This document shows positions 1-45,441 of a DNA stretch of 45,441 nucleotides, piece after piece. Every line of letters starts with the position of its first letter. The first letter of the stretch is position 1. The notes under the pieces are model-generated. The model was not told the origin of the DNA. It worked only from the letters and a program-made list of their open reading frames with translations, and did no database searches. Source of the stretch: Elusimicrobiota bacterium (GTDB lineage Bacteria; Elusimicrobiota; Endomicrobiia; Endomicrobiales; Endomicrobiaceae); the NCBI GenBank assembly GCA_031274365.1, contig JAISQF010000012.1, forward strand, positions 1 to 45,441, given 5' to 3'. A program made the translations under genes and the position numbers.

Positions 1-28
1 CCCCCCCCCCCCCCCCCCCCCCCCCCCC
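1..28. repeat. Poly-C tract of 28 bases at the window edge
   Basis: Uninterrupted run of C at the left end. A tract this long is very unusual in such AT-rich DNA. It may be a hypermutable tract or an assembly/sequencing artefact at a contig end. The sequence that follows (from about 43) resembles the sequence that follows the G19 tract at the right edge. Confidence 0.9.
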
Positions 29-173
29 ACGTCCCCATCATGACAAAGTAATAGCCAATGTAGAAAATCCCGAAATATTAAAAATATTAGAATTTTTGGA
101 AAATTTTGAAGTATTTGTAGTTTTTGAAAATTGTAAGTTCTTGACCATAAATAAAAAATCCTTTCGATTTTGA
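3..173 (+). CDS. Partial open frame running out of the poly-C tract (unknown protein, C-terminal end)
   Basis: An open frame without its own start runs from the poly-C tract (read as prolines) to a TGA at 171-173. From about 36 the translation looks protein-like: it begins HHDKVIANVENPEIL and continues with a Leu/Phe/Glu-rich segment containing EFLENFEVFVVFEN. It is the only plausible plus-strand coding piece in the window. I do not recognise the family. A degraded copy of the same DNA (acaaagta-agccaatg) follows the homopolymer at the right edge, which suggests a multi-copy gene or mobile element. Whether the proline run is real or the frame joins an upstream gene elsewhere cannot be told here. 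Positions 174-328, between this stop and the toxin gene, hold nothing I can identify. Confidence 0.3.
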   Translation, partial: PPPPPPPPPRPHHDKVIANVENPEILKILEFLENFEVFVVFENCKFLTINKKSFRF

Positions 174-328
174 AAAGAGGTTATCTGTAAGCGAGCAGTC
201 AGCCCAGCAAGAGAAGTAATAAATTAACCGCAGTAGATTAGTCGTAGTAAGTGTAAAATATAAAAACCCCTCAATTTTTAATGCAATCGCTTTATACCAA
301 ATTCATCTTGAAAAAACAACCGTTAATT

Positions 329-603
329 TTAATCATGATAGATTTCATCGCGTTTGCCGACAGCGACAACAACAACAATTAAAACATTATCTTTGATTTC
401 TACAATAACTCTAAAATTATCAACTCTGTATCGCCAGTATCCGCCAAACTTATATTTAAGCTGTTTTCCCGAGCTTCTTGGATCAAGTAATATAGAATCT
501 TTTTCAAGAAACTTAAAAATTTTAGCTTTTACCGAATTGTCAATTTTTTCAAATCTCTTTGCGCAGGAATGCTCCACGCAATTTTATATTTATTCAATTC
601 CAT
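329..603 (-). pseudogene. RelE/ParE-family toxin, frameshifted near its N-terminus
   Basis: The intact protein would be about 91 residues of the RelE/ParE mRNA-interferase fold. An ATG at 603 lies inside the end of the antitoxin gene, and its frame reads MELNKYKIAW then PAQRDLKK, a typical RelE N-terminus, but stops at 529-531. The rest (KIDNSVKAKIFKFLEK, GGYWRYRVDNFRVI, VGKRDEIYHD) continues in another frame to a TAA at 329-331. The two halves meet at a run of six A on the coding strand (544-549 on +); a seventh A, or a -1 slip on the run, gives a seamless toxin. The alternative GTG start at 577 would give a protein lacking the first beta strand, so I reject it. It is either a recently inactivated toxin, one made by slippage, or a sequencing error. 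The neighbouring antitoxin is intact. Confidence 0.75.
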
Positions 604-850
604 ACATTTTTTTTATTTCTTCATGAGTATAAGTTTTTCCATTCCCATGCTCTATTTCTTCAACAGCCCGCATAGTCAAAAGCGTGTCCTCTAAATCTTC
701 CATTCTTTCCATTACTGCTTTTAATTGCATCTTTATTTTTTTTAACTCGACGGAAACATCCGCCGTTTTGGAAGCGTTTAGCGCTTGAACAGGACGATGT
801 TTTTGAAAGCCGACGGCAATATCGGTGATTTTTATATTGTTAGTTTTCAT
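590..850 (-). CDS. Antitoxin of the RelE-type pair (RelB/Phd-like)
   Basis: A protein of 86 residues directly upstream of the toxin; its last codons overlap the toxin ATG at 603, the usual arrangement of type II toxin-antitoxin pairs. It has a good ribosome site (GGGAGG seven bases before ATG). Residues about 32-60 are charged and heptad-like (VELKKIKMQLKAVMERMEDL), probably a helix, followed by an acidic C-terminal tail ending THEEIKKMYGIE, as expected for a toxin-wrapping segment. The N-terminus does not give a clear DNA-binding fold by eye, so the family (RelB, Phd/YefM or other) is uncertain. The role follows mainly from position. Confidence 0.65.
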   Translation of the reverse strand: MKTNNIKITDIAVGFQKHRPVQALNASKTADVSVELKKIKMQLKAVMERMEDLEDTLLTMRAVEEIEHGNGKTYTHEEIKKMYGIE

Positions 851-976
851 TTTAATCCTCCCGCTAAAATTCTCTATATATTCATTTTAGTTTTTTATCC
901 ACCCGAAATCAATAATAAAAGTTTTTTAGATTTTTACGTGTCTTTTCATTTATCAAAGTTTTTTGCGGAGACCGAT

Positions 977-1023
977 CAGCCTGAAAGGCTGGATTTTCAT
1001 AACCGTAGGCCAGCGGCCTACGG
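977..1023. repeat. Double-hairpin palindromic repeat (REP-like), copy 1
   Basis: Two back-to-back hairpins: cagcc-tgaaa-ggctg at 977-991 and a perfect 9-bp GC-rich stem, ccgtaggcc-agc-ggcctacgg, at 1003-1023, joined by gattttcataa. A diverged copy with the same layout and joiner lies at 36712-36759. It sits downstream of the patA stop and just upstream of the antitoxin gene, so it might also stop transcription or protect mRNA ends. Confidence 0.75.
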
Positions 1024-1038
1024 ATCAGGAAATAACAA

Positions 1039-2391
1039 CTATAAATTAAACTCCTTTTTTGCACAGCCGAGAACTTCGTCCATATATGTTAAAACTTTAG
1101 AAAAATCTTCATAGCTTGTCGTCGCCGCGGGCTCTAAACGAATTACCGAGGCATTATTAAGCGTTCCCGCCATCATAACTTTTCTTGCAAAAAGATTTTT
1201 TGCCACAAAATATCCTATTTCAGTTTTTGGAAATTCCACGCCTACCATAAGACCGACGCCGCGAACATCTATTAAAAGTTTCGGATACTTCTTTTGAAGT
1301 TTTTTTAATCCTTTCATTAAAAATTCGCCTTTCTCGCGGGCAAGTTTTGGGACATTATGATTTATCATAAAGTTTATCGCGCCAAGCGCCGCCGAACATG
1401 ACAAAGGATTTCCGCCAAATGTGGGAGATCCCAACATCCAAGGATTGTCCTGCAGCTCTTTTATCCATAAATGTTTTCTCGCAATTATTCCCGTGATAGG
1501 CATAATTCCTCCGCCAAAAGCCTTGCCGTAAGTCATAATGTCTGGAGTTACATTTTCGGCTTGACATCTAAAATAGCTGCCGGTGCGCCCCATTCCGCAT
1601 TGAATTTCGTCAAAAATCAGCAAAATATCATTTTCATCGCAAAGATTTCTTATGCCTTTTAAATAACCTTTTGGCGGAACAATAATGCCGGCTTCTCCTT
1701 GAATAGGCTCTAAAATTATTGCCGCAATTTTTTCGCCCGCTTTTTTAAGTTTCCAGACGGAGCTTTTCATATCTTCAATATCTCCATAAATCGCATGAGA
1801 AACTTGTCCGATTAAAGGAAAATAAGGAGAGCGGTAAAGATCTTTTCCGCTGACGGAAATCGCCCCCATACTTTTTCCATGAAAACCGTTTATCGTCGAA
1901 AGTATCCAAGTTTTTTTACTCGCTATTCTTGCAAGTTTAAGAGCCATTTCGACGGCTTCGGCTCCGCCGTTTGTAAAAAAACAAAACTCTAAATCTCCCG
2001 GCGTTATGGCCGCCATAGCTTGAGCGAGATAACCGCGCAGCGGGTCGAGCAATTCTTGGCTGTGCAGAGCTTGATGATCCAATTGCTTTTTTACGTATTT
2101 AAGAATTTCGGGATTGCGGTGGCCAAATGTAAAAATTCCAAAACCGCCTAAAAAATCTATAAATTTTTCGCCGTCTAAATCCACAAAATAAGAATCATAA
2201 TCAGTCCATTCTATAGACGCGGCGTTTGAAGAAACCGACTTGCGATATTTTAACCAGCCCGGATTTATATGATTGTTAAAATTTGCGACGGTATCTTTTT
2301 CTATTTGTTTTTTTTGCGCGGGCGTGAAACTTTCAGACATTATAAAATCTAAAGATTTGCCTAACACTTCCTTTGCTTTTTTTATATCCAT
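1039..2391 (-). CDS. patA: Putrescine aminotransferase (class III PLP aminotransferase)
   Basis: Transfers the amino group of putrescine to 2-oxoglutarate, giving 4-aminobutanal (cyclising to pyrroline) and glutamate in the cytoplasm. The 450 residues match the length of E. coli PatA/YgjG and share its characteristic stretches: HINPGWLKYRKSV near 41-53, FLGGFGIFTFGHRNP near 80-94, LHSQELLDPLR near 109-119, the pyridine-nitrogen aspartate in DEIQCGMGRTG (Asp261) and the PLP lysine in TYGKAFGGG (Lys290), then GTLNNA near the C-terminus. The nearest alternative is an ornithine or other omega-aminotransferase of the same class, but the PatA-type N-terminus and the polyamine-transport neighbours favour putrescine. 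It is the last gene of the polyamine island, 252 bp after potD copy 1 and probably separately transcribed. Confidence 0.85.
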   Translation of the reverse strand: MDIKKAKEVLGKSLDFIMSESFTPAQKKQIEKDTVANFNNHINPGWLKYRKSVSSNAASIEWTDYDSYFVDLDGEKFIDFLGGFGIFTFGHRNPEILKYVKKQLDHQALHSQELLDPLRGYLAQAMAAITPGDLEFCFFTNGGAEAVEMALKLARIASKKTWILSTINGFHGKSMGAISVSGKDLYRSPYFPLIGQVSHAIYGDIEDMKSSVWKLKKAGEKIAAIILEPIQGEAGIIVPPKGYLKGIRNLCDENDILLIFDEIQCGMGRTGSYFRCQAENVTPDIMTYGKAFGGGIMPITGIIARKHLWIKELQDNPWMLGSPTFGGNPLSCSAALGAINFMINHNVPKLAREKGEFLMKGLKKLQKKYPKLLIDVRGVGLMVGVEFPKTEIGYFVAKNLFARKVMMAGTLNNASVIRLEPAATTSYEDFSKVLTYMDEVLGCAKKEFNL

Positions 2392-2456
2392 GATTTATCC
2401 TTTTATTTTAATTTATTATTTTATTTCTAATTAAACATTTAACCGATTGATTAAAA

Positions 2457-2477
2457 ACGTAAATTTTCATTTTACGT
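2457..2477 (-). terminator. Possible weak terminator after potD copy 1
   Basis: Seven-bp AT-rich stem (acgtaaa/tttacgt) with a 7-base loop, followed on the minus strand by TTTTTAA. Low GC makes it a weak candidate. It lies between the potD stop and patA. Confidence 0.35.
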
Positions 2478-2510
2478 AAGAACTTTCGTTTTTAAGAATG
2501 CATTCCCGGA

Positions 2511-2548
2511 TTGCTTTGCTGTCAATTTGTAACAGCCAAGCAAAGCAA
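2511..2548. repeat. Inverted repeat in the potD-patA gap
   Basis: Perfect 10-bp arms (ttgctttgct at 2511-2520, agcaaagcaa at 2539-2548) with an 18-base loop and no T-tract on either side. It may be an operator or an mRNA processing hairpin; function unknown. A smaller hairpin (ccgca/tgcgg, 2577-2589) follows. Confidence 0.5.
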
Positions 2549-2643
2549 ACCAGAAAAGTCATTTAACCGCCTATGACCGCAATTTGCGGCGCGAGGACGA
2601 AAAAATTTTGAAAAACTTTTCCCGCCCCCGCAAACGGCATTTT

Positions 2644-3693
2644 TTATTTTGTGAACTTTGTCCAAATCAAATCATATCTCTCAACTTTAGAGCCTATGTC
2701 TTTTATGAACTCTCCTTTTTCAAACACTTCAGACGGCACATTTGACGCGGGATTGTTCTTATAAGAATCAGGCAATAAAGCGACAGCGGCTTTATTGGGA
2801 TTTGTATAAGGATATTCTTCGGAAATCTTTTTGCTTATTTCGGGCCTTAAAATAAAACTTATAAATTTCTTGGCGTTTTCAAGGTTCTTTGCTCCTTTTA
2901 ACACAGCTAAATTATCTATAAATAAATAGCATCCTTCCTGCGGAAAAACAATTTCAATTTCTTCAGGTTTTTCTTGTATTGAAATTGCAATTTCTGCATT
3001 CCACATATAACCTATGATTGTTTCTCCGTTTAACATAGCGGTTTTTGGAGAATCGCTGTCGCGCAGTTTAATATTGGGTTTTAACGCTTGAACAGCCGCG
3101 TCAATCTTATCAAGCTGAGCGTCGTTTGTAGTGTTGAAAGAATAACCCAGAGATTTAGCGACCGCTCCTATCACCGCGCGGTAATCGTCGAGAACTTCTA
3201 CAGAATTTTCATATTTAGGATTAAAGAGCTGAGAAAAAGAAGTTATTTTTTCACTGACTTTTGATTTATTGACGGCAAGAGCGGCCACGCCGGCCATATA
3301 AGGAACTGAAAATTTATTGCCCGGATCAAAAGTGCGGTTAGTATAAGCCGGATCAATATTTTTGAAATTCTCTAACGACTTTGCGTCAATTGCTTCAAGC
3401 AGATTTTCCTCTATCATCATCTTAACCATATAATCGCTTGGAACAACTATGTCATAAATCCCGCTGTTACTGCCTTTAACTTTTGCAAGCAAATCTTCAT
3501 TTGACGAATAAGTCGCCATATTGACTTTTATCCCCGTCTCTTTTTCAAATTCTTTAATTACGGAATCGGGAATATATTCCGTCCAAATAAACAAATTTAC
3601 TTCGCCGTTTTTCCCCGACTTTGAACAAGCCGTAAAAGAAAAAACGGAAACTATAGCGGCTAAAATCAAACAAGACAAAAATACTTTTTTCAT
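2644..3693 (-). CDS. potD: Spermidine/putrescine-binding lipoprotein, copy 1
   Basis: Periplasmic solute-binding protein that hands polyamine to the PotABC importer. 349 residues: signal peptide about 1-22 with a lipobox ending FTAC (lipidated Cys23), then a PotD/PotF-type domain with FIWTEYIPDSVIKEFEKETGIKV near 34-56, IYDIVVPSDYMV near 79-90 and SVPYMAG near 124-130. The start ATG has AAAGGAG seven bases upstream. It is clearly homologous along its whole length to copy 2 (5114-6181), and their upstream regions are also nearly identical, so the unit was duplicated as gene plus control region. The copies differ in binding-cleft segments, for instance MWNAEIAISIQEKP here against IWSGEIALCLMEKP, which may reflect different polyamine preference. 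Confidence 0.9.
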   Translation of the reverse strand: MKKVFLSCLILAAIVSVFSFTACSKSGKNGEVNLFIWTEYIPDSVIKEFEKETGIKVNMATYSSNEDLLAKVKGSNSGIYDIVVPSDYMVKMMIEENLLEAIDAKSLENFKNIDPAYTNRTFDPGNKFSVPYMAGVAALAVNKSKVSEKITSFSQLFNPKYENSVEVLDDYRAVIGAVAKSLGYSFNTTNDAQLDKIDAAVQALKPNIKLRDSDSPKTAMLNGETIIGYMWNAEIAISIQEKPEEIEIVFPQEGCYLFIDNLAVLKGAKNLENAKKFISFILRPEISKKISEEYPYTNPNKAAVALLPDSYKNNPASNVPSEVFEKGEFIKDIGSKVERYDLIWTKFTK

Positions 3694-3780
3694 TTCTTTC
3701 TCCTTTTTAATTACGTATTTTATTTTAAGTTTTTATAAAAACTTTTTGCTCAAAATAAAAACGTTTTATTTAGTTTATAA
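3694..3780 (-). promoter_or_regulatory. Duplicated potD upstream region (probable promoter)
   Basis: The roughly 70 bases before potD copy 1 are nearly identical to those before copy 2 (6182-6250), including aaggagaaag, taattacgta and caaaataaaaacg. The stretch lies between a terminator and the start codon, so it should hold each copy's own promoter. It is very AT-rich and I cannot choose a single -35/-10 pair with confidence. Confidence 0.5.
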
Positions 3781-3786
3781 TAAAAA

Positions 3787-3816
3787 ACGCCTATTAAAGA
3801 TTTCTTTAATAAGCGT
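3787..3816 (-). terminator. Rho-independent terminator of the phosphotriesterase-family gene
   Basis: Thirteen-bp stem (3787-3799 with 3804-3816, one G-U pair in minus-strand RNA) with a 4-base loop, followed on the minus strand by TTTTT. It ends transcription coming from 3890-4999 before potD copy 1. Confidence 0.8.
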
Positions 3817-3889
3817 CTTTGCTTAGAACTGCAAAAATACCGCAACATACAAATTACTTTTTAACAATATAGCAAAATATAGGATATCT

Positions 3890-4999
3890 TCAAACCCTTA
3901 TCGCGCAAAGAAGACGCGCGGGATTGTTTATCGTAACATTATCTATATCCTCTTTTTTTGCGCCGCTCCTTTTTAACATCGGGACAACATAATCCAAAAC
4001 TCTCAAATAACCGTTTCCGCCGTAATGTCTATAATAAATCTTGACGTATAAATCGCAGCCTAAAACAATTTGTTTTGAATATCCCAGCTCAAATAATTTT
4101 AATAATGCGTATATTCTATCATAATCCGTCGGATTTAAAATGCCTGCCGCCTCATAACCGCATGTTTCTCCAAAAAAATCAAAAACAATATTTACGCCGG
4201 TATCCAGTATTTTTCTTACCGGATCCAAATTCAACTTGGCCGATGCGTCATGGTATTTAATTATTTTAAGCGCGTCATATTCTTTTATAAAACTATCCAT
4301 ATGACAAGCGATAATGCGCTCGGGAGACGCGCCTTCGTTAAGAATCATATCAATCATTTTAGACGTATCGTTTGTGTCAAGAAAATTATCTCCAGTCCAG
4401 CCGCCCGTATGAATCTGCATCGATAAACCCGTTTCTTTTGCGGCTACGGCGCCCGCTTTTAACGCTATTATCTCATTATCGTTTAAGCTGTTGCACGCTA
4501 TTTTTACATGACCCGCTTTAATATCCGTGCCGTCTATGCCCACATTTATTTCATCTTCAATATATTTAACCAAGTGCGCTATGTCCATATCCGCGCAACT
4601 TTTAGGCCAAAACTTGTCGGCATACAGCCCCGCCGAAGCTATGACATTAACGCCGGCCGCTTTTGATATTTTTTGAATTTCTCTTATATCGCCGCGTATG
4701 CCCGAAGGACTTACTTCCAAAATCGTAGATCCCCCCGCCGCCTTAAAATATCCGACTTCTTTTATCGCTAAATCTGTGTCGCTTAGACGCATACATTCCG
4801 GCGATAAATAAAAATATCCTTTCCTTAAATAATACATATTCTCGCCGGTTATCGTTAAATATTTTTCGTCTATGGGAGGAAAAGCGTTTTTATAAATTTC
4901 CACATAAGGTCTAAGATCAACGAGAATATGCTCATGCATATCCGTAAAATTTAAGTCCTTTGAATCAATTTCTCCTAAAACTGTTTTTACTTTACCCAT
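3890..4999 (-). CDS. Phosphotriesterase-family metal-dependent hydrolase, substrate unknown
   Basis: A TIM-barrel amidohydrolase of the phosphotriesterase-related (PTER/PHP) branch. I place the start at 4999, where GGAG precedes the ATG and the protein opens MGKVKTVLGEI as the family does; a start at 5068 would only add an unlikely leader. From that start (369 residues) all expected binuclear metal ligands are visible: His22 and His24 in DMHEH, the carboxylated lysine candidate Lys166 in GHVKIA, His197 in QIHTGG, His233 in ACHMD and Asp316 in LGCDL. The gene sits between two potD copies and upstream of patA, with a terminator after it. Some family members act on N-acylated amines, so deacylation of an acetylated polyamine is an attractive but unproven guess; lactonase or phosphoesterase activity is equally possible. 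Confidence 0.8.
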   Translation of the reverse strand: MGKVKTVLGEIDSKDLNFTDMHEHILVDLRPYVEIYKNAFPPIDEKYLTITGENMYYLRKGYFYLSPECMRLSDTDLAIKEVGYFKAAGGSTILEVSPSGIRGDIREIQKISKAAGVNVIASAGLYADKFWPKSCADMDIAHLVKYIEDEINVGIDGTDIKAGHVKIACNSLNDNEIIALKAGAVAAKETGLSMQIHTGGWTGDNFLDTNDTSKMIDMILNEGASPERIIACHMDSFIKEYDALKIIKYHDASAKLNLDPVRKILDTGVNIVFDFFGETCGYEAAGILNPTDYDRIYALLKLFELGYSKQIVLGCDLYVKIYYRHYGGNGYLRVLDYVVPMLKRSGAKKEDIDNVTINNPARLLCAIRV

Positions 5000-5113
5000 T
5001 TTCTCTCCATTATTATATGCTGACAAAATTACTATTTCGCCCGCCGCAACGACAAAACAAACAAACATATTATTTTGTTTTGCCGCCGCGGCATTAAGAC
5101 ATTAAATATTTTT

Positions 5114-6181
5114 TTATTTCGTAAACTTAGTCCAAATCAAATCATATTTTTCAAGATCGTTTGGCTTTAAGTTCTTTATAAATTCGCCTTTTTTCAAAAC
5201 CTCGGGCGGAATATTTGCGGCTGGATTTTTCTTAAAAGAATCCGGCAGTAAAGCGACGGCCGCTTTATTGGGATTCGGATAAGGATGTTCCGCGGAAATC
5301 ATCGCGCTAATATCGGGCCTTAAAATGAAGTTGATAAATTTCTTTGCATTCTCGACATTTTTAGCGTTCTTTAATATCACAAGATTATCCACGAAAAGAT
5401 AAATTCCTTCTTTTGGATAAATCACTTCAAATTCGTCCGGTTTTTCCATTAAGCAAAGAGCTATTTCTCCGCTCCAAATATAACCGATGGACGTTTCGCC
5501 GCCTATCATCGGAGTTTTGGGAGAAGAGCTGTCGCGCAACTTCAAATTGGGTTTTAATTGCTCCATATATTTTTCAACTATCGCAAGTTCTTTATCATTT
5601 GTAACATTAAAAGAATAACCCAAAGATTTTGCCATTGCTCCTATAACGGCGCGAAAATCGTCAAGAACCACTATCGAGCTTTTATATTTAGGATTTAACA
5701 AATCGGCAAAACTTGTAATCTTATCCTTTACTTGATTTTTATTGACTATTATCATAGCTCCGCCCGCCATATAAGGAACGGAAAATTTATTTCCTCTGTC
5801 AAAAGAAAGATTCAAATAATTCTCGTCGAGATTTTTGAAATTCTCCAAAGATTTTGTGTCGTATTCCAAAAGCATATCCTCGCCTTTCATCAGCTCGACC
5901 ATATAATCGCTTGGAACCGCAATATCATAAATGTTTTCCTTGCTGCTTTTTATTTTAGCAAGCATATCTTCATTAGATATATAATTTGCGGCGTTAACTT
6001 TTATACCCGTTTCTTTTTCAAACTGATTGATAACGCTTTCCGGAAGATAGTCTTCCCAAACAAAAACATTTACTTCTCCCTGGCTGTTTGAAGATTTACA
6101 TCCCGATAAAAAAACAGAACCAAATCCGGCGGCAATTAAAGTCATTGCAAAAATCAGACGACAAAACGTTTTTTTCTTCAT
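5114..6181 (-). CDS. potD: Spermidine/putrescine-binding lipoprotein, copy 2
   Basis: Second periplasmic polyamine-binding protein, 355 residues. Signal peptide about 1-27 with lipobox LSGC (Cys28), then the PotD fold: VNVFVWEDYLPESVINQFEKE near 37-57, IYDIAVPSDYMVELMKG near 84-100, SVPYMAGGAM near 129-138, and a C-terminal YDLIWTKFTK shared with copy 1. It follows potC, from which it is separated by a terminator (6285-6312), so it probably uses its own promoter; binding proteins are often made in excess over the membrane complex. It is encoded immediately after the permeases and is the more likely ancestral partner of PotABC. The sequence cannot say which polyamine each copy prefers. Confidence 0.9.
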   Translation of the reverse strand: MKKKTFCRLIFAMTLIAAGFGSVFLSGCKSSNSQGEVNVFVWEDYLPESVINQFEKETGIKVNAANYISNEDMLAKIKSSKENIYDIAVPSDYMVELMKGEDMLLEYDTKSLENFKNLDENYLNLSFDRGNKFSVPYMAGGAMIIVNKNQVKDKITSFADLLNPKYKSSIVVLDDFRAVIGAMAKSLGYSFNVTNDKELAIVEKYMEQLKPNLKLRDSSSPKTPMIGGETSIGYIWSGEIALCLMEKPDEFEVIYPKEGIYLFVDNLVILKNAKNVENAKKFINFILRPDISAMISAEHPYPNPNKAAVALLPDSFKKNPAANIPPEVLKKGEFIKNLKPNDLEKYDLIWTKFTK

Positions 6182-6284
6182 TTCTTTCTCCTTTTTAATT
6201 ACGTATTTTATTTTAAGTTTTTATAAAAATTTTTCGCTCAAAATAAAAACGTTTTTAATACCGCTTTAATACTACAATAAAAAA

Positions 6285-6312
6285 CGCTTATTAAAAATTC
6301 ATTTAATAAGCG
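6285..6312 (-). terminator. Rho-independent terminator after potC
   Basis: Eleven-bp stem (6285-6295/6302-6312) with a 6-base loop and TTTTTTA on the minus strand. It is nearly the same hairpin as at 3787-3816, showing that the terminator was copied together with the potD promoter and gene. Confidence 0.8.
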
Positions 6313-6390
6313 CCTTTGCTTAAAACTATAAAAACATATTAAGTTGTTAAATTAATCCTTTTAAGAATGCGGCGAAATTTTACCCAATTT

Positions 6391-7197
6391 TTATTTACCC
6401 GATTTTTTAGCATTTTTATAAGCGCTGAGCTGGCTTATTATCACAACTATCAAAGTAATTAACATTATTATGGACGACAAAGCATAGACGTCCGGACGAA
6501 TCCCCGAGCGAACAGACTCCATTATTTTTAACGGGAAAGTTATACTCGACGCTCCCGTCGTAAAAAAGCTGATAATGAAATCGTCTATCGATAAAGTAAA
6601 AGCTAAAATTGCGCCTGAAATTATACCGGGAGCGATAATGGGTATCGTTATGCCGGTAAGCACTTGAATGCGGTTTGCTCCCAAATCCATAGCCGCTTCC
6701 TCTATAGATCTATCATAACCTGAAAGTCTTGCGCGAACCGTAAAAACAACAAAAGGTATGCTAAACGTCGCATGAGCTATTATCAAACTTATTCTGCCCA
6801 AAGGAACATTTGCTATGGCAAAAGACGCCAAAAGAGAAATACCCAAAACTATTTCCGGAATTACCACCGGAATATAAAGCAAAGCGTCTATCGCGCCTTT
6901 TACCTTAAATCTATATCTAAACATCGCCACGGCCGTGAGAGTTCCTATCACGACGGCTATAGCGGTGCTTGCCGACGCGACTATTAACGTATTTACAAAC
7001 GATTGAAGGAGCGACGAATTTTGTATCATTTCTCCATACCAGCTAAAAGTAAAACCTTCGAAAATAATATTGCGGCGGGAAGTGTTAAATGAAAACAAAA
7101 TCACTATGGCTATCGGCGCGTATAAAAAGATATAGACGAAAGTTGAAAACAAACGCGAAAAAGAATTTTGTAAAGAAACAGTTTTTTTAGTTTGCAT
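6391..7197 (-). CDS. potC: Polyamine ABC transporter permease PotC
   Basis: Inner-membrane permease that pairs with PotB in the polyamine importer. 268 residues with about six hydrophobic segments: the first at 14-38 (FVYIFLYAPIAIVILFSF), then near 65-90, 105-125, 135-155, 185-210 and 240-260. The cytoplasmic ABC-coupling (EAA) loop is visible near 175-195: EEAAMDLGANRIQVLTGITIP. The N-terminal SFNTSRR and SWYGEM motifs are typical of PotC. The ATG lies one base after the potB stop, so the two are translationally coupled. Length matches the family. Confidence 0.9.
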   Translation of the reverse strand: MQTKKTVSLQNSFSRLFSTFVYIFLYAPIAIVILFSFNTSRRNIIFEGFTFSWYGEMIQNSSLLQSFVNTLIVASASTAIAVVIGTLTAVAMFRYRFKVKGAIDALLYIPVVIPEIVLGISLLASFAIANVPLGRISLIIAHATFSIPFVVFTVRARLSGYDRSIEEAAMDLGANRIQVLTGITIPIIAPGIISGAILAFTLSIDDFIISFFTTGASSITFPLKIMESVRSGIRPDVYALSSIIMLITLIVVIISQLSAYKNAKKSGK

Positions 7198-7198
7198 T

Positions 7199-8071
7199 TT
7201 ATACCGTCCCCAGCTCGTCGAGTTTTCCGCCCGACCTTGTATAGAGTTTTACGCAAATTAGAGTTATGACTATCAGCATTATAGACAGCGCCGCGCCAAA
7301 AGGCCAATTATACGCTTCCTTAAATTGTCTTGATATCACATTTCCTATAATTTGATTATTGCCTCCGCCCATTAAATCCGAGACGAAAAAATATCCCAAA
7401 GCCGGAATAAAAACCATTATTGATCCCGCAAAAATTCCGGGCACGGTGAGCGGCAAAGTTATATTTCTAAACGTTTGCCAAAAACCCGCCCCCAAATCTT
7501 TTGAGGCTTCAATCAAACTATTGTCCAATTTATCTATAACGGTATATACCGGCAAAACCATAAATGGAAGCAAAGTATAAACCATACCCAGAATGACCGC
7601 CCCTCTTGTAAACATCATTTCAATCGGCGCGTCTATCAAACCGATATAAATGAGAAAATCGTTGATATAACCGTTTTTGCCAAGCAGAACTCTCCAGCTG
7701 TAAAGTCTTATCAACGAATTTGTCCAAAACGGCAGCATTAGAAAAATCATCATCAAAGTTTTCTTAAACGGCGAAGTGGAAGCCATTATATAGCCGAAAG
7801 GATAGGCTATTAAAATACACACTACCGTGGTTAAAACCGCAACGATAAGAGAGTTTGTGTATATGCCTAAAATCGTCGGGTCAAAAAGTCTTGCATAATT
7901 TCTCAAAGTAAAATGAAAAACTATATTGTGCGATTCATTTGTCGTGCAAAAACTAATTATCAAAATATAAACCAGCGGCGCGGCTATCAATAAAACAAGC
8001 CATGCCGTTACGGGAGAAATCATCGCAAAAAGAGGAACGGTTTTTTTCCTAAAAGCCGGACTGTTAAACAT
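7199..8071 (-). CDS. potB: Polyamine ABC transporter permease PotB
   Basis: Membrane partner of PotC. I choose the ATG at 8071 (290 residues), because AAGGAGG stands six bases before it; the open frame extends to 8128, but those extra 19 residues are basic and read through the end of potA. The protein opens MFNSPAFRKKTVPLFAM, has about six membrane spans starting with SPVTAWLVLLIAAPLVYILI, carries the EAA loop (EASKDLGAGFWQTFRNITLPLTVPG) and the late FVSDLMGGGNNQIIGN stretch typical of PotB. The start overlaps the potA stop by 8 bases, so potA-potB-potC form one coupled unit. Confidence 0.9.
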   Translation of the reverse strand: MFNSPAFRKKTVPLFAMISPVTAWLVLLIAAPLVYILIISFCTTNESHNIVFHFTLRNYARLFDPTILGIYTNSLIVAVLTTVVCILIAYPFGYIMASTSPFKKTLMMIFLMLPFWTNSLIRLYSWRVLLGKNGYINDFLIYIGLIDAPIEMMFTRGAVILGMVYTLLPFMVLPVYTVIDKLDNSLIEASKDLGAGFWQTFRNITLPLTVPGIFAGSIMVFIPALGYFFVSDLMGGGNNQIIGNVISRQFKEAYNWPFGAALSIMLIVITLICVKLYTRSGGKLDELGTV

Positions 8072-9266
8072 TCCCCGCCTCCTTAGTTTTAATCTCGCCG
8101 GCAAAAGCCGCAAAGTCCGCATTTTCAATTTGTTTGATAATATCGTTTGACGGCGTGTAAATCATAACGGAATCTTTTATATCCCAATAAATGTATTGAA
8201 TACTTCCAAGCGCGGGGACGGGCAAATCCACAGGAGTGTTTATTCTGACCGCCTGTCCGTTTGTGAGCATAATTATCGTCTTAATAATATTTCCAAGATA
8301 AATGTTTTCTCTAACTACACCACCTAAAGAAAATCCTTCCACCGCTTGAGAACTGCAGCGTATTTTTTCAGGACGAACGCTTACATAAACTATTTCGTTT
8401 GGATCAAACCCTTCACTTTTGCCGAGCAGATCGCCGGCTTCACAATACAAATACGCCGTTCCGCCGCGCTCTTCTTCGGCAACAGCCTCAAACAAATTTG
8501 TCTCGCCGATAAAATCAGCGATAAATTTTGTCGCGGGACGAGCGTAAATTTCTTCGGGCGTTCCCAACTGATCGACATTTCCCGCATTCATCACGGCTAT
8601 GCGGTCGCTCATTGTGAGAGCTTCCTCTTGATCGTGAGTAACATAAATAAAGGTAATGCCCAATTTTCTTTGCAGACTTTTAAGCTCTATTTGCATTTGC
8701 TTTCTTAACTTCATATCCAAAGCGCCCAAAGGCTCGTCTAAAAGTAAAACGCGGGGATTATTGATAATCGCTCGAGCTATGGCCACTCTCTGTTTTTGTC
8801 CGCCCGAAAGCTGCGACGGATACCTTTGTTCAAAACCTTCAAGACGCACCATTACGAGAGCTTTATCGACTCTGCTTTTTATTTCATTTTTTGGAACTTT
8901 TTTCATCCTTAATCCGTATGCGATATTATCGTAAATATTCATATGCGGAAATAAAGCGTAGCTTTGAAAAACGGTATTTATATTACGCTCAAACGGCTCT
9001 TTATTTTCAACATTTTCTCCCTCTATAGTGATAGTTCCGCTCGTTTGATGTTCAAAGCCCGCAATCATTCGCAATAGAGTGGTTTTTCCGCAGCCCGAAG
9101 GACCGAGTATTGAGAGAAATTCTTTTTCATAAATCGTCATATTCAAATTCTTGACCACGTGATTAGAATCGTAAAATTTATCAACTCCTATAATTTCAAC
9201 GATAGGGTTCGGCTTTTCCTCCGCAATGGAGGGAGGTTCCTTTATAGATTCCGTCTCTTTTTCCAT
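8064..9266 (-). CDS. potA: Polyamine ABC transporter ATPase PotA
   Basis: Cytoplasmic ATPase that powers polyamine import. Start set at 9266 (MEKETESIKEPP), about nine bases after a GGGGG site; an in-frame ATG at 9296 would fall inside the preceding hairpin region. 400 residues: Walker A GPSGCGKTT near 55-63, Q-loop Gln101, signature LSGGQ 153-157, Walker B LLLDEP 174-179, H-loop His211, then a C-terminal TOBE-type regulatory domain (VRPEKI near 303, then GNIIKTII). The proline- and glutamate-rich first 20 residues are an extra extension. It is the first gene of potABC and lies behind a terminator/competing-helix region (9293-9363) and the PII gene. Confidence 0.9.
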   Translation of the reverse strand: MEKETESIKEPPSIAEEKPNPIVEIIGVDKFYDSNHVVKNLNMTIYEKEFLSILGPSGCGKTTLLRMIAGFEHQTSGTITIEGENVENKEPFERNINTVFQSYALFPHMNIYDNIAYGLRMKKVPKNEIKSRVDKALVMVRLEGFEQRYPSQLSGGQKQRVAIARAIINNPRVLLLDEPLGALDMKLRKQMQIELKSLQRKLGITFIYVTHDQEEALTMSDRIAVMNAGNVDQLGTPEEIYARPATKFIADFIGETNLFEAVAEEERGGTAYLYCEAGDLLGKSEGFDPNEIVYVSVRPEKIRCSSQAVEGFSLGGVVRENIYLGNIIKTIIMLTNGQAVRINTPVDLPVPALGSIQYIYWDIKDSVMIYTPSNDIIKQIENADFAAFAGEIKTKEAGNV

Positions 9267-9292
9267 ATTATTTTTCCCCCTGATAAAAAAAA

Positions 9293-9363
9293 ACAACGAC
9301 AGTCTTAAGCGACCTCGTTGTCAACTTTATCATTTCTATTTAATTTATATTTCTAAGACTGCC
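9293..9363 (-). promoter_or_regulatory. Terminator with competing upstream helix between the PII gene and potA (possible attenuator)
   Basis: On the minus strand a 7-bp stem (acaacga/tcgttgt, + 9315-9321 and 9293-9299, 15-base loop) is followed directly by nine T, a good intrinsic terminator. The loop and first bases of its 3' arm (+ 9298-9307) are also complementary over 10 bp, with one G-U pair, to a segment just after the PII stop (+ 9354-9363). The two helices share bases and cannot both form fully, which is the layout of a terminator/antiterminator switch upstream of potA. It could equally be a plain terminator for the PII gene with a chance upstream match. Confidence 0.55.
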
Positions 9364-9382
9364 GTAAATTTTTTCATTCATA

Positions 9383-9745
9383 TTAAAGCGCTTTTTTCCC
9401 GCGCTCTCCGGTCCTTATGCGCATAGCATCGTCAACCGGCGAAACAAAAACTTTCCCGTCGCCCACTTTCCCCGACGAAATTTTTTCATGAATAATATTC
9501 AAAATTTCATTCACAACGGAATCTTCAACAATCGTCGAGGCTTGAATTTTTGGAAGTAAATTCATACCCGCAACTTTAACTCCTTTAATTTTGAAACCTT
9601 TCGGACCTCCCGACGTCAATCCGCCTTTTTGTTTTCCGCAGCCCATTACGCTTGTTACCGTAATTCCGCCGACGCTACGGCTGTTTAGAATATTCTTTAG
9701 CGCTTCAAGTTTGTCGGGGCGGATAATAATCTCCAATCTTTTCAT
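9383..9745 (-). CDS. PII-family nitrogen/energy sensor with an unusual long T-loop
   Basis: Small trimeric signal protein that binds ATP/ADP and often 2-oxoglutarate and docks on transporters or enzymes. 120 residues: N-terminal MKRLEIIIRPDKL, B-loop GKVGDGKVFV near 92-101, C-loop RIRTGERG near 109-116, and MGCGKQKGG near 34-42. The T-loop after QKG is about eight residues longer than in E. coli GlnB and has no tyrosine at the uridylylation position; it reads through GPKGFKIKGVKV to LLPKIQ. No ammonium channel gene is nearby; instead potA follows. From memory, PII proteins of the PotN type lie beside pot genes in some Firmicutes, so this may be a related polyamine-transport regulator. Calling it glnB would hide these differences. 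Confidence 0.85.
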   Translation of the reverse strand: MKRLEIIIRPDKLEALKNILNSRSVGGITVTSVMGCGKQKGGLTSGGPKGFKIKGVKVAGMNLLPKIQASTIVEDSVVNEILNIIHEKISSGKVGDGKVFVSPVDDAMRIRTGERGKKAL

Positions 9746-9786
9746 CTTATTGCCCTCCTTTTTTGAGATTTCATTAATGCGCGCTC

Positions 9787-9816
9787 CTTATATCATAATC
9801 GCATTTATTAAGTCAA
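9787..9816 (-). promoter_or_regulatory. Sigma-70-type promoter for the PII/polyamine genes
   Basis: Minus-strand TTGACT (+ 9811-9816), 18 bases, then TATAAG (+ 9787-9792) preceded by TGA, i.e. an extended -10. The predicted start near 9780 lies about 35 bases before the PII ATG, which has AAGGAGG in front. Confidence 0.6.
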
Positions 9817-9905
9817 ACAAATAAACAATATTATTCAATCAAAATTTTTACAAGACGCTATAATCTTAAAAGATATTAAAAGTTAAATTAACCGCGCAAG
9901 CGCTT

Positions 9906-10829
9906 TTATTTTGCCGGCGAAAAATATTTGTCGTAAATTAAAGAAGCGATTATCGATACAAAAATAGTAAAAAGAATTATCCCAAGCGAGATAATCGGCA
10001 AAATATGAAAATGGCGGGAGAGAAGCATTTTTAATCCGACAAAAAACAATATAACGATAACTCCGTATTTTAAGAACTTAAATTTATCCGAAAGTCCGGC
10101 CAGAACAAAATATAAAGATCTAAGACCTATTATTGCAAAAATATTGGACGTATAGACTATAAAGTCGTCGGTGGTAATGGAAAGCACGGCGGGAATTGAA
10201 TCCACGGCAAAAATTATATCGCTCATCTCAATGACAAAAACCGCGGCAAACATCGGCGTTGCGCATAAAAAATTATTTTCTCTGATAAAAAATTTCCCGC
10301 CGGCGCTCTGCGCGGAGAAACGAAAAAATTTCTTTAAAATTTTATATGCAAAATTATCCTCTATACTTTTTTCTTTTTCGCTGTGTCTTAACATTTTCAC
10401 CGCAGTCCAAATAAGTATAGCGCCAAAAACATAAACAGTCCAAGAAAAAGTGTCAATCAAACGTATGCCTATAAAAATAAAAATAAATCTCAAGATAATA
10501 GCGCCCAAAATTCCGTAAAGCAAAACTTTATGCTGATAGCGTCTCTCGATGGAAAAGTATGAGAAAATAAAAATAAAAACAAACATATTGTCGACGGAAA
10601 GAGAATATTCTATCGCATAACCCGTAAAATATTCTATGGCTTTCTCCCACCCCAAACTAAAATATATCGCAACTCCAAACAATAAAGCCGTGCTTATCAA
10701 TGCGCTCGTCATTTTCACGGCTTTCTTAAAACCCAATGCTGAGTTTTTTCTCATAACGATTAAATCTATGGACAAAGACAAAACAATGACAATCCAAAAA
10801 GCAATCCACATAATAGTTTGGACGCTCAT
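9906..10829 (-). CDS. TerC/Alx-family integral membrane protein
   Basis: Multi-span inner-membrane protein of the TerC/Alx family; characterised members export manganese or help load it onto exoenzymes, and others are linked to tellurite resistance. 307 residues with about nine hydrophobic segments. The two hallmark acidic motifs are present: YSLSVDNMFVFIFIFSYF near 76-93 and EMSDIIFAVDSIPAVL near 202-217, followed by FAIIGLRSLYF. Its ATG overlaps the stop of the upstream acetyltransferase gene by 4 bases (ATGA), so it is the last gene of a coupled run from rpmA/obgE. Exact substrate unknown. Confidence 0.85.
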   Translation of the reverse strand: MSVQTIMWIAFWIVIVLSLSIDLIVMRKNSALGFKKAVKMTSALISTALLFGVAIYFSLGWEKAIEYFTGYAIEYSLSVDNMFVFIFIFSYFSIERRYQHKVLLYGILGAIILRFIFIFIGIRLIDTFSWTVYVFGAILIWTAVKMLRHSEKEKSIEDNFAYKILKKFFRFSAQSAGGKFFIRENNFLCATPMFAAVFVIEMSDIIFAVDSIPAVLSITTDDFIVYTSNIFAIIGLRSLYFVLAGLSDKFKFLKYGVIVILFFVGLKMLLSRHFHILPIISLGIILFTIFVSIIASLIYDKYFSPAK

Positions 10830-11326
10830 ATTTTTATCTCCATTGCCATTTTATAATCGTTCATTTCATAACCGTTGCCTATATAAGCGTCTATTCTCTC
10901 CTCCACGACAAAACCCATTTTTTTATAAGCCTCGATAGAATTCAAATTAGCGCGGTTTACCGTAAGAGCAATGCGGGAAAGATTTAATTTTGCCGCCATA
11001 TTTTTTATAAATTCAACAGACTGTTTGGCGTATCCCTTTTTTCTGCTGCGCTCTTTTATATAAATTTTACTTAAAAAAAGTTCTTTATCTTTTACGGATA
11101 CGGCAAAAAATCCCTCGTAAGAATTTTCATCGTTTCTCATCAAAAAATATTGATAGTTTTCATTTTTAATTTGATTTGACACGGCATCAAAGGATTGAAA
11201 TTTTTCAAGCATATATTCAATTTGCTCGATAGAGATAATGGATGAATAATGCCGTCTCCAAATTTCGCCGGCAATTTCCACAACGGTTTCTATCAACTCT
11301 TTTGAATTTACTTTTACTATTTCCAT
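10826..11326 (-). CDS. GNAT-family N-acetyltransferase
   Basis: Acetyl-CoA-dependent acetyltransferase of the GNAT superfamily, 166 residues. The acetyl-CoA-binding signature is RSRKKGYAKQ near 94-103, preceded by the beta strand LFLSKIYI and followed by RIALTVNRANLNSIEAYKKMGF near 117-138, the standard motif A/B arrangement. The C-terminus (GNGYEMNDYKMA) resembles several small-molecule acetyltransferases. It overlaps the nitroreductase gene by 10 bases upstream and terC by 4 downstream, so all three are co-translated. Substrate cannot be read from sequence; polyamine or protein N-acetylation are both open. Confidence 0.8.
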   Translation of the reverse strand: MEIVKVNSKELIETVVEIAGEIWRRHYSSIISIEQIEYMLEKFQSFDAVSNQIKNENYQYFLMRNDENSYEGFFAVSVKDKELFLSKIYIKERSRKKGYAKQSVEFIKNMAAKLNLSRIALTVNRANLNSIEAYKKMGFVVEERIDAYIGNGYEMNDYKMAMEIKI

Positions 11327-11856
11327 AATGATATTTCATCCATAGATTTTCTTGACGTTTGATTTTGATTATTTTCTTTCGGATAACCCAATGCGATTAA
11401 ACATTCCACTTTATATGAAAGCGGCAAGTCTAAAACTTTTTTTATCGCCTTAGCGTTAAACCAACCTATATAACATGTCCCAAGCCCGAGTTCTGTCGCT
11501 TTCAAAACCAAATTTTGACAAGCTATTCCAATATCTATCAAATGATATTCCACGCCTTGCAATTTCTCGGCCAGAGAATGAGTGATAAATTCTTTCTTGC
11601 TGCAAACAACAATTATCACTGGCGCGGACGCCGCCCATTCATTAGAAACCATCATTTCGCCAAGTCCAAATTTCATTACTTCTTCTTTTGCTTTTGGGGT
11701 ATTGGCCACCACAAATATCCACGGCTGCTTATTGCAAGCCGAAGGAGCAAGTCTTGCGGCTTCTAAAATTTGTTTTATCTTTTCAACTTCGACCGGAATG
11801 TCTTTATAATCCCGAACGCTCTTTCTTTGAGCTATAATTTTATCTAAGTCTGTCAT
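11317..11856 (-). CDS. Nitroreductase-family FMN oxidoreductase
   Basis: FMN-dependent NAD(P)H oxidoreductase, probably a cytoplasmic homodimer. 179 residues with the family N-terminus (IIAQRKSVRDYKDIPVE, where RKSVR binds FMN phosphate), AARLAPSACNKQPWIFVV near 33-50 and the late LGLGTCYIGWF near 121-131, followed by the GYPKE motif. It starts 8 bases after ychF and overlaps the GNAT gene. The true substrate (quinones, nitroaromatics, flavins or dehalogenation-type chemistry) cannot be assigned. Confidence 0.85.
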   Translation of the reverse strand: MTDLDKIIAQRKSVRDYKDIPVEVEKIKQILEAARLAPSACNKQPWIFVVANTPKAKEEVMKFGLGEMMVSNEWAASAPVIIVVCSKKEFITHSLAEKLQGVEYHLIDIGIACQNLVLKATELGLGTCYIGWFNAKAIKKVLDLPLSYKVECLIALGYPKENNQNQTSRKSMDEISLWK

Positions 11857-11864
11857 AAAACCTC

Positions 11865-12956
11865 CTAAACATTAAACTTAAATTCAATAATATCTCCGTC
11901 TTTAACGACATATTCTTTTCCTTCACTTCTCAATAGTCCAGCGTCGCGAACGGCTTTTTCGTCCCCTAATTTTTTCAAATCGGAAAAATTCATAACTTCA
12001 GCGCGTATAAAACCTCTTTGAAAATCGCTGTGAATTACGCCCGCGGCCTGCGGAGCAAGACATCCTTTTTTAATAGTCCAAGCTCTGCACTCGTCTGCCC
12101 CCGCGGTAAGAAAAGTCGCAAGACCAAGCAAATCAAAACCCGTTTCTATTAAGCGGTTTAATCCCGCTTCTTTTAATCCCAAATCTTTAAGAAATTCATC
12201 TCTGTCATTTTCAGGCAATTCGGAAAGTTCGGCTTCTATTTTTGCGCAAATCGGCATCATTTGAGCGCCGTCCGCTTTTGCTTTTTCCTCGACTATTTGA
12301 GTATATTTATTTTTCATTTCAGGCAAATCGTTTTCAGAAACATTACAAGCGTATAAAACTGGTTTTGCCGTGATAAGAAAAAAATCTTTCATCATATCTT
12401 TTTCGTCGGCGCCGACTTCAAGACTGCGCGCGGGTTTTCCCAAATCCAAATGAGCTTTTACTTTCAACGCCAAATCGCGTTCAGCTAAAATTTTCTTATC
12501 GTTTAGACGAATATTTTTTCCCAATCTCTCAAGTTTTTTACCGATAGAATCCATATCCGCCAAAATCAATTCCGTGTCTATAATTTCAATATCGCTCAAA
12601 GGATTTATATCTCCCGAAACATGAGTGATGTCTTTGTCCTCAAAACATCTAACGACATGAACTATGGCGGCCGTTTCTCTGATATGAGCGAGAAATTGAT
12701 TGCCAAGCCCTTCGCCTTTGGACGCGCCTTTGACAAGTCCGGCAATATCGACAAATTCGACGGCGGCGGGAACTTTTCTTTTAGATTTATACAATTTTTC
12801 TAAAAAATCAAGCCTTGCGTCCGGAACTGCGACAACTCCGACATTTGGCTCAATTGTGCAAAACGGATAATTTGCGGCCTCCGCTCCGGCTTTTGTTATG
12901 GCGTTAAATAAAGTTGATTTTCCGACATTAGGCAAACCGATAATCCCTAATTTCAT
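11865..12956 (-). CDS. ychF: Ribosome-associated ATPase YchF (OLA1/Obg family)
   Basis: Universally conserved P-loop ATPase that binds ribosomes and modulates stress responses. 363 residues: P-loop GLPNVGKST near 7-15, switch region NYPFCTIEPNVG near 29-40, DIAGLVKGASKGEGLGN near 70-86, and in place of the canonical NKxD the family's NVSEND near 205, consistent with ATP rather than GTP preference. A C-terminal TGS domain (about 280-363) ends with VKDGDIIEFKFNV. Start is preceded by AAGGAG. It follows obgE by 12 bases, pairing two Obg-family ribosome factors with the L21/L27 genes. Confidence 0.95.
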   Translation of the reverse strand: MKLGIIGLPNVGKSTLFNAITKAGAEAANYPFCTIEPNVGVVAVPDARLDFLEKLYKSKRKVPAAVEFVDIAGLVKGASKGEGLGNQFLAHIRETAAIVHVVRCFEDKDITHVSGDINPLSDIEIIDTELILADMDSIGKKLERLGKNIRLNDKKILAERDLALKVKAHLDLGKPARSLEVGADEKDMMKDFFLITAKPVLYACNVSENDLPEMKNKYTQIVEEKAKADGAQMMPICAKIEAELSELPENDRDEFLKDLGLKEAGLNRLIETGFDLLGLATFLTAGADECRAWTIKKGCLAPQAAGVIHSDFQRGFIRAEVMNFSDLKKLGDEKAVRDAGLLRSEGKEYVVKDGDIIEFKFNV

Positions 12957-12968
12957 AGATACTCCTTT

Positions 12969-14228
12969 TTACTTCTCAAACGTAAATTCAAAATTTTTTA
13001 TTTTAATTGTGTCTCCCGTTTTTGCGCCTTTTTTTTCAAGCTCAAGCTCAAGCCCCATTTTTTTCAAAATATTTTGATAACGTCTTAAAGCCTCTTCCTC
13101 TGAAAATTTCGTCATCTCCGTTAAAGTTTCTACTTTTTCTCCGCTGACTATAAAAACTCCTTTTTCTTTCTTTATTCTAAATTCAGGCTCATAAATATAT
13201 TTTTTCACGGGAATTATTTCTATTTCTTCTTCCGGATTAATTTCTATGGGTTTGTCGAGCATCTTTACAATTTCAACAATCATTTTATCTATGCCCTCGC
13301 CGGTTATCGCGGAGATTTCCGCAATTTTTCTTAATCTCAAACGTTTTCTAAAAATTGCCGTATTTTTTTTGGAGTCGGGCAGATCCGTTTTGTTTAGGAT
13401 TATAAGAATATTTTTCTTTTTCAAATACTTTGAATACTTAACCAATTCATTATTTAGAATCTGATAATTTTTATAAGGATCTTTTCCGTCGGAGCCGCTC
13501 GCGTCTATTATATAAGCCAAAACTTTAGTTCTTCTTATATGACGTAAAAATTCAAGACCAAGCCCTTTTCCTTTATGCGCGCCTTCGATAATACCGGGGA
13601 TATCGGCGACTGTAAAATATCTGCCGTTAAAATCAACAACGCCTAAATTGGGAGCAAGAGTTGTAAACGGATAATCCGCAATTTTGGGTTTTGCCGCTGA
13701 AATTTTAGATAAAAGCGTCGATTTGCCGGCATTTGGAAATCCCACTAATCCCACATCCGCTATCAAACGAAGTTCAAGATTTATTTGCGCGCTTTCGCCT
13801 TTTTCGCCTTCTTCAGCAATACGCGGAGCGGTATGTTTTCCCGTCTTAAAAGAAGCGTTGCCTCTGCCGCCTCTGCCGCCCTTAACGATTAATATGCGCT
13901 CGCCGTCATTTTTTAAGTCGGCAAATAATGTCCCGTCCTTAAAAACAACGGTCCCGAGAGGAACTTTTATAATTAGATCCTCTCCGCTTTTACCGGTTTT
14001 ATCGTTTGGCATTCCTTTATTTCCGTCTTGAGCTTTGATTATACGTTTATAGGACAAATCAAGAAGTGTGTTTTTACGCAAGTCGCCTTCAAAATAGATA
14101 CTGCCGCCGTTGCCGCCGTTTCCGCCGTTTGGTCCGCCATACGGAACATATTTTTCTCTTCTAAAAGAAATACAGCCGCCGCCGCCGCGTCCGGCTGTAA
14201 GAAAAATTTCAGCTTTATCTATAAACAT
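12969..14228 (-). CDS. obgE: Obg GTPase (CgtA), 50S assembly factor
   Basis: GTPase needed for late 50S subunit assembly. 419 residues in the full three-domain form: glycine-rich Obg fold about 1-158 (FIDKAEIFLTAGRGGGG at the start), G domain with GFPNAGKST near 166-174, DIPGIIEGAHKGKGLG near 212-227 and NKTD near 283, and a C-terminal OCT domain about 340-419. It begins 4 bases after the rpmA stop, so the classic rplU-rpmA-obgE order is kept. Confidence 0.95.
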   Translation of the reverse strand: MFIDKAEIFLTAGRGGGGCISFRREKYVPYGGPNGGNGGNGGSIYFEGDLRKNTLLDLSYKRIIKAQDGNKGMPNDKTGKSGEDLIIKVPLGTVVFKDGTLFADLKNDGERILIVKGGRGGRGNASFKTGKHTAPRIAEEGEKGESAQINLELRLIADVGLVGFPNAGKSTLLSKISAAKPKIADYPFTTLAPNLGVVDFNGRYFTVADIPGIIEGAHKGKGLGLEFLRHIRRTKVLAYIIDASGSDGKDPYKNYQILNNELVKYSKYLKKKNILIILNKTDLPDSKKNTAIFRKRLRLRKIAEISAITGEGIDKMIVEIVKMLDKPIEINPEEEIEIIPVKKYIYEPEFRIKKEKGVFIVSGEKVETLTEMTKFSEEEALRRYQNILKKMGLELELEKKGAKTGDTIKIKNFEFTFEK

Positions 14229-14232
14229 TACT

Positions 14233-14484
14233 TTAGACTATAACGTTTACAAAACATTTATCGCCGCTTTTGCGGGTAAATTTAACCGTCCCGTTAATTT
14301 TTGCAAAAATTGTATTGTCTTTACCCATACCGACATTCAAACCGGGATGATATTTTGTTCCTCTTTGACGAACTATAATAGCTCCGGCCTGAGCTTTTTG
14401 ATCGCCGTATATTTTTACGCCTAATCTTTGACCCTGCGAATCCCTTCCGTTAGTTGACGAGCCTTGAGCTTTTACATGTGCCAT
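14233..14484 (-). CDS. rpmA: 50S ribosomal protein L27
   Basis: Peptidyl-transferase-centre protein. I choose the ATG at 14484 (83 residues, [18 protein letters not shown]), with AAGGAG eight bases upstream; the open frame from 14502 would begin inside the upstream hairpin. The N-terminus is the direct bacterial form and lacks the cleavable extension seen in Firmicutes L27. Conserved [23 protein letters not shown] and [16 protein letters not shown] are present. A hairpin with a T-tract separates it from rplU. Confidence 0.95.
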
Positions 14485-14500
14485 TTTATTTCTCCTTATC

Positions 14501-14537
14501 AAAAAATCCGCCGTTTCAAAAACAGCAAACGACGGAT
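14501..14537 (-). terminator. Terminator-like hairpin between rplU and rpmA
   Basis: Perfect 11-bp stem in RNA (+ 14506-14516/14527-14537, one G-U pair) with a 10-base loop and TTTTTT directly after it on the minus strand. It ends immediately before the rpmA ribosome site. It looks like an intrinsic terminator or attenuator inside the ribosomal-protein operon, so rpmA-obgE would need readthrough. Confidence 0.8.
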
Positions 14538-14559
14538 CTAATTTTTTACTTAAAATTTT

Positions 14560-14877
14560 TTAATTTGCATTAATTTTTGTAATAGACACTTCCGTTAAAT
14601 ATTGACGATGACCTTGAAGTTTTTTATAGCCCTTTTTAGGTCTTCTTTTGAAAACCAAAATTTTAGGCGCTCTTTTTTGCGCTATAACTTTTGCGGCAAC
14701 AGTCGCGCCTGATACCGTAGGCGTTCCAACCGAAGTTTTATCGCCCTTTGATATTAAAAGGACTTCGTCAAAAATTACTTCTTGGCCTATTTCCGCATCA
14801 AGTTTTTCAACAGCCAATTTTACGCCTTCTTCAACTTTATACTGCTTACCGCCTGTTTTTACAATTGCATAGTTCAT
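14560..14877 (-). CDS. rplU: 50S ribosomal protein L21
   Basis: 23S rRNA-binding 50S protein of 105 residues, standard length. Conserved features: [18 protein letters not shown] at the N-terminus, the [14 protein letters not shown] region near 40-53, and the basic C-terminal [16 protein letters not shown] near 78-93. First gene of rplU-rpmA-obgE-ychF, with a well-placed promoter at 14915-14943 and AGGAGC before the ATG. Confidence 0.95.
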
Positions 14878-14914
14878 TTATTAGCTCCTATTATTTACAT
14901 TATATATAAAGCAG

Positions 14915-14943
14915 AATTTAGCAAAATTGCCGGCCAAAGTCAA
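14915..14943 (-). promoter_or_regulatory. Sigma-70-type promoter for rplU
   Basis: Minus-strand TTGACT (+ 14938-14943), exactly 17 bases, TAAATT (+ 14915-14920). Predicted start near 14907, leaving a short leader of about 30 bases before the rplU ATG. It is the best promoter match in the window. Confidence 0.7.
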
Positions 14944-14987
14944 AATTTATTTCATCGCCGTGATTAAATAATGCGGCCGGACGCTTT

Positions 14988-15668
14988 TCAAATTTCTCCG
15001 CCGCAGTTAAAAGCCGTTTTTTTTATATTTATTTTTTCAATAAAAATGCCAACCGACGGTTTTTTTATATAATTTAACAAATAATTTTCCACGCATTTCC
15101 AAACTTTTTTGTCGTCAAAATCAAAATCGTCAATATCGTCTCCGGAACAACGGGAAATTTCAGCTATATTTCTTTGAAGCTCTAAATCCAAAACATCCTC
15201 GTTTTGTTTCAAATAATCGCTAAACGCATATCCCGAAAGTTTTAAGAATCTTAAAACAAAAGCCGTCAATGCGCGGCGAGGATTTGAACAAACTCCCAAA
15301 ATTTCCCAAACTCTGGACAATAAAAGATATTTATGCTCGTTTTTAACATTATAAGCGGCAAGTTTTTCGCTAATCTCCCCTGCATAAAGAGCGTAAAGAT
15401 TTCTCCTAAAATCGGATTTTATTTTTGAATTATTATTGATGATATTTGCGCCGACGGCTTTTGGCCGCATTAGGGAATGTTTTTGACAAACCATAAATTC
15501 GCTTTCAGTCAGCGGTTCGGCCGCGGCTGAAAGTTTTGCGTTTATTTTTTTTGCGCCCGGAAAAGTCAAAACAATTTTACCCCATTGATATGAATATATT
15601 GTGGCGGATTTATCGGCTTCCCCTTGCTGCTTTGCATTCAAAACAAGTCCTTTTATTTGGTAATACAT
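14988..15668 (-). CDS. recO: DNA repair protein RecO
   Basis: RecFOR-pathway mediator that loads RecA on SSB-coated single-stranded DNA. 226 residues: N-terminal OB-fold (YYQIKGLVLNAKQQGEADKSATIYSYQWGKIVLTFPGAKK, about 2-41) followed by a helical domain (RRNLYALYAGEISEKL near 87-102; PRRALTAFVLRFLKLSGY near 129-146). The zinc-finger cysteines of many RecO proteins are not evident. Its start overlaps the CorC-family gene by 16 bases, and it ends the run pgpH-like, ybeY, corC, corC, recO. Confidence 0.85.
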   Translation of the reverse strand: MYYQIKGLVLNAKQQGEADKSATIYSYQWGKIVLTFPGAKKINAKLSAAAEPLTESEFMVCQKHSLMRPKAVGANIINNNSKIKSDFRRNLYALYAGEISEKLAAYNVKNEHKYLLLSRVWEILGVCSNPRRALTAFVLRFLKLSGYAFSDYLKQNEDVLDLELQRNIAEISRCSGDDIDDFDFDDKKVWKCVENYLLNYIKKPSVGIFIEKINIKKTAFNCGGEI

Positions 15669-16939
15669 TTCAACAATACCTTATATATTTGTTTTTTATC
15701 GGCTTCTTTTATTTCTATTTCAAAATTTTTCCATATAACCGTCTCGCCAGTCTTTGGAATTTTTCCAAACAATTCCAATATCCATCCCCCGACAGTCGCA
15801 TAATCTCCGTCGGGAATTTCAATTCCCAATTTTTCATTTAGATCAAGCACGGATTCTTGAGCCTGCACAAGATATTCCTGGCGTCCAAATTTAGCGTAAG
15901 AAATAACGTCGTCGTCTTGTTCAATATCATATTCGTCTAAAACTTCACCGACTATTTCTTCAAGCAAATCTTCAATGGAAACTATGCCGACTGTCAACCC
16001 AAATTCATCGACGACAATGGCGCAATGATGATGTCCTCTTTTGAACTCTTTTAATATTTGGCTTATCTTTGCGCTTTCGGGAACATAATACACCGGTCTT
16101 ATTAAATCTTGAATAATAATTATATCCGAATTGCGCCGCTCCAAAGCCAAATCTTTACTATAAATTATACCTATGATATTGCTCAAATTTCCTCTATGGA
16201 CAGGCACTCTCGAATATTGAGAATCAATTATACTTTTTATTATTTCATTTTTACCTTTATCTATATTAACGGTAAAAAGCTCGTTTCTGGGAGTCATCAC
16301 TTGGCTAACGCGTCTTTCTGCAAAATCCATAATATTGCTTACTATTTCTCTCGAATCGTCGGGCAGCGGGGAAGTGGTTTTATTTGAAAGCAAGAAATCT
16401 ATCTCGTCGGCTTTCACTAAATAACTTTCTCTTTCTCCCGATATTTTATACGCCAAAGAGTTTGAAAATTTCGACACGCAAACCACGACGGCTTTAAGCA
16501 TTTTCACGCAGCACACAACAATAGGTAAAACTATAATTGATATTTTTTCAACATTATATCGAGCGAAAGTCTTTGGAAAAAGATTTCCTATCGTCAACGT
16601 GACGACAATTGATATTGCCGGCAATAAAATATCTTGAATCAAAAGCCCTTGCTCTTTAAGTCCGTAAAAGAAAAAATTAATATCGACGACTATTGAAGAA
16701 GATATGACGCTTAAGGCCACAATTGATAAATTTAACCAAATTTCTATTCCCGTAATCGTATGTTCGTAATTGTTTTCCCAAAAAACAATATATTTTGAAA
16801 GTCTTGGATTTTTCTCTCTTAACTTATCAAGCTGCCTATTTGTCAAACTTACTATCGCGGTTTCAGCCATATTAAAAAACACTAATAGAAAAAGAAAAAA
16901 TATAAAAAGAATAATTTTAACGGCGATTATTTCATTCAT
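15653..16939 (-). CDS. CNNM/CorC-family transporter with CBS pair
   Basis: Membrane protein of the CorC/HlyC/CNNM family, linked to magnesium or cobalt efflux. 428 residues: DUF21 (CNNM) membrane domain about 1-185 with four hydrophobic segments, including IILFIFFLFLLVFFNMAETAIVSL with the conserved small-residue and Glu motif; a CBS pair about 205-330 (VSQVMTPRNELFTVN; HHCAIVVDEFGLTVGIVSIEDLLEEIVGEV); and a C-terminal CorC/HlyC domain (GDYATVGGWILELFG near 373). It overlaps its paralogue upstream by 4 bases and recO downstream by 16. Confidence 0.85.
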   Translation of the reverse strand: MNEIIAVKIILFIFFLFLLVFFNMAETAIVSLTNRQLDKLREKNPRLSKYIVFWENNYEHTITGIEIWLNLSIVALSVISSSIVVDINFFFYGLKEQGLLIQDILLPAISIVVTLTIGNLFPKTFARYNVEKISIIVLPIVVCCVKMLKAVVVCVSKFSNSLAYKISGERESYLVKADEIDFLLSNKTTSPLPDDSREIVSNIMDFAERRVSQVMTPRNELFTVNIDKGKNEIIKSIIDSQYSRVPVHRGNLSNIIGIIYSKDLALERRNSDIIIIQDLIRPVYYVPESAKISQILKEFKRGHHHCAIVVDEFGLTVGIVSIEDLLEEIVGEVLDEYDIEQDDDVISYAKFGRQEYLVQAQESVLDLNEKLGIEIPDGDYATVGGWILELFGKIPKTGETVIWKNFEIEIKEADKKQIYKVLLKCITK

Positions 16940-17955
16940 TTGGAAATACTCTCCGCAACTTCATATTCGTCAATTATCCCCCCGACTACTTCTTCTAAAA
17001 TATTTTCAAGCGTTAAAAATCCTATCGTTTTATTATTTTCGTCTTTAATAAAAGCTATATGCGTTTTTCCAATTTGAAATTCTTTTAAGAGCTCGTTTAT
17101 TTTTTTATCCGCGCAAATAAAATAAGGCGGTCTTATAAAATCTTTTATAAAACGTTTATTTTGTTGCTCTCCGTATAAAACGTTCAAAATTTCTTTTATA
17201 TGAATATAACCGACAACATTTTCAATCGTATCTTTATATACGGGAATGCGGCTTCTCAAAGTGTCGATAGCTTTATCGAGAAAATCCTCGTCGCTTAGAT
17301 CAATATTGACGGCGTCCATTTCAGCCAAAGGCCGCATTATTTTTTTTACGGAAAGCTCGCCGAAATTCAAAGTTCTCTTTAGCATTTTGCTTGTCTCTTT
17401 ATCCAACTCTCCCGTCGTGTCGCCCTCGTCGATAATATTTGTAGCTTCCTCTTTGCTAAGTTCGCGAGATGATGAAATTGAAGGTTTTTGAAATATAAGC
17501 TCGGTAAGTTTTATTATGGGATATAAAAAAGGTTTGAATATTTTTTCAATTTTTGAAAGGCTTTCCACGGAATACGCCGTGATTTTTTGAGCGTGCATTC
17601 TTGCATAAATTTTAGGCGCGGTGTCTCCCGCTATTAAAATTATAATTGTCGTAAACAGCCAATTTACAAGTTCCACAATATGACGATCTATCATATTGAA
17701 AGCCTGAGTCGTCACATAAGTCGAGGAAAAACTCAACATCATATCGGCTATGACATTTACGGTTAAAATTGTGGAAAGCAGATAATAGGGAGATTTTAGC
17801 CAAGTCGTCAACGTTTGGGCAAGAGCCGGTTTTTGAGCTATAAGTTTTTTAACGCGCACGCGGGACAAACTTGTGATAGCTATTTCGGATGCCGCCATAA
17901 AAGACGAAACTCCAAGGAAAAAAATAAAAAGTATGGTGCCTAACAAAATAAACAT
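16936..17955 (-). CDS. CNNM/CorC-family protein lacking the C-terminal domain
   Basis: Paralogue of the next gene, 339 residues. DUF21 membrane domain about 1-160 (LFIFFLGVSSFMAASEIAITSLSRVRVKKL), CBS pair about 200-325 (VKKIMRPLAEMDAVNID; HIAFIKDENNKTIGFLTLENILEEVVGGIIDEYEV). It stops just after the CBS pair and so lacks the CorC/HlyC domain seen in its neighbour. The tandem pair with a 4-base overlap suggests a heteromeric complex, which is inference. It overlaps ybeY upstream by 16 bases. Confidence 0.85.
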   Translation of the reverse strand: MFILLGTILFIFFLGVSSFMAASEIAITSLSRVRVKKLIAQKPALAQTLTTWLKSPYYLLSTILTVNVIADMMLSFSSTYVTTQAFNMIDRHIVELVNWLFTTIIILIAGDTAPKIYARMHAQKITAYSVESLSKIEKIFKPFLYPIIKLTELIFQKPSISSSRELSKEEATNIIDEGDTTGELDKETSKMLKRTLNFGELSVKKIMRPLAEMDAVNIDLSDEDFLDKAIDTLRSRIPVYKDTIENVVGYIHIKEILNVLYGEQQNKRFIKDFIRPPYFICADKKINELLKEFQIGKTHIAFIKDENNKTIGFLTLENILEEVVGGIIDEYEVAESISK

Positions 17956-18362
17956 TTACAAATTCCTTCCTGTTTATTAAACATAATTTTTCTATTTTTG
18001 ACCGTATAATCGCTATAACCGCAAAGATGTAAAACTCCGTGTATTACCAAATACGCCAATTCATTTTGCCAAGTATGATTAAATTCTTTAGCTTGTTTTT
18101 TTGAACGCGCACGCGCAATATAAATATCGCCTATTAACAATTCCTCGACGATTAGAAAAGAAATTACGTCGGTAATACGACGGACTTTTCTATATTTTGA
18201 ATTTAATTTTTTTATATCCTCATCGGAAATAAGAATAAAATTTATCTCAAATTCTTTTTTTTTCTCGCTCTCAAGAGTAAGCAAAGCCGCCTTTTTCAAA
18301 ACGGGAATATTCTCTTTATTAAAACCTGTAAAAGTTATAATTTGTTTATTTGGGTTGTTCAT
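17940..18362 (-). CDS. ybeY: Endoribonuclease YbeY (16S rRNA maturation)
   Basis: Metal-dependent RNase needed for 16S rRNA 3' end maturation and ribosome quality control. 140 residues with the family TDVISF motif near 64-69 and the zinc motif HGVLHLCGYSD at 108-118. The canonical motif is HGxLHLxGYDH; here the first two histidines are His108 and His112, but the third ligand position holds Asp118 instead of His. Asp can bind zinc, so activity is plausible but should not be assumed. It overlaps the HD-domain gene by 17 bases upstream and the CorC-like gene by 16 downstream. Confidence 0.85.
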   Translation of the reverse strand: MNNPNKQIITFTGFNKENIPVLKKAALLTLESEKKKEFEINFILISDEDIKKLNSKYRKVRRITDVISFLIVEELLIGDIYIARARSKKQAKEFNHTWQNELAYLVIHGVLHLCGYSDYTVKNRKIMFNKQEGICKCLFC

Positions 18363-19815
18363 ATGTCTCTTGATATTTTATTCGAGAATGATACATTCTA
18401 AGCAATGCCGACATCAGGCTTTCTTTTACCAATTCCAATTCCTTAAAAGTTATGGGGCATTCGCTAAACTGCTCGTCTTTCATTTTTAGATCCACCACTC
18501 TATTTACCATTTCGCTTATTTTTGCATCGGTAGGCTCGTCTATTGTCCGGCAAGCCGCCTCGCAAGAATCGGCTATCATTATAATTGCGGCAATTTTTGA
18601 CTGCGGTTTTGGTCCGGGATATCTAAAATCATTTGAATTGAGTTCTTCCTCTCCGCCGTTTACGCTGCGGGCCTTATTATAAAAAGAACTCATAACCGTA
18701 GTCCCGTGATGCTGGACTATACAGCTTATAATATCATTATCCAAATTATATTGTTTTGCAAGAGCCGCTCCGTCTTTTATATGAGAAGTCAAAATTAAAG
18801 TTGACATCGCCGGCGATAAATCATTGTGAGGATTTACCGTCGTGCCTTGATTTTCAATAAAATATTCGGGATTATTTAATTTTCCTATATCGTGATAATA
18901 AGAAGCGACTCTTGCTAAAATCGGATTTTCGCCTATGGCTTCAGCCGCCTGCTCGGCGATACTTGCCGTCAAAATGGAATGATGATATGTGCCGGGCGCT
19001 TCAAGCATAAGTCTTTTAAGAAGATGATTGTTAAAATCGGCTAACTCTATAAGTTTAATATTTGTAGTCCTTGAAAAAATTCTTTCAAAGATAGGCAATA
19101 TCACAAGCAAAATTATTATCATAAACAATCCGTTTAGCAAACCGTAATACAAATTCTTTTCATATTGCCCAAACGAATAAAATGTAAGCAGATAGAACAT
19201 ACTTATAATAATTATATTTGCAATTGTCACAAGCAGTCCCGTCTTAACAAAATCCCATCTATTTCTTATTTTTCTTGCTCTTGACAAAACCACAGTCGCG
19301 CTGCCAAGCAAAATCATAAAAACGTCAAAACGCATATCGCTTATAAATCCGGCCAATAAACTCAAAATTATGGCATAGCACAAACCAATCCTTGGAGCTA
19401 AAAGCATCACGCCCATAATTACAAAAGCGCTCACGGGAAAAACGAAAATGGAAATATAATGCTGGGATACTTGCATAAAAAGCACGGCTATTATGAGATT
19501 TAGACACATTAAAACGACGGCGTCGTTATCCGAGACAAGAGATTGTTCTTTTCGAGTTTCAAAAATAAACACATAGGATATCGTCAACATCATAATTCCC
19601 GCGGCCAGAAAAGTCCTATAAGTATAACCCATATCCATTATAAGCATTGCATAAACGATAATAAAGGTAAAAACCATGGACAAAACGATCGGAATTTTTA
19701 CTTCGGCTTGCAAAAATTGTTTTGTATTTCTCAAAACCGGCCCTTTGCGATCCGAATCAAAATTTTTAGCAAGTCCTATAAGGAAATCACGCACCCAAAT
19801 TCTTATTTTTTCCAT
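18346..19815 (-). CDS. PgpH-like 7TM-HD phosphohydrolase, short form
   Basis: Membrane-anchored HD-domain phosphohydrolase related to PgpH, the c-di-AMP phosphodiesterase. 489 residues: about seven hydrophobic segments between 40 and 245, then an HD domain about 255-480 with HH at 278-279, YHDIGK near 307-312 (HD at 308-309) and QHHG near 367-370. Classical PgpH proteins exceed 700 residues because of a large extracellular 7TMR-HDED domain before the membrane part; that domain is absent, and the frame begins with a short basic cytoplasmic head. It is followed by ybeY with a 17-base overlap, a neighbourhood known for this family. Substrate c-di-AMP is inferred from family only. Confidence 0.8.
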   Translation of the reverse strand: MEKIRIWVRDFLIGLAKNFDSDRKGPVLRNTKQFLQAEVKIPIVLSMVFTFIIVYAMLIMDMGYTYRTFLAAGIMMLTISYVFIFETRKEQSLVSDNDAVVLMCLNLIIAVLFMQVSQHYISIFVFPVSAFVIMGVMLLAPRIGLCYAIILSLLAGFISDMRFDVFMILLGSATVVLSRARKIRNRWDFVKTGLLVTIANIIIISMFYLLTFYSFGQYEKNLYYGLLNGLFMIIILLVILPIFERIFSRTTNIKLIELADFNNHLLKRLMLEAPGTYHHSILTASIAEQAAEAIGENPILARVASYYHDIGKLNNPEYFIENQGTTVNPHNDLSPAMSTLILTSHIKDGAALAKQYNLDNDIISCIVQHHGTTVMSSFYNKARSVNGGEEELNSNDFRYPGPKPQSKIAAIIMIADSCEAACRTIDEPTDAKISEMVNRVVDLKMKDEQFSECPITFKELELVKESLMSALLRMYHSRIKYQETYEQPK

Positions 19816-19842
19816 TCACGCCCTCTTTGGTATTTGATTGAA

Positions 19843-19870
19843 AAAACCGCCCAAATACTTGAACGGTTTT
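19843..19870 (-). terminator. Rho-independent terminator after aspS
   Basis: Twelve-bp stem in RNA (19843-19854/19859-19870, two U-G pairs), 4-base loop, then TTTTTT on the minus strand. It separates aspS from the HD-domain gene. Confidence 0.85.
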
Positions 19871-19914
19871 ATATAGACAATCTTTTATTTTAATTTTATA
19901 TTTTAATTTATATT

Positions 19915-21681
19915 TTAATTTTTCGCCTGTTTAAGCGTTATTTTAATTCCCAATTCCTTTAATTGTTTTTCGTCCACAGACGAAGGAGCGTTTGAAAGAG
20001 GATCAATTGCTTTTTGAGTTTTTGGAAACGCTATCACTTCTCTTATTGATTCTTCAGAGCAAATCAAAGCGCATAATCTGTCAAAACCCAAAGCTATTCC
20101 TCCATGCGGCGGCGCTCCAAAAGACAAAGCGTCTAACAAAAACCCAAACTTTTCTCTGCTGCTTTCGTCGGAAATATTTAATATCTCAAAAACTTTTCTC
20201 TGAACTTCTTTTTTATGAATCCTTATGGATCCTCCGCCCAATTCCACTCCGTTTAGCACAATATCATAAGCTCTCGCTTTTGCTTTACCCGCATTTTCAG
20301 CGCTTAAAATTTCGCCGTCTCTTGGAGAAGTAAAAGGATGATGCAAAGCCGCCCATCTATGCTCTTGATTATCCCATTCAAAAAGAGGAAAATCCACAAC
20401 CCACAAAAAGTTAAATTTATTTTTATCTATTAAACCCAGCTCTTTTGCCATTTTAAGTCTTAATGCGCCAAGTCCCTGAGCGACTATTTTTTTATCATCG
20501 GCCAAAAACACTACCAAATCTCCCGCATTAGCGTTAAGTTTTGAAATAATGGCTTTTATTTCGCTGTCTTTGAAATATTTGACAATATTTGACTCGGCTC
20601 CGTCTTTTGTTATTTTCATCCAAGCAAGCCCTTTAGCTCCGTATTCGGAAACAAATTTTGTAAGCCCGTCAATGTCCGAGCGCGATAAACCAGCGCCTTT
20701 GGGTATGCAAAGTCCTCTCACGGGATTGCCTTTGGATAAAACGCTGCTAAAAACGCTAAATCCGCAATTTTTAAGTTCGTCGGAGAAATCTTTTATCTCC
20801 ATTTCAAAACGCGTGTCCGGTTTATCAGAACCAAATCTCAGCATCGCATCCTCGTATTTCAAACGCAAAAAAGGAGTCTTTATATCCAAGTTCAAAACTT
20901 TCTTAAAAACTCCGCTCAACATCTTTTCCGTAAGACTTATAATATCGTCCTCGTCGATAAAAGACATTTCAACGTCTATTTGCGTAAATTCAAGCTGTCT
21001 GTCGGCTCTTAAATCCTCATCGCGAAAACATCTTGCGATTTGATAATATTTATCAAAACCTGAAACCATTAAAATCTGCTTAAAAAGCTGCGGAGATTGA
21101 GGAAGAGCGTAAAAATTTCCATGATGAATTCTCGACGGAACAAGAAAATCGCGCGCGCCTTCGGGAGTTGATTTTGTTAAAAAAGGAGTCTCTATTTCCA
21201 AAAACCCCTCGCTATTAAAAAAATTTCTAGTTTCTTGCGAAATTTGATGACGGATTATAAAATTCTTCTGAAAACTCGGCCTGCGCAAATCCAAATAGCG
21301 ATATTTAAGTCTAATTTCTTCGGACGTTTCCGTATAATCCGATATTTCAAAAGGAAGCCCAGGCGCTGAATTTAATATTTCAAGCTCTGATATCACAAGC
21401 TCAACCTCGCCGGTAGGCATATTGGGATTTACAGTTCCCTCAGGTCTATGTCTTAAACGCCCTTTGACGCAAATGACATATTCGCTGCGCATTTTTTCAG
21501 CGGCGGCAAAAACTTCTTTATTTTCCGGCTCAAAAACTATTTGCAAAATACCTTTTCTGTCTCTTAAATCAATAAAAATGACGCCGCCATGATCGCGGCG
21601 GGAATGAACCCATCCGCAAACTGTTAATTCTTTCCCTATGCTATCCTTTCTTACGTCTCCGCAATAACAACTTCTTTTCAT
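19915..21681 (-). CDS. aspS: Aspartyl-tRNA synthetase
   Basis: Class II synthetase charging tRNA-Asp (and possibly tRNA-Asn if non-discriminating). 588 residues, the usual bacterial length. N-terminal anticodon-binding OB domain about 1-110 (GWVHSRRDHGGVIFIDLRDRKG), catalytic motifs: motif 1 FLEIETPFLTKSTPEGARDFLVPSR near 158-182, QSPQLFKQILM near 194-204, motif 2 FRDEDLRADRQLEFTQID near 218-235, a bacterial GAD insertion about 290-420, and motif 3 GIALGFDRL near 544-552. Start has AGGAGA upstream. A terminator follows. Confidence 0.95.
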   Translation of the reverse strand: MKRSCYCGDVRKDSIGKELTVCGWVHSRRDHGGVIFIDLRDRKGILQIVFEPENKEVFAAAEKMRSEYVICVKGRLRHRPEGTVNPNMPTGEVELVISELEILNSAPGLPFEISDYTETSEEIRLKYRYLDLRRPSFQKNFIIRHQISQETRNFFNSEGFLEIETPFLTKSTPEGARDFLVPSRIHHGNFYALPQSPQLFKQILMVSGFDKYYQIARCFRDEDLRADRQLEFTQIDVEMSFIDEDDIISLTEKMLSGVFKKVLNLDIKTPFLRLKYEDAMLRFGSDKPDTRFEMEIKDFSDELKNCGFSVFSSVLSKGNPVRGLCIPKGAGLSRSDIDGLTKFVSEYGAKGLAWMKITKDGAESNIVKYFKDSEIKAIISKLNANAGDLVVFLADDKKIVAQGLGALRLKMAKELGLIDKNKFNFLWVVDFPLFEWDNQEHRWAALHHPFTSPRDGEILSAENAGKAKARAYDIVLNGVELGGGSIRIHKKEVQRKVFEILNISDESSREKFGFLLDALSFGAPPHGGIALGFDRLCALICSEESIREVIAFPKTQKAIDPLSNAPSSVDEKQLKELGIKITLKQAKN

Positions 21682-21742
21682 AATTATCTCTCCTAAACAA
21701 TTCCCTTTTTTAATATTAAAAAATATTTTTATCCGATGTTTT

Positions 21743-22279
21743 TTATTTCTTATTTTTATTAGCCCAAAGCAGCAAAGCTATTATAGTTTTTGCGTCCATA
21801 ATTTTTCCGTTATATACCATTTTTACCGCTTCGTCAAAATCCAAAATTTCATTAGCCACAAATTCATCCTCGTCGGGATTTGTTTTTCCGCATACAAGAT
21901 CAGTCGCCGCAAAAATATGCAAAAGCTCGTTTGAAAAAGCCGTCGAGGGATAAAATTGAATCAATTTTTCTATTTTCTTTGCGGAATATCCCGTCTCCTC
22001 TTTGAGCTCTCTTTTTACTCCTTTTACCGGGCTTTCGCCTTTTTCAAGTTTGCCCGCGGGCAATTCAAGCGTCGCTTGTTTAACCGGATACCTATATTGC
22101 TTAACTAAAACAATCGTTTTTTTATCTAAAAAAGGCAAAACTGCGGCCGCGCCGGGATGCCCTAAATATTCCCTAAAAGAATGATGATTATTTGGCAAAA
22201 CTATTTCGTCGCAATAAAAATCCACAGCCCTGCCTTTATGTATCAAGTTTTTCTTAAACAACTTCTCTTTCATACTCAT
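21743..22279 (-). CDS. NUDIX hydrolase, ADP-ribose pyrophosphatase type
   Basis: Hydrolyses a nucleoside-diphosphate derivative, most likely ADP-ribose to AMP and ribose-5-phosphate. 178 residues, NudF-like. The Nudix box is complete, GKLEKGESPVKGVKRELKEETGY near 76-98, preceded by KQYRYPVKQATLELPAG, typical of ADP-ribose pyrophosphatases, and followed by FYPSTAFSNELLHIFAATDL. The ATG is preceded by AAAGGAAAA. It stands alone between aspS and the fRMsr gene, with about 225 bp of non-coding DNA upstream in which I see only a 15-codon plus-strand frame at 22450-22497 of doubtful meaning. Confidence 0.85.
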   Translation of the reverse strand: MSMKEKLFKKNLIHKGRAVDFYCDEIVLPNNHHSFREYLGHPGAAAVLPFLDKKTIVLVKQYRYPVKQATLELPAGKLEKGESPVKGVKRELKEETGYSAKKIEKLIQFYPSTAFSNELLHIFAATDLVCGKTNPDEDEFVANEILDFDEAVKMVYNGKIMDAKTIIALLLWANKNKK

Positions 22280-22504
22280 ATCATTTTCCTTTCAATATAA
22301 AATATTCCCGCCTATTAACAAATACAAATTATCACAAAGTTAATAATGATTATATCAAAAAAACCTCTCTTAATCTCAAAAACGATTGCGCGAAAATTGC
22401 GTAAAACATTGGGTTATAGTTAATTTAGAAATAGTGGCGGGATTTGTATATGAAATTATATAGCATTATCGAAAACGGCAGATATGTTTTGTCATAATTT
22501 TACT

Positions 22505-22972
22505 TTATATTAAAGAAACTATTTTCTCAAGATAGCGTCTATCTGTCTCGTCAAAAGAGTTTAGAGAATCGCTGTCAATATCCAAAACTGCAATTATTTT
22601 ATCCCCGCAAAAAACCGGAATTACAATTTCAGATTTAGACAAATTGCTGCAGGCAATATGACCCGGAAATTCGTCAACATTTGGAACTATTATCGTCTTT
22701 CTTTCTTTCCAAGCCGTCCCGCAAACCCCTTTTGCAAATCCTATACGCAAGCAGGCTATATCCCCTTGAAAAGGCGATAAAACAAGCTCTTTTCCTTTTA
22801 CTCTATAAAACCCCGCCCAAAAGAAATTAAATGTTTGTCTTAAAGCGGCGGCAACAATAGCCATTTTAGCGATTAAATCGTCCTCTGAATCTATAAGAGA
22901 TTCTATCTGAGGCAATAATTCCTCATATTTTTCTTTTTTTGAAACAGTTGAAATGATTAAGCTTTCGCTCAT
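22505..22972 (-). CDS. msrC: Free methionine-(R)-sulfoxide reductase (GAF domain)
   Basis: Reduces free Met-R-sulfoxide with thioredoxin; antioxidant. 155 residues forming one GAF domain. The three cysteines of E. coli fRMsr are all present at Cys74 (IACLRIG), Cys84 (GVCGTAW) and Cys108 (HIACSN), with identical spacing, along with FFWAGFYR near 50-57, VPNVDEFPGHIACSNLSKSEIV and the terminal DETDRRYLEKI. The short gap to the glycerate kinase gene upstream (65 bp) leaves room for a small promoter, but I see no clear one. Confidence 0.9.
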   Translation of the reverse strand: MSESLIISTVSKKEKYEELLPQIESLIDSEDDLIAKMAIVAAALRQTFNFFWAGFYRVKGKELVLSPFQGDIACLRIGFAKGVCGTAWKERKTIIVPNVDEFPGHIACSNLSKSEIVIPVFCGDKIIAVLDIDSDSLNSFDETDRRYLEKIVSLI

Positions 22973-23037
22973 TATAAATCTCCCATAAATTCATAATTAT
23001 ATTTAAGTTTGAGAAAACAGAAAGCGGCGAGAGCGGA

Positions 23038-24297
23038 TTATCCGACCAAAATCACAGATATGTCGTTGACATTTGTTCCCGTCGGACCTGTTACAATTAA
23101 TGAATTGATTTTTTTTAACGCCGTATAAGAATCGTTATCGTCGAGAACTTCGGATATTTTGATTTTCTTTTGTCTTAACTTTTCAGCCGTCATGCCGTCC
23201 ACTATTCCTCCGGCTGCATCCGTCGGACCGTCCGTTCCGTCCGAGCCTAAAGAAAAAATCACCACATTTTCCATTCCTTCTATACCTTCGGCGGCGGCAA
23301 GAGCAATCTCTTGATTACGCCCGCCTTTTCCTTTTCCTTTTCCTTTTACGCAAACGACTGTCTCGCCGCCAAGAATTATTATACAAGGACGTTTTATCGA
23401 ATATTTTCCTTTCCCAACTTGTCTTGCAATTTGAGCCATAAAACTTCCCGCTTGACGCGCTTGACCGCTAAGTTCGTCGGTTAAAATTAACGGAGTATAT
23501 CCAAAACTTTCGGCAATTTCGGCCGCGCTTTGACAAAGTGTGCGCACGCTTTGCATAATTACCGTTTCGGCATTATCGATATTTTTTGGAGTTTCCTCAG
23601 AAAGATATTTTTTTATTTTATCGCTGACATCAAGATTATATTTTCTAACGACATTCATAGCGTCTAAAGACGTTGTCATATCGGGCACAGTGGGCCCCGA
23701 CGCGATGGAGTCAAGTCTATCCCCTAAAACATCTGACAAAATTATCGTAAAAACTTTTGCAGGAGCGCAGATCTGGGCAAACCGTCCCGCTTTAACCGAC
23801 GACAATCTTTTTCTTATCATATTTATTTCCACAATATCCGCGCCGCAAGCCAACAGCTGATTGTTTATATTTACAATATCATCGAGAGTTACACCTTCAA
23901 GCGGTTTTTCAAAAAGCGACGAACCGCCGCCGGAAACAAAAAATAAAATCTCGTCTCTTGCTTTAAGATCTTTGACCATATCTATAACTTTTTGAGTCCC
24001 GATTATTGTATTTTCGTCCGAAAGAGGATGACCGGCTTCAATAATTTCCATATTTGGTATTTCGCCTTTCGAATGATTATATTTTGTAATAACTATACCT
24101 CTTTTTATCCTTGTTCCAAGCGTGCAATAAGCGGCATTAGCCATAGTCCAAGCGGCTTTGCCGATAGCCGCGACATAGACATCTCCCTCTTGAGATATTT
24201 TGTGTTTTCTTAAAACATTTTTAACGGAAACTTCAGGCATATTCTCTTCAATAGTCCTTTTAATAATAGTCTGAGCGTCGCCAATAAGACTCTGCAT
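23038..24297 (-). CDS. Glycerate 2-kinase (MOFRL family)
   Basis: Phosphorylates D-glycerate to 2-phosphoglycerate. 419 residues from the ATG at 24297, which has GGAGG seven bases upstream; the open frame reaches 24321 but that start has no ribosome site. Two-domain DUF4147/MOFRL protein: GKAAWTMA near 46, GHPLSDENT near 89, FFVSGGGSSLFE near 117, then a C-terminal MOFRL domain with ILGGETVVCVKGKGKGGRNQE near 306-330 and SLGSDGTDGPTDAAGGIVD near 349-367. Older annotations call such proteins hydroxypyruvate reductase (TtuD); kinase activity is the established function. It follows the PdxA-like gene by 60 bp, which hints at a shared sugar-acid or serine/pyridoxal route. Confidence 0.85.
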   Translation of the reverse strand: MQSLIGDAQTIIKRTIEENMPEVSVKNVLRKHKISQEGDVYVAAIGKAAWTMANAAYCTLGTRIKRGIVITKYNHSKGEIPNMEIIEAGHPLSDENTIIGTQKVIDMVKDLKARDEILFFVSGGGSSLFEKPLEGVTLDDIVNINNQLLACGADIVEINMIRKRLSSVKAGRFAQICAPAKVFTIILSDVLGDRLDSIASGPTVPDMTTSLDAMNVVRKYNLDVSDKIKKYLSEETPKNIDNAETVIMQSVRTLCQSAAEIAESFGYTPLILTDELSGQARQAGSFMAQIARQVGKGKYSIKRPCIIILGGETVVCVKGKGKGKGGRNQEIALAAAEGIEGMENVVIFSLGSDGTDGPTDAAGGIVDGMTAEKLRQKKIKISEVLDDNDSYTALKKINSLIVTGPTGTNVNDISVILVG

Positions 24298-24357
24298 TAT
24301 TATCCTCCATTTTTCCATCATTATTACTTCTATCGTTATATTCGTCCGTCAACTATA

Positions 24358-25338
24358 TTATGAGCGCAAAGAAAGTTTCTCGGCTATTTCTATAGCTTTA
24401 ATCAAACTCTGCTCTTTTGCCTCTAACTTGCCGGCTATATCAAAAGCCGTTCCGTGATCCACAGACGTTCGTATTATATTTAAGCCGACGGTAATATTTA
24501 CGCCCGTATCAAAAGCAAGCAGTTTTATAGGAATATGCCCTTGATCGTGATACATTGCCGCAACAATATCAAATTCGCCTTTTAAAGCTCTTAAAAAAAC
24601 CGTGTCGGGCGCTATCGGGCCGCGGACATTTATATTCATTTCTAAACACTCTTTAACCGCGGGTATTACTATTTCAATTTCTTCATTCCCAAAAATTCCA
24701 TTTTCACCAGCATGAGGATTTATGCCCGCAACGGCTATACGCGGGATTTTATATCCCAATTTTTTTAGAGTTTCATCGGCTAACTTTACTATCTTTATTA
24801 TCCGCTCTTTTGTAATAACTTCAAAAATATTATGCAGAGGAATATGAGTTGTCACATGAATAGCTTTTAATTTATCGCTCCACAAAAGCATTGCAAAATT
24901 ATCGCCGCCGGAAAGATCGGCAAAAATTTCCGTATGACCCGCATAAAAATGTCCCGCAAGATGTAAAGCCTCTTTATTTAACGGAGCGGTGACAACTGAA
25001 GAAAACTTTTTATCAAGAACCGCTTTTATCGCTTTACAAACATATGAAAAAGCGCACTCGCCGCCTATTTTGCTTATCTTGCCTATCGGAATTTCCTCAA
25101 CCGCGGCGGGATTTGAATCATAGACATTTATAAATCCGTCTTTTACATCGTCAAGGGAAGACATTTTATGAACTAAAATATCGTCAAAATTTAACAAAGA
25201 TATATAATATTTAATAATATCGGCATTTCCAAAAATTACACTTTTATCTATATAATCTCGGCGGCTTTTTAATGCTTTAACTATTATTTCCGCGCCTATG
25301 CCGCAAGGATCGCCCATAGTAATTGCAAATCTTTTCAT
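24358..25338 (-). CDS. pdxA: PdxA-family dehydrogenase (4-phosphohydroxy-threonine dehydrogenase or PdxA2 type)
   Basis: NAD- and metal-dependent oxidative decarboxylase. PdxA acts in pyridoxal-phosphate synthesis; close PdxA2 relatives act on four-carbon sugar-acid phosphates. 326 residues, with N-terminal ITMGDPCGIGAEI near 6-18, HVTTHIPL near 160, GINPHAGENGIFGNEE near 205-220 and the metal/substrate motif MYHDQGHIPIK near 264-274. All metal histidines seem present. The neighbour is a glycerate kinase rather than another pdx gene, so the sugar-acid alternative is real; I keep the symbol pdxA at family level. Confidence 0.8.
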   Translation of the reverse strand: MKRFAITMGDPCGIGAEIIVKALKSRRDYIDKSVIFGNADIIKYYISLLNFDDILVHKMSSLDDVKDGFINVYDSNPAAVEEIPIGKISKIGGECAFSYVCKAIKAVLDKKFSSVVTAPLNKEALHLAGHFYAGHTEIFADLSGGDNFAMLLWSDKLKAIHVTTHIPLHNIFEVITKERIIKIVKLADETLKKLGYKIPRIAVAGINPHAGENGIFGNEEIEIVIPAVKECLEMNINVRGPIAPDTVFLRALKGEFDIVAAMYHDQGHIPIKLLAFDTGVNITVGLNIIRTSVDHGTAFDIAGKLEAKEQSLIKAIEIAEKLSLRS

Positions 25339-25373
25339 ATTAACTCCCGCTTAATGCGCTTAACCGCTTAGGA

Positions 25374-25576
25374 TTTTTTTTAGTTTTTTGGCTTCAGCCG
25401 CTGCGGACATTCGCTTATATTTTTTTGGCATTTGCCAAACTCACCGCCCTCGCGCATAACGACATAAGGAAGGGCGTCTCACACAGTGTCAAATGATAAT
25501 CCAAAAAAATATTTCACTCATAGACGCGTCCTTTTAAGGCGTCCTCCGCAAAAAACCCTCTATATAAATAAAGACC
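25374..25576 (+). repeat. About 200-bp dispersed repeat, copy A
   Basis: Matches the reverse complement of 36785-36983 over about 200 bases with only scattered differences, and its first 75 or so bases match 41401-41480 in the same orientation. Internal palindromes include ttggca-ttt-gccaa and gacgcgtc. There is no open frame. It sits just after the rpe stop, at the end of the lysC-to-rpe unit. The rest of the 25339-25715 gap holds two copies of an imperfect GC-rich motif (catgcgc-gc-cctgcggg, near 25588-25609 and 25649-25670) and no gene. Confidence 0.85.
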
Positions 25577-25715
25577 ACGACAAAAAACATGCGCTGCGCC
25601 TGCGGGGAACTTATTAAATCCCCACTCCCAGCTTGAAAGCATTATTAACATGCGCCGCTCCTGCGGGACTTATACGGCAAAAATAAAAATTTATATATTT
25701 GAGATTTTTCAGCCG

Positions 25716-26366
25716 CTAACTGCAAAGAGAATACATTGCTTCTTTCATATCCTGCGCCGAAAAAATAAAATTCCCGCTGACCAAAACGTCCGCGCCCGCA
25801 TCAATTACAAGTTTGGCGGTTTGAGAATTTATTCCGCCGTCGATTTCTATAAGACAAGAATATTTTTTCTCATCTATTATATGTTTTAATTGAGAGATTT
25901 TAGATAGAGACCGGCTGTCAAATTTCTGCCCGCCAAAACCCGGCTCCACACTCATTACCAAAATTAGATCAATCTGGCTAAGCAAAGGTTCTATTTCTGA
26001 AACATTAGTTTTTGGCTTTATGGCAATTCCCGCTTTTAATCCGGCTTGTTTTATCTCTTTTATAATTTCTTTTTTATCGCCTTCTATTTCATAATGAAAA
26101 GTTATGAGATTTGAACCGGCTTTTACGAAATCTTGTAAATATTTTCGCGGATCAGAGAGCATTAAATGCGTGTCAAAAAACATTTTGGTAATCTTTCTTA
26201 TATCTTTGACGACAGGCGCGCCAATTGTAATATTTGGAACAAAATGTCCGTCCATAACGTCTATATGAAGCCAAGAAGCGCCCGTATTTTCCAACCTTTC
26301 GATATCAAAACCAAGTCTTGCAAAATCGGCTGATAAAATTGACGGCGATATTATAATTTTTTTCAT
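25716..26366 (-). CDS. rpe: Ribulose-phosphate 3-epimerase
   Basis: Interconverts ribulose-5-phosphate and xylulose-5-phosphate in the pentose phosphate pathway. 216 residues, usual length, TIM barrel: SPSILSADFARLG near 7-19, HIDVMDGHFVPNITIG near 34-49 (metal ligands His and Asp), FDTHLMLSDP near 67-76, MSVEPGFGGQKF near 139-150 and EIDGGINSQTA near 172-182. It is the final gene of the long lysC-led unit, 2 bases after the larger PASTA gene, and is followed by repeat copy A. Confidence 0.95.
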   Translation of the reverse strand: MKKIIISPSILSADFARLGFDIERLENTGASWLHIDVMDGHFVPNITIGAPVVKDIRKITKMFFDTHLMLSDPRKYLQDFVKAGSNLITFHYEIEGDKKEIIKEIKQAGLKAGIAIKPKTNVSEIEPLLSQIDLILVMSVEPGFGGQKFDSRSLSKISQLKHIIDEKKYSCLIEIDGGINSQTAKLVIDAGADVLVSGNFIFSAQDMKEAMYSLCS

Positions 26367-26368
26367 TT

Positions 26369-27091
26369 TTATTCTTTAACGACATATAAAGTAACGGAGT
26401 TATATTTTGTTATATCGGTATCAGGCTCAGGCTCTTGCTTTACTATAGTTCCGGCTTCCGTCCCGGCTTGATCCGTTTCAATTTCCTCAATATTTAATTT
26501 TTCTCTTTTTGCCCAAAGACGCGCTTTGTCAATATTCTTATTTTTCCAATCGGGCATAATCAAAGGAGGTCCTTCGGAAATAGTAAATGTTACAAAACTT
26601 CCCGCTTTTACTTCCGCGCCCGCGGGAGGATCTTGATCTATCACCAAATCTTTTGCAATTTGGCGCGAACTTTCGCGCGGGATTTCCGAAAAAGCGTCAA
26701 AATGCATTTTCATATTTTCAATCATTCCCACCGCCGCTCTTATCGGTTTTCCAATCAAATTAGGGACAATATCGGCTTTTTTATCGCCTCCTATAAGAAC
26801 TCTGATTACCCGCCCCTGTCTAATTTTTACGCCGGGAGGCGGAGTTTGCTTCAAAACAAGTCCAAACATATCTTCAGGAGCGGTCTCCTCTCCCTCTTTT
26901 ATCAAGGCAAGTCCCGAGGACGAAAGAATATTAAAAGCTTCGTCTATACTTTTTCCCTCGACATTTGGAGCCGCGATTTCTTTATTAGAATGTATTATCG
27001 CATTCATAATCAAATTAAATGAAAAATAAGAAAATATTAAGATTACTATTATCGACACAAAAATTATTAAATGTCTATTTTTCTTTTTCAT
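26369..27091 (-). CDS. Membrane-anchored protein with three PASTA domains
   Basis: 240 residues: short basic head, one membrane span about 8-28 (LIIFVSIIVILIFSYFSFNLIM), then three PASTA repeats outside the membrane: VEGKSIDEAFNILSSSGLAL about 44-105, VPNLIGKPIRAAVGMIENMK about 108-175, and MPDWKNKNIDKARLWAKREK about 178-240. PASTA repeats bind peptidoglycan fragments and are usually attached to penicillin-binding proteins or Ser/Thr kinases; no kinase or transpeptidase domain is attached here. It is a paralogue of the smaller gene just upstream (same N-terminal span and first repeat) and precedes rpe by 2 bases. Function beyond cell-wall binding is unknown. Confidence 0.8.
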   Translation of the reverse strand: MKKKNRHLIIFVSIIVILIFSYFSFNLIMNAIIHSNKEIAAPNVEGKSIDEAFNILSSSGLALIKEGEETAPEDMFGLVLKQTPPPGVKIRQGRVIRVLIGGDKKADIVPNLIGKPIRAAVGMIENMKMHFDAFSEIPRESSRQIAKDLVIDQDPPAGAEVKAGSFVTFTISEGPPLIMPDWKNKNIDKARLWAKREKLNIEEIETDQAGTEAGTIVKQEPEPDTDITKYNSVTLYVVKE

Positions 27092-27112
27092 AAATACCCT
27101 TTTATCAAAACT

Positions 27113-27436
27113 CTATAATGCGGCGCTTGAGGCCGGCGTAACTATAACTTTTATAACGCTGCCTTCCCTGATTTTTCCTTGCGCCGCGGGAAATTGTTTT
27201 GAAATTATCCCTTTGTCAAAATTATTGTTTTCAGTATTTTCGCCAATCAAAGCAAGTCCGCTTTCTGAAAGAATCTCAAGCGCTTCGTCTATAGTTTTCC
27301 CGCAAATGTCGGGAACGACGGTCTCTTTGCTTGCATTTGAATTAACAAGAGCATTCATAACGGAATTAAAAGAGAAATAAAAAGCGGCGCATAAAATTAT
27401 CAACGCTATGATAGTTCTTAAATATTTTTTTTTCAT
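27113..27436 (-). CDS. Membrane-anchored protein with one PASTA domain
   Basis: 107 residues: membrane span about 8-26 (IIALIILCAAFYFSFNSVM), then a single PASTA repeat VVPDICGKTIDEALEILSESGLALIGE about 40-104 with the typical ISKQFPAAQGKIREGSVIKVIV ending. It is clearly related to the first third of the following gene, so the two arose by tandem duplication. The start lies 7 bases after the ilvC stop, placing cell-wall-binding proteins inside an amino-acid operon. Possibly it acts with its paralogue as a sensor or scaffold; unproven. Confidence 0.75.
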   Translation of the reverse strand: MKKKYLRTIIALIILCAAFYFSFNSVMNALVNSNASKETVVPDICGKTIDEALEILSESGLALIGENTENNNFDKGIISKQFPAAQGKIREGSVIKVIVTPASSAAL

Positions 27437-27443
27437 AATTTTC

Positions 27444-28445
27444 TTACTTTTTTATCCATGCCATTTTTGAGCGCAGTCTTGCGCCGATTTTTTCTATAAA
27501 CAAACTTTCTATTCTCTCTCTTTGCTTATTAAAATAAGGTCTCCCTTCTTGATTTTCTTTTATCCAAGCGTTTGCAAATTTTCCGTCTTGAATATCCGAT
27601 AAAACTTTTTTCATTTCAGAGCGGGTGTCGTCGGTGACAATTCTTCTGCCTGCAACATATTCCCCGTATTCCGCCGTGTCTGAAATAGAGCGGTTCATTT
27701 TAGCTATACCGCCTTCAAATATTAAATCAACAATCAATTTAACCTCGTGGCAACATTCAAAATAAGCTATTTCCGGCTGATAACCCGCGGCGACTAAAGT
27801 TTCAAATCCCGCATTTATCAATTCAACCAAACCTCCGCATAAAACGACTTGCTCTCCAAATAAATCCGTTTCAGTTTCCTCGGCAAAAGTTGTTTCCAAA
27901 ACTCCGCCCCTTGTTCCGCCTATGCCTTTTGCATAAGATAGAGCCAACTCTTTAGCTTTCCCGCCGGCATTTTGTTCGACGGCTATCAGGCAGGGAACTC
28001 CTTTGCCTTCCTCATATTGTCTGCGAACCAAATGTCCGGGACCTTTAGGCGCAATCATCAAAACGTCTAAATCAGCATTTGGAACTATTTGCTTAAAACG
28101 AATATTAAATCCATGAGAAAAACTTAAAACCGCGCCCTTTTTTATATTGGGTTTTATATCTTCTTCCCAAGCCTTTTTTTGAACTTCGTCCGGCAAAAGA
28201 ATATGAACCCAATCCGCTTGTTTTACGGCTTCGGCAATACTCATAGGTTTCCAGCCGTCCTCTATGGCTTTATCATAATTTTTAGATCCCGGTCTTTGAG
28301 CGACAATGACATTTAATCCCGAATCTTTAAGATTTAGCGCATGCGCATGTCCCTGACTTCCATAGCCCAAAACAGCTATAGTTTTTCCTTTAAGTAAATT
28401 TAAGTCCGCATCGTTTTCATAATACATTTTAGCTTCTTTTTCCAT
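27444..28445 (-). CDS. ilvC: Ketol-acid reductoisomerase
   Basis: Second common step of valine/isoleucine synthesis: isomerises and reduces acetolactate with NAD(P)H. 333 residues, short class I form. Rossmann motif [17 protein letters not shown] near 27-43, then [13 protein letters not shown], whose Arg/Ser pattern suggests NADPH; catalytic residues in HGFNIRFKQ near 115, [17 protein letters not shown] near 135-151 and [11 protein letters not shown] near 195; DTAEYGEY near 254. GGAGG precedes the ATG. Part of ilvB-ilvN-ilvC. Confidence 0.95.
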
Positions 28446-28474
28446 TTTATTCCTCCAATATCTCGCGAGAGACT

Positions 28475-28957
28475 TTATTTAAGTTCTCCTCTTGACAAAG
28501 CTACTTCTCCAGTTCTGCACATTTCTTTTATTCCATAAACCGAAACAAGTTTAATGAAAGCTTCTATTTTATCCTTATCTCCCGTAACTTCAAGAATTAA
28601 AGAATCGGAAGCCATATCTATAATCCTCGTTCTAAAAATACTCGCCAGCTGAATAATTTCAGCGCGGTTAGTTTTTGTCGCGTTTATTTTTATAAGAGCC
28701 AAACCCCTTTCAACATATTGAATATCCGTAAAATCGCTTACCTTTATAATGTCAACAAGTTTGTTTAACTGTTTTGTTATCTGCTCCAAAACCGAATAAT
28801 CGCCCCCGACCGCTATAGTCATTCTCGAAATTTCAGGATCTTCCGTTTCGCCGACAGCCAAAGAATCTATATTAAATCCCCGCGCTGAAAAAAGAGTGGC
28901 GATTCTTGCCAAAACCCCCGGCTTATTTTCGACTAAAACAGAAATTACATGACGCAT
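28475..28957 (-). CDS. ilvN: Acetolactate synthase small (regulatory) subunit
   Basis: Regulatory subunit giving valine feedback control to IlvB. 160 residues: N-terminal ACT domain about 3-75 ([35 protein letters not shown]) and C-terminal domain about 80-160 ([28 protein letters not shown]). The effector-binding asparagine in RGFNIDSL is kept, so feedback is likely. Also named ilvH by IlvH-type length. Lies 24 bases after ilvB and 29 before ilvC. Confidence 0.95.
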
Positions 28958-28981
28958 TTTGCCTCCTTAGGATAAAAAATT

Positions 28982-30715
28982 TTATCCGTGAAACCTAAAC
29001 AGCATTTCGTCTAAAGCGTTTCCCGCCGGCACCATCGGAAAAACATTTTCTTCCTTTTCTATCCAAACGTCTAAAACTACGCTATTTTTTGAGGCAAGCA
29101 TTTTCTTTAATGCCAGCTCCACTTCTTTTTTGCTTTTTACTCTTATGCCTTCGGCGCCGTAACTTTGCGCCCATAAAACAAAATCAGGAAGATATGCCGG
29201 ACATTTGCCGTTATTTGGCGTATTGCATTTGGGCGGACATTCCTTTCTTTTTGCAAGACAAGAATGAGCGTAATGCTTATCATAAAACATCATCTGCCAT
29301 TGCCTGACCATTCCGAGAAATTGATTGTTTAAGATAATAACTTTAACGGGCATATCGTTTGCCATACAAACGGCCATCTCCTGCATATTCATTTGAAAAG
29401 ATCCGTCGCCGGCTATAGCTATCACCTCTTTATCGGGATTGACTGACTTAGCGCCGATAGCCGCTGGAAAACCAAAACCCATAGTTCCAAGCCCGCCTGA
29501 AGTTAAAAATAATCTTGAATGTTTGGCTTTATAGTATTGCGCTGCCCACATCTGATGCTGTCCGACTTCCGTCGTGACAATAGCCTCGCCTTTTGTAAGC
29601 TCTGACAATTTTGAAATAACATATTGAGGATGAAGTTTGTCGTCATTTTCATCATAGCGCAGAGGATTTTCTTTTTTCCATTGATTAATTTTTGCTATCC
29701 AGTCTTTTCTTTCTTTCTTTTCAATGAAAGTTTCCATTTTCTTTAAAATAGCCTTGGCGTCTCCGACGACGGGAATATCCGTTTTGAAAATTTTTGATAT
29801 TGAAGCAGGGTCTATATCAATATGAACAATATCGGCATTCCTTGCAAAGTCAACCACTTTTCCCGTGCATCTATCGTCAAATCTCGCGCCGACCGCTATT
29901 ATAACATCAGCCGATTGAATGGCTTTATTAGCCCAAAAAGTTCCGTGCATTCCAAGCATATTTAAGCTCAGCTCGTCGTTATACGGATAAGCGCCGACTG
30001 CAAGCAAAGTGTGCGTCACCGGAATTTGAGCTTTTTGCGAAATAGCCAAAACTTCCTTTTCAGCTTTAGAAATAACAACGCCCGCGCCTATATATAAAAC
30101 GGGATTTTTACTTGCGTTTATAATTTGCGCGGCTTTCTTTATCTGTCCGATATGTCCTTCAATTGTCGGTTTATACGAGCGAATTTCAACTTTGTCGGGA
30201 TAAACATAATCGCATTTAGCTCTTTGAATATCTCCCGGAAAATCTATAAGCACAGGTCCGGGCTTTCCGGTGGAAGCTATATAAAAAGCCTCTTTTATAG
30301 TTCTTGCCAAAGTCTTAACGTCTTTTACAAGAAAATTATGTTTTGTTATAGGTCTTGTTATGCCCGTCGTGTCAACTTCCTGAAAACCGTCTTGGCCTAT
30401 GACTGTCGTTACAACCTGCCCCGTTATCACGACTAAAGGGACTGAATCCATATAAGCCGTCGCAAGACCCGTCACCGTATTTGTCGCGCCCGGACCGGAA
30501 GTAAAAATACCCACTCCCGTTTTTCCAGTCGCGCGCGCATAACCGTCGGCCATATGAACCGCGGCCTGCTCATGTCTTGCTAAAATAAAATTCAAATTAG
30601 ATTTATACATTTCATCAAAAAGAAAAAGCGCCGGTCCGCCGGGCATACCGAAAACAACTTCCACTTTTTCTTTCAATAAACTCTCAATTAGAATCTGCGC
30701 CCCTGTTTTTTCCAT
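28982..30715 (-). CDS. ilvB: Acetolactate synthase large (catalytic) subunit
   Basis: TPP- and FAD-dependent enzyme joining two pyruvates into acetolactate (or pyruvate with 2-oxobutyrate). 577 residues: catalytic Glu in ARHEQAAVHMADGYARATG near 45-63, FTSGPGATNTVTGLATAY near 70-87, FAD region GAGVVIS near 206, and the TPP motif GDGSFQMNMQEMAVCMANDMPVKVIILNNQFLG near 440-472. A small Cys-containing insertion around KRKECPPKCNTPNNGKCP near 496-513, with four cysteines, is unusual and could bind metal. Follows cstA and precedes ilvN. Confidence 0.95.
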   Translation of the reverse strand: MEKTGAQILIESLLKEKVEVVFGMPGGPALFLFDEMYKSNLNFILARHEQAAVHMADGYARATGKTGVGIFTSGPGATNTVTGLATAYMDSVPLVVITGQVVTTVIGQDGFQEVDTTGITRPITKHNFLVKDVKTLARTIKEAFYIASTGKPGPVLIDFPGDIQRAKCDYVYPDKVEIRSYKPTIEGHIGQIKKAAQIINASKNPVLYIGAGVVISKAEKEVLAISQKAQIPVTHTLLAVGAYPYNDELSLNMLGMHGTFWANKAIQSADVIIAVGARFDDRCTGKVVDFARNADIVHIDIDPASISKIFKTDIPVVGDAKAILKKMETFIEKKERKDWIAKINQWKKENPLRYDENDDKLHPQYVISKLSELTKGEAIVTTEVGQHQMWAAQYYKAKHSRLFLTSGGLGTMGFGFPAAIGAKSVNPDKEVIAIAGDGSFQMNMQEMAVCMANDMPVKVIILNNQFLGMVRQWQMMFYDKHYAHSCLAKRKECPPKCNTPNNGKCPAYLPDFVLWAQSYGAEGIRVKSKKEVELALKKMLASKNSVVLDVWIEKEENVFPMVPAGNALDEMLFRFHG

Positions 30716-30762
30716 ATATTTATTCCTCTATGTTTGATTAAACGCCAATTATAAAACGAATT

Positions 30763-32427
30763 TCAGCTCTTAACCGTTTTACTTTGACACAATTTTGATA
30801 TTCCCGAAAACGCGACGAGAATTCCCAAAATCAAAAGTAAAACTGCAAATATCAATTGCAAGCCGTCTAAAGCAAATAAAAATTCGGCGTCGCTAAAAAG
30901 TTTTGCCCATTTAGATTTTATCGTCAGCAATAACGCTGAAAATGTTACGGCAAGCATAATTATCATAGGTATATAAAGAGCCGCGCCTTGTCTATTTGTT
31001 CTTTTTAAGAAAACCGCGCAAGAAACCAACGCTAATGCCGCAAGCAATTGATTGGCGGAACCAAAAAGCGGCCAAATATTTTGATAACCCACGATAGCTA
31101 AAAGATAACCGAGAATAAGAGTGCAAATAGTAGCCGGAACTTTGCCGGCAAAAAAAGATGAAATCGGACCTTTTTTGCCTTCATTAATAAAAAATTCTTG
31201 GAAAGCAAGTCTGCCCACGCGCGCGACGGAATCAAGAGAAGTTAAAGCAAAAGCCGAAATAGCCAGAGTTATAAGCGTATAAATTAAATCCGCGCTAAGA
31301 CCCAAACCTCCCAAAAAAGACGCCACGGCATTTGCAAAAACCATAGGGGGAGTTCCCGAAGGAAGTTTCCCGCCGACAGCCAGAGAACCCACGGCAATTA
31401 AAGCGATTACGGCAAGCATAGCTTCCACAAGCATAGCGCCATACGAAATTGGAAGAATATGTTTTTCATTTTCCAATTGTTTTGACGTCGTTCCCGAAGA
31501 GACAAGACTATGAAATCCCGAAACAGCTCCGCAAGCCACCGTTACAAAAAGTATCGGAAAAAGATATTGGCCGTTGACTATAAAACCGTTAAATGCCGGA
31601 ATATTTATAGAAGGTCTTGCAAAAATTATTCCTATAAAAGCCGCCGCCATCATAGCGATAAGCAAAAAAGAGTTGAGATAATCGCGCGGTTGTATTAACG
31701 CCCAAACGGGAGTAATAGAAGCGACAAAGATATAGGCAAATACCAAATAAAGCCAAATGCTTTTAGATATATATAAAGGAAAAGCCATACCTAAAGCTAT
31801 ACAGGCAACAAGCAAAGCTATGGCAATAACCGCTCCTAAAATTGAGCCGGGCTTCTTTTTCTTTATAAAAAAACCCAGCAAAACGGCGGCGACAACAAAC
31901 CAAGTTGAAGTCATTGCTACCGAAGCGTTTGCGCTAACCTGAGCGCCGTCTTTATCAAAACCGGCAAAAGTTCCCGCGACAATATCGGCAAAAGCCGCCA
32001 CCACAAGAATTGAAAAAAGCCAGGTAAAAATCAAGAAAAGATTTTTGCCCGTCTTACCTATATATATTTCAATAATATAACCAATAGTCTTTCCTTTATT
32101 TCTAACCGAAGCATAAAGAGCGGCAAGATCCTGAACGGCGCCAAAAAATATACCTCCGATAAGAATCCACAAAAGCACTGGCACCCATCCAAACATTGCC
32201 GCAATAATTGGACCATTGATAGGACCCGCGCCGGCAATTGAAGCAAATTGATGGCCAAAAACTACGAGCGGAGAAGTCGGGACATAGTCCACATTGTCTT
32301 CAAATTCATAAGCGGGCGTTTTTTTGTTCGGGTCTATGCCCCACTTATTTATCAAATATCTTCCGTAAAGAAGATAAGCAAAAAATAAAACAACCGCCGA
32401 AATAACAAGCATTGTTAATCCATTCAT
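30763..32427 (-). CDS. cstA: CstA-family peptide/pyruvate transporter
   Basis: Large inner-membrane protein of the carbon-starvation CstA family, implicated in peptide or pyruvate uptake. 554 residues with about 14-16 hydrophobic segments. Family stretches: FGHQFASIAGAGPINGPIIAAMFGW near 58-82, GAVQDLAALYASVRNKGKTIG near 96-116, GAVSGFHSLVSSGTTSKQL near 300-318 and LFGSANQLLAALAL near 454-467. The gene separates ilvB from the acyltransferase region. About 98 bp upstream holds two short hairpins and no obvious promoter. Pyruvate import would directly feed IlvB and Por, which is inference from neighbours. Confidence 0.85.
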   Translation of the reverse strand: MNGLTMLVISAVVLFFAYLLYGRYLINKWGIDPNKKTPAYEFEDNVDYVPTSPLVVFGHQFASIAGAGPINGPIIAAMFGWVPVLLWILIGGIFFGAVQDLAALYASVRNKGKTIGYIIEIYIGKTGKNLFLIFTWLFSILVVAAFADIVAGTFAGFDKDGAQVSANASVAMTSTWFVVAAVLLGFFIKKKKPGSILGAVIAIALLVACIALGMAFPLYISKSIWLYLVFAYIFVASITPVWALIQPRDYLNSFLLIAMMAAAFIGIIFARPSINIPAFNGFIVNGQYLFPILFVTVACGAVSGFHSLVSSGTTSKQLENEKHILPISYGAMLVEAMLAVIALIAVGSLAVGGKLPSGTPPMVFANAVASFLGGLGLSADLIYTLITLAISAFALTSLDSVARVGRLAFQEFFINEGKKGPISSFFAGKVPATICTLILGYLLAIVGYQNIWPLFGSANQLLAALALVSCAVFLKRTNRQGAALYIPMIIMLAVTFSALLLTIKSKWAKLFSDAEFLFALDGLQLIFAVLLLILGILVAFSGISKLCQSKTVKS

Positions 32428-32525
32428 ACAGACTCCTTTGTCTATAATTTATTGACGCGGCCAAACGCCGCTGTTGTCGTTGCTATGGCTGTGAATATGC
32501 CATCGGAAATTTTTATATTTAATTC

Positions 32526-32792
32526 TTAATATTTTATATTTTTCCTTATTACTATCATATTGTTATTCTCTCTTTCGTAAGTATTCATTATTATAAAATC
32601 AGCGTTAAAATTTGGCTGATCTGAAAAATAGTCCTGATACTTCATAATATCTTCTGATCCAATATCTTCTATTACATATATTCCTTTATCAGATAATTTA
32701 TCAATAGCATTTTCAAATAAAGTTTTACCTGCGTCAAATATATGCAATCCGTCGTCGATAATAATGTCAAAACTTTCTATTTTTATATTTTT
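32526..32792 (-). pseudogene. 5'-truncated SAM-dependent methyltransferase fragment
   Basis: An open frame of 88 codons without a normal start reads [23 protein letters not shown], then LSDKGIYVIEDI, and ends NMIVIRKNIKY. The IIDDGxH motif, Asp-rich turn and VIEDI strand are the second half of a Rossmann-type methyltransferase of the kind found in sugar or antibiotic modification. The N-terminal SAM-binding half is missing; its place is taken by the end of the acyltransferase gene, which overlaps the open frame by 26 bases. An internal TTG at 32747 could start a peptide, but it would lack the motif. This is a relic of a larger insertion next to ilvD. Confidence 0.7.
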
Positions 32793-33452
32793 TTACAAAT
32801 TCTATAGATTCTTTGATGTCTCTAAATGGAATTTTTTCTATAACGTCTAATGGCAAATCCCACCATTTAATCTCTAATAATTCTTTTATAATTTCATCAT
32901 CAAAACGATACTTAATTACTTTAGCCGGCACGCCTCCGACAATAGCGTATGGATGAATATCTTTTGTCACAACAGCCCCTGAGCCTATAACTGCCCCATC
33001 CCCGACAATTACTCCGCTTTTTATAATTGCATTATGTCCTATCCAAACATCATTACCAATTTTACAAGGTTTTGTGATATCTTCTTCAGATACCCCCCCC
33101 CCCCGTTAAAAAATTTGCGCCAAAAACTTGAAACAAAAAACGGATGGGCCGACAAATAGTTATATGAATGCTCTTTTGGTCCTATTGCCACATTACATCC
33201 TATGGAAACAAAACTTCCCAATATTGTTTTATCGCAAAACGCATAACAATCGGAATGCCAATAAACGCATTTTCCTTTCTGTAATCTTTTTATGTCATTT
33301 TGAATATGATATTGAGAAAATGAGCGCAGTTGAGCTTTTTCTTGTTGCGAAAATTTATTTGTCATTTTATTTTCAATAGCTTTTCTTATTTCGCGCCGCT
33401 TGTGCTTATTGGGATTAAATCTATTGATAAAAAGTTTTATTTTATATCTCAT
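32767..33452 (-). pseudogene. Hexapeptide-repeat acyltransferase (CatB/XAT-like), currently off at a poly-G tract; likely phase-variable
   Basis: Left-handed beta-helix acetyltransferase, probably modifying a surface glycan. With 12 G the frame from ATG 33452 ends wrongly after 137 residues. With 10 or 13 G it continues [62 protein letters not shown] and ends at 32767, giving 227-228 residues, the normal family length. Before the tract, FVSIGCNVAIGPKEHSYNYLSAHPFFVSSFW is typical of CatB-like enzymes; the tail [19 protein letters not shown] is also typical. Nothing else is broken, so this is an on/off switch or an assembly length error rather than old decay. It lies 9 bases after ilvD and would be co-transcribed with it. 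Confidence 0.85.
33093..33104 (-). repeat. G12 homopolymer (coding strand) inside the acyltransferase gene
   Basis: Twelve C on the plus strand, twelve G in the gene. A tract of this length slips readily during replication. The two halves of the acyltransferase are in different frames on either side of it; losing two or gaining one G joins them. Confidence 0.9.
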
Positions 33453-33461
33453 CCTATTTTC

Positions 33462-35111
33462 CTATTTCAAAATCGCCCCGGTATCGGCCGACTGCACCAA
33501 TTTTGCATAACGAGACAAATACCCCGTTTTGATTTTTGGCTCCAATTTTTTATTTTTTGACAATCTATCTTTTATTTCCTCATCGCTTAATTCAACATTT
33601 AATATTCTTTTATAAATATCTATATTTATTATATCGCCGTCTTTTATTATACCGATCACTCCTCCCAAAGCCGCTTCGGGAGATATATGCCCTATGCACG
33701 GTCCTCTTGTCCCGCCGGAAAATCTGCCGTCGGTAAGCAAAGCGACGCTTTCTGCCAAACCCATACCCTGTATGGCGCTCGTAGGTCCCAACATTTCTCT
33801 CATACCCGGCCCGCCCGATGGTCCTTCATATCTTATTACAACAATGTCCCCGCCTATTATTTTTTTATCCAAAATTGCTTTCATAGCCTCGTCTTCACTG
33901 TTAAAAACTTTTGCTTTACCGCTAAAAACTTTCATTTTTTCGCTGACGCCCGCTTGTTTTATAACAGCTCCGTTTGGAGAAATATTTCCTTTTAAGATTG
34001 CAATAGAACCCTCTGCTCTATAAGGATTATCGGCTCTTATAATTTGATTGTCTAAAATTTTTCCATCAAGCGCTATTTCTAAAATATCTTTTCCATTAAC
34101 AGTTTTTGAAGAATTAAGAGATTTTTTCACAGCCGACAAAACCGCGCCAATTCCTCCGGCATTATCCAAATCTTCCATATAATAATCCCCGGCCGGTTCC
34201 AAACAAACTATCTGCGGCGTCTTTTTTGAAATCTCGTCGAAAAGATCTAAAGATAATTTCATACCGGCTTCATAAGCTACAGCCGGAAGATGTAAAACGG
34301 TATTGGTGGACCCCCCCAAAGCCATATCCACAGTAATGGCGTTTTTGAAAGCGTTTAATGTCAAAATATCCCTTGGACAAATATTTTCTTTAACTAAATC
34401 TACTATTCTTAAGCCCGACTCATAAGCTATTCTTTTTTTCTTTGCGCTCACCGCCAAAGCCGAAGCGCAGCCTTTCAACGACATTCCCAAAACTTCGGTT
34501 AAACAAGCCATAGTGTTTGCCGTATACATTCCCTGACAAGAACCCGCTCCGGGACAAGACTGCATTTCAAGTTCGCCCAATTGTTCCTCATTGATTTTTC
34601 CCGCCTGAAATTGCCCGACCGCTTCAAAAGTATCTCTAACCAAAGACCGCCTTTTATGATCGAACATTCCCGTCATCATCGGTCCCGCCGTAACAATTAT
34701 CGACGGAATATTAAGTCTTGCCGCCGCCATAAGCATACCGGGAGTAACTTTATCACAATTTGAAAGAAGCACTAAACCGTCGAGCATATGAGCGTTTGCG
34801 ACAGTCTCGACTAAATCGGCAATTATTTCTCTTGACGCTAAAGAATAATGCATTCCGCTGTGCCCCATCGCTATTCCGTCGCATACTGCCGGCGCTCCAA
34901 AAACAAAAGGAACCCCTCCGCCCGCGGCTATTCCTCTTTCAATATGTCTTTCCAAATCCCTCATTGAAATGTGTCCCGGAACTAAATCGGTAAAAGACGA
35001 AGCTATGCCGATAAAAGGTTTGTCCAAATCTTTATGGCTTATTCCCGTCGCATAAAGCAGACATCTATTTGGAGCTCTAACCGCTCCTTTTTTAATTTGA
35101 TCGCTTCTCAT
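33462..35111 (-). CDS. ilvD: Dihydroxy-acid dehydratase
   Basis: Third common step of branched-chain amino-acid synthesis, an Fe-S dehydratase. 549 residues, usual for the bacterial short form. Cluster and active-site stretches: [22 protein letters not shown] near 117-138, [27 protein letters not shown] near 190-216, [12 protein letters not shown] near 264-275, [15 protein letters not shown] near 428-442 and [23 protein letters not shown] near 460-482. It follows lysC by 25 bases and precedes the acyltransferase, so the insertion splits ilvD from ilvBNC. Confidence 0.95.
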
Positions 35112-35136
35112 TTTTTCTCCGCTGGTTTTTTAATTT

Positions 35137-36387
35137 TTAAGCTTTATGACTTTTTGAAAGTTTGAAACCTTTATGCAAAGCTTCAACCGCTTTCATCGTG
35201 TCCACTTCGTCTATAACGCATGAAATTTTAATATCGCTTGTCGAAATCATTTCAATATTTACTCCGCTTTTGGCTAAAATTTCAAAAGCCATAGCCGCAA
35301 CGCCCGGATTAGTGCGCATTCCCACGCCGACGACGGAAACTTTCGCAACTTGATCGTCGCACTCAACTCTTGTGGCGTTAAATTCAGAGGCTATTTTGTC
35401 CAATTCAATTTGCGTCTTTTTCATATCGCTTTCAACGACAGTAAAAGAAATGTCATTTTTTTTATCAACTGCCGCCGATTGAATAATCATATCCACATTG
35501 ACATTAATTTTTGCAAGATCGTTAAAGATTCTTGCCGCAACCCCCGGAGTATCCGGCAGATCCACTATTGTGAATTTCACTTGATCTTTATCAAAAGTGA
35601 TTCCCGACACTATCATTGCTTCCATTTTTTTTCTCCCGCTGAGTTTTTTTATCATTTCTTCGCTTGCTATTATTGTTCCGGCATCATCGCTGAAAGTTCC
35701 TCTCGCATTTATCATTACATTAAATTTTTTTGCAACTTCAACGCTTCTTGATTGCAAAACTTGCGCGCCCGAACACGCCATCTCAAGCATTTCGTTGTAT
35801 GAAAGATAATCCATTTTGCGCGCCTCTTTGACTATACGCGGATCGGTTGTAAAAACTCCCTCGACATCTGAATAAATTTCGCAAGCATCCGCTTTAAGAG
35901 CCGCGGCCAAAGCGACGGCCGTTAAATCGGAACCTCCTCTGCCAAGCGTGGTAATATCGCCGTTTGCATTCGAGGCTTGAAAGCCCGCGATGATAACGAT
36001 ATGATTTTTATTTAGAAGTTTATGTATTTTATGAGGAATAATTTTTTTTATCTTTGCCTGTCTGTGCTGGAGATCGGCAAATATGCCGGCCTGAGGACCG
36101 GTAAGAGAAATAACGCTCTCACCCATAGCGTCAAGAGCCATGGCAAGAAGAGCTATAGACATCATTTCGCCCGTCGATAAAAGAACGTCCATTTCTCTTG
36201 CGGGAGGATTGGGGCTGATTTTTTCCGCCATTTTAAGCAAGTCGTCCGTCGTGTCGCCCGGCGCGGAAACAACCGCCACAATTTTATTGCCCGATTTCTT
36301 TTTTGAAGCAATTTTACTTGCGACTAATCTCATTTTATCCGCATCCGCTACGGAAGATCCGCCAAATTTCATCACTACCAAAGCCAT
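35137..36387 (-). CDS. lysC: Aspartate kinase
   Basis: First step of the aspartate family (lysine, threonine, methionine, isoleucine). 416 residues: kinase domain about 1-245 with VMKFGGSSVADADKM near 5-19, TLGRGGSDLTAVALAAAL near 147-164 and YSDVEGVFTTDPRIV near 172-186; two ACT domains about 270-416 (DLPDTPGVAARIFNDLAKINVNVDMI; NPGVAAMAFEILAKSGVNIEMISTSDIKI). The ACT pair predicts feedback by lysine and/or threonine. It is the first gene of the unit running through the ilv genes to rpe, and GGAGG lies before the ATG. No homoserine or dap genes are in the window. Confidence 0.95.
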   Translation of the reverse strand: MALVVMKFGGSSVADADKMRLVASKIASKKKSGNKIVAVVSAPGDTTDDLLKMAEKISPNPPAREMDVLLSTGEMMSIALLAMALDAMGESVISLTGPQAGIFADLQHRQAKIKKIIPHKIHKLLNKNHIVIIAGFQASNANGDITTLGRGGSDLTAVALAAALKADACEIYSDVEGVFTTDPRIVKEARKMDYLSYNEMLEMACSGAQVLQSRSVEVAKKFNVMINARGTFSDDAGTIIASEEMIKKLSGRKKMEAMIVSGITFDKDQVKFTIVDLPDTPGVAARIFNDLAKINVNVDMIIQSAAVDKKNDISFTVVESDMKKTQIELDKIASEFNATRVECDDQVAKVSVVGVGMRTNPGVAAMAFEILAKSGVNIEMISTSDIKISCVIDEVDTMKAVEALHKGFKLSKSHKA

Positions 36388-36443
36388 TTATCGCTCCCTC
36401 CTAAAACACATTACAATTATATTATTCATACGCTTAATAAATA

Positions 36444-36479
36444 AATACGCTCTCATCTTAATAATGATGGGAGCGTATT
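36444..36479 (-). promoter_or_regulatory. Hairpin in the lysC leader (possible attenuator)
   Basis: Fourteen-base arms (36444-36457/36466-36479) with one C-A mismatch in minus-strand RNA, followed by UAUUUAUUUAUU. A second gcgtat just downstream on the minus strand (near + 36429-36434) could compete for the same upstream arm. It lies between the predicted promoter and the lysC ATG. No lysine-riboswitch consensus is visible. Confidence 0.45.
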
Positions 36480-36496
36480 AAATTAAATATAATTAA

Positions 36497-36505
36497 ATTA
36501 TAGCA
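36497..36505 (-). promoter_or_regulatory. Extended -10 promoter for lysC-ilv unit
   Basis: Minus-strand TGCTATAAT, a perfect extended -10 element. The -35 region is weak, as is common with extended -10 promoters. Predicted start near 36490 gives a leader of about 100 bases containing the hairpin. Confidence 0.55.
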
Positions 36506-36586
36506 AATTTCATAACTTTATCATCTAATATTATTGCAAACAGATCCTTTGTCATTATAAAGTTAAACCGCTGTCTATAAAAAATA

Positions 36587-36736
36587 TCAAACACATAATA
36601 AACTTTTGTTTTTGCCGTTGTCATCGTCGTCGTTGCCGTCGTCATTGTCGTTGTCGTCGTTGTTGTCGTTACCGTCGTCGTCGTCGTTGCCGTCGTCGTT
36701 GTCGTCGTTATCAGCCCGTAAGGGCTGGATTTCCAT
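36587..36736 (-). other. Short Asp/Asn-rich open frame made by a trinucleotide repeat
   Basis: ATG at 36736 lies inside the palindromic repeat; the frame reads MEIQPLRA, then 33 codons that are almost all Asp, Asn or Gly, then KNKSLLCV and a stop at 36587. No ribosome site is visible. It may be a chance result of the GAC/AAC microsatellite. It is listed because the frame is uninterrupted and opens and closes around the repeat. Confidence 0.2.
36614..36709. repeat. Trinucleotide microsatellite (gtc/gtt, 32 units)
   Basis: About 96 bases made only of gtc, gtt and occasional gcc, atc, att or acc triplets. It lies between the lysC promoter and palindromic repeat copy 2. Imperfect triplets suggest an old expansion. 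Together with the repeats at 36712-36759 and 36785-36983 it fills most of the 36388-37039 gap, which holds no convincing gene. Confidence 0.85.
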
Positions 36737-36759
36737 AACCGCGGGTCAACGACCCGTGG
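36712..36759. repeat. Double-hairpin palindromic repeat (REP-like), copy 2
   Basis: Hairpins cagccc-gtaa-gggctg (36712-36727) and ccgcgggtc-aac-gacccgtgg (36739-36759) joined by gatttccataa; same architecture and joiner as 977-1023, with compensating changes in both stems, so structure rather than sequence seems conserved. Confidence 0.75.
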
Positions 36760-36784
36760 ACTGTAGCGACATCCGCTTTTGCCG

Positions 36785-36983
36785 TGTCTTTATTTATAGA
36801 AGGTTTTTTGCGCAAGCCGCCTTAAAAGGACGCGTCTATGAGCGAAATATTTTTTTGGATTATCATTTGACACTGTGTGAGCCGCCCTTCCTTATGTCGT
36901 TATGCGCAGGGGCGGCGAGTTTGGCAAATGCCAAAAAAATATAAGCGAATGTCCGCAGCGGCTGAAGTCAAAAAACTAAAAAG
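36785..36983 (-). repeat. About 200-bp dispersed repeat, copy B (inverted relative to A)
   Basis: Reverse complement matches 25374-25576 over its whole length; shared blocks include gaaatatttttttggattat, atcatttgacactgtgtgag and ttggcaaatgcc. Copies A and B face each other across the lysC-to-rpe unit. Downstream (36990-37035) is a short gtccc-gca-gggac palindrome and no gene. Confidence 0.85.
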
Positions 36984-37039
36984 AAAAGAAAGGCAAGTGC
37001 CGTCCCGCAGGGACTTGTAAAAGAAAAATGACATAACTA

Positions 37040-37552
37040 TTATGTTAAAAAATCTATTTCCTTTTGTTTTTCCAAATCGAAAATCCCGACCCTATTGTCG
37101 TCTAAATTTATTAAGGCGGCGGTTCTTATCCCATATCTCCAGCCGCAAACTTCGCCGGGATTTATCAATATTGTTTTTCCCGCTTTTTCTATTTTTTTTC
37201 TATGCGTATGGCCATATAAAGCAAAATCATATTGAGGCAATTTTTGACTGTCTAAAGCGCCCGGCCTGTGAGCCATAATAAAGGATTTGTTTTTGACACG
37301 AAAACTAAGAGGCTCTCTGTCGATTGTGCCAAACTTTGATATAACTTTTTCTAAATCTGAATAATAAAAATCATTATTGCCATAGACGGCCTTAAATCCT
37401 TTTTTGAGGCTTGAAAAAAGATTGGCGTATTCCGGCAAACAAATATCTCCGCAATGCAAAATTAAATCCGCATTGCGGAGAGCAAAAAAATCTATAACTT
37501 CTTTAATTCCTTTCGCGTCATTGTGCGTGTCGGAGCAAACGCCTATAAGCAT
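37040..37552 (-). CDS. YfcE/MJ0936-type metallophosphodiesterase
   Basis: Binuclear metal phosphodiesterase of the calcineurin-like superfamily. 170 residues, with all ligand motifs: CSDTHND near 6-12 (Asp, His), LHCGDIC near 32-38 (Asp), YGNND near 57-61 (Asn), MAHRPG near 93-98 (His) and YGHTHRK near 113-119 (two His). Substrate unknown; E. coli YfcE takes artificial phosphodiesters. It is the last gene of the por run, 2 bases after nfu. Confidence 0.85.
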   Translation of the reverse strand: MLIGVCSDTHNDAKGIKEVIDFFALRNADLILHCGDICLPEYANLFSSLKKGFKAVYGNNDFYYSDLEKVISKFGTIDREPLSFRVKNKSFIMAHRPGALDSQKLPQYDFALYGHTHRKKIEKAGKTILINPGEVCGWRYGIRTAALINLDDNRVGIFDLEKQKEIDFLT

Positions 37553-37554
37553 AA

Positions 37555-37782
37555 TTATACCGCTTGAACTTCCTTAACTTCGCTGACAAGTTCTTTAATC
37601 GCTTTCGTAACTCCAAACTGTAATGTCATCTGAGCCATCGGACAAGATCCGCAGGCTCCGACAAGTTTTACTTTAACTATGCCGTCGTCGCTTACATCCA
37701 CAATTTCCACATTGCCGCCGTCGGCTTGAAGGCCCGGCCTAACGGTATCCAACGCCTTTTCAACTTTCTCTCTTATACTCAT
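37555..37782 (-). CDS. NifU-like (Nfu) iron-sulfur scaffold protein
   Basis: Small Fe-S carrier of 75 residues, equal to the C-terminal NifU domain alone: VEKALDTVRPGLQADGGNVEIVDV near 6-29 and the cluster-binding GACGSCPMAQMTLQFGV near 42-58 with the CxxC pair. It stands 13 bases after porB. Placement suggests that it supplies clusters to the pyruvate:ferredoxin oxidoreductase. Confidence 0.9.
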   Translation of the reverse strand: MSIREKVEKALDTVRPGLQADGGNVEIVDVSDDGIVKVKLVGACGSCPMAQMTLQFGVTKAIKELVSEVKEVQAV

Positions 37783-37795
37783 TACGCCTCCTTTC

Positions 37796-38740
37796 TTAAG
37801 CGGGAAGTCCTTTCTTGCCCAACTCGTCGCGTCTCTTTAACGTCTCCCAATAATCGTCGATATTTTTTTGAATAGCTTCAAGCAAATGAGCGTTTTCAGG
37901 TTTGAACAAATGTTTAAATCTTCCTTGCGGTTTTAGGAATTCGGTTATCGGTTTTTTCTCTTTAGGAAAAACATTGATTTTATAAACTCCGTTTTCAACT
38001 TCAAAAGCGGGCCAAAAACAAGTTTCCATCGCAAGCCGCGCCACATTCATAGTTTCCTCAGGCTTATAAGCCCATCCAAGCCTGCAGGGAGTAAGAATAT
38101 TTATAAAAGCGGGACCGTCTGCGGCCAATGCTTTTTGAACCTTAGTTATATAATCATTCCAATTTCCCAAATATGCTTGAGCGACATAAGGAATATGATG
38201 AGCAGCCATAATATCCGTTAAATCTTTTTGATTTTGTTTTTTACCCTGACCCACTTTTCCGGCGGGAGCCGTCGTAGTATCCGCGCCTTGCGGAGTCGCG
38301 CTGCTTCTTTGAATTCCAGTATTCATATACGCTTCGTTGTTATAACAAATATAAAGCATTTTATGGCCTCTTTCCATTGCTCCCGATAAAGATTGAAGAC
38401 CAATGTCGTATGTTCCGCCGTCGCCGCCAAAAGCGATAATATTTATATCTTTATCCAATTTTCCCTGTCTCTTTAAGCTCTTATACGCGCTCTCTATGCC
38501 GCTTGCAGTCGCCGCGGAATTTTCAAAAGCGCTGTGAAAAAACGGGACTTTCCAAGATGTGAAAGGATAAATTGTGGTTGAAACTTCCACGCAGCCCGTC
38601 GCCCCGACAATTATAACCGGCTTTCCCGCGGCGGCGATTAAAGTTTGTCTCATCACAACGCCTGCTCCGCAGCCCGCGCACAAGCGATGTCCGCCTGTCA
38701 TTTTTTCGGGATTTTTGCTTAGTTCTTTGAGATTTGCCAT
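37796..38740 (-). CDS. porB: Pyruvate:ferredoxin oxidoreductase, beta subunit
   Basis: TPP- and Fe-S-binding subunit of a four-subunit 2-oxoacid:ferredoxin oxidoreductase. 314 residues: HRLCAGCGAGVVMRQ near 19-33, the TPP motif FGGDGGTYDIGLQSLSGAMERGH near 108-130 with NNEAYMNTGIQRSSATPQGA near 134-153, and LTPCRLGWAY near 216-225. The enzyme converts pyruvate and CoA to acetyl-CoA, CO2 and reduced ferredoxin. The long C-terminus (KPITEFLKPQGRFKHLF) is typical of pyruvate types, which argues against a ketoisovalerate or 2-oxoglutarate enzyme. Confidence 0.9.
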   Translation of the reverse strand: MANLKELSKNPEKMTGGHRLCAGCGAGVVMRQTLIAAAGKPVIIVGATGCVEVSTTIYPFTSWKVPFFHSAFENSAATASGIESAYKSLKRQGKLDKDINIIAFGGDGGTYDIGLQSLSGAMERGHKMLYICYNNEAYMNTGIQRSSATPQGADTTTAPAGKVGQGKKQNQKDLTDIMAAHHIPYVAQAYLGNWNDYITKVQKALAADGPAFINILTPCRLGWAYKPEETMNVARLAMETCFWPAFEVENGVYKINVFPKEKKPITEFLKPQGRFKHLFKPENAHLLEAIQKNIDDYWETLKRRDELGKKGLPA

Positions 38741-38809
38741 TTTATTTCTCCTCTTATATTTCTGTTTTTCTCTGAAATCAATATTATCTTAATTAAATCC
38801 AAAAATGGA

Positions 38810-40012
38810 TTATAACCTTACGTTTATATATCCGACTTCCGCCAAAGGTTTTTCTGTTCCGGACGCTATATTGCTAAGAGTGTCATAAACATTAGCCAAA
38901 TGAGCGACGCTTATTTCTCTTCCGCCTAAACCGTAAACATAATTTACCACTTTCGGAGATATTACCTGCGCCGAATACAAAGCAGAAACAATATCGCTAT
39001 AAAGCGGAGCAAATGTCCCAGAGCACGAATCGGCTCTATCCAAAACGGCAACAGCTTTCAAATGAGCCAAATCCTTAGCTATAAGTTCGGCGGGAAAAGG
39101 TCTAAAAACTCTAATCTTTAAAAGTCCGGCTTTAACGCCTTTTTCTCTTAAAGAATCAACGACAATTTTTGCCGTTCCGGCCGTTGAGCCTATTACCACA
39201 ATGGCAATCTCGGCGTCGTCAAGTTTATACTTTTCATAAAAATCATATTTTCTTCCAAAAGTTTTAGCAAAATCATCAGCAACTTTTGCAATAATTTTTT
39301 TAGAATCTCTCATAGCCTGAGCAAGCTGCCAACGATGTTCAAAATAATAATCCTGCAGCTCGATAGATCCCAAAGTAAAAGGTTTATCAATGTCTAAAAG
39401 GTATCTGTCGGGCTTATATTCGCCGACAAATTTTTTAACATCCTCGTCGGGATACACTTCGACTACTTCCATACAATGAGAAATAATGAAACCGTCCGTA
39501 GTTACAAGAGTGGGCAATTTAGCGCCCTCTGCAATTCTTACGGCTTGTATCATATTGTCATACGCTTCTTGAGAATTTTCAGAATAAATCTGAATCCAGC
39601 CCGTATCTCTTGCGCCCATTGTGTCGGATTGATCTCCGTGAATATTTATAGGCGCCGATATGGCTCTGTTGACTTCAGCCATTACGACAGGCAATCTTAA
39701 ACCCGCGGCAATGTTGAGCATTTCCCACATAAGACAAAGTCCTTGAGATGACGTTCCGGTCATTGCTCTTGCGCCGGCGACTGTGGCCGCCAAAGTGGCA
39801 GACATTGCCGAATGCTCGCTTTCCACAGCGACAAATTCCGTTTTTACTTTACCGTCTGCGACAAATTGAGAAAATATCTGGACAATTTCAGTAGCCGGAG
39901 TTATAGGATATGCCGCCACAACGTCCGGTTCTATTTGGCGCATTGCTTCCGCCATAACTTCATTGCCCGTTTTTGCAACAAGTTTTCCTTTTGAATATAT
40001 TGTCTTTATCAT
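38810..40012 (-). CDS. porA: Pyruvate:ferredoxin oxidoreductase, alpha subunit
   Basis: Substrate-contacting subunit, 400 residues: GNEVMAEAMRQIEPDVVAAYPITPATEI near 16-43, FVAVESEHSAMSATLAATVAGARAMTGTSSQGL near 60-92, PINIHGDQSDTMGARDTGWIQ near 122-142, and a C-terminal transketolase-like domain with SLREKGVKAGLLKIRVFRPFP near 288-308. The arrangement of separate gamma, delta, alpha and beta genes is like that of Thermotoga and archaeal pyruvate synthases rather than the single-chain clostridial enzyme. Confidence 0.9.
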   Translation of the reverse strand: MIKTIYSKGKLVAKTGNEVMAEAMRQIEPDVVAAYPITPATEIVQIFSQFVADGKVKTEFVAVESEHSAMSATLAATVAGARAMTGTSSQGLCLMWEMLNIAAGLRLPVVMAEVNRAISAPINIHGDQSDTMGARDTGWIQIYSENSQEAYDNMIQAVRIAEGAKLPTLVTTDGFIISHCMEVVEVYPDEDVKKFVGEYKPDRYLLDIDKPFTLGSIELQDYYFEHRWQLAQAMRDSKKIIAKVADDFAKTFGRKYDFYEKYKLDDAEIAIVVIGSTAGTAKIVVDSLREKGVKAGLLKIRVFRPFPAELIAKDLAHLKAVAVLDRADSCSGTFAPLYSDIVSALYSAQVISPKVVNYVYGLGGREISVAHLANVYDTLSNIASGTEKPLAEVGYINVRL

Positions 40013-40030
40013 TTCTTTGACCCCTTTTAT

Positions 40031-40345
40031 TTATTTCTTTTCCTGTTCCATAGTGAGAGCGTTCACTTTTGGAGGGCATTCTCTCGCGCAAATTCCGCAA
40101 CCTTTACAATGATCATAATCTATACCTGTTACAACGGTTCCTTTCTTTTCATCCGGCGCAATATTTATAGACGAATCCGGACAAGAAATCCAACAAGTTA
40201 AACAATGAATGCATTTATCTTTATTCCATATCGGTCTTTGCGAGCGCCAGCTGCCCGTATGAAAAGCGTCCGCAGTGCCGGCTTCCACGAGACCGGCCGA
40301 GGCAACTTCCGCCGCCGTTAATTTTCTATTTTCCTCTTTTTTCAT
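40031..40345 (-). CDS. porD: Pyruvate:ferredoxin oxidoreductase, delta (ferredoxin-like) subunit
   Basis: Two-cluster ferredoxin-type subunit of 104 residues that carries electrons from the TPP site to ferredoxin. Both 4Fe-4S motifs are complete: CIHCLTCWISCP near 45-56 and CKGCGICARECP near 79-90. The N-terminal 40 residues (HTGSWRSQRPIWNKDKC) are the typical PorD lead-in. It lies 18 bases before porA and 21 after porC. Confidence 0.9.
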   Translation of the reverse strand: MKKEENRKLTAAEVASAGLVEAGTADAFHTGSWRSQRPIWNKDKCIHCLTCWISCPDSSINIAPDEKKGTVVTGIDYDHCKGCGICARECPPKVNALTMEQEKK

Positions 40346-40366
40346 TTTTTTCTCCCAATACTTAAA

Positions 40367-40948
40367 TTAAGAAACTTTTACTTCGTCGTAAGCGCGTTTA
40401 ATAGACGCTAAATTGCCTTCGATTACTTCGGGTTTCTTTGCAAATTTAACTGAAAGCTTATTTTTAGTGTCTTCCAAAACGCCGTTGATATCCAAACTTC
40501 CGACAACTTTGACCAAAGCGCCGAGCATAGGGGTATTTGGTATGTCTCTGCCTATTGTTTCAACGGCTATTTGGCTTGCATTTACCACGCAAATTTGAGA
40601 TTTGTCTATCCCAAGCAGTTTTGCTATTTCCTCAGCGGAAAAAGAAGTGTTGACTATAACTTTACCATCTTTACCCACTCCTTCCGTAACGTCCACCGTT
40701 TCCATAAGAGTAGGATCAAGAATTACCACATACTGAGGATTTATTACTCCCGAATGAATTGTTATGGGGTCATCGCTTACTCTATTAAAAGATTGCACCG
40801 GCGCACCCATTCTTTCCGGTCCATATTCAGGAAAAGCCTGAATATACTTACCTGTAGCCATCGCAGCCTGAGCAAATAAAAGCGCCGCCGTCTTAGCTCC
40901 TTGCCCGCCGCGTCCATGCCAACGAATTTCAATCATTTCTGCCGCCAT
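40367..40948 (-). CDS. porC: Pyruvate:ferredoxin oxidoreductase, gamma subunit
   Basis: 193-residue gamma subunit: EIRWHGRGGQGAKTAALLFAQAAMATGKYIQAFPEYGPERMGAPVQSFNRV near 7-57, the family hallmark, and PNTPMLGALVKVVG near 136-149. First gene of porCDAB-nfu-yfcE. GGAGG lies before the ATG, and about 115 bp upstream may hold the promoter; a TAATAT at the right distance is seen but its -35 is weak. Confidence 0.9.
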   Translation of the reverse strand: MAAEMIEIRWHGRGGQGAKTAALLFAQAAMATGKYIQAFPEYGPERMGAPVQSFNRVSDDPITIHSGVINPQYVVILDPTLMETVDVTEGVGKDGKVIVNTSFSAEEIAKLLGIDKSQICVVNASQIAVETIGRDIPNTPMLGALVKVVGSLDINGVLEDTKNKLSVKFAKKPEVIEGNLASIKRAYDEVKVS

Positions 40949-41063
40949 TACTAAGCCTCCTTTCTATCATTTTTTCCATCTTACCGCCGACAACATATTA
41001 CATCTGCAATTTATTCAAATAAAATAATATTGCGATTATTTCTATACATAATAATGCCGCTCT

Positions 41064-41408
41064 TTGAATATAGCGATATTGCTTTTGATATGGATATTAT
41101 TACTTTTGGATTTTTTTATCAACTTCGTCATTATCTATATAATTTTTATTTTTATTTATAGCTATGAATTGCGGAGAGAAATGCACAGTGTTTATTATAA
41201 TAAACACAAAGAGAATATTGAAAACACCTTTTTTCATTATTTAGTTTTAGCGGGACAAGCCAAACATTTTGATAGATATTACATTAAGTTTTTACTCGTT
41301 AAAATCCGATTGGAATTTAGCGGACATTACAAATATTCAAAATTTTCCGGCAGTAAAATGAAAATATTTTATCAGCCGTCTGCTCTATCGGACGCATTTC
41401 TTTTTTAG
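41064..41408 (+). other. Doubtful plus-strand open frame in the porC-autotransporter gap
   Basis: A 114-codon frame that starts with a run of hydrophobic residues encoded by AT-rich DNA and continues with YELRREMHSVYYNKHKE and FHYLVLAGQAKHFDRYY. No ribosome site, no family recognised, and its end runs into repeat copy C. A second short frame (ATG at 41054, MPLFEYSDIAFDMDIITFG, stop at 41161) overlaps it, so this may be a decayed gene. The 40949-41615 gap holds nothing else besides copy C and the terminator. Confidence 0.2.
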
Positions 41409-41480
41409 TTTTTTTGCTACAGCCGCTGCGGACAATCGCTTATATTTTTTGGCATTTGCCAGATTCGCCGCCCCCACGCC
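41401..41480 (+). repeat. Dispersed repeat, partial copy C
   Basis: Shares tttttagtttttttg, cagccgctgcggac, tcgcttatatttttt and ggcatttgcca with copy A (25374-25450) in the same orientation, then diverges. It marks another operon boundary, downstream of the autotransporter and upstream of porC. Confidence 0.75.
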
Positions 41481-41536
41481 CTTTGCCGTCCCCGCTGTTT
41501 CTGTTTCTGTTTTCATTACAGTCAATCAAAAAACAA

Positions 41537-41570
41537 AAAAGGCTGAAACATTTTATTGTCTCAGCCTTTT
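41537..41570 (-). terminator. Rho-independent terminator after the autotransporter
   Basis: Perfect 10-bp stem (aaaaggctga 41537-41546, tcagcctttt 41561-41570), 14-base loop, then TTTTTTGTTTTTT on the minus strand, about 45 bases after the stop codon. Confidence 0.9.
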
Positions 41571-41615
41571 CTTTTCATCTTTGCTTTCGTCTTTCTTATT
41601 ACATTTCTTACTTAC

Positions 41616-44600
41616 TTAAAACTTATAACTCGCTCCAGCATTTGCCGTATATCCAAATAAATCCTCCCCTCTGTCAACCTTGCCTCCAACATATACATTT
41701 ACACTGCTTGTCAATTCATAGTCTATCCCAGCTCCCACTCCAAAACTCATTTCTTTTTCTTTCGTCCCTTTTATTGTCTCCTCATTATATTTTGGCTCAT
41801 CGCCTGCCAACAGCACGCCTACATACCCTTTCGCATTCCAGCCCATTTTTTCCCCTAACTTGCTTCCCACTTTCACACCCACTAATCCTTTCGCCCTCAT
41901 ATACTCACCCGCTTTTAGCTCATCACCCGTCTCGCTCCCGCTGACCTTTTCTTTGCCTTTCTCATTGGTCACATATCCGCCCTCTAATCCCACAAATGGT
42001 TTCAATAATCCCAATTCATACTCAGCTTCTACTCCTAACCTTATGCCTATCGCATTTATATCCACTTCCGCATCCGCTATCGCATTCTTTGCTTTTATAC
42101 TATGTTGCCCAGCATTTACCGCTCCCACTATACTAAACTTATTTGCCTCATACTTGCTATACACGCCCAACAGCACATCCTCGCTATCGCCCCTATCGTC
42201 ATTTTGTTCCATATGCTTGCTTTCATATCCAGTATATAATCCAACCGATACTTCTTTATTTCCCAACACTTTCACGCCCGCTTGCACGCCGCCGCCTTTG
42301 CTGTTGAAATTCCTATTGTCTATATCACCTAACCTATTTCCGCTCAAGTTCCCATCAACCCATACACCTTCACTTGCATTTTTATACACACCTTCATTAT
42401 TTATGCTCGCCGCTTCACGCAAACTGTTTGCTAAAAACACTGCGTTCATCCCTCGGTTATTTATCGCATCTATTATGCTTAGTATATATCCATACAATCC
42501 GTTAGACAAACTCGGCGCTCCTAATCCTGCTGTTGCCGTCCTAAATCCTGTTCCGCCGCCTGTCATATAATCTTGCGTCGCTATCGCATACGTTATCGTC
42601 CGACCATTTGATGTATAACTTTGCACGGGATTATCTAAATCTAATGAACTAACATTTCCCAATATTATCGGCACTATCTCACCCGCTTTTATGCCGCTCA
42701 AATATGCAGTTATGTTAAACGTCGCCCCGCCGCCGATTGTAATATTGCTTGCTTCTATTATGTCCGACGATAATACACCATTTTCACTCGCGCCATTCAC
42801 GCCTATCGTCAATGCTCCGTTTATCGTCAAGTTCGTCACCGTTATCGTGCTACCCACACCGCTTGCCATCGCTAATGTTCCATCCTCGCCTATCGTTAAG
42901 TCCCTACAGTGTTCTTATCATCGCTATATCCAAACTTCGCCGTCCCATTATTCACATTCACCGTCCCGCTAAAATCTACTTTCCCGTTAAATACTACTTC
43001 AGCCGAGCCGTTCTTTTCTATCGTCGCACCAGCTGCGCTTCCCTCTACACCAGAATTAAACGTCACATTCTTTCCATTCCTTGTTTCTATATTTACTTGC
43101 GCTGTATCGGCTAAAACTAAGTCTTTCGCATTTCCGCTAAACTCTACCTTATCCTTATTTGCCGCTATCGTTAATTTGACATTATCACTTACTGAAATTG
43201 CTTGCGCACTGTTAAAATTCCTAATACTCAAATCGTCAAATTCTATTTCTGTGTTGTTTGTGCCTAAAGTAATTCCATTATCCCCGCCCTCGCCTGTCAA
43301 TGCATTCCCCTCCCCATATAGAACTTTATTTACAGTTATAGCTATTCCGCTCTCACCAACTGCAAGCTCATCAGTCTCTACTTTTAATAATTGATCAGTG
43401 GTTTCAGCGCTGTTTATATCGCTAGCCGATGTTGCTTCTTTTGCCGGATTTGCTATTACTGTGATACTGCTAGTTCCAACTGCTCCTCCATATTTAATCG
43501 CATTTAATCCCGGAAAGTTTAACGTTACACTCCCACTAATATTCCCTCCAACAATTGCTATAGGATTTTTCCATCCATCACCCAAGCCATTGACATTTAT
43601 TTGTATCGTCCCAAATGTAATATTTCCTCCAACGATTTTATCAGCCTTGCCATTTGAAAAGTCAACATCCAATGACAAGTCGCCGTTTATCGTCGCAGTA
43701 TTACTAACTTGTATTTCCTCACCCGCTGAATCATTTTGTAATGACAAACTCGCCCCGCTTTCAATTTTGAAATTCTCAAGATTTGCATTAAAAGTCCCGC
43801 CCTTTACATTTACCGCACCGCCTGAAATTGTGAAATTACCCCGCAAGTCAGTTCTCCCGCCTGTGATTTCCAATTCACCTAATCCTGATTTTGTAATCTC
43901 CGGAATGATTGACTGCTCGTAATAAGGAATCTCCGCACTTCTACTGACAATTCCTCCGTCCATTGTCGCTTTATGACCTTCACTGATATCTAAAATTAAG
44001 GTTGAGCCCTCTAAATAAATATCATTTGCCGCTCCGCCCGCTTTATTTCCTCTAAATACAATATCTCCGCTATTGATAAATGCTACTGTTGAATCCTGAA
44101 ATGCATATATCGCTCCGCCAGCATCCCCTGCAGTGTTATTTATAAAACTTATTCTTGAACCGGTAAAATTTACTTGAGTTTCCACTCTAATATGAATTGC
44201 TCCGCCTTTACTATAACTTATATTGCTCGTAAAATTTACTGTTGAATTTGTAAACTCTGCAAAAGCTGAATTTCTTGCAACACCTCTGAATCCATAAAAA
44301 GAAATTGCCCCTCCTTGAACGGCGCTATTACCTGTAAAATTTACTATTGAATCTTCAAATTTTAAGTTTATGCTTTCCGGGTGTATTTCTCCACTGGAGC
44401 CGAACACTATTGGCAAAGCAAGAATCGCCCCGCCAGAACCGTTAGTGCTATTACTTGTAAAATTTACTTTTGAGCCTACAAAACTTGCTTGAGGCATACT
44501 CCTCCAACCACCACCAACAGAAATCGCTCCGCCGCCAAACTCATAATGAGAAGGTTGATCAGTAATAACTGCTCTATTATTTCTGAATTCAACATTACTT

Positions 44601-45130
44601 TCTTGGAAAGTTGCAACTACGTTACCGCTAAGAGAAATCGCTCCGCCATGCACCGCAATTTCATCGCCACTTATTATATTATTATTGATAAAAGAAATAT
44701 TGTCGTTAAAATTTATTGCCACATTTTTGTCATTAGATAGGTCAGAAAAATATTCAACAGAAATCGCTCCGCCGCCCCAGAATAACCTCGTGTTGTTTAT
44801 CAGATTAAAGTTTTCAAAAGATACATTAGAAAATATTAAAGTTCTATTATGATCATCATCTTGATACTGCGCAATTTGAAATCCAACATTTCCATTTCCA
44901 TTAAACTTTTTGCCTAGTCCATCAATTGAAAAAGAAGTCCAACTGCCAAAAGCTCCCAAATCGGATGTAAAAATGATGTTGTTTGTCAATTTTCCGTTAC
45001 TAAGATTACTACCTCCAGTCCACCAACTTCTTAATGTATCAAAATCCCCTATATTAGTTTGCGCAAAAGACACTCCCCCGACAAACAACAATATTACCCC
45101 TGCAATTAGATTTCTTAAAAATTTACTCAT
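41616..45130 (-). pseudogene. Pmp-type autotransporter (type V secretion), split by one frameshift
   Basis: The intact protein would be about 1,170 residues. I place the start at 45130 (MSKFLRNLIAGVILLFVGG), since GGAG sits seven bases before it; signal peptide about 1-24 ending SFAQ. The passenger holds at least seven GGAI/GGAL repeats with nearby FxxN motifs (for instance FTGNSAVQGGAISF, FTSNISYSKGGAIH), as in chlamydial polymorphic membrane proteins, then a beta-helix-like region. The first frame stops at 42896. The other frame continues directly (LTIGEDGTLAMASGVGS) and ends in an autotransporter beta-barrel of about 270 residues with the terminal aromatic GASYKF. One missing base near 42899, in an act-taacg context, explains the break; there is no homopolymer, so slippage is unlikely. 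Recent inactivation or sequence error. Confidence 0.85.
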
Positions 45131-45180
45131 TGCTTTCTCCATTTTTTATTTTTTACTACTGTTTTTTTGCAAAAAAAATA

Positions 45181-45205
45181 CCGCCAAAATAAAAATATTT
45201 GGCGG
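45181..45205 (-). terminator. Terminator or leader hairpin upstream of the autotransporter gene
   Basis: ccgccaaa/tttggcgg stem (45181-45205) with an AT loop; on the minus strand it is followed by TATTTTTTTT. It lies only about 40 bases before the autotransporter ATG, so it could be an attenuator in that gene's leader as well as an insulator. Confidence 0.7.
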
Positions 45206-45220
45206 CGTTTTGTATAAATA

Positions 45221-45254
45221 AAAAAAGCAATGAAAATAAATTCATTGCTTTTTT
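45221..45254. terminator. Strong bidirectional terminator
   Basis: Perfect 14-bp stem (aaaaaagcaatgaa 45221-45234, ttcattgctttttt 45241-45254) with a 6-base loop. The A and T runs let it work in both directions. It insulates the autotransporter gene from whatever lies to the right; beyond it, 45255-45319 shows no gene. Confidence 0.85.
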
Positions 45255-45319
45255 GAATATTATAAAACTTGAATTTGTGATTAAATTTTTAAGTAAGATT
45301 GATTTATTTAATTTTGTGC

Positions 45320-45338
45320 GGGGGGGGGGGGGGGGGGG
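45320..45338. repeat. Poly-G tract of 19 bases near the right edge
   Basis: Nineteen G followed by a T-rich spacer and then, from 45354, DNA similar to that from position 43 (about three quarters of roughly 50 bases agree). No ORF can be followed through it. Sequence after 45339 looks degraded or low-quality. Confidence 0.8.
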
Positions 45339-45441
45339 TTTTTATATTTTTTTACAAAGTAAAAGCCAATGTTTAAAAACCCGAAAAATTAAAATTATGG
45401 GAAAAAATAAAAGCGTTTATATCTTTTTAAAAATTTTTATA

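Follow-up and report, generated by a model that had tools for sequence, protein, structure and literature searches.

A predicted PotN-subfamily PII protein encoded with a polyamine importer in termite-gut Elusimicrobiota

PII proteins are familiar mainly as sensors of nitrogen status that act on ammonium channels and on glutamine synthetase. In a 45,441-nucleotide stretch of DNA (the window) from an Elusimicrobiota bacterium of the termite gut, whose genome is a draft that is 59% complete, a PII gene stands at the head of a run of polyamine genes. What would such a protein do beside a polyamine importer, and what are the remaining genes of the run for?

Gene content and recurrence of the island

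The genes lie in the order PII–potA–potB–potC–potD1–PTE–potD2–patA, where PTE denotes a phosphotriesterase-family gene. The whole run is on the minus strand between 1039 and 9745, and all eight genes, which are full open frames with plausible starts, sit where the preliminary description had placed them (Table 1). Pfam supports the stated family for each of them; for PTE, we chose the start at 4999 over the mechanical open-reading-frame start at 5068. The ATPase, two permeases and binding protein of a PotABCD importer are all present and all of Pot type. PotA scores above the TIGR01187 cut-off, and for PotB, PotC and both PotDs the E. coli Pot proteins are the best model, with scores under the strict equivalog cut-offs tuned to E. 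coli. An Rfam search of the window found no known riboswitch or RNA. Because terminator-like hairpins occupy three gaps (PII/potA, potC/potD1 and PTE/potD2), the region is not one simple transcript.

Table 1. Features of the polyamine island (positions in the window)
Feature	Position	Strand	Evidence and remarks
PII, predicted PotN subfamily, 120 aa	9383..9745	-	Pfam P-II 81 bits (cut-off 25); enlarged T-loop without Tyr51 and Arg47
Hairpin and U-run, terminator-like, PII/potA gap	9284..9321	-	z = -4.1 for the intergenic stretch
potA, polyamine ABC ATPase with C-terminal regulatory domain	8064..9266	-	TIGR01187 384 bits (cut-off 356); PRK09452 435 bits
potB permease	7199..8071	-	PRK09497 312 bits (cut-off 348)
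potC permease	6391..7197	-	PRK09500 268 bits (cut-off 326)
Terminator-like hairpin, potC/potD1 gap	6279..6312	-	
potD1, polyamine-binding lipoprotein	5114..6181	-	Amine pocket W-E-D-Y, not W-T-E-Y; PTE gene always next
PTE, phosphotriesterase-family metal hydrolase	3890..4999	-	Pfam PTE 135 bits (cut-off 22.4); Lys at metal bridge
Terminator-like hairpin, PTE/potD2 gap	3781..3816	-	Second copy of the hairpin preceding potD1
potD2, polyamine-binding lipoprotein, the island's ordinary PotD	2644..3693	-	Pocket W-T-E-Y
patA, class III aminotransferase, candidate putrescine type	1039..2391	-	PRK11522 622 bits (cut-off 612); TIGR03372 474 bits (cut-off 659)

Recurrence in other genomes shows that the arrangement did not arise by faulty assembly. 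A second species of the same genus repeats the PII–potABC–potD1–PTE run together with the upstream TerC, GNAT, nitroreductase, YchF and Obg genes, and PII–potABCD is also found in five further genera. A PotN-type PII was detected in 7 of 341 Elusimicrobiota genomes, set off by a drop in score from 158 to 93 bits, and all seven carriers, which are Endomicrobiaceae, have PII–potABCD; the gene order is thus not unique to this contig. We also scanned a collection of about 85,000 genomes for this PII with a profile-seeded search that was blind to neighbouring genes, and found pot genes beside the PII in 47 of the best 80 loci, which were the loci examined. Genes for aldehyde dehydrogenase (ALDH), patA, aguA and aguB often accompany the pot-linked PII among these 80. 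This linkage, in Endomicrobiaceae and in the wider scan, bears out the earlier suggestion that the PII is tied to polyamine uptake. Of the 47 pot-linked loci, only 23 had a catabolic gene within reach, so many bacteria may use the PII for uptake alone.

The PII protein, its relatives and the predicted pathway

Among PDB entries, the best match of the window PII was PotN, 7o4x, at 110 bits, with the next at 82. Entry 7O4X is PotN of Lentilactobacillus hilgardii, according to a paper that also names a C-terminal construct of PotA (PMC9692440). A tree of 121 PII proteins placed every one of the 41 distinct pot-linked sequences, PotN (7O4X) included, in one clade (SH-aLRT 97.1, UFBoot 100), and no AmtB-linked or unlinked PII lay inside it. 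A shared T-loop might have drawn these sequences together artefactually, but this was ruled out, as the clade stayed when the T-loop columns were removed (87.9/100). Residues for AmtB plugging and modification are lost in the clade: the T-loop tyrosine was present in none of the 41 pot-linked and 53 of the 54 AmtB-linked proteins, and Arg47 in 3 of 41 and 52 of 54, respectively. The nucleotide-binding residues are retained, with Q39, K58, R101 and R103 in all 41 pot-linked proteins and K90 in 39. On the basis of its place in a clade with PotN and without AmtB-linked members, the T-loop signature and the conserved nucleotide-binding residues, we assign the window PII by sequence to the PotN subfamily, outside Firmicutes. 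The preliminary description had suspected that the PotN-like group reaches beyond Firmicutes, and the grouping with PotN, apart from GlnB and GlnK, together with pot linkage in seven Elusimicrobiota genomes, agrees with this. Genomes labelled Coriobacteriales, Atopobium, Treponema and Fibrobacter are candidate carriers of PotN-clade proteins, each represented by a single MAG or a few.

Another reading takes the PII for an ordinary GlnK whose gene lies before a pot operon by chance, and its fold and nucleotide-site residues are indeed those of an ordinary PII. However, the phylogeny, the T-loop signature and the recurrent linkage across many genera all speak against this, and the window PII has neither the Arg47 and Tyr51 nor the amtB linkage of an AmtB regulator, whereas a second PII gene in the same genome adjoins amtB. 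We regard this reading as highly improbable and, unless the tree misleads, as refuted on sequence grounds. In both the PII tree and the PotA tree, the Elusimicrobiota proteins were placed beside those of termite-gut Clostridia, and the PII was probably acquired from these bacteria together with its potA. Endomicrobia are known to acquire functions from other termite-gut bacteria (PMC11257099).

In relatives, genes for PatA, ALDH, a GABA-type aminotransferase and agmatine deiminase/N-carbamoylputrescine amidase stand behind the same PII–pot block. One such island (G003) reads PII-potABC-potD-PTE-potD-ALDH-FeADH-gabT-aguB-alanine dehydrogenase-patA. AguA and AguB of the islands exceed their equivalog cut-offs, and ALDH scores under every such cut-off. 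In the window genome, ALDH (at C4) and gabT (at C18) lie outside the island. A GabT tally over the pot-linked loci was left out because the model cross-reacts with PatA. This context supports the earlier proposal that polyamines are the substrate, and GABA is the most likely route by which the island processes putrescine/agmatine.

We propose that the island is probably a system for the uptake and catabolism of putrescine, and probably of agmatine, that is controlled by a PotN-subfamily PII, with PotA gated by the energy state. We infer the following scheme for the substrate, the binding to PotA and the direction of control. PotD2, and PotD1 where present, would bind a diamine for import by PotABC. 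PatA would convert putrescine to 4-aminobutanal, which the ALDH and GABA-type aminotransferase encoded elsewhere in the genome would convert to GABA and then to succinate semialdehyde. The PII trimer would sense the ATP/ADP state through its conserved nucleotide sites and bind PotA by means of the remodelled T-loop, most likely at the C-terminal regulatory domain, thereby throttling import under energy shortage. PTE and PotD1 would form an accessory entry module.

It is also conceivable that the PII, as a member of the PotN clade, regulates a target other than PotA, such as a catabolic enzyme, glutamine synthetase or a transcription factor, and that proximity to potA reflects co-expression only. 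PII proteins in general have enzymes and regulators as targets, and in one genome (G002) glnA and a small regulator lie divergently upstream of the PII gene. Moreover, four of the seven island genomes have a terminator-like hairpin in the gap between PII and potA (the window genome, G001, G002 and G014; none was seen in G003, G005 and G006), so co-transcription of the two genes is not certain. Against this, potA is the most constant neighbour of the PII across rearranged loci, usually immediately downstream, even where the order of permease genes or patA differs (L059, L061 and L065), catabolic genes are missing from many pot-linked loci, and the altered T-loop would suit a different docking partner. 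We consider a target other than PotA unlikely.

The hydrolase and the divergent binding protein

The PTE gene is present in three of the seven islands (G000, G001 and G003), each time directly after the divergent potD1, and no further close copy was found among the 341 Elusimicrobiota genomes, which confines it to pot islands. The proteins are 58–72% identical across two genera. This constant place and the absence of the gene elsewhere in the phylum point to a kept functional link. The protein has the metal ligands of the Pfam PTE family (HxH, Lys/Glu, H, H and D), and its best PDB match is Pmi1525 (3rhg/4qsf).

The preliminary description had proposed that PTE deacylates acetylated polyamines. 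Release of putrescine from acetylated or other acylated polyamines by an amidase would suit a gene found only behind potD1. The family also includes mammalian PTER, which is active as an N-acetyl amidase on N-acetyltaurine (PMC11374699) and N-acetyl-beta-alanine (PMC13311154), although it does not cleave N-acetyl-GABA (PMC13311154). However, the substrate-contacting R204, R233 and H300 of PTER are G, S and Y in the island PTE, and the bridging Glu169 is Lys (PTER positions from PMC11374699 and PMC13311154). The pocket of PotD1 retains carboxylates at either end (D36 and E232; D168 and D257) and has one more (E35); this would fit a free diamine or guanidine better than a ligand acylated at one end. 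The gene is also in only three of seven islands. The deacylation proposal thus found no support, and we judge an amidase of this kind improbable.

A bridging Lys is typical of phosphotriesterases and lactonases. PTE may be a lactonase or esterase that is unrelated to polyamines and carried along by chance, and its more distant rhizobial relatives sit in sugar ABC transporter/ribokinase clusters. Its conservation in one position in two genera weighs against a chance passenger, which we hold to be possible but rather doubtful. More speculatively, and with little confidence, PotD1 and PTE might together capture and hydrolyse a polyamine conjugate of the acyl, carbamoyl or lactam type that flagellates or plant matter supply in the termite gut, feeding putrescine to the PII-gated pathway.

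Several other leads were set aside. PTE (G000, G001 and G003) and aguA/aguB (G002 and G014) first looked mutually exclusive, as if PTE replaced the agmatine route; PTE is not a stand-in, because G003 carries all three, and G005 has aguAB without PTE. An origin of PTE in Clostridia or Treponema was sought in samples of 394 and 294 genomes, which contained nothing above 37% identity, and the best relative in 14 genomes with a pot-linked PII was 34% identical. Plasmids carry relatives of PTE at 31–33%; the two rhizobial examples inspected belong to sugar-transporter clusters and show no polyamine link. An AlphaFold model of PTE, built from three sequences, was discarded at a mean pLDDT of 58.

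Implications and comparison with known systems

These data suggest that a whole PII clade, with a clear signature (T-loop tyrosine absent, Arg47 lost), has swapped its usual partner for a polyamine importer, and that it occurs in at least one further phylum besides that for which it was named, namely Elusimicrobiota, with seven genomes. It offers a defined orthologue set for testing how a PII changes targets, and it leads to the prediction that Endomicrobia draw energy or nitrogen from putrescine/agmatine. The PotD1–PTE conjugate module, if true, would add a new phosphotriesterase-family activity and a new reach of PII control.

Compared with E. coli PotABCD, the island has two PotD proteins. 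PotD2 belongs to the same transporter family and shares the E. coli PotD pocket residues W34-T35-E36-Y37, D168 and D257, but has Ala for E171 and Phe for W255, the latter as in PotF, a putrescine-preferring binder. The island PTE is nearest in overall sequence to the PTER/Pmi1525 branch (3rhg, 3k2g and 9efa), from which it differs by its bridging Lys in place of Glu, the missing PTER substrate arginines and an extra segment after the third metal histidine. As in GlnK–AmtB, the PII is encoded beside a membrane transporter that it would be expected to control, but here the transporter is a polyamine ABC importer, the loop that plugs AmtB has lost Arg47 and Tyr51, and the PII belongs to a separate clade. 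With PotN of L. hilgardii it shares that clade, a potA directly after its gene, the absence of the T-loop tyrosine and the nucleotide-site residues, and in lactobacilli, too, there are catabolic genes (patA, aguA and aguB) nearby. It differs from PotN in its Elusimicrobiota host and, in most of the seven Endomicrobiaceae proteins, in a T-loop 6–8 residues longer than that of GlnB; in the island, potD follows potC, whereas in the PotN system it precedes PII, and a hydrolase and a second potD are added.

The island and its catabolic genes

The window comprises the whole of contig C1 in a draft genome of 22 contigs (1.04 Mb; completeness 59%). The island lies at one end of this contig, where eight genes follow one another on the minus strand: PII, potA, potB, potC, potD1, a phosphotriesterase (PTE)-family hydrolase, potD2 and the class-III aminotransferase gene patA. 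The preliminary description had both content and order right. The 'Candidatus Ectomicrobium neotermitis' lineage (Endomicrobiaceae, Elusimicrobiota) comes from termite guts (PMC11257099). Searching the phylum, we found the island-type PII in 7 of 341 Elusimicrobiota genomes, from one family and six genera, separated from all other PII proteins of the phylum by a score gap (158 bits versus at most 93). The order PII–potA–potB–potC–potD was present in all seven carriers, so the arrangement is recurrent.

The genes that follow this block vary. In the window's genome and G005, patA follows; in G002, aldehyde dehydrogenase–patA–aguA–aguB. G014 has these four genes and an additional GABA-type aminotransferase, and a long version in G003 reads potD–PTE–potD–aldehyde dehydrogenase–tRNA-editing-domain protein–Fe-alcohol dehydrogenase–GABA-type aminotransferase–aguB–alanine dehydrogenase–patA. 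Scores of the island-encoded AguA, AguB and alanine dehydrogenase exceeded curated cut-offs. The established route leads from putrescine through 4-aminobutanal and GABA to succinate semialdehyde. Because the catabolic gene set matches this route, putrescine, or agmatine through AguA and AguB, is the likely substrate. The window's genome encodes its aldehyde dehydrogenase (contig C4, 68% identity) and GABA-type aminotransferase (contig C18, 69% identity) outside the island, and its second PII directly after amtB.

Alanine dehydrogenase lies inside the G003 island and an AlaX-like tRNA-editing-domain protein inside those of G003 and G014, which may mean that amino groups are carried by alanine. 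Tandem inverted-repeat units fill the potC–potD gap of G002. In the window, a ParE-family toxin gene with a small upstream partner directly follows patA and marks the island's end, and the base run at the contig end is probably an assembly or sequencing artefact. PII domains also occur within open frames of 560–600 amino acids (G002:C17, G014:C3, G015:C200 and G011:C1, genome and contig), probably ammonium transporter–PII fusions in the same family.

Coordinates of accessory features in the window and in numbered loci (L-numbers)
Feature	Sequence	Position	Strand
ParE-family toxin gene and upstream partner	window	342-850	-
Run of ~28 identical bases (G as listed on the minus strand)	window	1-30	
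Leader of potD1	window	6182-6327	-
Leader of potD2	window	3694-3830	-
Alanine dehydrogenase / AlaX-like genes, G003 and G014 islands	L185; L038; L036	7763-8878; 16750-17214; 5744-6217	
potC–potD gap, G002	L035	7029-7651	

Pot-linked PII proteins beyond the phylum

A profile-seeded scan covered 84,980 genomes. Among the best 80 loci, pot transporter genes lay beside PII in 47, and 23 of these 47 had one or more catabolic genes (aldehyde dehydrogenase, patA, aguA, aguB); none of the four was found in the 33 loci without pot linkage, many of which adjoin amtB. Carriers included lactobacilli, Enterococcus, Clostridium, Desulfosporosinus, Lachnospiraceae and termite-gut Clostridia and, by MAG labels only, Coriobacteriales, Atopobium, Treponema and Fibrobacter. 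At three loci from MAGs labelled Fibrobacter, Treponema and Lachnospiraceae (L059, L061 and L065), the PotN-type PII is flanked by two different potA genes, and the binding protein has a W-E-G-Y or W-E-M-Y pocket.

Phylogenetic analysis of 121 PII sequences placed all 41 distinct pot-linked PIIs, including PotN of Lentilactobacillus hilgardii (7O4X), in one clade (support 97.1/100) that held no other PII and stayed intact (87.9/100) without the T-loop and column 62. The suggestion that the island PII extends the PotN group outside Firmicutes is thereby upheld. The Elusimicrobiota group adjoins Clostridia and Coriobacteriales, for which isolate codes suggest a common set of termite-gut assemblies, and in an independent PotA tree the same Elusimicrobiota adjoin four of those Clostridia. 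This concordance supports a joint transfer of PII and potA within the termite gut, the direction of which we infer from nesting among Firmicutes.

By E. coli GlnB numbering, Gln39, Lys58, Arg101 and Arg103 are kept in 41/41 pot-linked PIIs and Lys90 in 39/41, so nucleotide binding is expected. Tyr51 is the PII modification site, and Arg47 is the residue of GlnK that enters the AmtB pore. A tyrosine anywhere in the T-loop occurred in 0 of 41 pot-linked but 53 of 54 AmtB-linked PIIs, Arg47 in 3 versus 52, and an acidic residue at column 62 in 2 versus all 54. Loss of Tyr51 and Arg47 fits a change of partner.

The potD1–hydrolase pair

Only three Elusimicrobiota genomes carry the PTE-family gene, each time directly 3' of a divergent, potD1-type potD. 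Islands lacking it have PotDs more similar to potD2 than potD1, which suggests that potD1–PTE is an added module. The leaders of the two potD genes (~140 bases, 86% identical) comprise a terminator-like hairpin and the ribosome-binding region, with no further full copy in the window's genome; the proteins, in contrast, are well diverged.

The hydrolase had been proposed to deacylate acetylated polyamines. With the amine pocket defined as in PMC8666671 and PMC11414716, PotD1 has Glu35 and Asp36 where PotD2 has Thr35 and Glu36, while each protein has acidic residues at both pocket ends; such carboxylates in PotD1 do not favour a ligand acylated at one end. The closest solved structures, 3rhg (Pmi1525), 3k2g and 9efa, have Glu as the metal bridge, whereas the island enzyme has Lys and also lacks the substrate residues of PTER, the mammalian N-acetyl amidase of this family. 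The sampled Clostridia, Treponema and plasmids held no close relatives. Replacement of AguA/AguB by PTE was considered and rejected.

Proposed control of uptake and relation to PotN

The best-supported reading is energy-gated polyamine import, in which PII would read ATP/ADP and dock on PotA; both PotA binding and the direction of control are inferred. Both PotN and a construct of the PotA C-terminus, from L. hilgardii, were purified in parallel in earlier work (PMC9692440). A hairpin with a U-run lies between PII and potA, with similar ones in three relatives, and would allow a surplus of PII relative to the transporter.

The system is real, conserved and coherent in function. Rather than being of a new kind, it belongs to the PotN subfamily, here in a new phylum, and carries one additional module, potD1–PTE.
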